DNA from: Helicobacteraceae bacterium | GTDB lineage: Bacteria > Campylobacterota > Campylobacteria > Campylobacterales > Sulfurimonadaceae | Length of the DNA: 64,000 bases | Assembly (NCBI GenBank): GCA_027038835.1 | Contig: JALWGC010000019.1 | Coordinates: forward strand, 1 to 64,000 | Reading direction: 5' to 3' | Shown here: one piece after another, positions 1 to 64,000 of the stretch | How positions within the stretch are numbered: the first letter of the stretch is position 1 | How the letters are laid out: each line of letters opens with the position of its first letter | The notes under the pieces: generated by a model | What the model saw: only the letters and a program-made list of their open reading frames with translations | Databases searched by the model: none | What the model was told of the DNA's origin: nothing | Program-made: the position numbers and the translations under genes

Positions 1-111
1 AATATTCTCTTTCAATGCCTCATTCAAATCCTGCATACTTGGTAACCCAAAAGGGATTGTGGCACCTGAACCCCAAATAACCACTGGGGGTTTTTTTAAA
101 AACTTTTGCAC
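1..111 (-). CDS. SIR2-like domain protein, N-terminal 37 codons only (runs off the left edge)
   Basis: The minus strand holds an open frame that continues past base 1. After a basic stretch it reads VVIWGSGATIPFGLPSM (residues 10-26), the glycine-rich NAD-binding start of SIR2-type domains found in many defence proteins, followed by an acidic helix. The likely start is GTG at 111-109. It overlaps the TAG (113-111) of a short upstream frame in a TAGTG arrangement, which suggests translational coupling. SIR2 domains of this type often deplete NAD+ on phage infection, but without the rest of the protein neither the domain architecture nor the role can be stated. It could also be a non-defence NAD-dependent enzyme. 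Confidence 0.55.
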   Translation of the reverse strand, partial: MQKFLKKPPVVIWGSGATIPFGLPSMQDLNEALKENI

Positions 112-200
112 TAAAGTAAAAATTTTTCGACCTCTTCTTCCAAACTTAGTACCTTATTTTGTAATTGAGCATCCCCCGGATGCGAATACTCTTCAGGACG
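111..200 (-). pseudogene. Glu-rich C-terminal tail of an upstream reading frame, probably a remnant
   Basis: A 29-codon open stretch without a start codon lies between an in-frame TAA (203-201) and a TAG (113-111). It encodes a hydrophilic segment containing HPGDAQLQ and then a short coiled-coil-like, Glu-rich end. The TAG overlaps the GTG of the SIR2-like gene, as expected for the last gene of a coupled pair. The frame is cut immediately upstream by the palindrome at 200-241, so it looks like the 3' end of a gene whose body has been lost or replaced. I do not recognise the family. It could also be chance open sequence. Confidence 0.3.
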
Positions 201-241
201 TTAATGCTATGGCGTCGGCTTGACGGCGGTATAGCATTCAC
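200..241. repeat. 42 bp imperfect palindrome (hairpin element)
   Basis: The outer arms GTTAATGCTAT (200-210) and ATAGCATTCAC (231-241) pair at 10 of 11 positions around a GC-rich 20-base centre that can form a further CGTC/GACG stem. It lies exactly where the truncated upstream frame breaks off. It has no U-tract typical of an intrinsic terminator. It might be a dispersed palindromic repeat, a recombination site or a transposon-end hairpin. Confidence 0.4.
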
Positions 242-378
242 ACTTCCTGCCTTTTGATTCAACCATGTTTTGGGAAATTTTAACAAACATTAGCTAAGCA
301 ACTATTTAAATAGAATTAAATATAAATTCTAATCAATACCGATAATTCTTGTTAATTACAATATTTTTAAAACTTGCC

Positions 379-399
379 GCCGAATTTTTAAAAATCGGC
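379..399. terminator. Hairpin just after the toxin gene
   Basis: GCCGAATTTTTAAAAATCGGC is a 21-base palindrome with one mismatched pair, starting 6 bases beyond the toxin stop on the minus strand. The downstream minus-strand sequence is A/T-rich but has no clean U-run. It is probably the transcript end of the toxin-antitoxin operon. Confidence 0.4.
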
Positions 400-404
400 A
401 TAGG

Positions 405-677
405 TTAGTAAACCTTATCATGAATGTCGATTTTTAAAAATATAATCTTTTCATCCTCTATCACAAAGTCGATAATCACTCTATACTTCATATCTAAACT
501 GATGCTGTAAAATTTTTCAAGCGGAGGGTTAAGTTTGTGTAGTCGCAAAGAGGGATGAAAAGGGTCAGCCATCAAGAGTCGCAGCATCTTTGCATACTTC
601 TCTTTGAGATCGCTATGTTTTTTAAAAAACTTTTTTTCCTGTTTTTGGTAACTGTGCGGAAAAATAAGCTCAAACAT
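405..677 (-). CDS. RelE/ParE-superfamily toxin
   Basis: This 90-residue protein has the size and layout of a RelE/ParE-fold toxin: a basic helical hairpin (residues 10-35), then the strand RLHKL (45-49), then YRVII (65-69), and a C-terminal HDKVY (86-90). RelE-like members cleave mRNA on the ribosome and ParE-like members poison gyrase. The HP-x-L-RLHKL and terminal HD-x-VY patterns fit the RelE/YafQ-like side better, but this is not proof. Its ATG directly abuts the TAG of the antitoxin gene, so the two should be co-translated, with the antitoxin made first. Arg45, Arg66 and His86 are the plausible active-site residues. Confidence 0.8.
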   Translation of the reverse strand: MFELIFPHSYQKQEKKFFKKHSDLKEKYAKMLRLLMADPFHPSLRLHKLNPPLEKFYSISLDMKYRVIIDFVIEDEKIIFLKIDIHDKVY

Positions 678-929
678 CTACAGCTCTTGGATATGTTTGT
701 CTAACTCTTGGGTGTTTTTAACCGATTTGTAGTTGCTGTTTTGTATATCTTGCATCGCCTCTTTATATGCCAATTCCATCTCCAGCTCTTTGAAACGCTC
801 GTACTCATCTATCTTGAAAATGACATATTTTGGTTTGCCCCTGTATGTCAGCATCGCCATACCGTTGCTTGCTATCTCCTCATCGACCGCTTTTATCCCT
901 CTGTTTCTGATATCGACTACATTGAGCAT
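678..929 (-). CDS. Phd/YefM-type antitoxin
   Basis: This 83-residue protein starts with a beta/helix pattern (MLNVVDIRNRG, then MLTYRGKPKYVIF and KIDEYERF) like the Phd/YefM DNA-binding fold. It ends in a charged helical tail that would wrap the toxin. The frame could open at a TTG at 944. The ATG at 929 is preferred because a strong ribosome site, AAGGAG (941-936), lies 6 bases before it and because it matches family N-termini. The gene abuts the toxin gene. The palindrome just upstream is the likely autoregulatory operator bound by this protein and the toxin complex. Confidence 0.8.
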   Translation of the reverse strand: MLNVVDIRNRGIKAVDEEIASNGMAMLTYRGKPKYVIFKIDEYERFKELEMELAYKEAMQDIQNSNYKSVKNTQELDKHIQEL

Positions 930-942
930 AATCCACTCCTTC

Positions 943-967
943 AATTGTATAGTTCAACTATACAATT
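943..967. promoter_or_regulatory. Operator palindrome of the toxin-antitoxin operon
   Basis: Perfect 12 bp arms AATTGTATAGTT (943-954) and AACTATACAATT (956-967) flank one central base. It lies just upstream of the antitoxin Shine-Dalgarno sequence and overlaps the stop codon of the preceding gene (966-968). Position and symmetry fit conditional autorepression by a Phd/YefM complex. Confidence 0.7.
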
Positions 968-1931
968 ATAACACATCTAAAGCCTTTTTCAATTTTCTAT
1001 GCGCCTTTTTATCTTTTACGGCAAAACGCAGATAGCCATCGTCAAGATAATCGAAACTCCCACATTTTCGCACCAAAATTTTCTTTTTTAAAAGTTTGTC
1101 AAACACCTTTTTAGAAGCTTTTACCAAAAAGAAGTTGGCATCACTCTCAAAAACTTCAAAATGTTGTGCAAGTATCCTATAAAGCTCTTTTTTTTGTCTT
1201 TTGTGCTTTTTACGGCTTGTTTTTCTAAAAGCTTTGTCTTGGAGTCTTTGTATGAGAAACTCTGCATCGAAGCTTGAGAGCGCCCACATCGGCAAAGATA
1301 ACTTTTGGATATTTTCTTTTGATGAAAACACTGCACCTATGCGCACACCGGCGCATGCGTAAAACTTCGAAAACGACTGAATGATATAGAGCTTTTTATA
1401 ACTCTCTATCTCGCTTCGATAGCTTTTTAAATTTTCAAACTCCAAGAACGACTCATCGAGGATAACGGTGCAGTTTTGCAGCTTCCACAAGCTAAAAAGC
1501 TTCTTTAAGTCGTAGTATCTGCCATCTGGGGTAGCGGGATTGACAAAAACGACGATGGAGTTTTTCGGCGGTTTTTTGTAAAAGTTTTCAAAGCGGTTTA
1601 TCTTGAGTATCTTTTTACCCTCTGCCGCTTTTTCATACTCGCCATATAGCGGCGCATACAGAGCGACGGTCTTGCTTGGCAAAGTTTGCAGTAGATAAAA
1701 GATAGCACTACTTGCACCATTAAAAAAAGCTATCTGGTTTGGCTTGAGTTTATAGCGCTTTGCCACTCTTTTTTTTAACTTCTTGTAGCGAAAATCATAG
1801 TAGCGCACCACATCCACCTTAGGGTAAAACAGCTTTGTGTGAAGATTGATATTTGAAGAGAAGTCGATTATCTCTTCGGGTTTGCAGCCAAGCTTTTTGG
1901 CATAGCCGTAGATGTCGCTACCGTGTTTCAT
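966..1931 (-). CDS. cobD: L-threonine-O-3-phosphate decarboxylase (CobD/CobC-like aminotransferase fold)
   Basis: This 321-residue fold-type I PLP enzyme would make (R)-1-amino-2-propanol phosphate, the linker of the cobalamin lower loop. Visible features are the N-terminal HGSDIYGYAKKLG typical of the CobD/CobC group, DFSSNIN at 23-29, the substrate/cofactor Asn in NPATPDG (131-137), Asp159 in ILDESF, and the Schiff-base lysine Lys189 in QSFSKFYACAGVRIG. It overlaps the upstream kinase by 4 bases. The closest alternative is a histidinol-phosphate aminotransferase, but the decarboxylase-type N-terminus and the cobalamin setting favour CobD. Confidence 0.85.
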   Translation of the reverse strand: MKHGSDIYGYAKKLGCKPEEIIDFSSNINLHTKLFYPKVDVVRYYDFRYKKLKKRVAKRYKLKPNQIAFFNGASSAIFYLLQTLPSKTVALYAPLYGEYEKAAEGKKILKINRFENFYKKPPKNSIVVFVNPATPDGRYYDLKKLFSLWKLQNCTVILDESFLEFENLKSYRSEIESYKKLYIIQSFSKFYACAGVRIGAVFSSKENIQKLSLPMWALSSFDAEFLIQRLQDKAFRKTSRKKHKRQKKELYRILAQHFEVFESDANFFLVKASKKVFDKLLKKKILVRKCGSFDYLDDGYLRFAVKDKKAHRKLKKALDVL

Positions 1932-2692
1932 AAGAGCTGCTTCGCCTTTTTTGTTCTTTTGTAGTGTGCCACTCGTCTTAAAGCATAGTAAAACTTTGCG
2001 TAGCGCATACCGTTTTGCAGTGCTTCTTTGGTCATCTTTTTAGTGTTGTTTTGATTGTAAATCCGCAAAAAGAGTTCGACAACCCCTGCTTTATTCTCCA
2101 CTCCAAAAGCCACAAGCGCCACTCCGGCGTCAAAAGCCGCTTCCCCGCATCCCGAATCTCCAAAATCAAACACGCCTATCTTGTTAGCCTCAAAAACTGC
2201 ATTGTCCAAAAAGAGATCACCGTGGATAAAGCACTCATTTTTTAGCTTGTAGCAGATAAGCTCTTCAAACCGTTTAAAATAGAAAAAAAAGTGCTTTTTT
2301 GTAAAACGAAGCTCTTTTTTTATAACTTTCTCATCATAAAAAGGCTTCTTGCAGGGTAGATTAAGCGTATGAAGCTTTTTTAAAAACCTTGCAAGTGCGG
2401 CTATATGGGGGTATTTTGGATATTTTAGCTGCTTGCCTCCCAGTCTGCTGTAGAGATGCCACCCCCCTGATGAAGCTAACAAAACAGGAACGTTCAGCCC
2501 CTCCTTTTGCATATGCTTCAAGAGCTTTTTTTGGGTTTGTTGTCCCTTGTTTTCAAACTTTTTGATGACATAGTGTGTAGTTAGGTAGGTAGTATCTACA
2601 AGACCGTTTGTAGTTTCTTGAAGTGTGTCTATCTCAAACTCGCTAAAAAGCTCTTTGGCTTTTTCAAGCGTCAAAGGTGTTTTTACTCCCAC
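1928..2692 (-). CDS. APH/homoserine-kinase-II-fold phosphotransferase, candidate L-threonine kinase
   Basis: This 254-residue protein has the aminoglycoside-phosphotransferase/choline-kinase fold: an ATP lysine in VIKKF (43-46), the catalytic FIHGDLFLDN (155-164) and the metal-binding VFDFGD (174-179). Type II homoserine kinases share this layout. It is sandwiched, with overlaps at both ends, between a Cys-rich cobalamin-associated protein and the threonine-phosphate decarboxylase. That enzyme's substrate is L-threonine phosphate. I infer, without direct evidence, that this kinase supplies it, replacing the GHMP-family PduX or the BluE kinase. A homoserine kinase role (ThrB) remains possible. 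Confidence 0.65.
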   Translation of the reverse strand: MGVKTPLTLEKAKELFSEFEIDTLQETTNGLVDTTYLTTHYVIKKFENKGQQTQKKLLKHMQKEGLNVPVLLASSGGWHLYSRLGGKQLKYPKYPHIAALARFLKKLHTLNLPCKKPFYDEKVIKKELRFTKKHFFFYFKRFEELICYKLKNECFIHGDLFLDNAVFEANKIGVFDFGDSGCGEAAFDAGVALVAFGVENKAGVVELFLRIYNQNNTKKMTKEALQNGMRYAKFYYALRRVAHYKRTKKAKQLL

Positions 2693-3111
2693 TTACACCC
2701 TTTCATGATCTCCATCCAGTCAATATTAAAGTGCTTTTTTACATACTCTTTGGAGTGCGGTACGCTGCATCCGCTGCAGTTTTGATGTATCTTCTCTCCA
2801 TAAACTCCGGCTCTTCCCTCTTTGGAGTCGATGGAGCAAAAACTATAGCGAGTTTTATCATCTACCTTGTCTATACCTGCATCGTTAAAGCGAAAGTTAG
2901 GACAAGCGCACAAATAACAGTTAAGCTCCTCCATATCGTGGCACTTTCTTCCTTTAACATACAAAGGACAAAAATCCGTCTCATTTTTAGCCATATTGTC
3001 ATAATCGAAGTACTCTATAATCTCGTCAGCATCATATCCTTTTGCCACAAGTTTCTCTACTATCTTTTTATGCTTTTTTGCATGTGCTAAAACCCATTCA
3101 CTATATCCCAT
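2683..3111 (-). CDS. Cys-rich small-domain protein linked to cobalamin genes
   Basis: This 142-residue soluble protein has nine cysteines (48, 57, 65, 68, 70, 92, 112, 115, 139), including CYLCAC and CSGCS, arranged like the cysteine-rich small domain (zf-like family) that often lies next to cobalamin lower-loop genes. Its N-terminal 40 residues form a helical region. A zinc or Fe-S site is likely. The biochemical role of this family is not established. It is the first gene of a three-gene overlapping operon with the kinase and CobD, so it probably works in the aminopropanol-phosphate branch or its regulation. Confidence 0.65.
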   Translation of the reverse strand: MGYSEWVLAHAKKHKKIVEKLVAKGYDADEIIEYFDYDNMAKNETDFCPLYVKGRKCHDMEELNCYLCACPNFRFNDAGIDKVDDKTRYSFCSIDSKEGRAGVYGEKIHQNCSGCSVPHSKEYVKKHFNIDWMEIMKGCKWE

Positions 3112-3152
3112 CGCTCAGCTCCAATTTTGCGAAATTATAGTAAAATAAACTT

Positions 3153-3329
3153 ATGAAATTTCTAAGAGGCTTTAAAAAACGCTACTTCAAGCTTACTATT
3201 ATCGCTATGTACTCATCATGGCACAAGTTAGCCGAGATTGCAGCTGCGTTTATGTACCATAAAAAGGCATTGGAGTATCAGGAGTATAAAACCTCTCCAC
3301 CAAAGCAATCCACTCTTCACTTAATCTAA
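3153..3329 (+). CDS. Small basic protein of unknown function, upstream of cbiM
   Basis: A 58-codon frame starts at ATG 3153 and ends with TAA at 3329, 22 bases before cbiM. The protein is basic at its N-terminus (KFLRGFKKRYFK) and has a mildly hydrophobic, helical centre with a Trp-His pair and a second His (SSWHKLAEIAAAFMYHKK). No Shine-Dalgarno sequence is clear. It is probably co-transcribed with cbiM. I do not recognise it. The histidines and small size leave open a role as a companion of the cobalt transporter. Confidence 0.5.
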   Translation: MKFLRGFKKRYFKLTIIAMYSSWHKLAEIAAAFMYHKKALEYQEYKTSPPKQSTLHLI

Positions 3330-3351
3330 AAAAACTTAAAAGGAAAAAAAT

Positions 3352-4041
3352 ATGCATATAGAAGCAGGAGTTGTAAGCGGCGCTAAGATGCTCCTTGGCT
3401 ACGCTACGGGAACGGCTGTTTTAGGTGCTACGGCAAAGGTAGCCTTTGAAAACATAAAAGAAAATGGAGTTGTTTCATTTTTACTCAAAAGCATCATCGC
3501 CACTGCGATAGTTTTTTCATGCTTTGAAATACTTCCACACTACCCTATTGGGGTAAGCGAAGTGCACCTCATACTTGGAACGACCATATATCTGCTCTTT
3601 GGACTAGCCCCCGCTATGGTGGGGCTTGCTCTTGGACTGCTTATACAAGGACTCTTTTTCGCACCCTTTGACCTGCCGCAGTATGGCATCAACGTCACTA
3701 CACTGCTTGCAAGCATCTTGGCACTGCACTACGTCGCTAAAAAAGTGATCCCAAAAGATACGCCATACAAAGATATAAGTTACTCACAGCTTCTTAAACT
3801 CTCCATCGCTTGGGAAGGGGCTGTCGTATCTTGGGTTGCGTTTTGGGCGTTTTACGGGCAAGGTTTTGGAGCGGAAAATCTCCAAAACGTTCTCTCTTTT
3901 GCAACAGCTTATATGGGCGTTGTCATCATCGAGCCAGTTGTAGATTTGGCTGTTTTGGCAGCTGTGAAGACACTTTATAAAACAAAAGAGTGCTCCCGCA
4001 TCCTCTTCGATGCAAGAGTCTGCACGGTAAAAGCGGTTTAA
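3352..4041 (+). CDS. cbiM: CbiM-family cobalt/nickel uptake permease (S component)
   Basis: This 229-residue inner-membrane protein with about six hydrophobic segments begins MHIEAG. The conserved N-terminal His2 is the metal ligand of CbiM/NikM substrate-binding subunits of ECF-type transporters. An AAAAGG ribosome site precedes the ATG. Position next to the cobalt chelatase gene supports Co2+ uptake. CbiN, CbiQ and CbiO are not adjacent, so the energising module must be elsewhere, or the protein acts alone as some CbiM proteins are reported to do. Confidence 0.8.
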   Translation: MHIEAGVVSGAKMLLGYATGTAVLGATAKVAFENIKENGVVSFLLKSIIATAIVFSCFEILPHYPIGVSEVHLILGTTIYLLFGLAPAMVGLALGLLIQGLFFAPFDLPQYGINVTTLLASILALHYVAKKVIPKDTPYKDISYSQLLKLSIAWEGAVVSWVAFWAFYGQGFGAENLQNVLSFATAYMGVVIIEPVVDLAVLAAVKTLYKTKECSRILFDARVCTVKAV

Positions 4042-4048
4042 ACCGCTA

Positions 4049-4072
4049 CTGGGGTTAACACCCCAGCTTTTT
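4049..4072 (+). terminator. Intrinsic terminator after cbiM
   Basis: CTGGGGT (4049-4055) pairs perfectly with ACCCCAG (4060-4066) around TAAC, followed by CTTTTT. A second palindrome, AGCGGTTTAAACCGCT, spans the cbiM stop. The hairpin overlaps the last codon of the convergent chelatase gene. Confidence 0.75.
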
Positions 4073-4891
4073 CATCTCTACTGCGATATTCTCTTTAAAA
4101 ATCTCTCTAACCCTTTGGAGTCCTAGCAAGTTGAACTTGCCACTCCCATCAAGATCACGAACGATAGAAGCATCACAGTACTCGCTTACCTCATCGCATA
4201 TCTCTTTCATATCGTTGTCGTAGTGGTTGCCGCTTACAAGTAAAAAAGGAACGATATTTACTTTGAGATTTGGATTTTGCTCCTTTTTTGCAAGTATCTC
4301 TTTTTTTATGGCATCTTTTACGGCATAAAACGGGTACTCGCCCTCTAGTGAGCAAGAGAGGTTGTTTGGGTTCAAGACTTTCAAAAAGTCCGCCGTATAT
4401 CGAACAGACTCCAGTCCTGCTAAGTCTAAAACAGGTACACCGTGGATGATGTAAAGGTTTACAAGCTCCTCATCGCCTTGTCGTATCTCCTCGTCCAACC
4501 ACTTCAAAAAAAGGGAACTCTCTTTTGTTTTATGTAAAAGGGCATTGGTATAGCGGATATTTGCCAAAGAGAACTCTCTAAAGCCTTTTACCATCTTTTT
4601 AAGCACCTCGTGTTCATCTGTCGGGAAGACGTTGATGGATGCTACTATATACTTTTTATACCCCTCCATATCGACATCCGCCATCACTTGGGGGAGATTT
4701 TTGTACTCTTTACCCTCTTTTGCAAGCTTTTTTATGACCATCTTGGAAGAAAATGCCATATAAACCGGTATGCCCTCAAAGGCTTCTTGGATGTAGTTTT
4801 GAAACTCGAAATAACGATTCTGCTCTATAACAGAGCCAAAACATGAAAGGATGATTGCCGTATCTTTGTTATAATGTCTGTATCTTTTCAT
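4055..4891 (-). CDS. cbiK: Sirohydrochlorin cobaltochelatase, CbiK type
   Basis: This enzyme inserts Co2+ into sirohydrochlorin, the committed step of the early-cobalt cobalamin route. The frame is open to 4972, but the start is placed at ATG 4891 (278 residues): a GATAGGTG ribosome site precedes it, the next motif is the family N-terminal strand TAIILSCFGSV, and the longer version would overlap the divergent cbiA. The catalytic pair of CbiK is visible as His150 in IIHGVP and His223 in SGNHYDNDM. No signal peptide is seen, so it is cytoplasmic. It is divergent from cbiA. Confidence 0.85.
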   Translation of the reverse strand: MKRYRHYNKDTAIILSCFGSVIEQNRYFEFQNYIQEAFEGIPVYMAFSSKMVIKKLAKEGKEYKNLPQVMADVDMEGYKKYIVASINVFPTDEHEVLKKMVKGFREFSLANIRYTNALLHKTKESSLFLKWLDEEIRQGDEELVNLYIIHGVPVLDLAGLESVRYTADFLKVLNPNNLSCSLEGEYPFYAVKDAIKKEILAKKEQNPNLKVNIVPFLLVSGNHYDNDMKEICDEVSEYCDASIVRDLDGSGKFNLLGLQRVREIFKENIAVEMKKLGC

Positions 4892-4934
4892 AAAACACCT
4901 ATCTAAAAAAATTTTCAAATTATAGGATATATAG

Positions 4935-6197
4935 TTGAACAAAGCCTTTATCATCTCCGCTGCAGCATCCAATCAAGGAAAAACCGTTTTGAGTATGGCA
5001 CTGCTGCATCACTTCAAAAACCGCGTGCGTCCCTACAAATGTGGTCCGGACTTCATAGACCCTCAGTTTCACCAAAAGATAACCGCCACAGCTTCGATCA
5101 ACCTCGATGGATACATCTGTAACGAAACACAGCTTCAATGGATGTTTAGCAACTACTTCGATAAAGAGATCGCCGTTGTAGAGGGAGTAATGGGGTACTA
5201 TGACGGGATGGACAAGGGAGCAAGTGCATACGATGTCGCAAAAACACTTCGTATCCCGACCATCCTTGTACTTGATGGCTCGGGTAGCTACATCACCGTT
5301 GCAGCTGTACTCAAAGGGCTTTGCGAGTTTAGAAAAAACAATACCGTTAAAGGGGTCATCCTCAATAAACTCTCTTCTGAGATGCACTACGAGCTTATCA
5401 AAAAACATATAGAAGCTGAACTTCCAGACATCACGATTATAGGATGGATAAAAAAAGATCTTCCAGCTCTTGCTTCGACGCACTTGGGTCTCGATCTCAA
5501 AGAGATAGAGAACTCCAAGCTTGAAACACTTGCAGATGAAGTACTCGAACATATAGATATAAAAAAACTCCTAAGCCTGACTACCTACACGCCACCGCCA
5601 AAACCGCCCTACCCCTTTCCAAGCTTTTTTCAAGAGGATAAAAAGTGCGTGCTTGTACAAGATGGAAACTTCTCCTTCGTCTATGCCGACAATATCGCTT
5701 ACCTCAAAGAGCGCTATAGCACACTCAAGATCATTCAAGCCACTAAGGATGAAGCCATCCCGGAGGATGCCGACATCGTCATACTTCCAGGAGGCTATGT
5801 CGAAACATATACAGCTTACAATCGCATAAAAGATGCCACAAAGTTTCAAACATCCCTTAAAAAACATATACAAAAAGGGAAAAAAGTCTACGCAGAGTGT
5901 GCCGGGCTTGTCTATCTTGGAAAACGATGCGATGAAAAAGAGATGCTAGGAGCGCTTGATATAACATTTACTCTTTCTCAAAAGAGAGAACGACTAGGCT
6001 ACTACAACAGCGTTGAAGAAAACACCACCCACAAAGGGCATGCCTTTCACTACACCAAAGTACTCGATGCTCCTCCTACAAACATCCTGCTTTACAAAAC
6101 AACACCCAAAACCGCCAAAGCGGGTGGCTGGAGAAAAGACAGCATCTACGCCACTTATCTGCATACATTTTGGAGGTTATATCCAGAGTTACTATAA
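4935..6197 (+). CDS. cbiA: Cobyrinate a,c-diamide synthase
   Basis: This 420-residue enzyme amidates the a and c side chains of cobyrinate using glutamine and ATP. The N-terminal dethiobiotin-synthetase-like ATP domain contains SNQGKT (12-17), GPDFIDP (37-43) and VEGVMGYYDG. The C-terminal class I glutaminase domain has LPGGYVE (284-290) and the nucleophile Cys322 in AECAGLVYLG. The start is TTG at 4935, the only start codon compatible with the conserved NKAFIISA strand. It overlaps the convergent bluB end by 6 bases. Confidence 0.9.
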   Translation: MNKAFIISAAASNQGKTVLSMALLHHFKNRVRPYKCGPDFIDPQFHQKITATASINLDGYICNETQLQWMFSNYFDKEIAVVEGVMGYYDGMDKGASAYDVAKTLRIPTILVLDGSGSYITVAAVLKGLCEFRKNNTVKGVILNKLSSEMHYELIKKHIEAELPDITIIGWIKKDLPALASTHLGLDLKEIENSKLETLADEVLEHIDIKKLLSLTTYTPPPKPPYPFPSFFQEDKKCVLVQDGNFSFVYADNIAYLKERYSTLKIIQATKDEAIPEDADIVILPGGYVETYTAYNRIKDATKFQTSLKKHIQKGKKVYAECAGLVYLGKRCDEKEMLGALDITFTLSQKRERLGYYNSVEENTTHKGHAFHYTKVLDAPPTNILLYKTTPKTAKAGGWRKDSIYATYLHTFWRLYPELL

Positions 6198-6812
6198 CAC
6201 CTTCACAACACTCTCTAAACTCTTCTCCTCCTCCCAGCCAAGCTTTTTTAGCTCCGGTTCATCGAAGAAGTAGTCCACATACCCAATACACAAATAGGCT
6301 ATGAGTTTTGCATCTTCTTTTGCTTTTACAACTTCTAAAACCGTTGCTTCATCCACTATGCTTACCCACCCCATCCCAAGATTGAGCGCTCTTGCCATAA
6401 GCCACATGTTCTCCACCGCACATACCACACTATACTCCCCAGCTTTTACAAAAGAGGTCATCCCAAGTGTCGGTTTTTTGGGTGGGTTGTAGAGTACAGC
6501 GATGTTGATGGGTGCTTCTTTGATCCCTTCGAGTTTTAGAGTGTCGTATAACGATGAGGTAAATACCTTTTTGGCTTTTTCGTTCTCTTTGACAAAGGAG
6601 TTGTAAACCGCTTCTTTTATCTTGGCATTTTTGATGATAACAAACTCCCATGGCTGCGAGTAGCCAACAGAGGGAGCATGCACAGCTGCTTGAAGGAGCT
6701 TTTGGAGTTTTTCCTCTTCTACTTGCTTTTTGACAAAACGCCCGCCTCGCACATCGCGTCTAGCTTTGATAATGGTTAAAAGTTTTTCGCTATCTTCTTG
6801 TGTAAAGTTCAT
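6192..6812 (-). CDS. bluB: 5,6-dimethylbenzimidazole synthase, BluB
   Basis: BluB cannibalises FMN with O2 to make the lower ligand of cobalamin. This 206-residue nitroreductase-fold protein shows the BluB-specific RRDVRGGRF (19-27) and HAPSVGYSQPWEF motifs, and a Gly-rich LGMGWVSIV segment near residue 145. That separates it from ordinary nitroreductases. It is transcribed opposite to cbiA and cbiC and converges on cbiA. Its presence implies that the cell makes its own dimethylbenzimidazole and sees at least some oxygen. Confidence 0.88.
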   Translation of the reverse strand: MNFTQEDSEKLLTIIKARRDVRGGRFVKKQVEEEKLQKLLQAAVHAPSVGYSQPWEFVIIKNAKIKEAVYNSFVKENEKAKKVFTSSLYDTLKLEGIKEAPINIAVLYNPPKKPTLGMTSFVKAGEYSVVCAVENMWLMARALNLGMGWVSIVDEATVLEVVKAKEDAKLIAYLCIGYVDYFFDEPELKKLGWEEEKSLESVVKVL

Positions 6813-6863
6813 ATGAAATTATACTATGCTAAACTTTCATTAAAAACATTAAAAAGTCGATAT

Positions 6864-7580
6864 ATGAACGAATTTAAATTGCAAGAACCCCCTATCAACC
6901 TTGGCGATGCGATCAGCGTCAAATCTTTCGAAATGATCCAAGAGGAGATACGCAACTACCCACGCTACTTCGAGTTTAGCAAAGAAGAACAAGCAGTAGT
7001 AGAACGCCTTATCCATACAACAACATGTTTTAAGCAGGTTATAGAGAACATCTACTTCACGCCAAATGTCATGCACAAGCTAAAAGATCTGCTGCAAAAC
7101 CAAGCTAAACTGATAGTCGATACCAATATGATCCGCTCAGGTTTAAGCGACTTTTACCTCAAAACCTACGGTAACGAGGTCATCTGCTATGTAAACGAGC
7201 CGGAGGTCTTTGAGATGGCAAAACAAAACAACACAACTAGAAGCTACGCCGCGGTCGAGCTTGCCATCAAGCGCTTTAGGAACGAACCGATGGTGCTTGC
7301 ATGCGGGAACGCTCCTACCTTTATCTATGCCGCCATCAATACCCTTGTAAAAGAGAAGATCGACTTAAACAACGTCGTCTTGCTACTTTTTCCCGTCGGT
7401 TTTGTCAATGTCGTCGAGAGCAAGGAGTACGGCAAGCAGTTTTTAGAGCACTTTAAAGCTGACGGGATCATATTGGAGGGTCGCTATGGGGCTTCGACGA
7501 TGGTTGTAGCAACTCTACATGCAGCTTATAGACTTATACGCGACTACGACACCGAGTTTGGAAAGTACAATGGCAAGTAA
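6864..7580 (+). CDS. cbiC: Cobalt-precorrin-8 methylmutase
   Basis: This 238-residue enzyme moves the C11 methyl group to C12, giving cobyrinate. The catalytic histidine of the CobH/CbiC family is His51 in RLIHTTTCF, and CGNAPTFIYA and PVGFVNVVESK are family blocks. The frame is open from 6798, but that start would overlap bluB. ATG 6864 gives the usual length. It opens the main cbi operon, overlapping the next gene by 11 bases. Confidence 0.9.
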   Translation: MNEFKLQEPPINLGDAISVKSFEMIQEEIRNYPRYFEFSKEEQAVVERLIHTTTCFKQVIENIYFTPNVMHKLKDLLQNQAKLIVDTNMIRSGLSDFYLKTYGNEVICYVNEPEVFEMAKQNNTTRSYAAVELAIKRFRNEPMVLACGNAPTFIYAAINTLVKEKIDLNNVVLLLFPVGFVNVVESKEYGKQFLEHFKADGIILEGRYGASTMVVATLHAAYRLIRDYDTEFGKYNGK

Positions 7581-8070
7581 ACTACAAAATTCCCACCCTT
7601 TTGGAGCAAGTCCCGCCAAAAAGGGCGAAGTGAAGTACAACGAAATGGGCAACGAAGTAGTAGAAGGTTACGCCTGTAAACCAAAAGACTTCGACCCTAA
7701 CCGCCCTATCATGCACTACAAGAGCCTTGTATTTCTCTGTGATGACGAGCGCTGCGCCAAAGCGCAAAAAATCGACAAAGCCGTGCATCTAAGAGAGCTT
7801 TTAAAAGAGATGGGGCTCAACAAAGGCAAAAACCGCATCAAAATAAGCCGAACGGGATGTTTTGGAGCGTGTCGCTTTCGAGGGGTGGCGCACATTACTG
7901 AAAATACCCAAGCTAACGGCAATGCCTACAACAATTCCCTTTGGCTTCGCCACACCCACACATACGACGATGCGAAGTGGAAAAAGATATTTGAACTTCT
8001 CGTTCAAGACAAACCGCTTAAAGAGTATCTGGATGAAAAAGAATTCATTCCTATGAAAGTGTATGGGTAA
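7570..8070 (+). CDS. Thioredoxin-like 2Fe-2S ferredoxin in the cbi operon
   Basis: This 166-residue protein carries a thioredoxin-fold [2Fe-2S] ferredoxin domain from about residue 50: SLVFLCDDERC (Cys57, Cys62) and RTGCFGACRFRG (Cys97, Cys101). The start is ATG 7570, preceded by GGAAAG at 7559-7564. An in-frame ATG at 7519 lies deep inside cbiC and is unlikely. The first 45 residues are an extension not needed for the cluster. It overlaps cbiC and cbiD, so it is translated with corrin-ring enzymes. It probably donates electrons to a reductive step; its partner is not known. Confidence 0.8.
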   Translation: MASKLQNSHPFGASPAKKGEVKYNEMGNEVVEGYACKPKDFDPNRPIMHYKSLVFLCDDERCAKAQKIDKAVHLRELLKEMGLNKGKNRIKISRTGCFGACRFRGVAHITENTQANGNAYNNSLWLRHTHTYDDAKWKKIFELLVQDKPLKEYLDEKEFIPMKVYG

Positions 8071-9157
8071 CAAAAAACTTAAATCCGGCTACACTACAGG
8101 CACACATGCAACCGCCGTGCTTGTTGCAGCACTCAACGAGCTTGTACATGGTGAAGAAAAAAACTCTATAGAAGTTACCTTGCCAGATGACAAAACAGCA
8201 ACGATAGAGGTAAAACGAGTGGGCAAGTTCCACTATGCAACTGTCAAAGGGGACAACGACGACATAGATGTAACCAAAGGAGCGAAAATCTCCCTACAAC
8301 TTCTAAACACTCCTCCAAAAGCTCTCAAACCCCAAAAGCCATCGACTATCACGATAGGCTCAAGCACACTTTTTCTCTATGCGGGAGACGGTGTCGGTGT
8401 AGTAACAAAAAAAGGGCTTAAAATCACTCCAAAGCATCCAGCCATCAACCCGACACCCCTTTTGATGATGCAAAAAAACAGTGCGAGTTTGCTAAAAAAC
8501 AAAAACCTCCAGCTCCACGCTGTTGTATCTGTTGAAAACGGCGAAGAGATAGCCAAACAGACCGCAAACGCAAAAGTAGGCGTCATAGGAGGCATAAGCA
8601 TCCTCGGAACCAAGGGGATAGTCAAGCCCATCTCGGCTACTGCCTATCTTGAGAGCATAAAAGCCGAACTTAACGTCGCCGCAGAAGAAAATCCAGATAT
8701 CATAGTCTTTACCCTTGGCAACACCGCTTACGACTATGCAAAAAAACACTTTCATGAAAGCTCCATTATCGAGGTAGGCAACTTCGTCTATGACGCTCTT
8801 GGGCTTCTTAAACCCTATCCGTTTAAAAAGCTCATTTTTATAACTGCAAGCGCAAAAACGACAAAAGTTGCCCAAGGTTTTAAAAATACCCATAACCGTT
8901 ATGGGTCTATTGATTTTGAACAAGTAAAATACTTTCTTAAAACAAAGTTGGGAATCGATCTCAAAGATCAGGAATTTGTAACACTCAAAGCAGTTTTGGA
9001 AACATTGGATGAAAAGCGAAAAAATCTCTTTATAGAATTTATCACGCAAGAGGCTGCTTTGCAACTAAAAAGTTGGGCAACAACTCTTGAGCTTTCCCTG
9101 CACAAGATAGAGACGACAACTCTCCCCTACAACATCAAAAAGGAGCTCTTTTGGTAA
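8063..9157 (+). CDS. cbiD: Cobalt-precorrin-5B C1-methyltransferase
   Basis: This 364-residue CbiD methylates C1 after ring contraction. The family start LKSGYTTGTHATA (residues 6-18) is clear, followed by the GDGVGVVTKKGL block near 110-121 and GGISILGTKGIV near 174-185. CbiD has no similarity to the other corrin methyltransferases and marks the anaerobic (early cobalt) pathway. It overlaps the ferredoxin gene by 8 bases and cbiET by 7. Confidence 0.92.
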   Translation: MGNKKLKSGYTTGTHATAVLVAALNELVHGEEKNSIEVTLPDDKTATIEVKRVGKFHYATVKGDNDDIDVTKGAKISLQLLNTPPKALKPQKPSTITIGSSTLFLYAGDGVGVVTKKGLKITPKHPAINPTPLLMMQKNSASLLKNKNLQLHAVVSVENGEEIAKQTANAKVGVIGGISILGTKGIVKPISATAYLESIKAELNVAAEENPDIIVFTLGNTAYDYAKKHFHESSIIEVGNFVYDALGLLKPYPFKKLIFITASAKTTKVAQGFKNTHNRYGSIDFEQVKYFLKTKLGIDLKDQEFVTLKAVLETLDEKRKNLFIEFITQEAALQLKSWATTLELSLHKIETTTLPYNIKKELFW

Positions 9158-10329
9158 CTATAGCCGGCAGCGGGATGGGACCCTACGATTTTAGCAACAT
9201 AAACCTCGACTTGACACTGTTTGAGCTGATATTTTGCGACAAAAACTACAAAACCGATCTAACAAATGTCGTTCAAGGAAGCTTCAAAGAGGTAAAAGAG
9301 CAGCTTTTAGATAACTTAGATAAAAACATCCTCTATATCGTCAGCGGCTCACCGCTCTTTTTCTCCGGTGCGGCTGTAGTCATCGCTATGGCGAAGAAGC
9401 GAAACATCCCTTTTAAAATCATCGACAACACCTCCAGCCTAGCTTATATGCTTGTCCATACGGGTGTGGCACTGACAAAAACCGCCATAGCTTCACTACA
9501 TGGAAAAAACGACGTCGATTTGGAAAACTTTTTAACAAAAGAGTACACTTTTTTGGTCTGTGATGAAAATACCCCCAAAAACCTCTCTCGCATTATGCAC
9601 TATCTAGATAGCAAAGATGTCAATATTACAGTTGGAGAGCGATTTGGCTATGAAGGTGAACACTTGTATGAAGCAAGCCTCAAAGAACTGTTACAAAATC
9701 CCCCTAAAATGCCCTACTCCCTGCTGCTTCATCGCAACTTCACGCCACCCCCGCCTATATCAGACGAAGAGGAGATAGAGCATGAAAACGGGATGATAAC
9801 CAAAACCTACAAGCGTCACATAAGCTTGCAAAACCTCAACCTAGAGCCAAATATGCTGCTGTGGGACATAGGTGCAGGAAGCGGTAGCGTGAGCATAGAC
9901 GGGTATAAACGCTACAAAGTACGAACCGTAATGTTTGAAAAGAACGAAAAACGAGCGGCGATGATAGAGCGCAACTTAACCAAACACAAAGTGCTAGATA
10001 CGAAGCTCTATATCGGTGAGGCAAGCGAGCTTTACAAACAAGAAAGTGGCACACCGCAGCGAATTTTCGTCGGTGGCGGAGGTGAGAAAGTTATAAACGA
10101 GCTTGACTATCTTTATGAACGTCTTGCCAAAGGAGGTAGACTTGTAGCAAACTTTGTAACACTCCAACACCTCACAACCGCTATAAATGTCTTGAAAAAA
10201 TCAAAAATCCCTTTTGAGATCAAGTCCATCTCCCTTACCACCTACAAGATGTCACTTCTCATGCCTGAACCAGAACGCGTCATGCACCAGATAATCATAG
10301 ATAAGGAAAACAATGATCCACTTCGTTAG
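9151..10329 (+). CDS. cbiET: Fused cobalt-precorrin-7 C5- and C15-methyltransferase/decarboxylase (CbiE-CbiT)
   Basis: This 392-residue two-domain enzyme is organised like CobL. Residues 1-200 form a tetrapyrrole-methylase (CbiE) domain starting VTIAGSGMG, with SGSPLFFSG near 65-73. Residues 215-392 form a class I SAM methyltransferase (CbiT) with DIGAGSGSVSID at 239-250. The start is TTG 9151, preceded by AAAGGAG (9139-9145). A proline-rich linker (TPPPPIS) joins the domains. It overlaps cbiD by 7 bases and cbiF by 17. Confidence 0.92.
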   Translation: MVTIAGSGMGPYDFSNINLDLTLFELIFCDKNYKTDLTNVVQGSFKEVKEQLLDNLDKNILYIVSGSPLFFSGAAVVIAMAKKRNIPFKIIDNTSSLAYMLVHTGVALTKTAIASLHGKNDVDLENFLTKEYTFLVCDENTPKNLSRIMHYLDSKDVNITVGERFGYEGEHLYEASLKELLQNPPKMPYSLLLHRNFTPPPPISDEEEIEHENGMITKTYKRHISLQNLNLEPNMLLWDIGAGSGSVSIDGYKRYKVRTVMFEKNEKRAAMIERNLTKHKVLDTKLYIGEASELYKQESGTPQRIFVGGGGEKVINELDYLYERLAKGGRLVANFVTLQHLTTAINVLKKSKIPFEIKSISLTTYKMSLLMPEPERVMHQIIIDKENNDPLR

Positions 10330-11062
10330 CGCAGGCCCCGGTGATCCTGAACTAATCACCGTCAAAGGGATGAGGGCTTTGCAAAATGCCGATGTCGTGC
10401 TCTATACCGGCTCTTTGGTACCTAAAGAGCTACTTACGTGGTGCAAAAAAGAGTGCATCATCGAAAACTCCGCCGATATGGAGTATGAAGAGATTTTTGC
10501 ATTTTTAAAAAAGTACCACAAAATGAACTTCGTTCGCCTGCATACCGGAGATGTGAGCCTCTACTCCACACTGGCTAGGCAGGTGGCTTTTTTGGAAGAA
10601 GAAGGCATAAAGTACGATGTCATTCCCGGTGTTACCGCCGCATTTGCCGCAACAGCCTCTTGTGGCATAGAGTTTACCGTTCCGGGTGTCTCACAAACAC
10701 TTATCCTCACCCGTATAGAGGGAAAGACCCCAAACCCAGAAAAACTCACCCAACTTCTAAGCAACAAACATTCATCTTTTGCTTTTTATCTCTCTATCAG
10801 ACTTTTAGACAAACTAAAAACTACAGCTTTAGAACTGGGATATCTTAAAGATACCCCATGCTGGGTGGTTGAGCGGGCTTCTTGGGCAGATGAAAAGCTC
10901 TATAAGGGTACCATTTCGACCATAGAAGAGCAGGTGAAGCACATCAAAGGTGTGGCACTCATCCTCTTTGGGGAGTTCTTGCGCCAAGAACCAAAAGCAG
11001 AGTCGCACCTCTATGCAAAAGCTTACAAAAGAGAGAGCCAAAGGAGAAGCAAAAGTTTATGA
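10313..11062 (+). CDS. cbiF: Cobalt-precorrin-4 C11-methyltransferase
   Basis: This 249-residue tetrapyrrole methylase begins MIHFVSAGPGDPELIT, the SAM-binding GPGDP signature, with LHTGDVSLYS at 82-91 and the PGVTAAFAA block near 105-113. This combination is typical of CbiF/CobM. It is translationally coupled on both sides (17-base overlap with cbiET, 4-base overlap with cbiG). Confidence 0.92.
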   Translation: MIHFVSAGPGDPELITVKGMRALQNADVVLYTGSLVPKELLTWCKKECIIENSADMEYEEIFAFLKKYHKMNFVRLHTGDVSLYSTLARQVAFLEEEGIKYDVIPGVTAAFAATASCGIEFTVPGVSQTLILTRIEGKTPNPEKLTQLLSNKHSSFAFYLSIRLLDKLKTTALELGYLKDTPCWVVERASWADEKLYKGTISTIEEQVKHIKGVALILFGEFLRQEPKAESHLYAKAYKRESQRRSKSL

Positions 11063-12099
11063 AAATCGCCATAGCCACCATCAATGAACCATCCTTCAAA
11101 GCGGCACAAAAGTTAGCCGAACTTTTAAATAACCACGAGTGCCATATCTTCAACAAACAGATAGAGGATGGCAAGAGACTGCATAAGTTTACTAAAGTCG
11201 ATGAGATTTTACCAACTGCGTGGAGCGAGTTTGATGCTATCGTCTTTATCATGGCAACAGGCGCAGTAGTGCGAAAGATAGCTCCCTTTTTACAAGACAA
11301 AGCAACCGACCCCGCAGTCGTTATAGTTACACTCGATCTCAAAAAAGTTATCCCCCTGCTTAGCGGACACTTAGGTGGTGCGAACGAGCTTGCAGAGGAG
11401 ATATGCGCCAAGATGGATGGGTGTGTGAACTTCGTTACAACCGCAAGCGATCAGACAGATAGATTTGCCTTTGATCTCTTTGCAAAAGAGCATGGCTTTG
11501 CTATCTCCAACCTCAAATCACTCGCTGAGGTCTCAAACGCCATCATCAACCGCAAAAAGGTACAGGTGGTCAGCTACCCGACTATATTTGAACTTATAAA
11601 GAGATTTAAAGGCTATAAAGAGGAGAACTTTATCTTCTGCTCTATCGACAAGCTCAAAAAGCTTGATAGTACCCTGCCGACTGTTTACATCACTCCACAA
11701 CATCTGGCAAACTCCACTTTGCAGCTCCATCCACAAGAGATAGTCTTAGGACTTGGAATGAACCGAGGCACTCCAAAAGAGGAGATAGAAAATGCTCTCT
11801 TACAGTTTTGCTTCGAGCATCAGATAGAACTCTCACAAGTTACAAAACTTGCCAGCTTCAGCAAAAAAGCGGATGAAGATGGACTTTTAGCGTTTGCAAA
11901 AGAGCAGAACCTGCCACTTGAGTTTTTTGACGAAGATGCCATAAACGAGCTTGAACGCGACTTCTCTCCCTCGCAAGCGACGAAGTTTTTCGGCATCAAG
12001 GGAGTGGCTGAACCCGCCGCGCTTTTAGCAAGCAGATACAAAACACTTTTTTTAAACAAACGAATCTACGGCGGCGTAACCATTGCCGCATCATTTTAG
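11059..12099 (+). CDS. cbiG: Cobalt-precorrin-5A hydrolase
   Basis: This 346-residue CbiG opens the delta-lactone of cobalt-precorrin-5A and releases acetaldehyde. The N-terminal domain shows MATGAVVRKIAP (65-76) and LLSGHLGGANELA (100-112). The C-terminal CobE-like domain starts near residue 226 with VLGLGMNRGT and ends with GVAEPAALLAS. There is no extra fused methyltransferase, unlike some Firmicutes. ATGA overlap with cbiF. Confidence 0.92.
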   Translation: MKIAIATINEPSFKAAQKLAELLNNHECHIFNKQIEDGKRLHKFTKVDEILPTAWSEFDAIVFIMATGAVVRKIAPFLQDKATDPAVVIVTLDLKKVIPLLSGHLGGANELAEEICAKMDGCVNFVTTASDQTDRFAFDLFAKEHGFAISNLKSLAEVSNAIINRKKVQVVSYPTIFELIKRFKGYKEENFIFCSIDKLKKLDSTLPTVYITPQHLANSTLQLHPQEIVLGLGMNRGTPKEEIENALLQFCFEHQIELSQVTKLASFSKKADEDGLLAFAKEQNLPLEFFDEDAINELERDFSPSQATKFFGIKGVAEPAALLASRYKTLFLNKRIYGGVTIAASF

Positions 12100-12110
12100 G
12101 AGAAGAAAAT

Positions 12111-12911
12111 ATGGGAAAACTGACACTAGTCTCAACGGGTGCCGGCGGAACACGCTACCTTACCAAAGAGGCGATAGATGCCATAAAGTCGGCTGACTTG
12201 ATAGTCTCATACACAAAGTACGCAAAAGATCTCAAGGAACTTATAGGCGATAAAGAGCTCTACACAACCCCGATGACAAAGGAGATAGAACGGGTGGACT
12301 ATGCCGTCGAAGCGGCAAAAAACGGTAAAAACGTCGCACTGCTCTCTAACGGCGATGCCAATGTCTATGCGATGGGAAGTCTTGTTGTCGAGCTTTTGGA
12401 TGTTAAGGGGTACTGGGATGATGTGGAGTATGTTTCACTGCCGGGTATCACTTCTGTTTTGGCGCTTGCTAGTGAGGTGGGAGCACCTATCAGTCAAGAT
12501 ATGTGCCTCATCTCTCTCTCAGACAGACTCACAGATGCAGGTCTTATACAAAAACGCATCCGTCTAGCACTAGAGGGGGACTTCATCGTCGCCATCTACA
12601 ATCCAAAAAGCAGAAGCCGTCTTGAGCCCTACAAAGGGATGCTTGAACAGCTAAAAAGCATCGACCAAAACACCCCTGTCGTCATCGCCAGAGACCTTGG
12701 ACGCAAAGAGCAGTTTATCGACATCATCACGGCAAAAGAGCTCATAGATGCAGGCGTAGAAAACGAAGCGGTCAATATGTCCACAACGATTCTTATAGGC
12801 AACTCGACAACGAAGCTGACAAAAGATGGCAGAGTACTCACGCCACGGGGCTATCTCAACAAGTATGACCTAAGCGGAGCAGAAAAACAAGAGTGGAAAA
12901 AGATCAACTAA
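12111..12911 (+). CDS. cbiH: Cobalt-precorrin-3B C17-methyltransferase
   Basis: This 266-residue tetrapyrrole methylase carries out ring contraction and C17 methylation. The start is LTLVSTGAGGTRYLT, followed by LLSNGDANVYAMG near 81-93 and the PGITSVLALAS block near 116-126. NPKSRSR near 164-170 is a CbiH/CobJ hallmark. An AGGAGAAGAAAAT ribosome region precedes the ATG. It ends the plus-strand cbi operon and overlaps the convergent cbiL stop by 8 bases. Confidence 0.9.
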   Translation: MGKLTLVSTGAGGTRYLTKEAIDAIKSADLIVSYTKYAKDLKELIGDKELYTTPMTKEIERVDYAVEAAKNGKNVALLSNGDANVYAMGSLVVELLDVKGYWDDVEYVSLPGITSVLALASEVGAPISQDMCLISLSDRLTDAGLIQKRIRLALEGDFIVAIYNPKSRSRLEPYKGMLEQLKSIDQNTPVVIARDLGRKEQFIDIITAKELIDAGVENEAVNMSTTILIGNSTTKLTKDGRVLTPRGYLNKYDLSGAEKQEWKKIN

Positions 12912-13578
12912 GCCGCTTGGCGAAGTTGATAAAGAGCGTCATATACTTTTTGACTCTACTTATCTTTTTTGGAGTGATGCACTCTCCATCAAGATACATA
13001 TTTTCAAACGTATAAAAGTCTCCTTCACCCAAAGATGCGGTATCCATACCCACTTTTGGGCGCATCAGTATCTCGGTTGTCTCCACTTTAGAGCGGGGAT
13101 TTATGGGTTTGATATGTAGCGCCATATCTCCAAGACACAGAGGCTTTTTTACTCTAGCGCTTGCGGCACTAAAAGATGTTACCCCTGCTATAACTTCACA
13201 GCTTTCATAAACTTTTTCATCCTCTTTTTTTATTATCTCCAAAAGATAGTAGATGCTTGAGTATATCCCCGCATCGCCAAGAGTCACAAAAGAAACTCTA
13301 TCATACCTTTGCAATGTCTTGAGTACCACTGCCGCTTCTTCTCTCCAGTCCTCTTCCAAAAAGCGCATTGGAGAGTAAACCGGGACTATCTCTTTGTGTT
13401 CGCCCAGCACCTCCAAAGCATTTTGCACTATCTTGTAGCTTATAGACTTACCAAAAGAGCGATCTTCGCTTTTTGTCGGCACACAAATAGCCTCAGAATC
13501 CTTAAAAGCGTTGAGCGCTTTGAGTGTGAGCAGTTCGACATCGCCGGGTCCAAGGGAAACCATATAGAGTTTTTTCAT
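12904..13578 (-). CDS. cbiL: Cobalt-precorrin-2 C20-methyltransferase
   Basis: This 224-residue tetrapyrrole methylase of the CobI/CbiL group has GPGDVELLTLKA at 10-21, VPTK near 33-36, FVTLGDAGIYSS near 96-107 and AGVTSFSAA near 130-138. It performs the first methylation after cobalt insertion. It is transcribed alone on the minus strand and converges on cbiH, so it is probably expressed from its own promoter in the 75-base gap it shares with aspS. Confidence 0.88.
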   Translation of the reverse strand: MKKLYMVSLGPGDVELLTLKALNAFKDSEAICVPTKSEDRSFGKSISYKIVQNALEVLGEHKEIVPVYSPMRFLEEDWREEAAVVLKTLQRYDRVSFVTLGDAGIYSSIYYLLEIIKKEDEKVYESCEVIAGVTSFSAASARVKKPLCLGDMALHIKPINPRSKVETTEILMRPKVGMDTASLGEGDFYTFENMYLDGECITPKKISRVKKYMTLFINFAKRLS

Positions 13579-13653
13579 CTTCGTTCTTTAAAAAAATAAG
13601 TCGAAGTTTAGCATATATTCGCTATAATCGCCCAAAAATTTTCAGGGATTTCG

Positions 13654-15408
13654 ATGAGAACGCATTATTGTACAGATTTGAGTAAAGAAGATATAGGCAA
13701 AGAGGTTACGGTTGTCGGTTGGGCGAACAGCTACCGCGACCATGGAGGGATCATCTTCATCGACCTACGCGACAAAACGGGACTGCTACAGCTTGTGTGC
13801 GACCCGGCTGACAGCGAGCAGGCACACAAAACGGCGAATGAAGTAAGAGACGAGTATGTGCTCATAGCCAAGGGGAAAGTAAGAGCCAGAGGGGAAGGGT
13901 TGGAAAACCCGAAACTAAAAACGGGTGCTATCGAGATTATCGTGGACGAACTTATCATCGAAAACCGCTCCGCCGCTCTACCGTTTCAAATAGGTGACAA
14001 AAACGTCGGAGAAGAGCATAAACTCAAGTATCGTTACTTGGAACTAAGAGACCCGGCAATGTTCGAAGCGTTCAAACTTCGCTCCAAAGCGGCTATCGCG
14101 GCACGTAACTCGCTTGATGAGATGGGCTTTTTGGAGGTGGAAACCCCTATTTTGACCAAATCCACGCCTGAAGGCGCACGGGACTACCTTGTTCCTTCTC
14201 GTGTTCATGCCGGAGAGTTCTACGCGCTTCCGCAGTCTCCACAGCTTTTCAAACAGCTTCTTATGGTCGGCGGGTTCGATCGTTATTTCCAAATAGCCAA
14301 ATGTTTCCGTGATGAAGACTTACGTGCAGATAGACAACCGGAGTTTACCCAAGTCGATGTCGAAATGAGCTTTTGTAACCAAGAAGATGTCATAGAGGTT
14401 GCCGAAAAACTCCTCAAAGACATGTTCGCGGCTGCAGGTATCGAAGTGCAAACACCGTTCAATCGCATCGGTTACAACGAAGCGATGGAGATGTACGGAA
14501 GCGACAAACCGGACCTACGCTACGACCTCGCGATGGTCGATGTGATCGACATCTTCGCAAAATGCCAAAACGAAATCTTCTCCGGCATCGCCAAAGACCC
14601 GAAGAAAAACCGCATCAAAGCGCTCAAAGTACCGCAAGGGGACACCATTTTCTCAAAAAGAGAGATGAAAGGTTTCGAAGACTATGTTCGTAAATTCGGT
14701 GCTCAAGGGCTTGGGTATTTCCAAATGAAAGAAGAAGGGCTCAAAGGGCCGCTTACGAAGTTTTTCGGTGAAGAAGAGCTTCAAGCTATCGTCGATAGAT
14801 GTGAACTTAAAGTGGGCGATGTCGTATTTTTCGGTGCAGGACCTAAAAAACTCGTACTCGATTATATGGGGCGCTTTAGAATCTTCTTGGCCGAACATGA
14901 AAAGATGAACCTCATAGATGAGAACCGTTACGAATTCGTCTGGGTCGTGGACTTCCCTATGTTCGAAGTGGAGGATGGTCAAGTCAAAGCACTTCACCAC
15001 CCATTTACCATGCCTAAAAACCTCGATGTCGAAGATGTAGAAGAGATAGAGTCCATCGCTTACGACATAGTGCTAAACGGTGTCGAACTCGGCGGTGGGT
15101 CTATGCGTATCCATAAAGAAGAGATTCAAGAAAAAGTGTTCAAACTCCTTGGAATCAGCGATGAAGAAGCGCAAGAGAAATTTGGCTTCTTGCTCGATGC
15201 ACTCAAGTTCGGTGCACCGCCACACGGCGGTTTCGCCATAGGATTCGACCGTCTTATGATGCTTATAACGAAAAAATCGAGCATCCGTGACGTCATCGCG
15301 TTTCCTAAAACACAAAAAGCTTCTTGTTTGCTCACTCAAGCACCAAGTCCGGTCGAGCTCGAGCAACTTCGTGAGCTTCATATCAGACTAAGAGAAAAAC
15401 AACAATAA
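13654..15408 (+). CDS. aspS: Aspartyl-tRNA synthetase, probably non-discriminating (Asp/Asn)
   Basis: This 584-residue class IIb synthetase of bacterial type has an N-terminal OB-fold anticodon domain (1-110), a catalytic core with [18 protein letters not shown] (motif 2 area), a GAD insertion, the HHPFTMP block and GIGFDR-type motif 3 ([12 protein letters not shown]). His30 in YRDHGGIIF and the small residues at RARGEG match the pattern reported for non-discriminating bacterial AspRS, which also charges tRNA-Asn for later amidation. A TATAAT at 13623-13628 is a candidate -10. A strong terminator follows. Confidence 0.93.
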
Positions 15409-15412
15409 CATC

Positions 15413-15446
15413 AACCTAAAAAGACAACCCTTTTTAGGTTTTCTTT
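15413..15446 (+). terminator. Intrinsic terminator of aspS
   Basis: AACCTAAAAAG (15413-15423) pairs perfectly with CTTTTTAGGTT (15430-15440) around a 6-base loop, followed by TTCTTT. Confidence 0.8.
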
Positions 15447-15452
15447 CCATAA

Positions 15453-15494
15453 AAAAACCCGCCTCCACACATAAATCGGTGAAGACGGGTTTTT
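15453..15494 (-). terminator. Terminator of the DUF2853 gene
   Basis: AAAAACCCG (15453-15461) pairs with CGGGTTTTT (15486-15494), giving a U-rich 3' arm on both strands. The 24-base loop is long. It lies 28 bases beyond the stop of the minus-strand gene. Confidence 0.55.
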
Positions 15495-15521
15495 CAAAAC
15501 TTTTTGAAAAGTGTTACGATT

Positions 15522-15857
15522 TTACGCGTAAACAGACTCTTTTGAGAACTTTTTCACCAAAAGTGCATAGAACAAAGCTCTGTATTTGTTTCTGTTGGAG
15601 CTTCCCATTTTTTGACAAACCTCTTCTACCGCTTCCATAAGATCGTCACCGCTTAAACCAAGTTTTTTCTCCAGAAAGTTCGTTTTTACCCTTTCAAGTT
15701 CGCTTTTATCGCTACATGAAACCGTCTCGGCATCCTTGTTGTGAATGGAAGGTCCAAGCCCTTTTGTCACTTTTTCGATCAATTCTTCACTAAGTTCTAG
15801 ACCCAACTCCTTAGCGTTTTCTACGTACTTCGCTATTTTTTCTTCTGTTTTTGTCAT
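15522..15857 (-). CDS. DUF2853 family protein
   Basis: This 111-residue helical cytoplasmic protein matches the DUF2853 pattern as I know it: an N-terminal IAKYVENAKELG helix, KVTKGLGPSIHNKDAETVSCSDK (two short conserved blocks around GLGPSI and the SD-K turn), KNFL-like TNFLEKKLGL, and a C-terminal SSNRNKYRALFYALL ending in KESVY. The family has a solved small helical fold but no assigned function. A good AGGAGG-type site (TACCTCCTG on the plus strand) precedes the ATG. It is monocistronic with its own terminator. Confidence 0.8.
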   Translation of the reverse strand: MTKTEEKIAKYVENAKELGLELSEELIEKVTKGLGPSIHNKDAETVSCSDKSELERVKTNFLEKKLGLSGDDLMEAVEEVCQKMGSSNRNKYRALFYALLVKKFSKESVYA

Positions 15858-16033
15858 AACTACCTCCTGTAATTTGCCAATATTCTACAATATATTGGCT
15901 AAAAAGTAAATGATACCAAATTTTGTCTATTTTGTAAATTGCCCTTGATAAATTGCAGATTTTAGCATTTACAAAGCAGCTTTTTACTACAATTTGCGCT
16001 TACATGAAAAAGCAATCCAATCAAGGAAAAATT

Positions 16034-16606
16034 ATGAAAAAACTCTTTCTTATCATCGGAGCTCCGGGAAGCGGAAAAACGACGGATGCGGAACTTATCG
16101 CCGAGCGTAACGACAACATCACCCACTACTCCACAGGTGATATGTTTCGTGCCGAAGTCGCAAGCGGAAGTGAACTTGGAAAAACGATAGAGAGCTATAT
16201 TTCCAAAGGGAATCTCGTCCCGATAGAGATCGTCATCGACACCATCACCAACGCCATCAAGAAAGCGCCTACCGATGTCGTCATCATCGACGGATACCCA
16301 AGAAGCACAGAGCAAATGGAAGAGCTTGACAAATGGCTAAAAAACAACGCAGGTGAGATAGAACTCGTAAACGTCATAGAGGTCGAAGTAAGTGAAGACG
16401 TAGCGCGTGATAGAGTACTTGGGCGTGCACGCGGCGCAGACGACAACAACGAAGTGTTCGACAATAGAATGAAAGTCTATCTCGAACCTTTAGCCGACAT
16501 CCAAAAATTCTACGAGGCACAAAACAAACTCCACAAAATCAACGGTGAGCGAACTATCGAAGAGATCGTCGATGATATGGAACATTTCATCAAATCGAAA
16601 ATCTAA
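16034..16606 (+). CDS. adk: Adenylate kinase, short form
   Basis: This 190-residue nucleoside-monophosphate kinase interconverts AMP, ATP and ADP. The P-loop is GAPGSGKTT (9-17), with YSTGDMFR and [11 protein letters not shown] following. The LID region ([11 protein letters not shown]) is short and lacks the zinc-binding insertion of long bacterial enzymes, as usual in Campylobacterota. The start is ATG 16034 with AAGGAAAA before it; an in-frame ATG at 15953 would add 27 residues not seen in the family. Confidence 0.92.
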
Positions 16607-16619
16607 TTTTTCCAAAACT

Positions 16620-16642
16620 GCGGGGCTTTCCCCGCTTCTTTT
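16620..16642 (+). terminator. Intrinsic terminator of adk
   Basis: GCGGGG (16620-16625) and CCCCGC (16630-16635) form a perfect stem around CTTT, followed by TTCTTTT. Confidence 0.8.
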
Positions 16643-16661
16643 CCAAAGACGAAAAACCCAT

Positions 16662-17069
16662 ATGATAAAACTTCTCTTTCTGTTTATACCGCTATTCTTT
16701 TTAGGTTGTATCGGGGACGACGATGCCACTATCAACTTTTACAACAAGAAAAAAGAGCATATTTCATGCCTGAAGCTTGTCGTGTTTCCTCCAGACGCCA
16801 TGATTAGCCAAACACTGAAAAAGCTCTATCGATTCGACCCAAACTGCCCTTACGAGCTTCAAGCTTCCCGCAAAAGCGGTATCACTTGCAACTCCACCTA
16901 CAATGTCGCGGAAAAAACTCTTAGTAACTTTCCAAGCGGCTACATACGTCTCGATGTTTACGACAAATACCAAAGACCGTTTTACAGCTATTATAAAGAT
17001 ATGACTCAAGAAGTTACCCCAAAAGATGTCAAAAAAGCTTTTTTGCGGTTGAAAGAGGATATTCTTTAA
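16662..17069 (+). CDS. Small predicted lipoprotein of unknown function
   Basis: This 135-residue protein begins with a lipoprotein signal (IKLLFLFIPLFFLGC), with the lipobox Cys at residue 16. The mature part has three further cysteines (around 32, 57 and 71) that may form disulfides in the periplasm. I do not recognise a domain. ATG 16662 is chosen because the signal peptide starts there; the frame is open further upstream inside adk. It ends 4 bases into the convergent TauE-like gene. Confidence 0.7.
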   Translation: MIKLLFLFIPLFFLGCIGDDDATINFYNKKKEHISCLKLVVFPPDAMISQTLKKLYRFDPNCPYELQASRKSGITCNSTYNVAEKTLSNFPSGYIRLDVYDKYQRPFYSYYKDMTQEVTPKDVKKAFLRLKEDIL

Positions 17070-17809
17070 AAAAATATCCGCTTGGCGAGATATATCAAAA
17101 CGCTCAAGTAGAAAAAGAGCAAAATCCTTTTGGAGACGGCATTGCTAAGTATGTGCTTGATATGGATACCCAAATACACACCGGCAAGTGAAGCCACCCC
17201 GACGACAAAGCCTGTTTCGTAGTCGATATGACCGTTTAGAGCATGGGAAACAAGTCCGGAAACCGAGGAAAAAACGACAAAAAAGAGTCCGGCAGAGGTC
17301 GCTTTTTTAAGCTCTATATGTAAAAAACCGACAAGCAAGGGGACTAAAACGACACTTCCCCCCACTCCTATAAGCATACTGAAAAACCCAATAACCGTAC
17401 CGACAAGAAACAAAACCACGCCGCTGACTTGCTTTTCTTGGAGGTTTTGTGCATGGGAAGATGTAAAAAGCCGCGCCAAAGCGAAAGAGACGAAGAGGAA
17501 AAAAACAATCTCCAAAAAACGGGACGGAAGATACGATGCGACATAACCGCTACTAAAAGCTCCCAAAAAACCGCCCATACCGATCATCGAAACCATTTTG
17601 ACATCGAGAGTCCCTTTTTTACTATTAAGGTAACTCCCGTAAATAGATGCGAAAACCATCAGCACTATCGAAATACCGATCGCTTTTTTCGTTTCATATC
17701 CCAACAACAGCAACAAAGGAACAAGGATAGTCCCCCCGCCGATACCGAAAAATCCACTTAGGACTCCAACGAAAGCTCCAATGCCAAGCAATTCGAAAAA
17801 CGATTCCAT
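17066..17809 (-). CDS. TauE/SafE-family membrane transporter (sulfite/organosulfonate exporter type)
   Basis: This 247-residue protein has seven or eight hydrophobic segments and two repeats, each starting with a Gly-rich turn: SGFFGIGGGTILVP near 21-34 and GFFSMLIGVGGSVVLVP in the second half. These are hallmarks of the TauE/SafE family, which moves small sulfur-containing anions across the inner membrane. The substrate cannot be told. The start is ATG 17809 with AGGGGAG before it, 13 codons inside the longest frame. Confidence 0.8.
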   Translation of the reverse strand: MESFFELLGIGAFVGVLSGFFGIGGGTILVPLLLLLGYETKKAIGISIVLMVFASIYGSYLNSKKGTLDVKMVSMIGMGGFLGAFSSGYVASYLPSRFLEIVFFLFVSFALARLFTSSHAQNLQEKQVSGVVLFLVGTVIGFFSMLIGVGGSVVLVPLLVGFLHIELKKATSAGLFFVVFSSVSGLVSHALNGHIDYETGFVVGVASLAGVYLGIHIKHILSNAVSKRILLFFYLSVLIYLAKRIFF

Positions 17810-17931
17810 CTCTCCCCTTTTTGAAGAAGCGATTATACCAAAAAACACCCGGTTTAATAATTCTTTGATGCTATATCGAGTATAATCGTTTCAATAAAAT
17901 TTGGGTAGTAAACCCTATATTAGGTTATCGA

Positions 17932-18378
17932 ATGTTAGAAACTATCACGGAAGCGGCATCGAGCTTTTGTAAAGAGCAACTCGGTGCAAAACGGTTGGAA
18001 GTCGAAAAAGCCACTACCCCTCCCAAAGGAACGCTCGTTGCTTACATAGATATACAGATGCACGGCTCCAAAGCGTATAGAGCTTACATAGCCGCTCAGA
18101 AGGAGTTCGTTCAGTTCGTGGCGAAAATTTTTCTCGAAGAGGAAGAAAGCGACGAAGAAACGATAATGGATATGGCGCTAGAGTGCACCAACCTCATAAT
18201 CGGAAGTGCCAAAGTGGTCGCTTCGCAAAAAGGGATCGATTTCGACATTTCGACACCCAAACTTCAAGTGATGGAGCGTTTTACTCCCCACTACGAAGAC
18301 GCAGCCGTGCTTCGATGTGAGAACAACGAACTTTTCATCGCCGTAGATACCAGTTTTAAAGAGGAACAGCAAGCGTGA
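17932..18378 (+). CDS. CheX-like chemotaxis phosphatase-fold protein
   Basis: This 148-residue protein resembles the CheX/FliM-N fold. The central acidic stretch EEEESDEETIMDMALECTNLI places Glu and Asn as in the CheX phosphatase motif E-x2-N (ECTN near 83-86), followed by GSAKVVAS. CheX proteins dephosphorylate CheY-P. The next two genes are fliN and a FliO-like gene, overlapping by 4 and 8 bases, so it belongs to a flagellar switch operon. A TATAAT sits at 17881-17886. Function is inferred from fold and context. Confidence 0.6.
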   Translation: MLETITEAASSFCKEQLGAKRLEVEKATTPPKGTLVAYIDIQMHGSKAYRAYIAAQKEFVQFVAKIFLEEEESDEETIMDMALECTNLIIGSAKVVASQKGIDFDISTPKLQVMERFTPHYEDAAVLRCENNELFIAVDTSFKEEQQA

Positions 18379-18707
18379 AGAACAACGACGATACCGAACT
18401 TGACGATATAGAAAAAGAACTCGAATGGATGGATTATTCCGGTCTGTTAGATATGGAAGTGGAATTCGTTTCCATACTCGGAGAAACGGAAGAGACGCTT
18501 TCGGAAATCCTCAAATGGGAAAAAGGAACGATTATAGACTTAAAAAAGCCTGCCGGTGAAAGTGTCGAGAGTTATGTCAACGGACGTATCATAGGCAAAG
18601 GGGAAGTGATGGTGTATGAAAAGAATCTCGCTATCCGTATAAACGAAGTGCTTGACTCGAGTGCCGTACTGTACCACCTTTCCAAGGAGCGATTGGACAA
18701 TGAATAA
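18375..18707 (+). CDS. fliN: Flagellar motor switch protein FliN
   Basis: This 110-residue protein has an acidic N-terminus (residues 1-25) followed by a SpoA/FliN surface-of-antigen domain: DMEVEFVSILGETEETLSEIL, then EKGTIIDLKKPAGESVESYVNG and GKGEVMVYEKNLAIRINEVL (patterns split here by position 26-100). FliN forms the C-ring base with FliM and FliG. The start is GTG 18375, overlapping the CheX-like stop. This may be one of more than one FliN/FliY-type protein in the genome. Confidence 0.88.
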   Translation: MKNNDDTELDDIEKELEWMDYSGLLDMEVEFVSILGETEETLSEILKWEKGTIIDLKKPAGESVESYVNGRIIGKGEVMVYEKNLAIRINEVLDSSAVLYHLSKERLDNE

Positions 18708-19668
18708 ATTTCTCGCTTTTTTACTACTATCTACCCTTACCTTGTTCGGCTCGAACATCCTTAGTTACAACATCTACGACAGAACCGACCGTGTCGATGT
18801 GATGCTCACATTCGACGTCCCTTACCATGGAAAGATTCTCAAAAGTAAAGCGGATAGAAAAATCATTCTCAAGCTTTACGACGCGAAGATAGAATCTACG
18901 AAAATCAAACACCTCTCCTCCCGATTTTTAAAAACACTCACCATCAATCCGATGGAGGGATTCACACAAATCGTAGCTTCCGTTCCTACGAACGACATCG
19001 TACTAAAAGCCTCGAAAACAGCCGATGCGTACGGACTTCGACTGAGATTCGTTAAAAAAAGCACCCTCGATAATGTCGCTCAAATCAAACGGCAAGCCAT
19101 CCAAGCGAACGAACAAAACGAAAAAATCTTTCCAAACCTCCCAACGAAACAAGACCAAAACATCTCTTCAAACTACTATACGGTGATTATCATTTTGATT
19201 CTTGCCATCGTCGTTATGCTCGTTATAAAGAACAAGATGAACAAAACACAATCATCTGCCACACACCCCTCTTCAAGCTGGCTGTTTAAAAACTCGACTC
19301 CAAAAGCACCGAAGGTCGCCATCAAAGAGAATGCACCAAAAAGCACACCTTCCAAAGCCGACAATGGGGTCACCATCCGTTTCCAAAAGCAACTCGATGA
19401 ACGAAACAGCGTCGTTATGATAGACTTCCAAGAGTTCAGTTACCTGCTACTCATAGGGCAAAGCAACAACATCCTTTTGGACAGATTCAAAGAGAACACC
19501 CCTACTTCACAAGACGAATTCGAATCGCTGCTTCAAGAAAAAAGCGACAAACTCTCGGAATTTTTGCAAATAGAACCCAAAAAACAAACCGAGTTCGACG
19601 ACAGTTCGGAAGATATACTTAAAATTTTCTCGAAAAAAGCTTCCAATACCCCATACGACGAACAATAA
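18700..19668 (+). CDS. fliO: FliO-like flagellar biosynthesis protein with an N-terminal AMIN-like domain
   Basis: This 322-residue protein has a signal peptide (1-18), a periplasmic beta-rich AMIN-like domain (about 22-118), one transmembrane helix (161-177) and a cytoplasmic part with VVMIDFQEFSYLLLIG, the pattern of FliO C-domains. FliO stabilises FliP during export-gate assembly; the large periplasmic extension is typical of Campylobacterota. The start is ATG 18700, with AAGGAG at 18684-18689 inside fliN. Symbol assigned by architecture and position after fliN. Confidence 0.6.
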   Translation: MNKFLAFLLLSTLTLFGSNILSYNIYDRTDRVDVMLTFDVPYHGKILKSKADRKIILKLYDAKIESTKIKHLSSRFLKTLTINPMEGFTQIVASVPTNDIVLKASKTADAYGLRLRFVKKSTLDNVAQIKRQAIQANEQNEKIFPNLPTKQDQNISSNYYTVIIILILAIVVMLVIKNKMNKTQSSATHPSSSWLFKNSTPKAPKVAIKENAPKSTPSKADNGVTIRFQKQLDERNSVVMIDFQEFSYLLLIGQSNNILLDRFKENTPTSQDEFESLLQEKSDKLSEFLQIEPKKQTEFDDSSEDILKIFSKKASNTPYDEQ

Positions 19669-19782
19669 ATGGCCTTTGGCACAAAGTCTTCGCTACACAA
19701 AAGCATCGCTGCGGCGACATTGCTTGCGTGTAACTGCGCATCCGCCGAAGCACAAACACTCTATAGTTTTCTCAATATATAA
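19669..19782 (+). CDS. Possible 37-residue small protein after the FliO-like gene
   Basis: ATG at 19669 directly follows the TAA of the FliO-like gene, and the frame ends at 19782. The product has a short Ala/Leu-rich, signal-like centre (KSIAAATLLACNCASAEA) and then a short tail. There is no separate ribosome site, so expression would need reinitiation. It may be a real small exported peptide, a remnant of a larger gene or chance. Confidence 0.25.
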   Translation: MAFGTKSSLHKSIAAATLLACNCASAEAQTLYSFLNI

Positions 19783-19875
19783 GTAATACCAAAACGCTTG
19801 GATATATACGATTCAATACAATTTTTAAAAATCTTGAAATTCAGAAAGCTTGGAAGAAAAATCAACAAGTAGTTA

Positions 19876-19897
19876 TCAAGAGCGAAGATGCTCTTGA
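19876..19897 (-). terminator. Hairpin between the FliO-like gene and the DUF302 lipoprotein
   Basis: TCAAGAGC (19876-19883) pairs perfectly with GCTCTTGA (19890-19897) around six bases, 14 bases beyond the lipoprotein stop on the minus strand. No strong U-run follows on either strand. Confidence 0.4.
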
Positions 19898-19910
19898 CTG
19901 AGGTATGTTT

Positions 19911-20498
19911 TTAGAAATCCCCGCTTGCAGCACGCGCTGGAATCTCTTCCATAGTAGTTTTGACTTGTTGTGCAAGTTTGAGCATTTCCGGTGGAAGCGG
20001 ATACCCTCCGTGAATCGCAAGAGTCAAATCCATAGTGATAAGGTAAGCATCGCCGTTTCCATACTGTACATACATGATTCTACACGGCATAAAACCACCG
20101 AAATATCTTGAATAGTTCAAGAAGATTTTCGCTATATGCAAAGAACACAAAGACCAGATTCTCGCTTCTTTGACCTCGTTTGGCTTCGCATCTTCTTTGG
20201 TGAACATTTTGACGTAGTTGGTAACTCTCATGTTGTACTCTTCCGCCAACGCAGTGATTGATTCTTTTACATCGTCACCGCTTATATCTTCAGCGACTTT
20301 GTACTCTTTCATCATCGCGCGAGCCGGGTCGCCGTACTCAACGACTTTCGTGAACATATCGTCATACGCATCCATCGCCTTGTCATCGAGCTTGTGCTGA
20401 CCTGTCATAGCGGTCCAACCCATATGCATCGTCGAACATCCGGAGATGAACATAGCAAAACCAAGTGCCATCAACGCACTAATCAAACTTCTTTTCAT
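19911..20498 (-). CDS. DUF302-domain lipoprotein
   Basis: This 195-residue protein has a lipoprotein signal (lipobox FISGC, Cys21). The C-terminal part resembles the DUF302 fold: an amphipathic helix with CSLHIAKIFL, then GGFMPCRIMYVQYGNGDAYL and a final helix of TTMEEI type. The conserved MPCR turn is present. DUF302 proteins are widespread periplasmic or soluble proteins without a settled role. AGGAAAC precedes the ATG, and ATTATA at 20580-20585 (TATAAT on the minus strand) is a candidate -10. Confidence 0.65.
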   Translation of the reverse strand: MKRSLISALMALGFAMFISGCSTMHMGWTAMTGQHKLDDKAMDAYDDMFTKVVEYGDPARAMMKEYKVAEDISGDDVKESITALAEEYNMRVTNYVKMFTKEDAKPNEVKEARIWSLCSLHIAKIFLNYSRYFGGFMPCRIMYVQYGNGDAYLITMDLTLAIHGGYPLPPEMLKLAQQVKTTMEEIPARAASGDF

Positions 20499-20753
20499 TC
20501 AGTTTCCTTTGAATTTTTTTGAGCATCTCCAAAGCTTATGTACCATAAACTTTAAAAACACCCTTTTTCTTGCAGGGCTATTATACTACGGTAAAAATTA
20601 AAGCAAATTAAAAAAGGTCAAATAGATTTACAAACAAGATTCGGGTTTTCAAACGGTAATGTCAAAAAGTTGCAAACCGCCTGTATTTAGGAGTGAAACA
20701 ACCAACGAATATTCAAAAAACAAATATATGAATTAAGTTGATTTTATATTTTC

Positions 20754-21893
20754 TCAATTCGTTTTCATATATCTGTCTCTAAGAAGTTTTCTTATTTTCG
20801 AAATATCTTTGAGCGCCAATTTGTAGCTTTTGTCCATCATTCTATTGATATGATACACTTCGGTTACGGTTATGCCGTAGGGGTCTTTTTTCTCTTTGAC
20901 AAGTTTTCCGTCATCGTTGAACGAATACAAAAAGAGCTTTTTTCTCGCAAGCTGGATATAGTAAGTCAAAACGATTTCGTCGGTATGCTTTTTCTCAAGA
21001 GCCACTATCACCCGCTGGTCCTCTTTGTACTCCTCATTCAACTCCAAAAGTGCGCGCGCATCCTCAAGCTCGAGATACCCTATGTAAAATTTGTTGTAAA
21101 GGTCGTGATAGCGCTGAATCTTCGGATTGTACAAAAACTTCATATCGACAACATAGCGCTTGTGGGCACGAAGGGTTCTCGTTATCCAACTCATCGTATT
21201 GTAATAACGAAACGGTTTTGGACGAAGCGTTTCCGCTTCGACCATTTTTTTGGAGTTGATGATCTTTTTTGGTTTGAGTGGGCGTTTTTTGTCGCTTATG
21301 ATATATTCAAGAACCTTTTTTGCGTTGAACTCTTTCGTAAACCAGACATCGGCGTACGATGGAAGCTGTTTCGTTCCGCTGGCTCCCTCGTTTACGATAA
21401 TAAGCGCTTTTATCTTGTAGTTTGGAAATATCGTCTCCAAAAGCGCTTTTTTCTTCCGCATCCTTTTTTTGAGCTTCAAAACAGACTTCACAAGCGTCAT
21501 CTCGACAAAATAGAGCTCGTTTTTCTTGGTAATGAACATCGCATCGAACTCACTAATCTCACGACTTTTCGTTCGATAAACGATTTGCTGTTTTTCACTG
21601 ATGGAAAGGGTGTTGGCAAACGATTTCACCTTATCTTGATGATACCCTTTTAAAATGAACTTTTCTATCTCGTCGCATCGCTCGGCATAACGGAGCAATT
21701 TTTCGTAAATGAAGTTTTCGAACACTTCCCCCTCGAAAGAGCGATAAGAGCTCAAAAAACGGGGGTCGTCTTGGTCCATTCCATTTTCTAAAAGCGATAA
21801 CAAATGTTTAACGTTGTAATCGTAATATAAAAGGTTGTCCCCTATGTCGAAATCATCGAGTTCATGTATCGATTTACTAATACCTATGCTCAA
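20754..21893 (-). CDS. Uncharacterised protein with a PD-(D/E)XK-nuclease-like core
   Basis: This 379-residue cytoplasmic, very basic protein is not one I recognise. Residues 55-145 resemble a restriction-endonuclease-like core: Glu55 in FEGEVFENF, Asp117 in SEFDAMF, then 13 residues to Glu131 in LYFVEMT, followed by a Lys-rich helix (KLKKRMRKKKALLE). The last motif is E-x-T, not the usual E-x-K, so the lysine may come from the next helix or activity may be lost. The C-terminal half is mixed helix/strand with many aromatic residues. It ends the accD operon, overlapping dusB by 4 bases. Function unknown. Confidence 0.45.
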   Translation of the reverse strand: MSIGISKSIHELDDFDIGDNLLYYDYNVKHLLSLLENGMDQDDPRFLSSYRSFEGEVFENFIYEKLLRYAERCDEIEKFILKGYHQDKVKSFANTLSISEKQQIVYRTKSREISEFDAMFITKKNELYFVEMTLVKSVLKLKKRMRKKKALLETIFPNYKIKALIIVNEGASGTKQLPSYADVWFTKEFNAKKVLEYIISDKKRPLKPKKIINSKKMVEAETLRPKPFRYYNTMSWITRTLRAHKRYVVDMKFLYNPKIQRYHDLYNKFYIGYLELEDARALLELNEEYKEDQRVIVALEKKHTDEIVLTYYIQLARKKLFLYSFNDDGKLVKEKKDPYGITVTEVYHINRMMDKSYKLALKDISKIRKLLRDRYMKTN

Positions 21894-22843
21894 GCCGCCA
21901 TCTCCCCGCTTCGAAAAAAGCTATCGAGCACGTTTCTAAACTCTTTGACGTCTTCTATATGGTTGACAAGGTCTCTTAGTTTTGAAGCACCTTTATAGCC
22001 TTTGGAATAGGTATGCACATGTTTTCTAAACAAAATTACGCCGTAATCACCGTAAAAGTTTATCATCTGGTCGAAATGCTCCAAGATGATTGCATGTTTT
22101 ATGCTCAAATCGACAGACGCGCTACCGGTTTTCAACTGATGGAACAGCCAAGGTGCTCCTACGGCACCCCGACCTATCATCACCCCGTCACACTTGGTAT
22201 GCTCCAAGACCCACTGCGCTTTTTCAAAGCTGTCGATGTCGCCGTTTGCAATGACCGGTATGGAAACACTCTGTTTTATCTCGGCAATCGCATCGTAATC
22301 GACAGGCGCTTTGAATTTACCCGCACGCGTTCTCCCATGAACGGCTAAAAAGTCCGCTCCACTCTCTTCGACGACACGTGCTATCTCTTTGTGGTTTTTG
22401 TCTTCGAAACCAAGGCGTATTTTCACACTTGTCAGCGGTTTGTTCGAAGTGGTTTTGATAGTTTCGATTATCCTCCCCATCAGAGGCAAATCCTTCAGCA
22501 GTGAACTCCCGCTTCCATGACTGACCACTTTTGGAACCGGACAACCGCAGTTTAGGTCTATGATGTCTATCCCCTCTTGGCGGTTGAGAATCTCCACAGC
22601 ACCCCTGACTATCTCGACGTTCGCTCCGGCAATTTGTACCGAATAGGGAGTTTCAAGAGGAGATTTTTCCAGCATATGGAAAGTTTTTTGCGAACCATGA
22701 ACGAGTGCGTTGGAGCTTATCATCTCGCTTACGGTCAAGTCGGCGCCGAATTTTTTGACGACACTACGGAAAGGAAGGTCGGTAAACCCCGCAAGCGGGG
22801 CAAGAACGTAGATGGGCTTGTCGGGGAAAAAATCTTGATACAT
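21890..22843 (-). CDS. dus: tRNA-dihydrouridine synthase (DusB-like)
   Basis: This 317-residue FMN-dependent TIM-barrel enzyme reduces uridines in the tRNA D-loop. It shows LAPLAGFTDLPFR (the FMN-site start), the catalytic DLNCGCPVPKV with the active Cys, KIRLGF, VHGRTRAGKF, ANGDI and GVMIGRGA. The start is set at ATG 22843, which follows the stop of the preceding gene by 2 bases; the longer frame starts inside that gene. Length and the GRGAVGAPWLF block fit DusB. Confidence 0.9.
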   Translation of the reverse strand: MYQDFFPDKPIYVLAPLAGFTDLPFRSVVKKFGADLTVSEMISSNALVHGSQKTFHMLEKSPLETPYSVQIAGANVEIVRGAVEILNRQEGIDIIDLNCGCPVPKVVSHGSGSSLLKDLPLMGRIIETIKTTSNKPLTSVKIRLGFEDKNHKEIARVVEESGADFLAVHGRTRAGKFKAPVDYDAIAEIKQSVSIPVIANGDIDSFEKAQWVLEHTKCDGVMIGRGAVGAPWLFHQLKTGSASVDLSIKHAIILEHFDQMINFYGDYGVILFRKHVHTYSKGYKGASKLRDLVNHIEDVKEFRNVLDSFFRSGEMAA

Positions 22844-22845
22844 CT

Positions 22846-23865
22846 TTAGATGAAAAGATCGATATTGAAGTTTTGGTTGCACTCTTTAAGCGCTTTATAG
22901 GCTCTGAAGTTTTTGAACTCTTCCGGCGGAGAAGACTCTAAAATCTCATCCGCTAATTCTATCATCTCCAAATCGAACGCGGTGTAGAGATACGCAGGTG
23001 TCGCTTTTTCGTTATGCTCACCCAATTTTTCGAAAATTTTGAGTCGCTCTTCCGGCATCAAACCTTTTCCAAGCGCTTTGGAAATCTCGATGAAGTCTTT
23101 TTCATCCAATTCGACGGAACCGATCAATTCTACCAACTCCTCGGAAGAAAGAGCGAGTTCATCGTCACTTGAGCCTATACGCTCGACAATACTCATAAGT
23201 GCCTCTTTGGTGATGAACTCTTTGTAGTATTTCATTATTTTCTCACCGTCGGCCTCTTTGACGAAGTCGGCAAAGACGGTTTTTAGGAAGTCTTGCGAAA
23301 AATTCTTCGAATTGATCAAAATCTCTTCGGCACTCAAATCGCCGGTTTTATAGCGGTTGAGACTGTTTTGCACCATCAAAGGATTGGTTGGAGAAAGACT
23401 CAATTTTTTCAAATTGACCACTTCGCCGTTTTTGATTTTGTGGATCAAATCGACGATATTTTTGAGTTTCTCGTTCTCTATATCGAGCAATTTGTCCGTT
23501 TGTGGAAATACCGTTGAGTTATCGACGATTTTACCCAAAAGCATATAGCGTTTCGTTTTGAAGTCATGCTCACGCTCTTCTTTGGACAAAAACGCATCGC
23601 ATACGGCATCGATGAGTTTTTCGTAGTCTCTTTCGTATTTTCTAAGCTTGAAGCCACCCATAAGAGAGTAAAACGCCATATGCGCAATACTCCCGAGATA
23701 CAAAATGAACATAGGAATGACAACGAGCATAGCTATCGAGATAGGAGGAAGATTCACACCAAAAAACGAAAGGCTCAAGCTCTCATGTGTTACGTATGCA
23801 TACACATACCATCCAACTACAATCATCAAAATAAACGACGCTATCGTATATCGTTTCAAATACAT
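22846..23865 (-). CDS. Conserved membrane protein with two N-terminal helices and a long helical cytoplasmic part
   Basis: This 339-residue protein has two hydrophobic segments (about 7-27 and 41-68) and then some 260 residues that are hydrophilic, helical and rich in Glu and Lys, with repeats of short helix pairs. I do not recognise a domain. The gene order accD, thiE, rlmH, dksA, this gene, dus resembles one I recall from Campylobacter, so it is probably a conserved Campylobacterota protein. Neighbours point to translation or stringent-response physiology but do not define a role. Confidence 0.65.
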   Translation of the reverse strand: MYLKRYTIASFILMIVVGWYVYAYVTHESLSLSFFGVNLPPISIAMLVVIPMFILYLGSIAHMAFYSLMGGFKLRKYERDYEKLIDAVCDAFLSKEEREHDFKTKRYMLLGKIVDNSTVFPQTDKLLDIENEKLKNIVDLIHKIKNGEVVNLKKLSLSPTNPLMVQNSLNRYKTGDLSAEEILINSKNFSQDFLKTVFADFVKEADGEKIMKYYKEFITKEALMSIVERIGSSDDELALSSEELVELIGSVELDEKDFIEISKALGKGLMPEERLKIFEKLGEHNEKATPAYLYTAFDLEMIELADEILESSPPEEFKNFRAYKALKECNQNFNIDLFI

Positions 23866-23874
23866 CTGGAATCC

Positions 23875-24231
23875 TTACTCTTTATTCGACTTTTCCACAA
23901 TTTCTCTGCAATCGATGCAGTAAACTGCATGCGGTTTGACTTTGAGGCGTTGAAAACCGATAGGGTCTTCACACATTTCACAAACCCCGTATTCACCGTT
24001 TTCGATTTTCTTTAAAGCGTTCTCTATTTCGCTCAACTCTTTTTGTTGCTGTGTTATTATAGCACTTTCTACAAGCGAATCGCTATTTGCGGAAGCAAAA
24101 TCACCCTCATCGCTCAAATCCTGCGATTGCAGTTCCGTCATCTCCTCTTCGACACCCGAAAGATTTTTTAGGATTTGCTCTTTTCTATCTTTTAAAATCC
24201 CTTTGAAATACTCCAACTCGCTCTTTTGCAC
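23875..24231 (-). CDS. dksA: DksA/TraR-family zinc-finger transcription factor
   Basis: This 118-residue protein has a coiled-coil (about 4-70) whose tip carries Asp41, Asp44 and Ala46 (DEGDFA), matching the D-x2-D-x-A that enters the RNA polymerase secondary channel, and a C4 zinc finger (Cys84, Cys87, Cys105, Cys108). It should modulate rRNA and stress promoters with ppGpp. The start is GTG 24231, with AAAGGAA six bases upstream overlapping the rlmH stop. Confidence 0.9.
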   Translation of the reverse strand: MQKSELEYFKGILKDRKEQILKNLSGVEEEMTELQSQDLSDEGDFASANSDSLVESAIITQQQKELSEIENALKKIENGEYGVCEMCEDPIGFQRLKVKPHAVYCIDCREIVEKSNKE

Positions 24232-24242
24232 TCAACGTTCCT

Positions 24243-24701
24243 TTACTTATGATATGGATGGTTGCTCAGTATCGAAAAACCTCTGTAAATCTGCTCGAGT
24301 AAAACCACCTTCGCGATTTTATGACTAAGAGTCAGCTTTCCAAGACTGATGACACTGTCGCTTCGTTTCAAAAACGCATCTTCGAAGCCGTATGCACCAC
24401 CAATAAAAAACTTAATCGACATTTTACCATCTAAAAGCTTACTAAATTCATAACTGTCGATTATTTTTCCATCAGGATGCAAAGTGATACAAAATCCCCC
24501 ACCAAGATAGGGTTCAAGGGCTTTCGTGTACGCTTTTTTGCTTGCTTGTGCCGAAATGGTGTGCGCTTTTGCCACCTCTTTTGGAAAAATTTCGCTTTGT
24601 TTTATCTTCGCGAAACGACTCGACATTTTGACAAGTTCGCTATAAAGCGGGTCGTAAATGGACTTTTCTTTTTTCGCTATGGAAACGATTTCTATATTCA
24701 T
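24243..24701 (-). CDS. rlmH: 23S rRNA pseudouridine-1915 N3-methyltransferase
   Basis: This 152-residue SPOUT methyltransferase has the C-terminal trefoil-knot motifs [32 protein letters not shown] and the family-ending NHPYHK. RlmH modifies Psi1915 in helix 69 of 23S rRNA in assembled 70S ribosomes. It overlaps the thiE-like gene by 4 bases. Confidence 0.93.
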
Positions 24702-25261
24702 GTGAACAATCCGCTTCCTATCACATGGTATGTAACATGCTTGAAAACGTCGCTTTCTTTAACCCCGCCGATTGCGGCGACGAAATGGGTAGAAAGGGAA
24801 GCTATCTCGTCCAAACGCTCACCAAGGACGCCGGTTATGTCTTTTTTGGTAGAGGTGGTTCGGTATGCGCCCAAACCTATGTAGTTGAGATCGAGTTCGT
24901 TCGCTTGAAGAACCTCTTGCTCGTTGTGGGTGGAAAGACCGATGATTTTGTCGTTGCCGATGGTGTGTTTCAAAAGAGAAAGTGCTTTTTTCTTGTCCGA
25001 ATCGATTTGGAGCAAATCTTCTTGCCCCAGATGCACTCCATCGCAAAACGGAGTCAACTCGAACTTGTCGTTAACTATCAAAAAACCGTCATACAGTTTG
25101 CGCAGCCCGATGAGCCGTTTTTTCATAAACTCCACATCGCCGCTTTTGTTTCTGTACTGTATGATTTCCGCGTTTTTTCTTTTGGCTAAGGCAACGAACT
25201 CTTCGAGAGTTTTGTCGTACCGACGCAATAAATCTTCGTCACATAAAGCGTATAATCGCAC
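24698..25261 (-). CDS. thiE: Thiamine-phosphate synthase-like protein (ThiE/TenI family)
   Basis: This 187-residue TIM-barrel protein has IIQYRNK (33-39), [43 protein letters not shown] and the Gly-rich [11 protein letters not shown], in the order of ThiE. The family couples HMP-PP with thiazole phosphate to form thiamine phosphate. It is shorter than typical ThiE (about 210), so a TenI-like variant is possible. Confidence 0.75.
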
Positions 25262-25263
25262 GA

Positions 25264-26115
25264 TTAATTGTTCAAAAACAGTTTCATCAAATCAGAAAGG
25301 GTCTTTTTCAGCTCGTTTCTGTTTACTACCATGTCGATAGAACCTTTTTCGAGCAAAAATTCCGCTCTTTGAAACCCTTCTGGCAAATCAGAACCAATAG
25401 TTTGCTTGATAACCCTTTGACCGGCAAACCCTATAAGCGCTCCCGGCTCGGCGATGATAACATCACCCAACATAGCGAAACTCGCACTTACCCCACCCAT
25501 AGTCGGATCGGAAAGTACCGAAATGTAAGGAAGCTTCTCTTTTGCAAGTTTACCCAAAGCGGCGGAAGTTTTGCTCATCTGCATCAAGGAGAATGTACTT
25601 TCTTGCATTCTCGCACCCCCGCTGGCGCTGACTATTATCAGTCCGCAGCGCTTCTCTATGGCGCGGTTTACAGCACGAACGATCTTTTCCCCTTCGACCG
25701 AACCGAGACTTCCGCCCATAAACGAAAAATCAAACACAACAAGCTGTGTCAAAATACCGTCCATCGTACATTCGCCGCTTACGACCGAAGATTTTCTACC
25801 GGTTTTTTTAAACCCCTCTTCAACCCTTTTTTTGTACGATTTTTTATCGACGAAATGGAGCGGATCGACCGGTTCCAAGTCAGCATCGTACTCAACAAAG
25901 CTCCCCTCGTCTGCTAAAAGCTTGATACGGTCGTTGACGTTGATACGCAGGTGAAAACCACATTTAGGGCAGACGTAGTTTTGGTTTTCGATCTCTTTGT
26001 AGTACATCAAAGACTGACATGAAGGACACTTTACCCAGTGGCTCGGCGCTTCGTCTTTTGTCGGTTGTTTTTTCAACGATTGTTGGCTTTTAGAGAAAAT
26101 GTTTAAAAAATTCAA
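25264..26115 (-). CDS. accD: Acetyl-CoA carboxylase carboxyltransferase subunit beta
   Basis: This 283-residue subunit with AccA transfers carboxyl from biotin to acetyl-CoA, starting fatty-acid synthesis. The N-terminal C4 zinc ribbon ([10 protein letters not shown] and CPKCGFHLR) and the crotonase-like core with [10 protein letters not shown] and [12 protein letters not shown] are clear. The start is TTG 26115: AGAAGGA lies 7 bases upstream, and the next residues NFLNIFSK match the family start. The longer frame to 26154 runs into an inverted-repeat element. It is the first gene of a seven-gene operon ending at 20754. Confidence 0.92.
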
Positions 26116-26140
26116 GCTGATTCCTTCTACTTCTACATAA

Positions 26141-26207
26141 TAGACTTCTTGCAAAACTCCTAAACAGTCTCAGGGGAGTCAAAGCAAGAGATTTTGCAAG
26201 AAGTCTA
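26141..26207. repeat. 67 bp inverted-repeat element, MITE-like, in front of accD
   Basis: TAGACTTCTTGCAAAACTC (26141-26159) and GAGATTTTGCAAGAAGTCTA (26188-26207) pair over 19 bases with a single bulged A. Both ends are bounded by TA, as left by some Tc1/mariner or IS630-type elements. It lies between gltD and accD, just upstream of the accD ribosome site, and would form a long hairpin in the accD leader. Confidence 0.55.
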
Positions 26208-26309
26208 ATGGATGTATTATACCAAAAAGTTCTTATCTTGCAAAAAAAAGTGGTGAATTCGAGGGAAAATCCACCCCAAAAAGGGGCAGGAGAGAAAGAA
26301 AAAACGGTT

Positions 26310-27692
26310 TTAACCTATCAGAGACTTGACGATGCTTCTTGCAGCTTCGCGTCCATCGTAAGCTGCCGTTACGACAAGGTCGGCACCTCTAAAACAATCT
26401 CCACCGGCAAAAATACCTTTCGTGGATGTTTCGTGGTTCTCATCTATCACCACACCACCCCATTCATTGGTTTTAATACCGTTTTCAGCCAAGAACGACG
26501 GCACGGCAGGGTCGAAACCAAGCGACATGATAACTACATCCGCTTGTACTCTAAATTCGCTCCCTTTAACCACTTCCATACGTTGTCTTCCACTTTCGTC
26601 TTTGGCACCGAGTTTCGTTTTTACACACTCTATCGCGATAGCTTTACCGTTTTCATCGAGTACTATCTCTTTTGGAGCGGTATAGAATTCGAAATCGACA
26701 CCCTCTTCCATCGCGTTTTTGTACTCTTTTTTACTTCCGGGCATATTTTTTTCGTCCCGTCTGTACAAACACGTTACACTCTTCGCGCCTTCACGTTTTG
26801 CGGTTCTCAAACAGTCCATAGCGGTATCTCCACCACCGATAACGACGACATCGAGGTCTTTGAAATCGAACTGTTTGTCATACTCCAAACCGAAGTTCTT
26901 ACGCTGAATCGCCGTGAGATACTCCATCGCTTTATACACGTTGGGTGCTTGTTCACCGGCTATTCCCGCTTCTTTCGCTTTCGTAGCGCCGATTCCTATG
27001 AAAACGGCGTCATGTCCGCTTGCTATTTCATCGAAACTGATATCTTTTCCGACTTCGCAGTTAAGAACGAGCTTCATACCCGCTTCTTCAAGCAGTTTGA
27101 CACGGCGCTCGACTATTTTTTTATCGAGTTTGAAGTTTGGAATCCCGTACGTCAAAAGACCGCCCGCTTTGTCGCTTCGCTCATACATCGTCACCCCGAT
27201 GCCGCTTCGAAGCAAATATGTCGCACATGAAAGCCCCGCAGGTCCGCTTCCGATGATAGCGACTTTTTTATCGGTCGTGATACCCGGAAATTCCGGTTTG
27301 AATCCGGCCTTGAACCCCTCCTCGGTGATGAACGTCTCGACCGAGCCGATGGTGATAGCTCCATGACCGTCGTTGAGTGTACAATCCCCCTCGCACAGTC
27401 TATCATGCGGACAAACTCTACCCATCACTTCAGGGAATGGAGACGGCTCGTTGGAGAGTTTGAAAGCGAATTCAAGGTCTTTTTCGCTTACGGCTTTGAG
27501 CCATTGCGGAATGTAGTTGTGAAGCGGACATTTGTTCAAACAATACGGGTCACCACATTGAATACATCTGTCACTTTGACTCGAAGCTTCGAACTTGTCG
27601 AACACTTCGTAAATCTCGTTGAAATCTTTCGTTCGCTCTACTACAAGCCTCTTTTTCGGCTCTATTCTGTCTATAGTTAAAAATTCTCTCAT
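26310..27692 (-). CDS. gltD: Glutamate synthase small subunit
   Basis: This 460-residue iron-sulfur flavoprotein passes electrons from NADPH to GltB. It has N-terminal 4Fe-4S ligands (CIQCGDPYCLNKCP and GRVCPHDRLCEGDC), the FAD site AIIGSGPAGLSCATYL, the NADPH site VVIGGGDTAMDC, and the C-terminal GIFAGGDCFRGADLVV. It starts 3 bases after gltB, forming a two-gene operon. About 110 bases downstream separate it from the inverted-repeat element. Confidence 0.95.
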   Translation of the reverse strand: MREFLTIDRIEPKKRLVVERTKDFNEIYEVFDKFEASSQSDRCIQCGDPYCLNKCPLHNYIPQWLKAVSEKDLEFAFKLSNEPSPFPEVMGRVCPHDRLCEGDCTLNDGHGAITIGSVETFITEEGFKAGFKPEFPGITTDKKVAIIGSGPAGLSCATYLLRSGIGVTMYERSDKAGGLLTYGIPNFKLDKKIVERRVKLLEEAGMKLVLNCEVGKDISFDEIASGHDAVFIGIGATKAKEAGIAGEQAPNVYKAMEYLTAIQRKNFGLEYDKQFDFKDLDVVVIGGGDTAMDCLRTAKREGAKSVTCLYRRDEKNMPGSKKEYKNAMEEGVDFEFYTAPKEIVLDENGKAIAIECVKTKLGAKDESGRQRMEVVKGSEFRVQADVVIMSLGFDPAVPSFLAENGIKTNEWGGVVIDENHETSTKGIFAGGDCFRGADLVVTAAYDGREAARSIVKSLIG

Positions 27693-27695
27693 CTC

Positions 27696-30600
27696 TTAGT
27701 CTCCATTCTCAAGGTTTAGTGGGAGTTTGGTTAGATTTTTCGGTCTTACCATCCAGAAGTTTCTCACTTCTATTCTAAAGCTGTCCAAAATCATCTGCGC
27801 TTTTTCGCTTCCTGTTTCGACAAGGTAATCTTTAAGCAATTTTTTCAAGAAGTGGCGTGCTTCATCCCCTTCGTCGGTATCGATGCGCACGGCTTCGACA
27901 AGCTCTTGGTTGATATTTTCGATGAACTTGTGTTCCGCATCGTAAACGAACGCCAAACCGCCTGTCATACCCGCACCGAAGTTGATACCGGTTTGACCGA
28001 GAATAACGACGATACCTCCGGTCATATATTCACAAGCGTTATCACCCGCTCCTTCAACTACCGTAACCGCACCGGAATTTCTAACGGCAAAACGCTCACC
28101 AACGCTTCCGGCTATATACACTTTACCGCCGGTCGCACCGTAAAGACAGGTGTTACCACCGGCGCTGAAAGCTTCTCCTTGCTGTTTAGGGGTGATGACG
28201 ATTTTACCGCCGTGCATCCCTTTAGCTATGTAATCGTTGGCTACACCGTTTAGCTTCATCGTGATACCGTTGATGAGAAACGCTCCAAACGCTTGTCCGG
28301 CTATCCCATCGAGTTCGATTTTGATAGTGTCTGGCTTGAGTCCGGCATCGCCGTAGTACTGCGCTATCTCACCACTTACCAGTGCACCGAAACTTCTGTT
28401 GAGGTTGCAGATGGTACGTTTTATCTTGATAGGCATTTCAGGATTTTTGATAGCGCTGTATGCCTCTTTGAGCACATCTTTTTCAAACGCATTGTCGTCA
28501 AACGGTTCGTTCGATTCCATCTGACAAGTATCGACACCTTTTTCTCGGTGTAAAATAGCGCTGAAATCGAATTTTTTCGCGAACTCGTCGTCGATAACTT
28601 TTAAAATATCGCTTCGACCTATCATCTCTTCCATGGTTCTAAAACCAAGTTGCGCCATAATTGAACGTACATCTTCTGCAAGGAGTGTGAAGTAGTTGAT
28701 CACTTTTTGGACATTCCCTTTGAAGAACTCTTGGCGAAGTTTTTCGTTTTGAGTCGCGATACCGACGGAACATTTGTTGACATGACATATACGAAGCATT
28801 TTACATCCGACCATCGTAAGCACACCTGTACCAAACGCATAGCTCTCCGCACCCAGTAGTGCCGCTTTGACAACGTCCATACCGGTTTTGAGACCACCGT
28901 CTGTTTGTACATGGACGAACTCTCTTAGGTGGTTGGCTTTTAGAGCGTTGTGCGCTTCTGCAAGACCTATCTCCCAAGGGTTACCGGCAAATTTGATCGA
29001 AGTAAGCGGTGCCGCACCCGTACCGCCGTCACCACCGGAGATGATGATTTTGTCCGCATACGCTTTGGCAACTCCGGCTGCGATCGTTCCTACACCGATG
29101 GTAGAAACGAGTTTGACAGCGATTTTCGCTTTAGGGTTGACCTGCTTGAGGTCGAAAATAAGCTGTGCCAAATCCTCGATAGAGTAGATATCGTGGTGAG
29201 GTGGAGGGGAAATGAGCGTTACCCCTTTTGTCGTATGGCGCAGTTTCGCTATAAGGGCCGTTACTTTATGACCCGGTAGCTGACCACCCTCACCCGGTTT
29301 CGCACCTTGGGCGACTTTTATCTGAATCTCTTCGGCACTTCTAAGGTACGCCGGCGTAACACCGAAACGTCCGGAAGCGACTTGTTTGATCTTGGAATTG
29401 CGCTCCGTTCCAAATCGCGCAGGGTCTTCACCACCCTCACCCGAGTTGGACTGACCGCCGATGGTGTTCATCGCTATCGCAAGTGTTTCATGTGCTTCGG
29501 GGCTGATAGAACCAAGACTCATAGCCGCACTGGCGAAACGCTTGAATATCTCCTCTTTCGGCTCCACCTCGTCGATGCTGATAGGCTCTCTATCGGAATT
29601 GAACTCGAAAAAGTCGCGAATGAATTTTCTATCTCTGTTTTCTATAAGGTTTTTGAGTTCATCCCACGCTTCGCTCGTTCCCTCATCCGCTACGCGGTGA
29701 ATCGCTTTGATAACCATAGGACCGAAGTCATGGTATTCTTCACCGCTGTAGAACTTGTAAAAACCTCCCACTTTCAAAGGGAAGATTTTGTTGAAACCGT
29801 CACTTCTAAAAGCGTCTTTGTGCCACTTTTTGAGTCTTTCGTCGATGTCGTCGTAACCAAGTCCTCCAAGAGCGGAATTCGATGCCGCGAAACATTCCGA
29901 AACGATTTCATCTCCCAGTCCCAAAATATCGAACAAGCCAGAGTTTCTATACGAAGCGATAGTCGAAATACCCATTTTCGAAAGAATCTTCAAAAGCCCG
30001 CCGTTGAGTGCACCCTGGATAGCTTTCATAGCTTCTTTCGCACTCAAGTTCAATTCTTTAGAGTGTTTGATATGCTTGAGTGCCGTAGAGAAAAGAAGTT
30101 TTGGATATACCGCGTTCGCACCATAACCTATGAGAACCGCCGCGGAATGGGAATCTTGCACTTCGTCCGTTACCGCTATCATCGAAACGAGATGTCTGAC
30201 TTTGGCTTCAAGAAGCGCGATGTTAAGACGCCCTATCGCCATCGCCATCGGAATCACCGCATGGTCTTTGTCAAAACCGCTATCATCGAGAATAACGATG
30301 CGAATACCCTCTGTTTTGACCGCTTCTACGACTTCTTTCACAAGAGCGTCAAGCGCTTGTTTGAGTGAACCTTTGTATGCCGTAGAGAAAGTGCCGTTTT
30401 TGTAGAACTCTTCGTATCGCGGTGAAGAAGGGTCTCCAAACGATTTGAGAATTTCGATCTTTTCGCTTGTCAAAATAGGTGAAACCGCTTTGAGTCTGTG
30501 TGCATGTGTAGGGAGCTCGTCGAGTATGTTGTGGGTTTCACCAAAACCTGTATTGAGACTCATCACCACCTTTTCACGAATCGGGTCGATAGGCGGGTTG

Positions 30601-32144
30601 GTAACTTGAGCGAACTTTTGTTTGAAAAAGTCGGTGAAACGGCGCTGTTTTTGGGAGAATGCCGCAAGTGGAGTGTCATCCCCCATACTTCCAACCGCTT
30701 CTTTACCGTCTTTGAGCATCGGTTCTATCACTTGCTCCACAATTTCATGTGTAATGTTGAAATATCGCTGACGCTCGGTGATGTTGTTTTCATCGAGTTC
30801 GAGATTGTCGTCGTAGTTTTCACCCGTGTGCTCTTGAAGATACACCATGTGTTCGTTGAGCCATTTCATGTACGGGTTGGAGCTTTTTAGATAATCGTTG
30901 ATATCTTCGTTTTTGAGCACTTTTCCAAACTGCAAATCGAGCCCTATCATTTCACCCGATTGCAATCTTCCACGCTCGAGCACTTCATCGTCGTCGAAAT
31001 CGATAACGCCGTATTCGCTCGCTATCAACAACGTGTCGTCTTTGGTGATGACGTATTTCGAAGGGCGAAGACCGTTTCTATCGAGCACACAACCGATGTA
31101 GCGACCATCGGTGACGCTAAACGCCGCAGGACCGTCCCATGCTTCGAAAACCGTCGAAAAGTATTCGTAGTAAGCTCTAAGCTCAGGGTCCATGTGGGGA
31201 GCGTTTTGCCAAGCGAACGGTATAAGCGCGCGAACCGCTTTGAAAAAGTCCATACCGTTGACAAGCAAAAATTCCAAGAAGTTGTCGGCACTCGCACTGT
31301 CACTCGCCCCCTCTTGAAGAATAGGCAAAATCCGCTCTATCTCCTCTTGGGAGAACACTTCGCTTTTGATAGCGAGCGATTTTATCTCTACGTTGAAACG
31401 GTTTCCTTCAACGGAGTTGATCTCACCGTTGTGCGCAACCGCTCTAAAAGGTTGTGCCAGCTTCCACTGCGGGAGAGTGTTGGTCGAGAATCTTTGGTGA
31501 AAAAGGGAAAACGATATCTTGAAATTCGGGTCTTGTAGGTCTTTGTAGAACTCCTTGATATGCGTCGGCATAACAAGACCTTTGTAGGAGATAAGCTTCG
31601 AGCTCATAGAAGGGATGTAGAAATCTTTATCTTCTACAAGTGCGTGTTCGATCTCTTTACGGCTTAGGTACAATAACGCATCGAAACGTTTTCTCGCCAT
31701 GATGGAGTTTGGCGTGATGAACACCTGAACGATATGTGGGAGAGTCGCTAAAGCCTGATCTCCAAGTGCGTTCGTATCTATTGGAACGTCTCGCTCCAAA
31801 ACCACTTTGAGGTCGTTTTTCGAACACATCTCTTCGACCGTTTTCAGGCACTCTTTGTCTTTGGTGAAAACCACGGCGACGGCGTAGAGCTCCGGAAACT
31901 CCACACCCGCTTCGCTCGCTTTTTGGCGTAGAAACTCATCGGGTAGAGAAAGCAAAAGTCCGCTTCCATCACCCGTCTTGCCGTCTGCGGCGATCGCACC
32001 GCGGTGCATCATGCGCTCCAGCGCGGTTACCGCGTTGTCGAGAATTTTTTTCGAGGGTTTGTTTTTGATATTCGCGATCAAACCAAAACCGCAGTTGTCT
32101 TTAAATGAACGAAGCAATTCTTCGTGTTTATTCAGTTTACTCAT
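27696..32144 (-). CDS. gltB: Glutamate synthase large subunit
   Basis: This 1482-residue GOGAT alpha chain makes glutamate from 2-oxoglutarate and glutamine. After a 17-residue propeptide, Cys18 (DNCGFG) is the class II glutaminase nucleophile. The central and FMN domains follow, with GGEDPARFGTERNSKIKQVASGRFGV as the family block (given here only as its start GGEDPARFG), the SGGDGGTGAAPLTS FMN loop, and the 3Fe-4S cysteines in GCKMLRICHVNKCSVG. The C-terminal beta-helix has GGNTCLYGATGGKVYIAG-like turns. The ribosome site is AGGGAG. It works with the nitrate assimilation genes at 43-51 kb as the route for ammonium. Confidence 0.96.
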   Translation of the reverse strand: MSKLNKHEELLRSFKDNCGFGLIANIKNKPSKKILDNAVTALERMMHRGAIAADGKTGDGSGLLLSLPDEFLRQKASEAGVEFPELYAVAVVFTKDKECLKTVEEMCSKNDLKVVLERDVPIDTNALGDQALATLPHIVQVFITPNSIMARKRFDALLYLSRKEIEHALVEDKDFYIPSMSSKLISYKGLVMPTHIKEFYKDLQDPNFKISFSLFHQRFSTNTLPQWKLAQPFRAVAHNGEINSVEGNRFNVEIKSLAIKSEVFSQEEIERILPILQEGASDSASADNFLEFLLVNGMDFFKAVRALIPFAWQNAPHMDPELRAYYEYFSTVFEAWDGPAAFSVTDGRYIGCVLDRNGLRPSKYVITKDDTLLIASEYGVIDFDDDEVLERGRLQSGEMIGLDLQFGKVLKNEDINDYLKSSNPYMKWLNEHMVYLQEHTGENYDDNLELDENNITERQRYFNITHEIVEQVIEPMLKDGKEAVGSMGDDTPLAAFSQKQRRFTDFFKQKFAQVTNPPIDPIREKVVMSLNTGFGETHNILDELPTHAHRLKAVSPILTSEKIEILKSFGDPSSPRYEEFYKNGTFSTAYKGSLKQALDALVKEVVEAVKTEGIRIVILDDSGFDKDHAVIPMAMAIGRLNIALLEAKVRHLVSMIAVTDEVQDSHSAAVLIGYGANAVYPKLLFSTALKHIKHSKELNLSAKEAMKAIQGALNGGLLKILSKMGISTIASYRNSGLFDILGLGDEIVSECFAASNSALGGLGYDDIDERLKKWHKDAFRSDGFNKIFPLKVGGFYKFYSGEEYHDFGPMVIKAIHRVADEGTSEAWDELKNLIENRDRKFIRDFFEFNSDREPISIDEVEPKEEIFKRFASAAMSLGSISPEAHETLAIAMNTIGGQSNSGEGGEDPARFGTERNSKIKQVASGRFGVTPAYLRSAEEIQIKVAQGAKPGEGGQLPGHKVTALIAKLRHTTKGVTLISPPPHHDIYSIEDLAQLIFDLKQVNPKAKIAVKLVSTIGVGTIAAGVAKAYADKIIISGGDGGTGAAPLTSIKFAGNPWEIGLAEAHNALKANHLREFVHVQTDGGLKTGMDVVKAALLGAESYAFGTGVLTMVGCKMLRICHVNKCSVGIATQNEKLRQEFFKGNVQKVINYFTLLAEDVRSIMAQLGFRTMEEMIGRSDILKVIDDEFAKKFDFSAILHREKGVDTCQMESNEPFDDNAFEKDVLKEAYSAIKNPEMPIKIKRTICNLNRSFGALVSGEIAQYYGDAGLKPDTIKIELDGIAGQAFGAFLINGITMKLNGVANDYIAKGMHGGKIVITPKQQGEAFSAGGNTCLYGATGGKVYIAGSVGERFAVRNSGAVTVVEGAGDNACEYMTGGIVVILGQTGINFGAGMTGGLAFVYDAEHKFIENINQELVEAVRIDTDEGDEARHFLKKLLKDYLVETGSEKAQMILDSFRIEVRNFWMVRPKNLTKLPLNLENGD

Positions 32145-32240
32145 TGAAACTCTCCCTTTTTTTGGAAATTCTTAAAGATTTCCCGTTTTTTAATCTCTTT
32201 TTAAAGTAAATTATCTTATTTAAGAGATGAAGTTATGTAT

Positions 32241-32271
32241 TTTACAAAAAGTCAGATTAAAGTTGTATAAT
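32241..32271 (+). promoter_or_regulatory. Predicted sigma-70 promoter of recO
   Basis: TTTACA (32241-32246) and TATAAT (32266-32271) are separated by 19 bases, 50 bases before the recO start. The perfect -10 box is the main support. Confidence 0.45.
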
Positions 32272-32320
32272 ACGACGAGAAAATTGGAAAAAAAACTAAA
32301 AATGTGCAAAAAAGAAGCAA

Positions 32321-32938
32321 ATGCAAGGATTCATACTCAACGTTAACAGAGTCAAAGAAGAAGACTTGATTGTCAGTATATTATCGCAAAACGGCTTAGA
32401 AACTCTTTATAGGTTCTATGGTGCGCGTCATGGGAGCATCAACATCGGTTTTCTTATCGATTTCGAAAAAGAATCGAGTCCAAAATCGACCATTTCCAGA
32501 CTCAAAGACGTGATGCATATCGGTTTTCGCTGGATTCACGACTACAAGCTGCTACGCCTTTGGCAAGATTTCGTAAAACTTTTCTACCGGCATCTTCGCG
32601 ACACCGACGAACTCGAACCGTTTTACTTCGACCTTTTGCAAGATGCCTCCACAAAATGGAGTGAGCAAAACCCAAAACGCGTAGCTATAGAAAGTTATGT
32701 AAAACTACTGGAGTATGAAGGGCGACTCCATAGCGAGTTCGAATGTTTTTTATGTGGAGAGGATATTCAAGGGGATATCTCTTTGGTAAGAGCTTTTTTA
32801 CCGACACACAAAGAGTGCACCCACACCCTTCCGATTTCCAAACAAGCCCTGAACGAACTCTACAAAACCAAAAGTTCACTTTTTCTTAGCGATACCGAAG
32901 TGGATAGAATGTGGTACATCCTCCTCGAAGGGCTTTAA
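32321..32938 (+). CDS. recO: DNA repair protein RecO
   Basis: This 205-residue protein begins MQGFILNVNRVKEEDLIVSI, the OB-fold start of RecO, with a helical C-domain holding a Cys pair (FLCGE region, CFLC). RecO loads RecA on gapped DNA with RecR. It is shorter than the E. coli protein, as usual for Campylobacterota. It ends 9 bases before the convergent nspC stop. Confidence 0.82.
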   Translation: MQGFILNVNRVKEEDLIVSILSQNGLETLYRFYGARHGSINIGFLIDFEKESSPKSTISRLKDVMHIGFRWIHDYKLLRLWQDFVKLFYRHLRDTDELEPFYFDLLQDASTKWSEQNPKRVAIESYVKLLEYEGRLHSEFECFLCGEDIQGDISLVRAFLPTHKECTHTLPISKQALNELYKTKSSLFLSDTEVDRMWYILLEGL

Positions 32939-32947
32939 CTTCTTGCA

Positions 32948-34078
32948 TCACGACAACCTTGTTTTGTAATCTTCATACCGAAACTCTCTAACGACTTCGA
33001 TTTCGCCGTTTTTGCGTTTTATCGCCAAGCTTGGGAGCTTGATACCGTTGAAGGTGGTGTTTTTAACGAATGTATAGTGGATTTGATCTTCGAAGATGAT
33101 TCTATCGCCGATTCGAAGCGGTGTATCGAAACTGTAATCCCCCATGATATCTCCGGCAAGACACGTGTTCCCGGCAAGCCGGTATGTGTAGGGTTTTTCC
33201 CCCGCTTGTGCAGCGCCTCTCACTTCGGCGCGATAAGGCATCGCAAGGGTGTCTGGCATATGCGCCTCGGCGGAAGTGTCCAAAATAGCTATGTCGATAC
33301 CGTTGTGTACGATATCCAAAACCGTAGCTTCGAGATAACCGGTTTGCCACCCTACCGCTTCACCGGGTTCTAAGTAAACCTCCACTCCGTAACGGGAACG
33401 AAACTCCCGTATGATGCGAATGAGTTTCTCCACGTCATACCCTTTGCGGGTTATATGATGCCCACCGCCGAAGTTGACATACTTCACCCCTTCTATATAC
33501 TCGCCAAAACGTTCTTCAAAACCTTTTAGTACTTGCTCGAGTGCGTCCGCGTCTTGTTCGCAAAGAGCGTGAAAGTTCAATCCATCGAGTTTTGGAACTA
33601 CCCTTTGGTCGAAATTCTTTTGTGTCGTTCCCAGCCGACTATAGGGTGCGCATGGATTGTACAACTCCGTAGGTGAAGCGGAGGTTTGGGGGTTGAGTCG
33701 CAAGGAAATCTCTATGTCAGGGTTGTGTTCTTTGACTCGGTCGTAAAACCGCCGCAACTGCGAAGGGGAATTGAAAACGATATGGTCGCTTATTTGTGCT
33801 ATCTCGTCAATATCGCTCTCTTTGAAAGCCGGCGAGTAGGTGTGTACCTCCCCCTTTTCGTTGTGTTTGCAAAACTCCTCACGCGCGAGTTTCGCCTCCC
33901 ACAATCCGCTTGCGGTACACCCTTTGAGATACTTCGCGACAAGATCGAACGTGCTCCACATCGCGAATCCTTTAAGTGCCAAAATGATCTTCGCGCCGCT
34001 TCGCTCTTGCACATACTCCAACAACTGCAAGTTCTTTTCCAAAAGCGCTTCTTCGCAAACATAAACCGGTGTTTCTAT
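32948..34078 (-). CDS. nspC: Carboxynorspermidine/carboxyspermidine decarboxylase
   Basis: This fold-type III PLP decarboxylase makes spermidine or norspermidine from the carboxy form. Standard start codons allow only TTG 34042, which would cut the conserved N-terminus. Read from ATA 34078 the protein is 376 residues and starts METPVYVCEEALLEKN, as expected for the family, with AAGGGG five bases upstream and the ATA overlapping the TAG of the HDOD gene (ATAG). The PLP lysine is Lys36 (ILALKGFAMW); GGGHH binds the phosphate, and NTCLAGD holds the catalytic Cys region. The start codon is an inference. Confidence 0.88.
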   Translation of the reverse strand: METPVYVCEEALLEKNLQLLEYVQERSGAKIILALKGFAMWSTFDLVAKYLKGCTASGLWEAKLAREEFCKHNEKGEVHTYSPAFKESDIDEIAQISDHIVFNSPSQLRRFYDRVKEHNPDIEISLRLNPQTSASPTELYNPCAPYSRLGTTQKNFDQRVVPKLDGLNFHALCEQDADALEQVLKGFEERFGEYIEGVKYVNFGGGHHITRKGYDVEKLIRIIREFRSRYGVEVYLEPGEAVGWQTGYLEATVLDIVHNGIDIAILDTSAEAHMPDTLAMPYRAEVRGAAQAGEKPYTYRLAGNTCLAGDIMGDYSFDTPLRIGDRIIFEDQIHYTFVKNTTFNGIKLPSLAIKRKNGEIEVVREFRYEDYKTRLS

Positions 34079-34920
34079 GCTATCCCCTTACTTTTTTCGT
34101 ATGTTTTTTTCAATCTTGTCGCTACATGAAAGAAAGTCTCTTCGCTCATCCCCATCTGTTTCACCAACTCCGCCGCCTCGGATATCGATTTGTAGCTAAG
34201 TGGTTCTTTGAGATTGACCGCGGTTCTTGCTACATGCAACACATCTCGAAGCGCCAAAATCCTTTTTGAGACACCTTTTTGCTCAAAATCGAGATTTTTC
34301 AAAACTTCCACAAACGTCGTGTTGAGATTCCAATGCTCAAATAGCAGCGCCGAAACATAGTAGGAAGTGGTATCGAACATTTCAAGCTCGAAATCCTCTA
34401 TTTTTTTCGATTTTGCAAGCGCCTTTCTAAAAGCCGACGTATAGTTGCTTCTCGCGACCTCTTTGGATATCACTATCTTTCCGGCTTCCATGATAAGCGC
34501 CAACGGAGTCAGAAACTGAGCGTCTCTCAAGTCTATGACGCTGTACCATTGCATCACAAGCGCACTTTGAAGATGACACACGTCGTTGAAGGTGATGTTG
34601 GTAACCCCATACGCACTCACATCCGCTTGTAGTATTTTATGGAGCGCATAGTCGGTTACGATACCATAGACTATTTGCGTTCCAAGCAACGTTACCGCTT
34701 GCGATACGGAGGATATCTTCTTCGAAAAGCCGTATTTCGGGTCGTTGACGAATTTCAAGACGTTTGCCGTGAGGGTCGCGTCTTTTTCGATAAGGCGTAT
34801 AAGTTTGATTACGTTGACATTTTCCGCCCCGTTATTGTACAGATGTTCTATTTGCAACATCACCTGCGAAAGCGGCGGTAGAGACTCGACTTGTTTGACG
34901 ATGTCGGCGAATGTCAACAT
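34075..34920 (-). CDS. HDOD-domain signalling protein
   Basis: This 281-residue protein is built almost entirely from an HDOD domain: the N-terminal LPPLSQVMLQIEHL, LIRLIEKDATLTANVLKFVN, ISSVSQAVTLLG, and the later LIMEAGKIVISK block. The HD metal residues of true phosphodiesterases are absent. HDOD proteins act as c-di-GMP- or phosphorylation-linked regulators, but mechanisms vary. It is embedded between the two polyamine enzymes with a 4-base overlap to nspC, so it is co-expressed with them. Confidence 0.82.
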   Translation of the reverse strand: MLTFADIVKQVESLPPLSQVMLQIEHLYNNGAENVNVIKLIRLIEKDATLTANVLKFVNDPKYGFSKKISSVSQAVTLLGTQIVYGIVTDYALHKILQADVSAYGVTNITFNDVCHLQSALVMQWYSVIDLRDAQFLTPLALIMEAGKIVISKEVARSNYTSAFRKALAKSKKIEDFELEMFDTTSYYVSALLFEHWNLNTTFVEVLKNLDFEQKGVSKRILALRDVLHVARTAVNLKEPLSYKSISEAAELVKQMGMSEETFFHVATRLKKTYEKSKGIA

Positions 34921-34935
34921 AATCGCTTCACTTAC

Positions 34936-36126
34936 CTATTGCAGTTCGAGAACTTTCCAAGGAAGCCCTTGGGTGTTCATCTCTTTCATGAACGCATCGG
35001 GGTCGAACTGTTCCATGTTCCACACCCCCGGTTTGTACCATTTTTTCTCCAGCATCAACTTCGCACCTATCATCGCCGGAACGCCTGTCGTGTAGCTTAC
35101 CGCTTGCGATTTGACCTCGGCGTAACATTTTTCATGGTCGCTGACTTGATAGATGTAGATTTTACGTTTTTTTCCGTCTTTTATCCCTTCGGCAACTATA
35201 CCGATATTGGTTTTCCCTTTCGTTCTCTCACCCAAAGTCGCAGGGTCTGGAAGGAGGGTTTTTAAAAACTCTATGGGGATTATTTCGCAATCTTTGTGTT
35301 TGACGGGCTCTATCCCGAGCATGCCGACATTTTGCAACACTTCCATATGTTTGAGATAACTCTCTCCAAACGTCATGAAAAAACGGATACGCTTGAGACC
35401 TTTTATGTGCTTGACAAGCGATTCCATCTCTTCATGGTAGAGCAAATAGCTCTCTTTGGGTCCCACTTCGGGATAATCCCAAACCATTTTTATCTCCATC
35501 GGCTTCGTTTCTATCCATTTGCCGTTTTCCCAGTATCTGCCGTTGGCACTCACTTCGCGAAGGTTGATTTCCGGGTTGAAATTGGTCGCGAACGGGTAGC
35601 CATGATCACCTGCGTTGCAATCGAGGATGTCGATATAGTGAATTTCGTCGAAATAATGTTTTTGCGCATAGGCGCAAAAAACGTTGGTCGCACCCGGGTC
35701 GAATCCACTTCCAAGCAGCGCCATCACACCTGCTTCTTTAAACGCGGCGTCGCGCTCCCACTGAAGTTTGTATTCGAACTTCGCTTCATCGGGATGTTCG
35801 TAGTTCGCCGTATCGAGATAGTCGGTTTTTGTCGCTATACACGCATCCATGATGGTCAAATCCTGATACGGAAGCGCGACGTTTATAACGATATCGGCGT
35901 CGTATTTTTCTATGATATCGACAACGTTTCGCACCTCATCGGCATCGAGTGTATCGATCTCGATCGCCCCTTTTGGAAGCTCGTCGCGTATCTGCTCACA
36001 TTTTGCAAGCGTTCGGCTCGCAAGAACGATTCTACCGAAAGTTTCTTTGTTTTGGACACATTTGTGAGCGACAACCCGCCCTACGCCTCCGGCACCGATT
36101 ATCAAAGTTGTCGGTCGTTTTTTCAT
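34936..36126 (-). CDS. Carboxynorspermidine/carboxyspermidine dehydrogenase (saccharopine-dehydrogenase family)
   Basis: This 396-residue enzyme condenses aspartate semialdehyde with putrescine or diaminopropane using NADPH. It shows the Rossmann start LIIGAGGVGRVVAHKC, INVALPYQDLTIMDAC, DTANYEHP and LLGSGFDPGATNVFCAYA, all typical of the CANSDH/CASDH branch and not of lysine-pathway saccharopine enzymes. With nspC it forms the alternative spermidine route common in Campylobacterota and Vibrio. The substrate (diaminopropane or putrescine) cannot be decided from sequence. Confidence 0.9.
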   Translation of the reverse strand: MKKRPTTLIIGAGGVGRVVAHKCVQNKETFGRIVLASRTLAKCEQIRDELPKGAIEIDTLDADEVRNVVDIIEKYDADIVINVALPYQDLTIMDACIATKTDYLDTANYEHPDEAKFEYKLQWERDAAFKEAGVMALLGSGFDPGATNVFCAYAQKHYFDEIHYIDILDCNAGDHGYPFATNFNPEINLREVSANGRYWENGKWIETKPMEIKMVWDYPEVGPKESYLLYHEEMESLVKHIKGLKRIRFFMTFGESYLKHMEVLQNVGMLGIEPVKHKDCEIIPIEFLKTLLPDPATLGERTKGKTNIGIVAEGIKDGKKRKIYIYQVSDHEKCYAEVKSQAVSYTTGVPAMIGAKLMLEKKWYKPGVWNMEQFDPDAFMKEMNTQGLPWKVLELQ

Positions 36127-36368
36127 CTATCATACTCCAAACTGAAATCAAAAACACGATTCTAGTATCATATCGAATTTTTCTAAATGTGGAAGGCAAG
36201 TTCCCTGTTCACCCTCTCTTCAAGCTCCGTACAAAATGGCGAATAACATACTATCTTATCGGTTTCTACGTTGTCGGAATCGACAAGTTGCAAACGCAAA
36301 CAATCATCTTCGTTTCATCTATAGAACAATACACCCGAAAAAACGAACCCTTATTTACGCCGCGTTAC

Positions 36369-37706
36369 TTACATCTTTTCAACTCTGTTCCTTCCGTTTT
36401 CTTTGGCTTTGTAGAGTGCTTTGTCGCACCGCTCTATAAGCGATTCGACGCTATCATCTTTTTGGAGTTGCGTAACCCCTATACTGATAGTGACATTTCC
36501 GATTTCGTCAAAATGTGTCGTAGCTATCGACTCTCTAATCTTCTCGGCGATTTGACGTGCTTTTTCGGCATCGCTTCCGGGAAGTACCATGATGAACTCC
36601 TCCCCGCCCCATCTACAAAGCAAGTCGGTTTTTCGCACATTTTTTTGGATGATAGCAGCGACACTTTTCAAAACCTCATCCCCCACGAGATGCCCGTAGG
36701 TGTCGTTGACGCTTTTGAAATGGTCAATGTCGAACATCAAACAACTCAATTCCAAAGATATTTCAAGCGCTTCATCGATCAGGTCATGGGCGAGTTCGTT
36801 GAACTTGTTTCTATTGAACACTCCCGTAAGGTTGTCGTAAAACGCCTTTTGCGCCGTTTCATGGTGGAGCCTTTGCATCTTGGTTATATCGGTGAGACTA
36901 AGTAGATAGAAATCGTCTTGTTTGGCTATGTCGATGTAAAAAACCTTCACCCCTCCTCTTTTTCGCCCCCTTAGCATCACTATACGTGCACTTTCGTCAC
37001 TTTCTCGAACTATTTCATACAGACGCTCAAAACGCTCTTTTGGCGACTCCAACTCCTGCAACGAAGCTAAATCGATCGTATTTTCATCACCGATGAAACT
37101 CTCTATCAGGCACCGATAACGCGAATGAAATTCCTCTTCGCTCGACAAACCGAAAAAATCGAGCAACGCTTTGTTCCCCATGAACAACTCTTCAAAATCG
37201 TTGACAAGCACGAGGTTGGTTTGGGTATCGAGAATGGTACGCAGAAGGTGTCTTTGTTTGAGGTTCTCTTTGAGTGCTTGTTGTAAAACCGTGTTGGTAT
37301 TTTGCAATTGGCGATTTTTTTTGAAAATCTCTATATAGAGCCGTATTTTGTTGATAAACTGTCTGTTGTCGATGGGTTTTGTCAAGTAATCGACCGCTCC
37401 AAGGGCGAACCCCCGCTCTTGAAACTCTTCTTCTTTGAAAGCGGCTGTCAAGAAAACGATGGGGATATCTTTGGTTTTTTTATTGCTTTTGAGTAGTTTG
37501 GCAACCTCGAAACCATCCATTTCCGGCATCTGGATATCAAGGATGATACAATCGACGGGCTGCGCCAAAACCGTCTGCAACGCCTCTTGGGCACTTTGCG
37601 CTTTTAGTACTTCCACCTCTTCGAAATACTCCCCAAAGAGATACTCCAAAGAGATAAGGTTGGCCTCAATATCATCGACTATCAATATTTTGACGGTTGT
37701 TTCCAT
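36369..37706 (-). CDS. Response regulator with diguanylate cyclase output
   Basis: This 445-residue protein has a receiver domain (1-125, phospho-acceptor Asp57 in ILDIQMPEMDG, DD at 11-12, Lys in TKP), a PAS-like middle domain (about 150-265) and a GGDEF domain with active GGEEF in CRWGGEEFIM. RKTD five residues before GGEEF is an intact inhibitory I-site. It should make c-di-GMP when phosphorylated, with product feedback. It overlaps the CheB-CheR gene by 35 bases, at the end of the signalling operon. Confidence 0.92.
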   Translation of the reverse strand: METTVKILIVDDIEANLISLEYLFGEYFEEVEVLKAQSAQEALQTVLAQPVDCIILDIQMPEMDGFEVAKLLKSNKKTKDIPIVFLTAAFKEEEFQERGFALGAVDYLTKPIDNRQFINKIRLYIEIFKKNRQLQNTNTVLQQALKENLKQRHLLRTILDTQTNLVLVNDFEELFMGNKALLDFFGLSSEEEFHSRYRCLIESFIGDENTIDLASLQELESPKERFERLYEIVRESDESARIVMLRGRKRGGVKVFYIDIAKQDDFYLLSLTDITKMQRLHHETAQKAFYDNLTGVFNRNKFNELAHDLIDEALEISLELSCLMFDIDHFKSVNDTYGHLVGDEVLKSVAAIIQKNVRKTDLLCRWGGEEFIMVLPGSDAEKARQIAEKIRESIATTHFDEIGNVTISIGVTQLQKDDSVESLIERCDKALYKAKENGRNRVEKM

Positions 37707-39369
37707 CTTTTACCACTTTTTGAAATATTCTGTTTTTTTCATCCAATGCAACGAAGTCGGTCTCCCTGTTCGTTTCACTCTCTCCAAGAACCAAAATCCC
37801 TCCCGTTTCGAGGCTATCGTGAAAAAGCCTAAGAACACGGTTTGTCAACTCTGTATCGAAATATATTATCACGTTCCGGCAAAAAATGAGCTGAAACTCG
37901 TTCAAGACTCCATCGGCTACAAGGTTGTGTTTAAAAAAAAGCACTTTTTCCCGTAAACGTTTTTTGACAACTATGAAATCTTCGTAAATATCGAAATAAC
38001 TCGCAAAACTACGCTTCCCTCCTGCAGCTTTGTAATTGATGTAAAAATCTTCGAAACGCTCCTTTGGATACGCTGCGTTTTTGGCTTGTTGCAATGCCGT
38101 GTCGTTCATGTCGGTAGCATAGATGATACATCTATCCAACAATCCCATCTCTTCGAGTAAAATCGCCAATGAATACGGCTCTTCTGCAGTACTACAACCC
38201 GCACTCCATATCTTGATAACCCCTTTTTCTTTCAAACTCTTTGCAAGTATCTCTTTGAGTTTGGCAAAAGCCGCGGGTTGTCTGAAAAACGTACTGACAT
38301 TGATAGAGAATTCCAAAAACATCATCTCGAAAAACGCTCTGTTTTGCAAAACCCTATATTGCAACGCGGTAAAACTGCCAAATTCGTACTTTTTGTAAAA
38401 AAGCTCTATTCTTCGGCGAATATGTTTGACGTCGTAATTTCGAAAATCGTACCCGTAAACATCGTTGATTTTTTCTAAAAATTCCTCAAGCTCCTCTTTG
38501 GTCAAACTCGGATGCCAAAGCCGCTCTTGCAAATAAGCGGCTATATCTTCAAGTGGAAAAATATAATCGAAACGTTTCGTTTCTATAGCGTGTGTGAGCA
38601 TAGGGGTCGCCATACACTCAAAAGGCTGCTGCACGATAACGGTTCCACCTAGCTCCTTGACCGTCTCCAAAGCATCGCTTCCGTCTTGTCCGTATCCACA
38701 CAACAAAATAGCAACAAACTCCTCTTCGTACTCTTTTGCTAGCGATTCGAAAGTAACGCTTATGGAGGGTTTGGCGAAGTTTCTCTCCTCTTTGTCGTTT
38801 AGGAAGATATACTCCCCGTGTATCTCCATCTGTTTGTCCACCGGAGCGACGTAAATCGTCCCCGGCAGAATCTTTTGGGCATCATGTGCGGTTTGGACGT
38901 CGTAGTGTTTGGTGTATCTTCGCAAAATAGGCGCTATGAGGTTTTGACTCTCTTTTTTTTGGTGCGCGATGACGAAAATGGAAGTTTCCGCTTCTGGAAG
39001 CGTTTGGAGCAGTTTGGTAATCTTTTCCAAACTTCCCGCACTTCCTCCTATGGCTATCGCTTTTGGAAACGAGCGGTTATAGGAACTAAACGGGGTTTTC
39101 TTCTCCAAGTATCTTAGCGAATCGAATCCCATTTGGCGTAAATAGGTAGCTAAACGTTTCTCGTTGGTCTCTATGCGGATATTTTTCGTCTTCGTTTTTT
39201 CAAGAGCCAAAAGCAGTGTAAGGGGAATCATCTTGATATTGAAAAAAGATATTTCGTATTCTCGAGCCTCCATCAAAGATTGGACAAGCGAGTCTATCGT
39301 CTCTTTTTTGATCGAATGAACCACTATCTTATCGACATCGCCGTTTCGATGGAGCAAAAAGCCGTTCAT
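37672..39369 (-). CDS. CheB-CheR fusion (methylesterase/methyltransferase) without PAS or kinase parts
   Basis: This 565-residue protein begins with about 95 residues of unassigned alpha/beta sequence. The CheB methylesterase domain follows with its triad Ser110 (IGGSAGS), His136 (VIAHQKK) and Asp near 230 (GYGQDGSD). A full CheR domain comes from about residue 285, with the SAM loop WSAGCSTAEEPYSLA and the FCRNVIIYF block. There is no receiver domain, unlike classical CheB. Stop and start abut the hybrid kinase (TAGATG). It may methylate and demethylate a local sensor or be a scaffold. Confidence 0.9.
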   Translation of the reverse strand: MNGFLLHRNGDVDKIVVHSIKKETIDSLVQSLMEAREYEISFFNIKMIPLTLLLALEKTKTKNIRIETNEKRLATYLRQMGFDSLRYLEKKTPFSSYNRSFPKAIAIGGSAGSLEKITKLLQTLPEAETSIFVIAHQKKESQNLIAPILRRYTKHYDVQTAHDAQKILPGTIYVAPVDKQMEIHGEYIFLNDKEERNFAKPSISVTFESLAKEYEEEFVAILLCGYGQDGSDALETVKELGGTVIVQQPFECMATPMLTHAIETKRFDYIFPLEDIAAYLQERLWHPSLTKEELEEFLEKINDVYGYDFRNYDVKHIRRRIELFYKKYEFGSFTALQYRVLQNRAFFEMMFLEFSINVSTFFRQPAAFAKLKEILAKSLKEKGVIKIWSAGCSTAEEPYSLAILLEEMGLLDRCIIYATDMNDTALQQAKNAAYPKERFEDFYINYKAAGGKRSFASYFDIYEDFIVVKKRLREKVLFFKHNLVADGVLNEFQLIFCRNVIIYFDTELTNRVLRLFHDSLETGGILVLGESETNRETDFVALDEKNRIFQKVVKDGNNRQNIDSR

Positions 39370-42300
39370 CTACTTTTGAACCCACCCTTGTATTATCCTC
39401 ACAAGCGCTTCTACGTCCAGCGGTTTGGTAACGTAGTCGTTCGCACCGAGTTCGAACGCTTTTTCTCTGTCTTCTTTCATAGTTTTGGCGGTAACGGCTA
39501 TGATAGGAACATCGAGTCCAAGCTCTTTTCGAATCTTCTCTATCGCTTCGAACCCATCCATAACCGGCATCATAATATCCATCAAAACGGCATCGAAACG
39601 CTCCTCTTGCAACTTTTGCAGCGCTTCTTCGCCGTTGTACGCTATGGCGGTTTGGGCGTTGTAGTCGTTCAAAGCGGCATCGAGGATGAAACTGTTTTTC
39701 ACGTCATCATCGACTATCAACACTTTCACCCCCTCCAAGTCAAGATCGCACAAAGCGGTTTGCGCGTGTTTCTCTCCTGCATCACGAACGGTTCGAACGA
39801 AACTTTCAAGATTTTGCGCTATTAGTGCATCTTCACTCTTTGGCAAGACCGTATGTACCAAAAGGTCATGCCATACAACGTTGTTTTTTATCTCTTTTAG
39901 CAAATCGACACCGCTATTATCCGGCTGCGTCAAAGCAAGCACCACCCCTGCTATACCGTAGTGGTGAAGCAACTCCACCGCTTCTGCGGCGTTTTTTGCA
40001 AAAAGCACTTTTTCATCCAGTAGGTGGAGCCGCTTCAAAATCACCCAAGCGAGTCGTTCATCGTCACTAACGACCAAAAATCCGTTTTTTCCTTCCAAGT
40101 CGGCTCTATCGTCTGCGATTTCCCACTCTTTTTGAGTGTTTCGCGACGGTTGATTCTCGGTAGTGTTTGCTTGCGGTTCTTCGGCGGTGAAACTATTTGT
40201 GTCGAGATTTGGCAAAATCACCTCGAATGTCGTCCCCTCTCCCTCTTTGCTTGTCAGTTTTATCTCTCCTCCAAGCAGATGCACAAGCTCTTTGGTTATA
40301 CTAAGACCAAGCCCTGTTCCGCCATACTTTCTGCTTGTGCTTCCATCGGCTTGAACGAACGCTTCGAAGATTTTTTCCAGCTTCTCTTTAGGGATCCCTA
40401 TGCCGGTATCGCTGACGAGTATGCGCAACCCTCCATCACTATCGGCTTTGGACAATGCAAATTCGACATACCCGCGACTCGTAAACTTCAAGGCGTTGGA
40501 GAGAAGATTTCGCACTATTTGGGACAAACGGGTTCTGTCGCTGAGAATCTCCCCTTTGTACCCATCGACGATTCTTAGCTCCAACCCCTTTTCCAAAGCG
40601 GTATTTTCAAACATCGCTTTTGTGTTCTCACAAAACTCGCTTGAATCGAAACGCTCGAGCGACAACTCCATCTTACCCGCTTCCACTTTTGAAAGGTCAA
40701 GCAAGTCGTTGATAAGCTCCAACAAATCTTTTCCCGAATTGTTGATAGTTTTGGCTTTTTTTATGTCGTCTTTATCGAGGTTGTTTTTCGAGTTTTTCGC
40801 CAACAGCTCCGAAAGGAGTATGATGGCATTGAGCGGAGTGCGCAGTTCATGGGACATGTTAGCCATGAACTCCGACTTGTATTTGCTTGCAAGCTCCACT
40901 TCCTGCTTGGCCTTTTCCAGCACTTCATACTGCTCTTTGAGTTTCTCTTTGGAAGCCATAAGCTCTTGTTTTTGCTCTTCCAAAGCGATGTTGGCTTCTT
41001 CGAGTTGTTGTTGTTGCTCTTCTAACTGCATGTTCGACTCTTCAAGCTGCTGTTGCTGCTCTTCCATCTGGGCGTTTGCGTGTTCGAGCTCTTTTTGTTG
41101 CCGCTTTAGACGCTCGTTAGCGGCGTTGGAAGCTTCCAACAGTTTTTTGACCGTATTGTTTTGTAGCGTCGTGAAAATCGAAGTCGCCACCGTTTTTGCA
41201 CATTCGTTCAAAAACTCCACCTCTTTTTCCCCAAACTCTTTCAAACTGCCAACTTCCAATACACCGAACGTTTTCTTTTGAAAAACAAGTGCGACCACAT
41301 AGACCGATTTCGGTTTTTCCTTGATTGTCGCCGATTCGACAACCAAATCGTCACTAACCTCCAACAGCACGCCGTTTTTCTCTTTTGCGACTTGCCCGAC
41401 AATCCCTTCACCCGGTTTTATACCCTTTGAAGAATCCTCACTTGGTCGATGGGCGTATCCCGCCGTCTCTTTAAAAAGCTCTTTTTCCTCGTCGTAAACG
41501 TAAATCACCCCGACGCTACACCGCGTATATTTACACACTTTTGTCAATGAAGCTTCACAAACATCTTTGAGCGTGTCCAAGCCGACAAGGGTATTTCCAA
41601 GCTGTAAAATCCCCTCTTTTATCCAACGTTTTTTTCTTTTTAGCTCCAAACTTTGTCGCGTCGCTTCGATACCTTCATTGACGAAATGTACCATCTTGCC
41701 TATTTCATCTTCGGCAACCACCTCAAGGGGTTGAACATCTTTTCTTTTTTCGTTCAAAAACTCGAAAAAAGCGCTCAAACCATTTTGAAACTGCTCTAAA
41801 GGTCTGACTATCAGCCTGTTGACGACAAGGAAATAAACAGCACTTGAGAGCAAAAAGAGCAACATACCGACAAGGTATATCTGTTTTTGCAGCTCTTTGA
41901 CGGGTGCGTGTATCTCTTGGGTCGTTATTTCCGATATCAACACCCATTTCGTCTGATGATAGATATCGATGGTTCGAAAAACACTCATATACTTTTGGGC
42001 GTTTCTCGTTACGAACATTTCACCGCTTTGTTTGTTGCTTTTTAAAATATGTTCCACTATCGCGTCATCAACTTTGACTATCCCTATGGTGGTGCCGAGC
42101 TTTTTAACTATCGGGTCGTTTATGCGTTTGTAAAAACGGGGATTGGAGCGCAATTTATGGTCTTCACCCACAAGGTAGGAATCTCCGGTTTTCCCAAGTC
42201 CCACCTCTTCATACTTGCCGTTAAAAGCGACGATGGCGTCTATTTTCTCTATCGGCATTTGAAACGCCAAAATACCCACTTTGTTCCCGTTTTTGTAAAT

Positions 42301-43104
42301 CGGTGTCGCTAAAAACGCAGCGGGTACATTGTAGCTTGGTTCGTAGGGGGAAAAATCCTCAAACGCTATTTCGGCGGAATTTAGCGAAAGCGCTTTTTTG
42401 AATACGTTCGCTAAGCCGCTTTTGGCATAGACTCCGTTGTAGAGGTTCGTAGCGAAATCTTTTTCTTTCAAAGCGGTATAGACGACATTTCCCGATAGGT
42501 CTATCAAGAAAATATCGTAAAGGGCGAATTTTTTTATAAGCTTGTTGAATTGGGGATGGAACCTTTTATGAGCGAGCAAGTAATCGCTTTTGTATTTGTC
42601 GCTGTAGATGAGACTGTTCTTTTTACCCACAGGTGCGGGATTTTGCGCTATGAAGATATATTGAGCGACAAGAGCGTTCGGGTTTTTCGGTAAATACTGC
42701 GAAGTGAGCCGTTTTTTAGGAGCGTCGGGTATGTCGTAGTCTATCAAGGGCAAGTAATTGACATCGTAGTCGTTTAACAGTACTTTCGTAACCTCTTCGA
42801 AGTCAAGGTGCAATTGCGAAGAGAGTTTGTAAAACGACTTGCTAAACGCTTCGTACGCATCTACCGTACCGTTGTTGTTCGCACAAGAAACGAGCAAAGA
42901 ACCCAAATTTTCAAATGCGTTTTCGAGTTCGTCGTATTTCGCCATATTGATAGCACTTAGCTGGTGAGCTTTATCTTCAAGTTTGATATCTTTGAATTTA
43001 TCGACGAATATGATGTTCAAAGAAACGACAAGCAGCCAAAAAGCGACAATAGAAAGAAGAAGAATCTTCGTTTTTATAGATAGTTTTTTCAAAAAACCAA
43101 ACAC
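39370..43104 (-). CDS. Large hybrid sensor histidine kinase (Cache-like, HAMP, GAF, coiled coil, HisKA, HATPase, two receivers)
   Basis: This 1244-residue protein has TM1 near 10-34, a periplasmic Cache-like sensor of nearly 400 residues, TM2 near 410-430, HAMP, GAF (about 510-640), a Gln/Glu-rich coiled coil with repeats of EEQQQQLEE type, HisKA with MANMSHELRTPLNAI, HATPase (TGIGIPKEKLEKIFEAF, GGTGLGLSI), a first receiver whose phospho-Asp site reads VVLALTQPD and looks inactive, and an intact C-terminal receiver (VLMDIMMPVMDG). GTG 43104 is preferred (GGAG upstream; hydrophobic signal anchor follows); the frame is open to 43200. The signal is unknown. Confidence 0.9.
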   Translation of the reverse strand: MFGFLKKLSIKTKILLLSIVAFWLLVVSLNIIFVDKFKDIKLEDKAHQLSAINMAKYDELENAFENLGSLLVSCANNNGTVDAYEAFSKSFYKLSSQLHLDFEEVTKVLLNDYDVNYLPLIDYDIPDAPKKRLTSQYLPKNPNALVAQYIFIAQNPAPVGKKNSLIYSDKYKSDYLLAHKRFHPQFNKLIKKFALYDIFLIDLSGNVVYTALKEKDFATNLYNGVYAKSGLANVFKKALSLNSAEIAFEDFSPYEPSYNVPAAFLATPIYKNGNKVGILAFQMPIEKIDAIVAFNGKYEEVGLGKTGDSYLVGEDHKLRSNPRFYKRINDPIVKKLGTTIGIVKVDDAIVEHILKSNKQSGEMFVTRNAQKYMSVFRTIDIYHQTKWVLISEITTQEIHAPVKELQKQIYLVGMLLFLLSSAVYFLVVNRLIVRPLEQFQNGLSAFFEFLNEKRKDVQPLEVVAEDEIGKMVHFVNEGIEATRQSLELKRKKRWIKEGILQLGNTLVGLDTLKDVCEASLTKVCKYTRCSVGVIYVYDEEKELFKETAGYAHRPSEDSSKGIKPGEGIVGQVAKEKNGVLLEVSDDLVVESATIKEKPKSVYVVALVFQKKTFGVLEVGSLKEFGEKEVEFLNECAKTVATSIFTTLQNNTVKKLLEASNAANERLKRQQKELEHANAQMEEQQQQLEESNMQLEEQQQQLEEANIALEEQKQELMASKEKLKEQYEVLEKAKQEVELASKYKSEFMANMSHELRTPLNAIILLSELLAKNSKNNLDKDDIKKAKTINNSGKDLLELINDLLDLSKVEAGKMELSLERFDSSEFCENTKAMFENTALEKGLELRIVDGYKGEILSDRTRLSQIVRNLLSNALKFTSRGYVEFALSKADSDGGLRILVSDTGIGIPKEKLEKIFEAFVQADGSTSRKYGGTGLGLSITKELVHLLGGEIKLTSKEGEGTTFEVILPNLDTNSFTAEEPQANTTENQPSRNTQKEWEIADDRADLEGKNGFLVVSDDERLAWVILKRLHLLDEKVLFAKNAAEAVELLHHYGIAGVVLALTQPDNSGVDLLKEIKNNVVWHDLLVHTVLPKSEDALIAQNLESFVRTVRDAGEKHAQTALCDLDLEGVKVLIVDDDVKNSFILDAALNDYNAQTAIAYNGEEALQKLQEERFDAVLMDIMMPVMDGFEAIEKIRKELGLDVPIIAVTAKTMKEDREKAFELGANDYVTKPLDVEALVRIIQGWVQK

Positions 43105-43178
43105 ACTACACTCCAACGGAATTCTTGATACATACTTAAGAAATCCAATAATACAATATTGGAGATTATACCATAGTT

Positions 43179-45089
43179 TTATATCTGCACCAACTCCCAA
43201 AGCTCCGAAAAGACAAGAGCACGTTTTTTCTCATCCGGTTCGATACACCGATGCACAAGCATCGCGACATTTTCATCGACATCACCGACAAGTTTTTCTA
43301 TATTTTGGGGTTTTTCTCTTTTATTGACGTTGGTGAAACGCTCGACCTCGCTATATGGCTCGGTTTTGCTCAAAGTGTAGTAAAGTTTACGACCGAATTC
43401 GAATACTTCGAACTCCTCGTTTCTTGCCGTTTTGACATTTTCGAAAAAACCGAATCCGTCTATTTTCACGCCGTTTGCTTCACAATATGCCAAAAACCGC
43501 ATCATAAACCCTATGGCGGCATGAGAATAGTTCGCAAGCACTCTGTCGTAGAATCGCTCGAAACTCTCGTTTTTCTTTCGAAGTCTATCGTACTCTCTCA
43601 TCAACGCCGCGACATATTTTTTCGCTACGATTAGCGGAGCGGACTTGATGACGGTATGCCCCTCCACCCCTTCGCTGACAAGTTTGCCTCCTATGCTTAT
43701 ATGTACACCGCTTGTACTCTCCCCTTCGTATTTCGCTTTGCACCCCTCGAAGCCGATATCACCAAGCCCATGGATTCCGCACCCTTTAGGGCACGCACTC
43801 CAATAGAGCCTCACCCTTGCATCTTCACTCAAAGGGACATTCTTCGCAAGATAAGAGGACATCTCGATAGCGTCGTTTTTGTTCTCGATAACTCCAAAAG
43901 GGCAATGTTGCGTCCCCGCACACGCTATTAGATGGTTGAAATACGCCGAATCGACATTTTTATAACGACTAAAAAACGGCTCTTGCAGTAAGCTTTCCAC
44001 CTCTTTGACACCAAGGATGTACAAAGATTGTTCCATATCTATGCGAATCTCACCGTTGCCGTACTTTCTTGCAAGCTCCGCCGCTTCACCAAGCGCGCTT
44101 CCGCTAAATATCCCCGAAGGTACGACCGCTCTTACGGCGAATGTATGGTTTTTCAGCTGCACTTTTCCGCTATCGGGTTCGAAATAGTCGATGTTGGTCA
44201 AGGTTACACCCGCTGTTTGAAAATCAGATCCGGCTTCGTCTCTAATAGCTTGCACAAAACTCTCCATACCGACAGAATCGAGCAGGTACGCCAAGCGGTT
44301 CTTGTTACGATTGTCCCTAAAGCCATATTTTTTGTACAACGAAACGACCGCTTTGAAACAAGAAAGCACCTCTTCCTTGCCGCTGACGAACAAGTCGGCA
44401 CTTTTGGCTATAAGCCCCACTTTCCCGCCGAGATAGACATTATAACCGTACACCCCGTTTTTGTTGGCAAGAACGAAGCAAAGGTCATGGACAAAAACGT
44501 TGCATCTGTTACTCATACAACCCGTTATCGCTACGTTGAATTTTCGTGGAAGCTGACTAACCCATTCTTTTTTGAACAGTATCTCTTCTTGCATAGCCAA
44601 AAGGGTATCATGTGAGGGGAGAATGCAGTCCATAGCCAAATCGTCAAACGGGTCCCCCATGATACCGCGAACGTTATCCACCCCCGTTTGGTGCGCGTTG
44701 ATACCGACTGCTTCGAGACGTTTTAAAATCGTTGGAATGTTTTGAATATCGAGATAACGCAACTCACATTGTGCACGCGTGGTAAGGTCGAGATAATCTT
44801 GAGCGAATTCTTGGGCACACTCCCCTATCACCCTTGCTTGTTTAGCATTTAGATGCCCTGCCGGGATGCGAAGTTTGAGCATGAACTGCTTTGGGGTTTT
44901 TGGTCTATCGTAGATACCGAAACACTTCAAAAAATAGCTCTTGTCTTCATCGGGGATCGAGTCGTAACCGTTTTGGGCATAGTACTCCAACTTCTCCCAA
45001 GCTTCAAAAACATCTTTAGTCTGTTTGAGTTTTTCTATTTTATTGAGTTTTTTCGAGCGTGCTTCGTAAGCTGATTGCAGTTTTTCCAT
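43179..45089 (-). CDS. nirA: Siroheme- and 4Fe-4S-dependent nitrite reductase, assimilatory (NirA-like)
   Basis: This 636-residue protein of the nitrite/sulfite reductase family reduces nitrite to ammonium with six electrons, probably from ferredoxin. Two ferrodoxin-like halves are seen, with LRIPAGHL, TTRAQCELRYL, GCMSNRC and the cluster/siroheme ligands in CAGTQHCPFG and SACPKGCG. It lacks flavin domains. A C-terminal extension of about 110 residues follows the core. A sulfite reductase is the alternative, but clustering with a nitrate reductase and a nitrate transporter supports NirA. Predicted promoter and operator lie at 45120-45175. Confidence 0.82.
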   Translation of the reverse strand: MEKLQSAYEARSKKLNKIEKLKQTKDVFEAWEKLEYYAQNGYDSIPDEDKSYFLKCFGIYDRPKTPKQFMLKLRIPAGHLNAKQARVIGECAQEFAQDYLDLTTRAQCELRYLDIQNIPTILKRLEAVGINAHQTGVDNVRGIMGDPFDDLAMDCILPSHDTLLAMQEEILFKKEWVSQLPRKFNVAITGCMSNRCNVFVHDLCFVLANKNGVYGYNVYLGGKVGLIAKSADLFVSGKEEVLSCFKAVVSLYKKYGFRDNRNKNRLAYLLDSVGMESFVQAIRDEAGSDFQTAGVTLTNIDYFEPDSGKVQLKNHTFAVRAVVPSGIFSGSALGEAAELARKYGNGEIRIDMEQSLYILGVKEVESLLQEPFFSRYKNVDSAYFNHLIACAGTQHCPFGVIENKNDAIEMSSYLAKNVPLSEDARVRLYWSACPKGCGIHGLGDIGFEGCKAKYEGESTSGVHISIGGKLVSEGVEGHTVIKSAPLIVAKKYVAALMREYDRLRKKNESFERFYDRVLANYSHAAIGFMMRFLAYCEANGVKIDGFGFFENVKTARNEEFEVFEFGRKLYYTLSKTEPYSEVERFTNVNKREKPQNIEKLVGDVDENVAMLVHRCIEPDEKKRALVFSELWELVQI

Positions 45090-45119
45090 ATATAATCCAT
45101 AATATATTTATTTGTGAAA

Positions 45120-45175
45120 ATTATACTAAAAAACTGCCCTCTTTTTTACAATACAATTGATTATTTTTTAATCAA
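45120..45175 (-). promoter_or_regulatory. nirA promoter with the nitrogen-gene palindrome
   Basis: On the minus strand TATAAT (45125-45120) precedes nirA by 30 bases. Upstream lies TTGATTATTTTTTAATCAA (45157-45175), a 7 bp perfect inverted repeat with 5-base spacing, centred about 53 bases before the predicted start of transcription. Eighteen of its bases recur identically upstream of narK. Confidence 0.6.
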
Positions 45176-45196
45176 ATAAAAATTTTCCTTACTATT

Positions 45197-47491
45197 CTAC
45201 TGAGCCTTGATACTCTCTTTTTGACTCATCTCATAAGCAACTTCCGTTTTTTGATGCGCAATCTCACCGCTACTTTCTTTTTGCTCTATTTTCAATCCTT
45301 GCGGTACTTTTTGGGAATGAAGCTGAATAGCGCTTTGTTTGTAGTTAGGCTCGCCCGATTTTGGACAAAAGTCGCTGTTTGTAAGTGTATTGACAAGCTG
45401 GGTATTGAAATGAAACGGCACGAAAACCGTTCCGGGTCTGACACTCGAAGTGACCCGAACCACCACATCCTCTATGCGTCCTCTTGCGCTGCTAAGAGCT
45501 ATACGCTCACCGCTTCGTACTTGGAGTTTTTGGGCATCTTTTGGGTTTATATCTACCCATGCTTCAGGTGCTAAGTTGTCAAGAATGTCGATGGCTCTGG
45601 TTTTCGTTCTTGTATGCCACTGCTCTACCGTTCTTCCGGTGTTAAGGGTAACTGGAAACGCTTCGCAGATATTGTCAAGAACAGGCAGCCACTCGGTAAA
45701 TACAAGTTTCGCTTTCGCGTTTTGGGTTCTATAGGGTATTTCGGGTGTGTAAAGTCGTTTCGTTCCTTTTGGAAACCGCTCGTTACAAGGCCATTGCACA
45801 CCCCCTAACTCTTCGATAAGTTCGTAACTCATCCCGCTATAATCGCACAGTCTCCCTTTTGAAACCTTTTTCCACTCTTCGAACGCATCGCGAGGTTTGC
45901 GCCAATTTGGAAAAAGCATCTCTTTGACACCGTAGAAATAGCTTGAAAACTCCAAAACAATATCGAAATCGCTTTTGGACTCTCCGTAAGGCTCTACCGC
46001 TTTGTTGGCTTTGTTGCAACGCCTTTCGCTGTTGGTGTAAGTACCCTCTTTTTCGCCCCAAGTCGCCGCAGCGAAAACTACGTCGGCCATCTCGGCGGTA
46101 TCGCTCATAAACGCATCTTGCACCACCAGCAAATCGAGTTTTTCAAACGCTTTTCGAAGACGGTTTTGGTTGACGAAACTCACAAGCGGATTGGTCGCGA
46201 CTATCCATAGCGCTTTTATCTCCCCACGCTCTATCGCTTCGATAATCTCGGCATATTTGTACCCCCGCTCTCTTGGGATAATCTCCTCGGGAACACCGAC
46301 GATACTCGCATACTCCCTGAGCGCTTCTTCATCGCCGAAGTTTCTATACCCCGGCAAACTCGAAGTGAAACCGGTCTCTCTCGTTCCCATCGCGTTGCAT
46401 TGCCCCGTGATGCTAAAAGGCCCTGCTCCCTCTCGACCGATTTGCCCCGTAAGCAAATGAAGGTTGACAATGGCGCTCACCGTGTCCGTCCCTTGAGCCG
46501 ACTGGTTCACTCCCATCGTCCACGCGCTTAAAACCGCATCGTTTACGACAAACTCCTTTGCGAGGTTGTAGAGTGTTTTGACATCGATTCCGGTGATGTT
46601 GGCTACCTCTTGAGGCGGATAGTTCTGGATACTTCTTTTGAACTCTTTGAAGTTATCGACATACTTTTTGATGTACGCTTCGTTTTCCCACCCCTGCTCC
46701 AAAATTATGTACGCCAAACCGTTAAAAAGCGCAAGATCGGTTCGCGGTTTGATAGGCACGTACAAATCCGCCATTTGCGAAGTTTTCGAAGCGCGAGGAT
46801 CGATGACGATCACTTTTTTGTTCGGTTTTTTGTTCTTGTTTATATGAAGAGTCAAAATTGGATGATTATCCGCTATGTTCGCACCTATAAGAAAGATGGT
46901 ATCTGCTTTTTCGAAATCTTCATAACTGCCAACCGGTCCGTCACTTCCAAGGCTTTGTTTGTACCCCATCACCGCACTTGCCATACAAAGGGTGGTGTTA
47001 CCGTCGTAGTTGTTGGTTCGAAGACCTAACTGCACGAACTTTCCAAGGGCATAGAACTCCTCGGTAAGGAGCTGTCCGGTAGAGATGACCGCTACGGCTT
47101 TGTTGCCATGTTCTTTTTGGATACGCTTGAACGTTTCGCTGACTTTACCAAAAGCCTCATCCCAGCTTACACGCTCTAGCTTACCGTTTTTTCGAACAAG
47201 CGGTGAAGCGACACGGTGGGGAGAGTTGATCATCTGATGTTCGCTAAGCCCTTTTGGACACAACGTTCCTTGGTTGACGAAATGTTTGGGATTTCCTTTG
47301 GTATAGACCGCTTTTCCCCCTTTGACGCCAATGTACAAACCACACCCGACACCGCAATATCCGCAAGTCGAAAAAACCCATTTGTCCGGTTTTCGCTCAT
47401 CGGCAATCTTGCCAAATACCGGATCGCTCGAGAGGCGGTACTTCTCCTCTTTGATATCCAATCCTAAAAAATCTTTGAGTTTTTTTAACAT
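45197..47491 (-). CDS. nasA: Assimilatory nitrate reductase catalytic subunit (NasA/NarB-like)
   Basis: This 764-residue molybdenum bis-MGD enzyme reduces nitrate to nitrite in the cytoplasm. It has an N-terminal 4Fe-4S site (CGYCGVGCGLYIG plus GTLCPKG), the Mo-ligand Cys in NTTLCMASAV, GANIADNHPIL and the C-terminal MGD domain (NTGRTVEQWHT). There is no Tat signal, which separates it from NapA. The start is ATG 47491, with AAGGA six bases upstream; a TTG at 47497 is in frame. The C-terminal 40 residues are Lys/Glu/Gln-rich and unassigned. It follows the DmsBC-like gene by 9 bases. Confidence 0.88.
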   Translation of the reverse strand: MLKKLKDFLGLDIKEEKYRLSSDPVFGKIADERKPDKWVFSTCGYCGVGCGLYIGVKGGKAVYTKGNPKHFVNQGTLCPKGLSEHQMINSPHRVASPLVRKNGKLERVSWDEAFGKVSETFKRIQKEHGNKAVAVISTGQLLTEEFYALGKFVQLGLRTNNYDGNTTLCMASAVMGYKQSLGSDGPVGSYEDFEKADTIFLIGANIADNHPILTLHINKNKKPNKKVIVIDPRASKTSQMADLYVPIKPRTDLALFNGLAYIILEQGWENEAYIKKYVDNFKEFKRSIQNYPPQEVANITGIDVKTLYNLAKEFVVNDAVLSAWTMGVNQSAQGTDTVSAIVNLHLLTGQIGREGAGPFSITGQCNAMGTRETGFTSSLPGYRNFGDEEALREYASIVGVPEEIIPRERGYKYAEIIEAIERGEIKALWIVATNPLVSFVNQNRLRKAFEKLDLLVVQDAFMSDTAEMADVVFAAATWGEKEGTYTNSERRCNKANKAVEPYGESKSDFDIVLEFSSYFYGVKEMLFPNWRKPRDAFEEWKKVSKGRLCDYSGMSYELIEELGGVQWPCNERFPKGTKRLYTPEIPYRTQNAKAKLVFTEWLPVLDNICEAFPVTLNTGRTVEQWHTRTKTRAIDILDNLAPEAWVDINPKDAQKLQVRSGERIALSSARGRIEDVVVRVTSSVRPGTVFVPFHFNTQLVNTLTNSDFCPKSGEPNYKQSAIQLHSQKVPQGLKIEQKESSGEIAHQKTEVAYEMSQKESIKAQ

Positions 47492-47500
47492 ATCCAATCC

Positions 47501-49063
47501 TTAATGTCGCTGTTTACCGACAAAAAATCCACCCGCCATACCAAGAGGCACGACGGTGGTATAAAATAAAAATCTATCCATCAATTCGCTTGCAAACGTT
47601 GAAACGAACACCAAAAACAGCACGAAACTCGTCAAAGCCGAGTCCGCACCAAAAACCAACGCCAAAAGCGGTAACACGATACCCCCGACAAGAAGTGTCG
47701 CATAGCGGATCGTTTTAATACGCCCGAAGTGCTCCTCAAGCAGCCGCTTTGTTCTTTGAAGTTGGTAGCTGTTTTCATTTTCGTTATCGAGTGTGCGGAT
47801 ATCTTCATAGGTAAAAAACAGCTGCGAAAGTGCCCCGAGCATCCCCAAAGAGACAAGCGGCGTAACAGCTTGCGTTTGGGAAAAGACAGAAGCCAAAAAC
47901 GCCATGAAAAACACTCCGACATACGCCACGCCGAAAAACTTCAGCGTCGTTGTCGTTCTGTTCCATGATGGGCGCGCTTTTATGCGGTAAATCATACTCT
48001 GAGCGTAGATACCGCAAACCCCAAGTCCAAGTGCACCTGCTTCGAGCAGCAACCGAAGCGCTTTTGGAAACTCGAGCAAATACGCGGCCACGACAAACGT
48101 CATCAATCCCGCGAAGGCTCCAAGAGCCGCCGCTTCGCGACTTAGCCAAGAAGTTTTGAGATTTTTCATAGCGGTTATGGCAAGTCCGGGACGTCCAAGG
48201 TGGAGTGCCGAGAGCGGTAACCCTATGGCACTTGGTAGAAGCACCAACAAAGCCATCACCCAGTTTGTCGCTTCAAAACCGAACAAACTTAAAAAATCTC
48301 CGGCGAACAATGCGAAAAACCCACCAAGAGAAAGCTGCGTCAAAACGGTCATAAAAACAAGCGGCAACTCGCTGTGAGCCGGTTTGAGTATATGTTCGTC
48401 CACCTCTTTTAGGTTTTCTGGAAGGTTTTTCGGTAGTGTGTAGCGCGTAGTGGAGTTGGTTATGCGAGCATCGGGCAAAAACGGCATATTGGCTTGTTCG
48501 TCTATGTCGTTTTCCAGCCACTCCTCTACATCGACAACCTCTATCTCGATGGCACCTGCGGGGCATGCTTGCACACATGCCGGACTTTGCCCCTCTTCAA
48601 GTCGCTCATGGCACATATGACATTTCGTCACTATACCTCTGTCTTCGTTGAACACCGGTACTTGGTAAGGGCAGTTCCATGTGCAGTACTGACACCCGAT
48701 ACACGCATCGTCGTCGTGGTACACGATGCCGTTTTCGAACTTGATGTAGGAGTTGGTCGGACACCCTTTGAGACACTCGGGGTCTATACAGTGATTACAA
48801 CTCATGGAGTTTAGCAGCTGCGTAAAAGCGGGAAATTCTCCCCCCTCCATCTCACCGACACGTCTCCACTTGATATCTGCAGGGTTGTTGTTTTGCTCGT
48901 TACATGCCACTTCGCAACAGCGACACCCTACACATTTGAGCGCATCGAAGTGGAAACGGTACTGTTGCCCCTCTTTAAGCGGCGGAACGTCGATGGAATA
49001 GTTCCCGCACTGCATTCCGGTCTGAGCTTTGTAGTCTATGAAAGATTCTAAAGGTGTTTGCAT
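47501..49063 (-). CDS. Fused four-cluster ferredoxin and DmsC-type membrane anchor
   Basis: This 520-residue protein has residues 1-200 as a DmsB/NrfC-like ferredoxin with four cysteine groups (CVGCRCCEVAC, CNHCIDPECLKGCP, CIGCQYCTWNCP, CHMCHE with CVQACP), then about eight membrane helices resembling the DmsC/NrfD-type quinol-interacting anchor (ALHLGRPG near residue 290 is typical). It has no Tat signal, so the ferredoxin faces the cytoplasm. Being first in an operon with nasA, it probably feeds quinol electrons to the assimilatory nitrate reductase. A separate reductase partner elsewhere is possible. Confidence 0.85.
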   Translation of the reverse strand: MQTPLESFIDYKAQTGMQCGNYSIDVPPLKEGQQYRFHFDALKCVGCRCCEVACNEQNNNPADIKWRRVGEMEGGEFPAFTQLLNSMSCNHCIDPECLKGCPTNSYIKFENGIVYHDDDACIGCQYCTWNCPYQVPVFNEDRGIVTKCHMCHERLEEGQSPACVQACPAGAIEIEVVDVEEWLENDIDEQANMPFLPDARITNSTTRYTLPKNLPENLKEVDEHILKPAHSELPLVFMTVLTQLSLGGFFALFAGDFLSLFGFEATNWVMALLVLLPSAIGLPLSALHLGRPGLAITAMKNLKTSWLSREAAALGAFAGLMTFVVAAYLLEFPKALRLLLEAGALGLGVCGIYAQSMIYRIKARPSWNRTTTTLKFFGVAYVGVFFMAFLASVFSQTQAVTPLVSLGMLGALSQLFFTYEDIRTLDNENENSYQLQRTKRLLEEHFGRIKTIRYATLLVGGIVLPLLALVFGADSALTSFVLFLVFVSTFASELMDRFLFYTTVVPLGMAGGFFVGKQRH

Positions 49064-49177
49064 ATTTCGTAGTCCAATATATGATAGATAACGAAATTAT
49101 ATCACTTTAATCAAGAAAAAAGGGGAAGGAAGTGTTTATTTTTTAACCACCCGACTCTCGTCGGAAAGTCGGTGTGG

Positions 49178-49939
49178 TTAGTAGTCCATAGAGAGTGTAG
49201 CGAGTAAAGTTCTGTCTGTATGTTCTCTATCACCGGAAAGGTTGACATAGTCGATTTTATACCCAAGACCGGCAGAGAAAATGTCGCTGATTTTAGCCAA
49301 AAGCTCACTGTCGGAATAAACGAAATAGTTGTCGAAATCGGACATATCGGCTCTATAGCTCGCCGTTTCTTCGAACTTGAGTGTTTCGGTTATCTGCCAA
49401 GTGTAAACACCTTTTGCTTGAATAGCTGCATAATCGTTGGTTTGGTCATCGCCGGCAGGGATGTTGTCGTCTTGATATTCATCACGAGAATACAAAACGT
49501 TCCCTTCCAATGAAAGGTTGTGCGCTTTCATTTTAAGTGCTTGATATTTCGCACCCGGACCGGTGTAGAACTGGTAGTTGTAAGCCGAAAACTTGTCGTG
49601 TTTGTAACCTATGAGGTAGTTAAACGCCAATCTCTCGGTTATAGCGTAGTCGTATCCAAGTTCGGTGAAAAACTTGTTTTTGTTCGTAGCGTACACACCT
49701 GCGGAATCTTCCGCTTTTCCGTACTGCGCATCGAACATCCAGTTGAATTTGTGCTGCCCGAAAGCTTTTTCCCATTTCGTATCGAATGAGAAACTCTCCG
49801 TTTTCGTATTCCCTTGAGTGGAGATGTACCCAAGTTTCGTATGTGTTTTGAGCGGTGTGCTCTTAGCGGCGTCTGCCGTATCTTGTGCGAACAATAGCGA
49901 CGAAAGTGCCAAAGAAACGAAAGCGACTTTTTTGAACAT
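49178..49939 (-). CDS. DUF481-family outer-membrane protein
   Basis: This 253-residue protein has a signal peptide (FKKVAFVSLALSSLLFA) and alternating beta-strand sequence ending in the aromatic TLLATLSMDY, a C-terminal outer-membrane signature. LGYISTQGNTKTESFSF is the DUF481 (YdiY-like) opening strand. The function is unknown. ATG 49939 is chosen because AAAGGA precedes it and the signal peptide starts there. It is divergent from narK and shares its upstream region. Confidence 0.8.
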   Translation of the reverse strand: MFKKVAFVSLALSSLLFAQDTADAAKSTPLKTHTKLGYISTQGNTKTESFSFDTKWEKAFGQHKFNWMFDAQYGKAEDSAGVYATNKNKFFTELGYDYAITERLAFNYLIGYKHDKFSAYNYQFYTGPGAKYQALKMKAHNLSLEGNVLYSRDEYQDDNIPAGDDQTNDYAAIQAKGVYTWQITETLKFEETASYRADMSDFDNYFVYSDSELLAKISDIFSAGLGYKIDYVNLSGDREHTDRTLLATLSMDY

Positions 49940-50023
49940 TGCATTCCTTTTATAATGTGATTTATCGGGCAAATTATATCGAAACTTTTTAAGCTAAACC
50001 TAAAGTGCTTAAAATAATTAGTA

Positions 50024-50077
50024 TGATTATTTTTTAATCAATACTTTGCATACAAATCCCTATAAATTGTCTATAAT
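50024..50077 (+). promoter_or_regulatory. narK promoter with the nitrogen-gene palindrome
   Basis: TGATTATTTTTTAATCAA (50024-50041) is identical to 18 bases upstream of nirA. TATAAT (50072-50077) follows, placing the palindrome centre about 51 bases before the predicted start of transcription and 65 bases before the narK ATG. No good -35 is present, which fits a promoter needing an activator. Confidence 0.6.
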
Positions 50078-50105
50078 TCCGTCAACATTACACAAAAGGA
50101 TTTCC

Positions 50106-51392
50106 ATGGCAGGTGGCTTCAAAGCTCTCAAAGGTCAAGGACATTGGCCGACTCTCTTTGCTGCATTTTTATATTTCGATTTCAGTTTCATGGTGTGGAC
50201 GATGCTCGGTCCACTTTCTACGGAGATTGCAGAATCGCTAAAAATCTCTCAAGATTTCATTATGAGCCCTTCGCAAAAAGCGACGCTTCTTTCTATCCCT
50301 ATCTTGGCAGGAGCGCTTTTGCGCATACTTCTTGGTTTCGGTGTCGATAAATTCGGAGCGAAAAAAACGGCACTCGCTGCGCAAAGCATCGTCATCTCGG
50401 TACTTTTTTATGCATTTTTCAGAGGTCAGAACATAACCTATAACGAACTTCTTGTCGTCGCTCTTGGTCTTGGTTTTGCGGGTGCGAGTTTCGCCGTCGC
50501 ACTTCCGCAAGCCGGACAGTGGTATCCGCCAAAACTCCAAGGCGTGGTTTTAGGGATTGCCGGCGCGGGTAACATAGGGGTTGTTATAGACTTCTTGATG
50601 GCACCAAAAATTGCGGAACTTTGGGGATGGCAAGCTGTTTTTCTCGTTGGCGGCGTCCTTTCTACGTTGATTTTCGTAATGTATCTTTTTATGGCGAAAG
50701 ACGCTCCAAAAGAGGTTTACACCCCACGACCGAAAAAGATAGGTGATTATCTTAAACTTCTGCGCGACAAGGACACATGGTGGTTCAACCTTTTCTATGC
50801 GGTAAGTTTCGGTGGGTTCGTTGGTTTTGCCAACTACATGAAAGTGTATCTGATGAACACCTACCAAAGTGACATGAGCGCTTTTGGAGTGGACTTCCTC
50901 AACGAACCCAACGTCAAAGTGATCGCCGGTTATTTCGGTGCGCTTACCATCTTCGCCGGTGCGATGCTTCGACCCGTCGGTGGAGCTATAGCTGATAAGA
51001 TGGGGGGCGTCAAATCGCTTTATATCTTCTTTGGTTCGGTTGCGGTTTTGGCTCTTGTAAACGGTTTTGTCGATCTACCGTTTTGGGGGGCGATTTTCGT
51101 TTTGTTTTTGATTATGGCAAACCTCGGTATGGCTAACGGTGCGGTTTTCCAACTCGTACCGCAACGCTTTGGAAAAGATATCGGTATAATGACCGGTATC
51201 ATCGGTGCTGCGGGTGGTATAGGCGGTACTATACTTGTCAAAACGCTTGGTTGGTCGAAAGAAGCGTTTGACGGCTATAGTGTCGGGTTTATGATATTTG
51301 CCGGTATCGTTTTTGTTGCGATTTCCGGCATCAGCCTTGTCAAAACAAGATGGAGAACCACTTGGGGACTTCAAGCCGGAGGAAAAATCTAA
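50106..51392 (+). CDS. narK: Nitrate/nitrite transporter of the NarK/NasA MFS family
   Basis: This 428-residue inner-membrane protein has 12 predicted helices, the MFS loop LLGFGVDKFGAKK between helices 2 and 3, and Gly-rich nitrate-porter segments such as GIAGAGNIGVV and GIIGAAGGIGGTI. It probably takes up nitrate for the cytoplasmic NasA. The start is ATG 50106, with AAAAGGA before it. It is transcribed divergently from the DUF481 gene and followed by a terminator and a kinase/phosphatase gene. Confidence 0.92.
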   Translation: MAGGFKALKGQGHWPTLFAAFLYFDFSFMVWTMLGPLSTEIAESLKISQDFIMSPSQKATLLSIPILAGALLRILLGFGVDKFGAKKTALAAQSIVISVLFYAFFRGQNITYNELLVVALGLGFAGASFAVALPQAGQWYPPKLQGVVLGIAGAGNIGVVIDFLMAPKIAELWGWQAVFLVGGVLSTLIFVMYLFMAKDAPKEVYTPRPKKIGDYLKLLRDKDTWWFNLFYAVSFGGFVGFANYMKVYLMNTYQSDMSAFGVDFLNEPNVKVIAGYFGALTIFAGAMLRPVGGAIADKMGGVKSLYIFFGSVAVLALVNGFVDLPFWGAIFVLFLIMANLGMANGAVFQLVPQRFGKDIGIMTGIIGAAGGIGGTILVKTLGWSKEAFDGYSVGFMIFAGIVFVAISGISLVKTRWRTTWGLQAGGKI

Positions 51393-51399
51393 AAAAACT

Positions 51400-51431
51400 T
51401 CGCAAGAGCAATCTCTTGCGATTTATTTATT
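51400..51431 (+). terminator. Intrinsic terminator after narK
   Basis: TCGCAAGAG (51400-51408) and CTCTTGCGA (51413-51421) form a perfect 9 bp stem around CAAT, followed by a T-rich run (TTTATTTATTT). It may attenuate transcription into the kinase gene. Confidence 0.8.
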
Positions 51432-51482
51432 TGAATTTTCAAAGAGATTGGTAAAATCTTTTTGTAAATTCAAAGGGATTGC

Positions 51483-53126
51483 ATGAACAAAGAGCACATA
51501 AAAACGACCGGTTTTTCTCTGGCAAAAGGGAAAGAACTTACGGGAGACGACTTTTTCGATGTCCAAACCATCGGCAACATCACCGTTGCGATTGTGTGTG
51601 ACGGTGTCGGAAGCGCACTCGGCGGTGCGCAGGCAAGCCAGCGGGTCGTGCGCTACATGATGAAAAACTTCCGTATCCGACCGAAATCATGGAGTATCGA
51701 AAAAAGCATCAAAACGTTCATAAATTCCATCAACTCCATCTTATATGAAGAATCGCTCGTCGAATACGAACGAAGTGAGCTTGTTACCACCTTGGCGATG
51801 GTCGTCATAGAGGGGAACAGGCTTTATGGTGCCAACGTCGGCGACAGCCGCGTGTACCTTTTGCGGGAGAACTCCCTCTCACAACTCTCCAAAGACCACG
51901 CCATGGAAGAAGAAGGATACGAAAACGTTCTCACTCAAGCTATCGGGATAACGAGCGAAGTGGAACCCTACTATTTCGAAAACAGTATCAAAAAAGATGA
52001 CAAGATACTGCTTTGTAGCGACGGACTTTACAATATACTAAGCACGGAGGAAATACAAAAGTACATCCCTTTTGGAGCGACGAAATTGGTCAAACACGCT
52101 TCGAAAAAAGTCGATGACGACCTTCCAGACGACACGACTGCCGTTACGATCGATGTTCTTAAAGAAAACGAAACGGTATATCTGAGAAACCAGAACTTGA
52201 CGATTCCAGAAAAACTCAAACCAAACCAGAACATCGACGGCTACATTTTGGAAAAACCGCTTATCCAAAACGAACGCACATGGCTTGCGACGAAAAAAAC
52301 GAAACAATACGTCTTAAAGTTCGCTCCCATTGAAGCGCTTGAAGATGAAACTCTGCTCGATATGTACGTCAAAGAGGCATGGAACGCCAAACGGCTCAAA
52401 GCACCGTTTTTTCCAAAAGCGGTTATCCCGAAAAACAGAACCTACCGTTACTACGTTATGGAGCTTATCCGGGGTGAATCGCTGGAAAACTATACCAAAA
52501 AGAACAAACATCTTTCTGTGGACGATACCGTCGAACTTGCAAGAACACTTTTGAAAATGTCTCAATACCTTCTCAAATACGACCTCGTTCACGGCGATAT
52601 AAAACCCGATAATATCATCATCGACAAAGAGGAAGAAAGCGATAACGCCAAATTCAAGATTATCGACTTTGGAAGCGTTACGGAGGTGTTTTCTACAACT
52701 TCCAAAGCAGGCACACCCAGTTTTTTGGCACCTGAGCGTTTTTTGGGCGAAAGTATCAGCGAAGCGAGTGAAATCTTCTCCATCGGTGTCACTCTCTACC
52801 TCGCTCTAACTGGAAAATACCCATACGGCGAAATAGAACCGTTTCAAAACCCGACGTTCAAAGAAGCGAAAAAACCAAGCACTTACAACTCCAACATCCC
52901 TCAGTGGCTCGATAGCGTCATACTACGTGCTATCGCCATAGACAAAAAAGAGCGTTACGAGCATTACAGCGAGATGGATTTCGAACTCAAGTACCCTAAA
53001 AAAGTCAAGCCTTATTTCAACAAAAACGTCTCTATAATAGAGCGAAATCCATATATGTTCTATCGTGTTGCTTTTACAATATCTTTTATCATAAATATAC
53101 TCTTAATCTTTTTGATTATCCGTTAA
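51483..53126 (+). CDS. Bifunctional PP2C-type phosphatase and Ser/Thr protein kinase
   Basis: This 547-residue protein has residues 1-230 as a PP2C phosphatase (GDD at 21-23, VCDGVGSALGG at 38-48, NVGDSRVYLL, CSDGLYN, DDTTAV metal sites). Residues 255-510 form a Hanks-type kinase with the ATP lysine near 279 (YVLKF), catalytic VHGDIKPDN and IDFGS; the Gly-rich loop is degenerate. One TM helix ends the protein (about 526-546). Such fusions are known beside nitrate transporter genes of assimilation operons in several Proteobacteria, so it likely tunes nitrate uptake or reduction. Its target is unknown. Confidence 0.88.
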   Translation: MNKEHIKTTGFSLAKGKELTGDDFFDVQTIGNITVAIVCDGVGSALGGAQASQRVVRYMMKNFRIRPKSWSIEKSIKTFINSINSILYEESLVEYERSELVTTLAMVVIEGNRLYGANVGDSRVYLLRENSLSQLSKDHAMEEEGYENVLTQAIGITSEVEPYYFENSIKKDDKILLCSDGLYNILSTEEIQKYIPFGATKLVKHASKKVDDDLPDDTTAVTIDVLKENETVYLRNQNLTIPEKLKPNQNIDGYILEKPLIQNERTWLATKKTKQYVLKFAPIEALEDETLLDMYVKEAWNAKRLKAPFFPKAVIPKNRTYRYYVMELIRGESLENYTKKNKHLSVDDTVELARTLLKMSQYLLKYDLVHGDIKPDNIIIDKEEESDNAKFKIIDFGSVTEVFSTTSKAGTPSFLAPERFLGESISEASEIFSIGVTLYLALTGKYPYGEIEPFQNPTFKEAKKPSTYNSNIPQWLDSVILRAIAIDKKERYEHYSEMDFELKYPKKVKPYFNKNVSIIERNPYMFYRVAFTISFIINILLIFLIIR

Positions 53127-53168
53127 AGGATAATTTTTCTTAACTAATCTTCAGATATAATTATATTT

Positions 53169-53519
53169 ATGATAAAGTTTATTTATCTATTTATATCTAT
53201 TTCTCCTATTGCTTGGAATGTCGAGGCGGCTTCCCTCCTATTCAATGGCAACTGTGCCACGTGCCATTTTACCCATAAAGCCGTCTCGGCACCCTCCGTC
53301 GATGAGATACGCGCGCGATACCTCCAAGCTTTTCCAACCAAAACAGAGTTTGTCGCCTACATGACCAACTGGGTGACAAACCCCAAAAAAGAAACTTCCC
53401 TTATGCATGATAAAATAGAAAAATACGGCCTAATGCCCCAAATGGCGTTTGAAAAAGATGTCGTCAAAGAGATAGCGGAATATATTTACAATGGAGATGT
53501 AGAAGCTACCACGAGGTAG
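53169..53519 (+). CDS. Small monohaem c-type cytochrome
   Basis: This 116-residue periplasmic protein has a signal peptide (1-20, ending NVEA), one haem site CATCH near residue 29-33 and a likely axial Met in the GLMPQM segment near 87-92. It is probably an electron carrier. TATAAT at 53156-53161 ends only 7 bases before the ATG, so if used the message would be nearly leaderless; read-through from the kinase gene is an alternative. It sits between the assimilatory set and the nap operon and converges on the latter. Confidence 0.8.
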   Translation: MIKFIYLFISISPIAWNVEAASLLFNGNCATCHFTHKAVSAPSVDEIRARYLQAFPTKTEFVAYMTNWVTNPKKETSLMHDKIEKYGLMPQMAFEKDVVKEIAEYIYNGDVEATTR

Positions 53520-53528
53520 TAGTAGCTT
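53503..53528. terminator. Hairpin between convergent cytochrome and nap operon ends
   Basis: AAGCTAC (53503-53509) pairs with GTAGCTT (53522-53528). TTATTGTT follows on the plus strand. Modest stability. Confidence 0.4.
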
Positions 53529-53827
53529 TATTGTTCTTTCGGTGTTGCGACAGGCGTTATAAAGTCACCCCTTTCCTCTTCGATTTTAGCTCGCTTTTCC
53601 GCCATAAGTGTACGTACTTCATCCATAAAAGCCGGATGCAAATCTTCATCTTTGAACCATTTCACCTCGTCGATATGACCGCCGTAGTCATCCCCTAAAA
53701 GTTCTATTTTCTCTTCGAACTCATCGAGGTCTTTACACACCTCTACCCTGCCATCGGTCGTATCTTTTAGTTCTATGAACCATCCACCCGCGTTGTCGTT
53801 TTTGATTGTCGCTTCGAAAACTACCAT
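53528..53827 (-). CDS. Conserved small protein at the end of the nap operon, function unknown
   Basis: This 99-residue acidic, soluble protein has a beta-rich N-terminal half (VVFEATIKNDNAGGWFIEL) and a helical second half with DEVRTLMAEKRAKIEEE. It contains a single cysteine. No signal peptide and no known motif are seen. It follows napD by 10 bases, so it is probably the last nap gene. A cytoplasmic maturation role is possible by position only. Confidence 0.55.
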   Translation of the reverse strand: MVVFEATIKNDNAGGWFIELKDTTDGRVEVCKDLDEFEEKIELLGDDYGGHIDEVKWFKDEDLHPAFMDEVRTLMAEKRAKIEEERGDFITPVATPKEQ

Positions 53828-53837
53828 CGTATCCCTT

Positions 53838-54218
53838 TTACTCTTTTTTCATCGCTTCGGCGAACGTCTCTAAATCTTTTTTCTTCAAATCTCCGTTATA
53901 GGAAATCTCTTCGACGGGGATATTCTCATCTTGCAGTACTTTAGGCACGGCATCTCTGTTGTTGAGCACTTGCATATGCTCGTCAAGTTCGTCCTCACTG
54001 TACGCCATTTGCATATCGGCAGCTATAACATGCGGTATTGCCTCTATAACACGCAACTTCTTCAGCTCTTCGGAAACCCCTTCACCCTCGATTGTAACGA
54101 TGATGCGCCCTTTTGCATCATGCAGATGGTAATCGCACACTCCACTTTTTTTCAAATCCTCTACAACTTTCTCTACAAATTCGGGTCTTGTTTGTACCAC
54201 AATGCTTGAAATGTTCAT
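53838..54218 (-). CDS. napD: NapD, chaperone for NapA maturation
   Basis: This 126-residue protein has a ferredoxin-like NapD fold starting MNISSIVVQTRPE, where the family has a conserved start and strand, then GVCDYHLHDAKGRIIVTIEGE and the helix EELKKLRVIEAIPHVIAADM (described in parts). NapD binds the NapA Tat signal and delays export until the cofactor is inserted. The 45-residue C-terminal extension beyond the usual domain, rich in acidic residues, is common in Campylobacterota. Confidence 0.85.
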   Translation of the reverse strand: MNISSIVVQTRPEFVEKVVEDLKKSGVCDYHLHDAKGRIIVTIEGEGVSEELKKLRVIEAIPHVIAADMQMAYSEDELDEHMQVLNNRDAVPKVLQDENIPVEEISYNGDLKKKDLETFAEAMKKE

Positions 54219-54231
54219 TTTTTCTCTCCTT

Positions 54232-55188
54232 CTATTTTAGCTTATACAAATTTATCGTATCGTTATTGGCAACGACAAACACCTGCTTATCGTTGTCGAA
54301 AAAAATAATCGAGACGATTTTCGAGCTGTTTTTTACCAGTTTCGCTTTATCCACTTTCGATGTCGTATCGAACAAAACGACATTGTTATCGACATCGACC
54401 GAAGCGGCGGCGGTTTTAGCATCGCTTGAAAGCGCAACGCTATAGATGAAAAAGCTGTATGTTTTTTCGTAAGATTTATAACTCTTCGCATCGTAGATAC
54501 CCACTTTTTTATCTTTGCCACCGGTGATGATGGTATTTTTTCTCCAGTCTATTCCAAACACTTCGTCTTTGTTGATGCCGGGAAAATGTTTGACAACCTT
54601 TCCGTCTTTGAGCGAAACGATATTGACATCGCCGCTTTCATCCGCTGTTGCTACTTCGGTTTTATCATCATTTAGCGCGAAATTGGAGAACTTCGACATC
54701 GTTATCTGTTCTTGCCAAAGCGTTTTTCTCGATTTGACGTCATAAAGCATGTAAACGTTGCTTAGTTGTGCGAGCAAAACGGTAGTATCGCTCACAAACT
54801 TCGCCTTGACGATGTAGAGTTTGTCTTTTTTGTCCAGTATATGTTCCAATTTTCCATCTTTATAAACATCGAGCCTGCTATAACCGTTGACATCTTGCGA
54901 AAGTATCAAAATGCCATGCTTGGAAACATCGACGCTAAAAACTTCCGAGTCTATCACATCCCCCATAAAATCGGTGATTTTAGTTAAAGATATCTCTTTT
55001 TTTACTTTAGCCGTTTTTACATCGAGAATATCGACTTTCCCGTTTGCCGTACCGACATACAGTTTTTCATTTTTGTAAATGGCATCGTTGATATTGCCGT
55101 TTACCTTATAAATTTTTTGCGGTTTTATCTCACGTGCGACAAGCGCCGTTACCGATAGTAAAACGATAAGAAGCGTTTTTCTAAACAT
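54232..55188 (-). CDS. napL: NapL-type periplasmic beta-propeller protein
   Basis: This 318-residue protein has a signal peptide (about 1-18, ending TALVA) and repeated strands of WD40-like character (LYVGTANGKVDILDV, ATADESGDVNIVSL, ITGGKDKKVGIYDAK). NapL is an accessory protein found in nap operons of Campylobacterota; its exact part in NapA activity is not settled. It overlaps napF by 8 bases. Confidence 0.8.
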   Translation of the reverse strand: MFRKTLLIVLLSVTALVAREIKPQKIYKVNGNINDAIYKNEKLYVGTANGKVDILDVKTAKVKKEISLTKITDFMGDVIDSEVFSVDVSKHGILILSQDVNGYSRLDVYKDGKLEHILDKKDKLYIVKAKFVSDTTVLLAQLSNVYMLYDVKSRKTLWQEQITMSKFSNFALNDDKTEVATADESGDVNIVSLKDGKVVKHFPGINKDEVFGIDWRKNTIITGGKDKKVGIYDAKSYKSYEKTYSFFIYSVALSSDAKTAAASVDVDNNVVLFDTTSKVDKAKLVKNSSKIVSIIFFDNDKQVFVVANNDTINLYKLK

Positions 55189-55684
55189 CGTCGTTTTCCT
55201 TTACTTTTTCTTTGATAATTATAGCCTCAGTTGGACAATACTTGATACAAAACCCGCAAGCGGTACATCTGTCTGTCACGATTTCCGGATAGAACATCCC
55301 GCTAAATTCTATGGCATTGTCCAAGCAGGGGTCTTTGCAGCTAAAACAGATGTTTTTCGACCAACTCATACATTTTTTCGGATCGATATACACTTCTACG
55401 TCGATATCGCTTTTGTACTCCAACTGCAAAACACCCTCTGGACATACATTGGCACATTCGTCACAAAAAGTACACCCGCTAATCGAAAAATCGAGATACG
55501 GTGTTTTATCTTCAGCGATTTTGATGATATGCGTTTCACATTTATCGGCACACAACCCTGCACACTCCATACATTTTGCAAAATCTTCCGTGTTTGAAAA
55601 GTACGCTGGACGTGCTACGACCTCCTTTTTTTTCGGCATCTGTATAGACTGTGTAAGGTTTTTGAAAAAATCTCTTCTCTCCAT
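55181..55684 (-). CDS. napF: NapF-type ferredoxin
   Basis: This 167-residue protein starts MERRDFFKNLTQ and has several 4Fe-4S cysteine groups: CMECAGLCADKC, CTFCDECANVCP, CFSCKDPC and CTACGFCIKYCP. NapF is a cytoplasmic protein thought to help load or reduce the NapA cluster before export. The RRDFF start resembles a Tat motif but no hydrophobic segment follows, so it should stay in the cytoplasm. Confidence 0.85.
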   Translation of the reverse strand: MERRDFFKNLTQSIQMPKKKEVVARPAYFSNTEDFAKCMECAGLCADKCETHIIKIAEDKTPYLDFSISGCTFCDECANVCPEGVLQLEYKSDIDVEVYIDPKKCMSWSKNICFSCKDPCLDNAIEFSGMFYPEIVTDRCTACGFCIKYCPTEAIIIKEKVKENDDV

Positions 55685-55765
55685 TTTCTCTCGATTTATA
55701 GATTGTTTGTTAGTGGGTATGATGGCAAAAAGCCAAAACGGCTTTTTGTCCTTTTGTGCAAGCTG

Positions 55766-56452
55766 TTAGTTTGCAGGGATTTTGATGTGCTCCATAAATT
55801 TATCACCTTGCCAAGATGATTTGAACGCACCTTTAGGGTCGGTGTATTGAGCTTGGAATTTGTTCTCTACAAGTGGGTTGAGTTTCGCTTGCGGTGCGTG
55901 GCACTGCGTACAGTTGTATCTACCCATGTAGAGTTTTTTCATCGGTTTGATAGAAACGTTTTTCAACTCTTCCGATGAAGTGTTTTTGATAGGTTTACCA
56001 TTTTTATAAATTACACCGTTTTTAACAGTCGTTTTCGGTCTAAAGTCCGTAAAGTGAGATGTTGGAATCGGTGTTGCGCCTACTGCAGGAGCGACATCTG
56101 GCATATGGCATCCAAGACACTGGTTGTTACCCATCTTGATAGGTACCAAACCTACGACACTGTGTGGAATCATCGGTGGTGCGTCTTGGTAAGCACGCTT
56201 AAATTTTTTCGAAGTTCCCGGTGCTGCATCGGTGTATTCAACTTTTGGAGGAACTACAGTCGTTTCATCTTCCAAATCAACGTTTCTATAGCTTAGTTGT
56301 TTATCTGAAACCAAAGGCTTTACAACCTCTTTTTTTACAACTTTCGCTTCAGCTTTGGCAGGTGCCGCCTGTTCCGCGCCACAACCGGTAAACAGCAAAA
56401 ACGCACTTGCAGCGACTGCCGTGCTTATGCCGAGTTTTGTTAGTACTTTCAT
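55766..56452 (-). CDS. napB: NapB dihaem cytochrome c subunit, predicted lipoprotein
   Basis: This 228-residue electron-transfer subunit of periplasmic nitrate reductase has two haem sites, CLGCH and CTQCH, with the conserved PPMIPHSV before the first. The N-terminus (LGISTAVAASAFLLFTGCGAE) has a lipobox FTGC, with Cys24 predicted lipidated, and a Lys/Ala-rich linker after it. Classical NapB is soluble, so this suggests a membrane-tethered form. It is co-transcribed directly after napH. Confidence 0.9.
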   Translation of the reverse strand: MKVLTKLGISTAVAASAFLLFTGCGAEQAAPAKAEAKVVKKEVVKPLVSDKQLSYRNVDLEDETTVVPPKVEYTDAAPGTSKKFKRAYQDAPPMIPHSVVGLVPIKMGNNQCLGCHMPDVAPAVGATPIPTSHFTDFRPKTTVKNGVIYKNGKPIKNTSSEELKNVSIKPMKKLYMGRYNCTQCHAPQAKLNPLVENKFQAQYTDPKGAFKSSWQGDKFMEHIKIPAN

Positions 56453-57268
56453 CTATTTCTCCTTTTTAACTTGTTGTGCGAAACTTCGTATGTGGAAGTT
56501 CAGCGCATCATCGTTACATACTTCTATACATCGTGCACAGTTCGTGCACTCACCCGATAAAACGGGTATGGATTCTTTCCCGATCATAAATAGAACCTGA
56601 TGTTCCGGACACACCTCTTTACAGTGCATACACTCGGTACATTTCTCCGCGTCATGTGTAACGCGAATCAGGCTAAATCTCCCTATGGTCGAGTAAAATC
56701 CTCCAAGCGGGCAAACATACCCGCACCATCCGTTTTTCAAAATAAACAGATCGAACAGAAAAACGCTCAGTGCAGCCGCCCAGCCAAAGCCAAGTCCAAA
56801 AACGATCCCACGGTGTAGCATCGAGATAGGGGAAACGAACTCGAATGCCGCGACACCTAAGAGATAGGACAAAATAAGGCTAAGCCCAAGCACCCAGTAG
56901 CGTGCGTTACGATAAACCGGCGGTTTTTTGGCGACTTGGTTCATACGAAGCTTCCTTCTTAACCAGTTCGCCGCATCGGTTACCATGTTTATAGGACATA
57001 CCCATGAACAAAAAGCACGCCCACCGATAAGTGCATACAAAACGGTTATGATAACCGCTCCAATGATCACATCACTCGCTAACGTCGCACCTGCTACAGT
57101 CATCTGTAAAACCGCATACGGATCGGCTAGGGGAATCTTCTCAAAGAGTTTCGAAGCACTCAAGTTCCCCTCAAGTACTTTCCAACCCCAAAAATTCGCA
57201 CCTACATACAGCAGCATCACACCGATCTGAGTCAGGCGTCTTAGTATCATATACTTATGTTTAATCAT
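56453..57268 (-). CDS. napH: NapH, membrane quinol-oxidising ferredoxin subunit
   Basis: This 271-residue protein has four membrane helices, CxxxCP-type loops (GRAFCSWVCP and NGWCGYVCP) and two C-terminal 4Fe-4S sites (CTECMHCKEVCPE and CTNCARCIEVC) on the cytoplasmic side. With NapG it oxidises menaquinol, replacing NapC, which is absent here. It overlaps napG by 8 bases. Confidence 0.92.
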   Translation of the reverse strand: MIKHKYMILRRLTQIGVMLLYVGANFWGWKVLEGNLSASKLFEKIPLADPYAVLQMTVAGATLASDVIIGAVIITVLYALIGGRAFCSWVCPINMVTDAANWLRRKLRMNQVAKKPPVYRNARYWVLGLSLILSYLLGVAAFEFVSPISMLHRGIVFGLGFGWAAALSVFLFDLFILKNGWCGYVCPLGGFYSTIGRFSLIRVTHDAEKCTECMHCKEVCPEHQVLFMIGKESIPVLSGECTNCARCIEVCNDDALNFHIRSFAQQVKKEK

Positions 57269-58055
57269 CTAAGAGCCCTCCCATGTCGTTGAGTGTATCG
57301 ACCGCTTTTTTCTCGCTTCTTGGAGTTACGGTGTGGATTTCATGCGCGTTTTCAAGACGTTTTTCATCTTTTTTATCCCAACCTTTGACATAATGCGTAC
57401 CGACTTCACCCATAACGAGCTCTCTTGGACGCACTATGATAGCCGGTTTTTTCGTAACACAAGCATGTTCACACATACCGCAACCCGTGCAGTAGTCAGG
57501 ATCGACGATCGGTTTAAGATACGCATGCTTACCGGTACGGTCGTTTTTGTCGTACTCGAGATAAAGCGCTTTGTCCATCACCGGACATGCACGATAACAC
57601 GCATCGCACTGGATACCCCAAAAGGCTATACAGTTTTTCTCATCGACTATGGCGACCCCCATGTCGGCTTTGTTGATGTCCAGCTTACCGTCAGTCGAAA
57701 CGCTTTCTACATCGAGCGCTCCGGTTGGACAAGCAGGTACACACGGGATGTCGGTGCACATATAGCAAGGAACGTCACGCGGCTCGAAATACGGCGTACC
57801 GATTGGGATGTTCTCCCCGGGGCTTGCGAGTTTGAGCGTATCGTATGGACACGCTTCGACACACATACCGCATTTGATACACGTTTTGAGAAAGTCTTTC
57901 CCTTTAAGTGCGCCCGGCGGACGAAGGGCAAGTTTGTTCGCTACCGCTTCATCTACGTACGCACTCCAAATGAACCCACCAAAAGCAAGAAGACCGACGT
58001 CTCTTGCCATGGTGAGGAGAAACTTTCTTCTATCGTTCCCTGCATCGTTTTTCAT
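57261..58055 (-). CDS. napG: NapG, periplasmic iron-sulfur subunit
   Basis: This 264-residue protein has a Tat signal (DRRKFLLTMARDVGLLAFGG) and four 4Fe-4S sites: CIKCGMCVEACPYD, CYMCTDIPCVPACP, CDACYRACPVM and CTGCGMCEHAC. It passes electrons from NapH to NapB or NapA. It follows napA by 15 bases. Confidence 0.92.
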   Translation of the reverse strand: MKNDAGNDRRKFLLTMARDVGLLAFGGFIWSAYVDEAVANKLALRPPGALKGKDFLKTCIKCGMCVEACPYDTLKLASPGENIPIGTPYFEPRDVPCYMCTDIPCVPACPTGALDVESVSTDGKLDINKADMGVAIVDEKNCIAFWGIQCDACYRACPVMDKALYLEYDKNDRTGKHAYLKPIVDPDYCTGCGMCEHACVTKKPAIIVRPRELVMGEVGTHYVKGWDKKDEKRLENAHEIHTVTPRSEKKAVDTLNDMGGLLDD

Positions 58056-58070
58056 CTATCTCTTTCCTGC

Positions 58071-60917
58071 TTACGCTTTGTAGATTTTAACCGCACATTT
58101 TTTGTAGTCGGTTTGTTTAGACATCGGACAAGTCGCATCGAGCGTAACTTTGTTGATAAATACACGCTCATCGAACCATGGAACGAACACTAACGTTCTT
58201 GGAGGTCTGTTACGTCCTCTTGTCTCGACACGTGCTTTTACGCGACCACGGCGAGATTCGATCCAACAAAGATCACCTTGTTTGAGACCTTTTTCTTCTG
58301 CCGTTTTTGGATGCATATAACAAAGTGCTTCCGGTACCGCTCTATAGAGTTCCGGAACTCTCATAGTCATCGTACCACTATGCCAGTGCTCAAGCACACG
58401 TCCCGTACATAGCCAAGTGTCGTACTCTGCATCCGGAATTTCCGGTGGCTGCATGTAAGGGCGAGCGAAGATTTTCGCTTTGTCTGGAAGTGGTGTTTTC
58501 TTTTTGTCCGTAATTCCGGTAAGTGTACCTTTTGGAAGTGCTTTTGCAAGCGGTCCGTAGAATGCGAACTCACTACCTCTTCCGTTTTCTTTCGCGTGTT
58601 TAGCTGCATATGGGTCGTACTTGACGTTGAATCTCCATGCAGTCTCTTTACCGTTGACAACCGGCCATTTAAGCCCTCTAACTTTATGGTAGGTAACGAA
58701 GTCTGCAAGGTCGTGTCCATGACCTCTACCAAACCAAGCGTACTCTTCGAAGAGATACTGATGGATCATAAATCCATACCCTTTGAACACTTTACCGTCA
58801 CTTCCGACAACGTTTCTTTCATCTCCAAGACATTCAGTATTGTCATACCCTTTTTGTGGGAAGGAGTTAAGATCGATTTTGTACGATTTCGCTCTATCGT
58901 TGGCAAAGAGGATCTCAAACATCGTAGTGTCCGGTTTGTAACCCATAGCGTACGCTTTTTTACGAACATCTGGAAGCTTTTTACCGTTTCTTAGAGTGTA
59001 TCCACCCCAGAGATCATCGACGGTAAATCTTTTTGAAAGCTCTACCCACTGCCATGTATCACTCATCGCATCACCGACAGGCAGAACTTGTTGTCTCCAG
59101 TGTTGTGTACGACGCTCTGCGTTTCCGTACGCTCCCCATTTTTCATAAATCATAGCCGATGGCAAGATAAGGTCGGAAACTTTTGCACTAATTCCGGGAT
59201 AACCGTCAGACGTTACGATGAAGTTGTCCATCGTTCTTGCCGCTTTGATCCAGTGTTTCGCACTCGCAGAGTCTTGGTACGCGTTACATACGTTCACCCA
59301 AGCGAATTTCACGACACCGTCTTCTATGTCTCTGTGGATTTTCATAATGTGCTGATTACCGACAGGGTTGAGCGTACCTTCTGGAATCTGCCATTTTTTC
59401 TCGACGATTTTTCTGTGTTTTGGGTTTTTGACCATCATATCTGCCGGAAGTCTGTGGCAGAACGTACCAACTTCACGTGCCGTACCACAAGCTGATGGCT
59501 GACCTGTTAGCGAGAACGCTCCAGAACCCGGTTTTGCTTGTTTGTTAAGAAGGAAGTGAACGTTGTATGACAAAGTATTATCCCAAGTACCTCTTGTGTG
59601 TTGGTTCATACCCATCGTCCAGAAAGAGACCACTTTTCTATCTTTTTCTATGTAGAGCGCTGCGAGGTCTTGGAGTTTTTTCTTGAAGCTCTCGATAGAC
59701 TCGTCCGGATCACCTTTAGCAACTCTTGCTACATAATCAAGCGTATAAGGTGCGAGAGATTTTTTGTACTCTTCGAAACTGATTTCCCAGTGTTTGAGGG
59801 TTCCCGGAGTATGGTGCATCTCATCACCCGCTTTGTATCCATACGGTGCAAGCGCCGGTGCTTCGTCTTCGCTAACTTTATGCACCATCTCTTGACGGAT
59901 AGTTTGCATCTCTTTAGCGCTGTATTTCCCTGCACTACCATCTGGTCTCTCAGGTGTTAGAGATTTCTCCCCTTTTCTTCTCATACCGTAACCGATGTTG
60001 ACTGGACCGGCTGTAAAGATGATGTTTTTCTTGATGAAATCCCAATCGATCGCTTCAGGATGGTTGTAAACAATCTCACGAGCGAGGTAGTTCCACAAAA
60101 GAAGGTCTGTTTGTGGCTTGAAGATGATGTTGAAGTCCCCAAGGTCGCACGTTCTGTGTGTATATGTTTGGATGTTGACAACTTTTACGTTATCAGGATC
60201 ACTTAGTTTTCTGTCCGTAACACGAGACCAAAGGATCGGGTGCATCTCCGCCATATTCGAACCCCAAGTTACGATAGTATCGGTAAGTTCGATATCGTCG
60301 TAACAACCTGACGGCTCATCTATACCGAATGTCTGATAGAAACCGACAACCGCAGATGCCATACAGTGACGAGCGTTTGGATCGATTGCGTTGGAGCGGA
60401 AACCGCCTTTCATCATTTTTTGTGCTGCGTATCCTTCCATGATGGTGTATTGACCGGAAGCAAATACCGCTACCCCTTCAGGACCGCTTGCTTTGAGCGC
60501 TTTTCTGATGTGTTTTTCCATCTCGTCAAACGCACGTTTCCAAGAAACAGGAGCGAATTTACCATGTTTGTCGAATTCCCCTTTTTCGTTTACACGAAGA
60601 AGTGGAGTTGTCAGTCTGTCCGCTCCGTACATGATTTTCGCGTTGAAGTAACCCTTGATACAGTTAAGACCACGGTTAACCGGTGCTGCCGGGTCACCTT
60701 TGACCGCTACGATCTTGCGATCTTTTCCTTCACCCGTAGTTGCAAGCATGATACCACAACCGGTACCGCAGAATCTACAAGCCGCCTTATCCCATCTCCA
60801 TCCAGCCTCAGCGTTTCCAGCTGCCGCTTCGAGTTCGCTAGGTACTTGCATACCTATCGCTGCAGCTGCACTTGCAGCGGCTGAACTTTTGAGAAATTCT
60901 CTTCTAGTGAGTGCCAT
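58071..60917 (-). CDS. napA: NapA, periplasmic nitrate reductase catalytic subunit
   Basis: This 948-residue Mo-bisMGD enzyme reduces nitrate in the periplasm for respiration. It has a Tat signal ([17 protein letters not shown]), a 4Fe-4S site ([12 protein letters not shown] plus GLNCIKG) and the Mo-ligand Cys in [12 protein letters not shown]. It is longer than enteric NapA (about 830), with insertions in the middle and C-terminal thirds, as usual in Campylobacterota. It is the first gene of the operon A-G-H-B-F-L-D. An FNR-type box at 61015-61028 lies in its promoter. Confidence 0.96.
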
Positions 60918-60986
60918 TTTTTCTCCTACTACTTGAAATTATGCTTAAAGCAACAAGACTGCCCCAAACACATAAGTTTCGGTACA

Positions 60987-61028
60987 ATTCTACTCCAATA
61001 TAGAAAAACTTTTTTTGACTAACATCAA
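60987..61028 (-). promoter_or_regulatory. napA promoter with a Crp/Fnr-family box
   Basis: On the minus strand TTGATGTTAGTCAA (61028-61015) is one mismatch from the FNR consensus TTGAT-N4-ATCAA. TAGAAT (60992-60987) is a fitting -10; with transcription starting 7 bases beyond it, the box centre lies at -41.5, the class II activator position. Confidence 0.65.
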
Positions 61029-61115
61029 GAAAATAGTTCCGTTTCAAAAGATTTTTTTAAGAAAAATCGGGAAAACGGCTAATTTTCTATATGCTGATGG
61101 ATTTTGAGGGGTGGA

Positions 61116-61778
61116 TTATTTATAATGCTTTTCGAGTGCAGCTCTGTTTAGAATCGTAACATTTCTGTTCTCGATCTCTATGCAGCCCTCTTTTTGCAGT
61201 TTTTTCACTATACGAGAAAGTGTCTCGGGTTGAATATGCAATCTGTAAGCGATATCGTTTTTTTTCATCTTGTTGAAATCTTCGAGATTGTTACACAACA
61301 TATGTGCCACTTTCGCCGTACCGTCATATATAAGGTCGCGGTTGATGATGTACTGAAACTGTTCCAAAAGATTGTAGGTTTCATGGAGTACACCGGTAAG
61401 GATTTCATACCTGCCTATGAACATATGTTTGAATTTTTCGATATCTATTAGCAAAATTTGCGCTTCGCTCAGCGTTTCCACACTGTAAAAAGTGGAACAA
61501 ACAAACTCATGTTTGTAAGTTTTCTTTACAAGATAGATAAAAGCATCCTCTTTTACATCGTTTAGAAATATCTCGTTATCGAACTTGTCTATTTTATAAA
61601 GTTTCACTCTCCCCTCTGCAAGATAATAGATATGTGAAAGGCTGTCGTTTTCGTAAAATACGATACTTCCGGGGGAGTAATGCTCCATTTTCGATATAGC
61701 GGCAAGCTTGTCGATATCTTCGTCACTCAACGAAGAAAAAAGTTCTATATTTCTCAAAACCGCTTTGATATTTTTCAT
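61116..61778 (-). CDS. Crp/Fnr-family transcriptional regulator, likely nap activator
   Basis: This 220-residue protein has a cyclic-nucleotide-binding-like sensor (about 10-125), a long dimer helix and a winged HTH (NDIAYRLHIQPETLSRIVKKLQ). It lacks the N-terminal cysteine cluster of FNR, so it probably senses another signal, such as nitric oxide or nitrosative stress as in NssR or Dnr proteins. The start is ATG 61778 (GGTGG upstream); the frame opens at 61811. It is encoded just upstream of napA, and matching boxes precede both genes, which suggests activation of nap and self-regulation. Confidence 0.85.
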   Translation of the reverse strand: MKNIKAVLRNIELFSSLSDEDIDKLAAISKMEHYSPGSIVFYENDSLSHIYYLAEGRVKLYKIDKFDNEIFLNDVKEDAFIYLVKKTYKHEFVCSTFYSVETLSEAQILLIDIEKFKHMFIGRYEILTGVLHETYNLLEQFQYIINRDLIYDGTAKVAHMLCNNLEDFNKMKKNDIAYRLHIQPETLSRIVKKLQKEGCIEIENRNVTILNRAALEKHYK

Positions 61779-61818
61779 GTATTTACCACCGTTATATTTT
61801 TTATAATTCAATCATTCA

Positions 61819-61857
61819 ATTATACCATTCCACCCCCTTATTCTTGACTTAAATCAA
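61819..61857 (-). promoter_or_regulatory. Promoter of the Crp/Fnr regulator with a matching box
   Basis: TTGATTTAAGTCAA (61857-61844, minus strand) differs from the napA box only in its 4-base spacer. TATAAT (61824-61819) places the box centre near -39 to -41. A TATAATT/AATTATA inverted repeat (61802-61824) overlaps the -10. Confidence 0.6.
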
Positions 61858-61951
61858 TAAAACTATAAAAATATGGAGTTTTTCTTCTAATTTAAAGTTT
61901 TTTTAAAATTTCAAGGTGTATGATTGTGCAAAGCGTTAAATTTTATGTTTA

Positions 61952-62214
61952 ATACCAAACCCAACTAAAAGCTGGGAAATTAAATAAAAGAGAGGCTATT
62001 AGATGCAAGACAGACTATCGCAGATGCTACTGGTAGCCTCAAGATAGTCTAACGCAGCAGATGATAGCTTATCTTTTACCCGATGGGCGAACATATGGAA
62101 GCATATTACTGCGTTGAAAGCTCTTGAAGCTACCTGTAGCTCCTGCGAACTTTCGCCTTGTACTATACTTCCATATGTTCGTTTACTTTCACAGTTTTTA
62201 GTTGGATTTGGTAT
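61952..62214. repeat. 263 bp element with 23 bp terminal inverted repeats and internal hairpins
   Basis: The left end ATACCAAACCCAACTAAAAGCTG (61952-61974, key part CCAACTAAAA) and the inverted right end (62192-62214) match at 21 of 23 bases. TA flanks the CCAAA ends on both sides. Inside lie AGACTATC/GATAGTCT (62012-62019, 62043-62050) enclosing GCTAC/GTAGC, then a perfect 14 bp pair CGAACATATGGAAG/CTTCCATATGTTCG (62088-62101, 62168-62181) enclosing AGCTAC/GTAGCT (62128-62141). No open frame of note is present. It looks like a non-autonomous element or a structured RNA. It fills most of the 544-base gap between the regulator and the porin; the rest (62215-62322) is the porin leader. Confidence 0.6.
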
Positions 62215-62322
62215 AATATAATTTTTCGCTATTTATAGAGTGATTGCAATCTTTGGAAAACATATCGAGGTATGCTTTCCAGAGATTGTTATCTCTAACA
62301 ACTTCACTTCAAAAGGAAATAT

Positions 62323-63606
62323 ATGAGAAAGTTAATGTTAAGCTTGGCGGCAGTACCGCTAATGGTAGGTGGTTTTAGTGTAAGTGCAAGCGCGGCAGAT
62401 GGCATCAACATCTTGGACAACGTAAAACTCAACGCTCAAATCAGACCAAGATACGAGTACGCAGACGTCAAGGACAACAAAGATGCTGCCAATAAAGATA
62501 TAGATGCTGGACAAGCGTTTACTGCAAGAACGAAGTTGAATGTTAGTGCCGGTCTTTTGGGAGTAGAAGGGCTTACAACCAACATCGGTATTATCTCTGT
62601 CAACAACTTCGGTTGGAACGATTATAACAGTGGAGCAAATGGGCAAACTCAATACGATAAAATTGGAGATCCTCAAAAAGCGATGATTTCCAATGCCGAT
62701 ATCAACTACAAAGTTGGAAAAACTTTGTTCCATGCAGGTCGCGGTCAAGTCAACCTCGACAACCAACGTTTCATCGGTACGGTCGGTTGGAGACAACTCG
62801 AGCGAAGCTATGACTCTGTTTTCGTAGCGGACAACAGTGTCAAAAATCTTAGCCTCTTAGCTGCTTGGGTTTATGGACTACAAGGAGTAAACGCAAATCC
62901 GACTGCGGATACGAACACGGTATTGCTCCACGCAAGTTACAGCGTTATGCCGGAACTCAAAGTTACCGCTTATGACTATATGATAGCGAACTTTGCAGAT
63001 ACTTACGGTATCGCACTAACCGGGAATGTCAAAGCTGCCGGTGCGAAAATCTCGTATAGAGCCGAATACGCACAACAAGCTGACCCGACTATGACAATAC
63101 ATGATACATTGTCAGATGGCACAAAAACGGACGATATCAAAGCGGATGCTTCGTACTACAATCTTGATCTAAGTGCAAATATTTCCGGCTTTATCGTAGG
63201 TGCTAACTATGAATTTATGAGTGGTGATGATGATACGACTGATGCTACAAGAAAATCATTTAAAACTCCACTTGGTACAAACCATAAATTCAACGGTTGG
63301 GCAGACGTCTATATGGGTGGTCGTGCCGGAACAGGTTTGATCGATATGAACGCAAAACTTGGATATACAGCAAAAGGTTTTGGAAAAGCTTTACTCGTCT
63401 ATCACCAATTTACAGCCGATAAAGCTGTAAACGGTAAAGATGATTTAGGTTCTGAAATCGATATGCTCTATGCGAACAAAATCCCGGGTGTCAACAACCT
63501 TAAAGGTCTTATCAAAGGTGCTATGTTCTCAGGTGGAGATATCGGACAAACAAAAGACGTAACCAAATTCTGGGTTATGCTTGATTACAAATTCGCTACA
63601 AAATAA
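62323..63606 (+). CDS. Outer-membrane porin, alginate-export/Opr-like
   Basis: This 427-residue protein has a signal peptide (about 1-24, cleavage after SASA), continuous alternating strand pattern and a final aromatic-rich strand (FWVMLDYKFATK). GRGQVNLDNQRFIGTVGW and the later beta-barrel sequence resemble alginate-export-type porins that serve as general porins in Campylobacterota. AAAAGGAAATAT precedes the ATG. TATAAT at 62212-62217, at the edge of the 263 bp element, is a possible -10. It is probably a highly expressed general porin; substrate unknown. Confidence 0.82.
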   Translation: MRKLMLSLAAVPLMVGGFSVSASAADGINILDNVKLNAQIRPRYEYADVKDNKDAANKDIDAGQAFTARTKLNVSAGLLGVEGLTTNIGIISVNNFGWNDYNSGANGQTQYDKIGDPQKAMISNADINYKVGKTLFHAGRGQVNLDNQRFIGTVGWRQLERSYDSVFVADNSVKNLSLLAAWVYGLQGVNANPTADTNTVLLHASYSVMPELKVTAYDYMIANFADTYGIALTGNVKAAGAKISYRAEYAQQADPTMTIHDTLSDGTKTDDIKADASYYNLDLSANISGFIVGANYEFMSGDDDTTDATRKSFKTPLGTNHKFNGWADVYMGGRAGTGLIDMNAKLGYTAKGFGKALLVYHQFTADKAVNGKDDLGSEIDMLYANKIPGVNNLKGLIKGAMFSGGDIGQTKDVTKFWVMLDYKFATK

Positions 63607-63629
63607 GCGAAAAATTATATTCTCCTTAT

Positions 63630-63663
63630 AAAGTGGAGGGAGTTTTCCTCTCTTCACTTTTTA
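63630..63663 (+). terminator. Intrinsic terminator of the porin gene
   Basis: AAAGTGGAGGGAG (63630-63642) pairs imperfectly with CCTCTCTTCACTTT (63647-63660) around TTTT, followed by T residues. Confidence 0.65.
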
Positions 63664-63705
63664 TTAGAAAAGATTATGTAAAATCCGCCGAAAAAAGGCT
63701 TTGGT

Positions 63706-64000
63706 ATGCATCTTAGCAAAACATCGAAATACGCTATAAAACTTCTTACCTACATGGCAACGCAAGATGCTGAGATGTTCAAGTCAAAAGAGCTTTGCGA
63801 AACACTCGACATCCCTTACAAATACCTAAGCGCCATCATCACCAATCTTTCCAAAGCGGGTATCATCAGTTCTTCCAAAGGGAGAAACGGCGGCATCACA
63901 TTTACAAAAGACTTAAGTGAAGTTACGCTACAAGACATCACCGACATCACCGAAAGCACCGACATCCATCAGTGCATCATGGGGTTTGGCAAGTGTAAAG
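63706..64000 (+). CDS. Rrf2-family transcriptional regulator, N-terminal part
   Basis: The first 98 codons are inside the window and the gene continues past the right edge. The winged HTH is typical: MHLSKTSKYAIKLLTYMA, then KELCETLDIPYKYLSAII and the wing SSKGRNGGI. Cysteines in QCIMGFGKC near residues 89-97 lie where Rrf2 regulators (IscR, NsrR, RsrR types) hold their Fe-S cluster; a third would lie beyond the edge. The signal could be NO, redox state or cluster supply. Confidence 0.85.
   Translation, partial: MHLSKTSKYAIKLLTYMATQDAEMFKSKELCETLDIPYKYLSAIITNLSKAGIISSSKGRNGGITFTKDLSEVTLQDITDITESTDIHQCIMGFGKCK

Follow-up and report, generated by a model that had tools for sequence, protein, structure and literature searches.

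The window analysed here, a stretch of 64,000 nucleotides from a Helicobacteraceae bacterium (genome of 1.97 Mb in 19 contigs), contains a porin gene and, divergent to it, a gene for a regulator of the Crp/Fnr family (61116-61811, minus strand). A Crp/Fnr-type box (TTGACTTAAATCAA, 61844-61857) sits between the two genes, and a similar box is present at the same place in the same-genus genome G002 (L352). Upstream of the porin gene, the original prediction had placed a stretch of 263 bp with terminal repeats matching in 21 of 23 bases that is not explained by any gene. This description holds: 21 of the outer 23 positions pair, as do 29 of 33 (88%) over the longer repeat, TA steps stand beside both ends, and no ORF of at least 60 aa is found inside. 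Since the target duplication is TAA, the borders of the element proper were refined to 261 bp (Table 1). A second sequence of the same intergenic region, TTATACCATTCC at 61819-61829, resembles a lone ATACC-type element end and may be a remnant or due to chance.

Table 1. Coordinates of the element upstream of the porin gene and of its parts.
Feature	Position	Strand	Basis or remark
Target-site duplication, left copy, TAA	61950-61952		identical to 62214-62216
Target-site duplication, right copy, TAA	62214-62216		
Mobile element proper (TACCAAAC...GATTTGGTA), 261 bp	61953-62213		copies, target duplication, empty site in G002
Left terminal inverted repeat = 5' side of outer stem	61952-61984		33 nt, 88% complementary to 62182-62214
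Right terminal inverted repeat = 3' side of outer stem	62182-62214		
Arm 1, compound hairpin with internal loops, AAAAGAGAGGCTATTAG stem, GCTACTGGTAGC tip	61985-62079 (approximate)		folds; helices 6-8 of alignment A1
Central mini-hairpin between the arms, CCGATGGG region	62080-62087 (approximate)		folds; helix 5 of alignment A1
Arm 2, 22-nt stem with internal loops; minus strand = CAAGGCGAAAGTTCGCAGGAGCTACAGGTAGCTTCAAGAGCTTTCAACGCAG	62088-62181		internal repeat, helices 2-4, motif conservation
Arm-2 match in the own genome	C19:62123-62160	-	
Extended -10-like TGGTATAAT	62209-62217	+	element end (TTTGGTA) + TAA duplication + one flanking T

Copies and target sites of the element

Further copies of the element were found both in its own genome and in related genomes, where the original prediction had proposed to look for them. 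The own genome contains one copy with 90% identity over 270 bp (C8) and two with 72-73% (C12 and C6), which are full-length with their own terminal repeats and have outer stems that differ in sequence yet still pair; fragments are present on C3, C14 and C4. Read by eye, the copies stand before recR-, peroxiredoxin- and proC-like gene starts. Matches to the element occur in 11 of 60 relatives, and a scan of genome contigs with the arm motif yielded 94 stretches, titled Sulfurimonas, Helicobacteraceae, Campylobacterales, Arcobacter or Nitratifractor, whereas the arm pattern was absent from the viral contigs. From Sulfurimonas and its neighbours 81 elements were extracted, most of them 261-274 bp in length. 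The copy in the window belongs to the subfamily with ATACC ends, of which 26 sequences were aligned (A1). Two smaller forms carry such ends as well: a 56-bp hairpin consisting of two ATACC terminal repeats alone, an internal-deletion form (G000:C5:3990-4045, L013; similar in G061 and G075), and elements of 220 bp with a different, G+C-rich interior (G039:C1, e.g., L293:2165-2384), so that other cores share these ends. A search of the open literature, which leaves out most subscription journals, yielded no paper on repeats of this kind in Sulfurimonas, and this small transposon family of Sulfurimonas and related bacteria is apparently undescribed.

A TWA target duplication of 3 bp borders the members of the ATACC subfamily. 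Its left and right copies agree in the middle base in 23 of 26 cases, with A and T used about equally; at the window locus TAA flanks both sides. The target duplications of the other subfamilies are TA-like in appearance, which was not significant in the test. In G002 (L352) the region of the Fnr/Crp-type box and the porin leader are present and the element is missing, according to an alignment made by eye over diverged flanks, which does not prove the exact junction. Moreover, elements lie within each other at L298:2050-2590 (G039). There, a AAGGGCACCTCT end adjoins an ATACC element, which has another two-armed element inside. Mobility is thus read from sequence, namely from the empty site and the nesting. 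Taken with its small size, the lack of a gene and the 33-nt terminal repeats at 88%, the 261-bp element upstream of the porin gene is, in the best explanation and with high probability, a non-autonomous transposon (MITE). This was one of the two natures originally proposed for it, and it is well supported by copies at unrelated sites, target duplications, the empty orthologous site, nested insertions and siblings with IS5-type ends.

The conserved fold and its core

The folded 263-base strand has a minimum free energy of -105 (plus) or -109.5 kcal/mol (minus), compared to -59 ± 5 kcal/mol for dinucleotide shuffles (z = -9.2 and -10.6, respectively; none of 200 shuffles as good). The predicted perfect 14-bp internal pair is indeed present (62088-62101/62168-62181), within a 22-nt pair at 91%. 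Three nested internal hairpins had been proposed too; the strong folding is confirmed, but the arrangement is better described as a Y, made of an outer stem, a central mini-hairpin and two compound arms. Nearly all extracted elements shown adopt the same Y fold. An Rfam search of the element region returned no family, its sole match being spurious and outside the element (E 0.2).

The covariance check that had been suggested for the hairpins came out clearly. The consensus fold of the 26 aligned ATACC elements has 94 pairs, 65 of which show at least one double (compensatory) change. In this fold 96.0% of the cells are paired, versus 77.7% for shuffles and 35-42% for slid partners, and the covariation score is 0.518, versus 0.168 and 0.05-0.09, respectively. 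Double changes affect 25 of the 33 pairs of the outer stem, the sequence of which varies freely beyond TACCA in the ATACC elements. The proposal of a structured element is therefore supported by very strong covariation, and the fold may act either at the RNA or at the DNA level.

Among 78 distinct arm cores from all subfamilies, AAGGC is 94-98% and AACG 89-98% identical, and both are unpaired, while adjacent stem columns with 37-55% identity still pair in 75-98% of the cores. These cores were collected by their tip pattern, so that the invariance of the tip is partly by construction. Since the loops AAGGC and AACG are fixed while the stems vary, we infer that the folded core is under selection, and the fixed internal loops offer a specific starting point in the search for whatever reads the fold. 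It has to be considered, however, that long quasi-palindromes are corrected by template switching. The complementarity could hence be kept by mutational correction alone, which would make the covariation uninformative on a function of the fold, and several outer stems are indeed perfect (33/33 in L039, L143 and L147). Such correction would also erase non-complementary loops, whereas AAGGC and AACG stay unpaired in the 78 cores. We therefore regard this explanation as rather unlikely, although palindrome correction could maintain part of the pairing. It is compatible with the MITE reading and competes only with the role assigned to the core.

Exchangeable ends and the link to IS5

At least six kinds of ends are combined with the same core, namely ATACC, AAGTRCC, AAGTAAG, AGGGCRCC, TTGARCC/TTGAGACC and TTGCCAT. 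For two of them, complete insertion sequences with matching ends were found. The first type of insertion sequence has AAGGGCAYCTCTAAAAAC ends and is represented by L156 (G044; about 1.28 kb with a transposase of 343 aa), and ends of the AAGGGCAYCTCTAAAAAC type also occur in L155 (G043) and L309 (G071). The transposases of L155 and L156 belong to the IS5 family (NF033581, transpos_IS5_4, E about 1e-78). The second type, with ATTGAACCCTCTGAACAA ends (L325, L341 and L390 in G161, more than 10 copies, and L327 in G187), has a transposase that is 34-36% identical to that of the first. BLAST comparisons of the small elements with these insertion sequences gave matches (E down to 3e-6) that are confined to the outer 16-26 bp of the two ends, without internal similarity. 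The small elements therefore did not arise from them by simple internal deletion. G071 contains both such an insertion sequence and 15 matching ends. In G064, 77 AAGGGCACC-type ends are spread over many contigs, and a decayed IS5 transposase with three stops is present (C63:14480-14788).

A transposase with the same ends, as had been sought for the element, hence exists for two sibling subfamilies, but none was found for the ATACC ends of the window copy. An end-pattern search covering its own genome and 150 relatives revealed no insertion sequence with ATACC ends, and neither did inspection around the ends in G061, G039, G005, G023, G075 and G054; searches via PF01609, PF13586 and PF13359 led only to small elements, fragments and chance hits. 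Insertion sequences are often lost from draft assemblies, and for this reason their absence is weak evidence. A transposase for the ATACC subfamily can thus only be assumed. The equality of ends expected of an IS5-mobilised element is seen in the AGGGCRCC and TTGAACCC subfamilies and not in the window copy, and the ATACC ends are highly variable except for TACCA, which sets them apart from the usual IS5-type inverted repeat.

Bacterial MITEs are usually taken as deletion derivatives of one insertion sequence. One core behind at least six end sets, two of which match distinct IS5-type transposons, is unexpected for such a simple derivative, and the exchangeable ends make end-swapping testable. 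We regard the two-armed MITEs, whose ends are exchangeable and in part of IS5 type, as a new family, a variant within the known MITE kind. The constancy of the core motifs across changing ends, and the freedom of the outer stem beyond TACCA, would also suit a folded single strand that is moved or copied by a structure-reading enzyme (REP/RAYT-like or integron-like), with the terminal repeats being only the base of the fold, and the tip GCAGGAGCTAC/GTAGCTTC is superficially like that of tagged REP hairpins. The fixed TWA duplications and the IS5-type ends of the siblings point instead to a double-strand DDE mechanism, the GTAG tag of REP elements is absent, and no tyrosine transposase was noticed beside the elements in an unsystematic look, so that we judge a single-strand route improbable. 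A likeness to integron attC sites was dropped as there are no matching core boxes.

Genomic context, proposed mechanism and related systems

Of the elements with enough flank, 53 of 61 do not overlap an ORF of at least 90 aa. Divergent genes surround 28 of the 54 classified elements and 25% of the other gaps at the same loci, convergent genes 3 of 54 and 15%, counts that come from crude ORF calling and a small baseline. Such a bias is consistent with A+T-rich promoter regions as the sites of insertion, or with loss elsewhere. That the element is not mobile but a structured RNA belonging to the porin gene, cis-regulatory or independent (a leader or sRNA), appears very improbable, as copies flanked by target duplications stand before unrelated genes, the orthologous porin gene of G002 lacks the element and no Rfam family matches, in spite of the covarying fold, the position between a Crp/Fnr-family gene and the porin gene and the finding that, among 59 classified contexts, 56 have the family member located upstream of one or more genes.

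The right end of the MITE had also been predicted to supply the -10 box of the porin gene. An extended -10-like box, TGGTATAAT, is in fact formed across the element end and the duplication, with a -35-like TTCACA 18 nt upstream (62188-62193), inside the terminal repeat, and 11 of 12 consensus positions match. However, a promoter consensus scan gave 2 sites versus 2.1 in shuffles, and the flanking DNA beside the element end contains TATAAT (62217-62222), so that one -10 was present before the insertion. Judged by these motifs, the prediction is supported only in part, and the element may add or alter a porin promoter. Through this family, more generally, Sulfurimonas genes come to have outward -10-like ends beside them.

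As a mechanism, we propose that a DDE transposase provided in trans, of IS5 type by analogy, would cut at the TACC/GGTA ends; the element would then enter TWA sites, frequently those of A+T-rich promoter regions. The core would be kept across changes of the ends because the folded strand is recognised or useful, possibly in the form of a transcript or of DNA that is extruded or single-stranded. At the window locus, the insertion would have widened the distance between the porin gene and the upstream region with the Fnr/Crp box by about 260 bp, and an outward extended -10-like end would have come to lie before the gene. A further and tentative idea, which we hold to be possible but doubtful, is that the folded core, rather than the ends, persists as a structured parasite, which changes its terminal repeats again and again to suit the resident IS5-type transposase and has a common ancestry with ERIC. 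ERIC would then represent a branch with one arm, in enterobacteria, of an old superfamily.

Several known systems resemble the family in part. IS5-family insertion sequences of the NF033581 type and their relatives have an outer 18-24 bp that is nearly identical at both ends to the AGGGCRCC and TTGAACCC subfamilies, but the small elements have neither a transposase nor internal sequence of the insertion sequences, and the ATACC ends match none found. The RUP of Streptococcus pneumoniae is likewise a small element without genes, the terminal repeats of which match those of a full insertion sequence with TA target (IS630-Spn1; PMC2229807); here, in contrast, IS5-family ends occur on siblings, several end types are combined with one core and the core fold is conserved. 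The CIR elements of Caulobacter and Brucella share the two hairpin arms with a linker, but are without the 5'-3' outer stem and with a GANTC motif (PMC2229807). REP and REPIN sequences with their RAYT are also short, mostly intergenic, repeated hairpins, of 20-40 bp with a GTAG tag and a tyrosine transposase (PMC3733652). The family differs from them in having GCAG at the position of the tag in 78 of 78 cores, which is partly by construction as the collection pattern contains GCAG. REP/RAYT was set aside for the missing tag and for the terminal repeats and target duplications that are present.

A suggestive likeness exists to ERIC (IRU, RU-1), known from Enterobacteriaceae and Vibrionaceae (PMC10969869, PMC2229807), which is intergenic, has a TA target, TATAC-type ends and a long self-complementary fold (z -8.3), and contains AAGGCG, the CAGGAGCT hairpin and AACGCAG in what looks like the order of the arm motifs. 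In E. coli (L154) it reads GCAGG-AAGGCGA...CCCCAGGAGCTTAC-GTAAG...AACGCAG with TATAC ends. Scored with matrices derived from Sulfurimonas arms only, ERIC reaches 24.8, a value attained by 3 of 4000 dinucleotide shuffles; as ERIC was chosen after the likeness had been seen, the evidence is weaker than this figure suggests. The ERIC-like pattern in viral contigs is accounted for by ERIC copies and chance matches in coding sequence. On the other hand, ERIC has one arm in 127 bp, a form that the window element with its two arms and about 261 bp does not share, its terminal repeats comprise 7 bp versus about 33 bp, its target is TA versus a 3-bp TWA duplication, and the spacing of the motifs differs. 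By analogy it is likely that the element works like ERIC, as a structured, intergenic, TA-targeting unit, and a common ancestry of the two is possible. If the likeness holds, the family gives a handle on what ERIC is and how ERIC moves.
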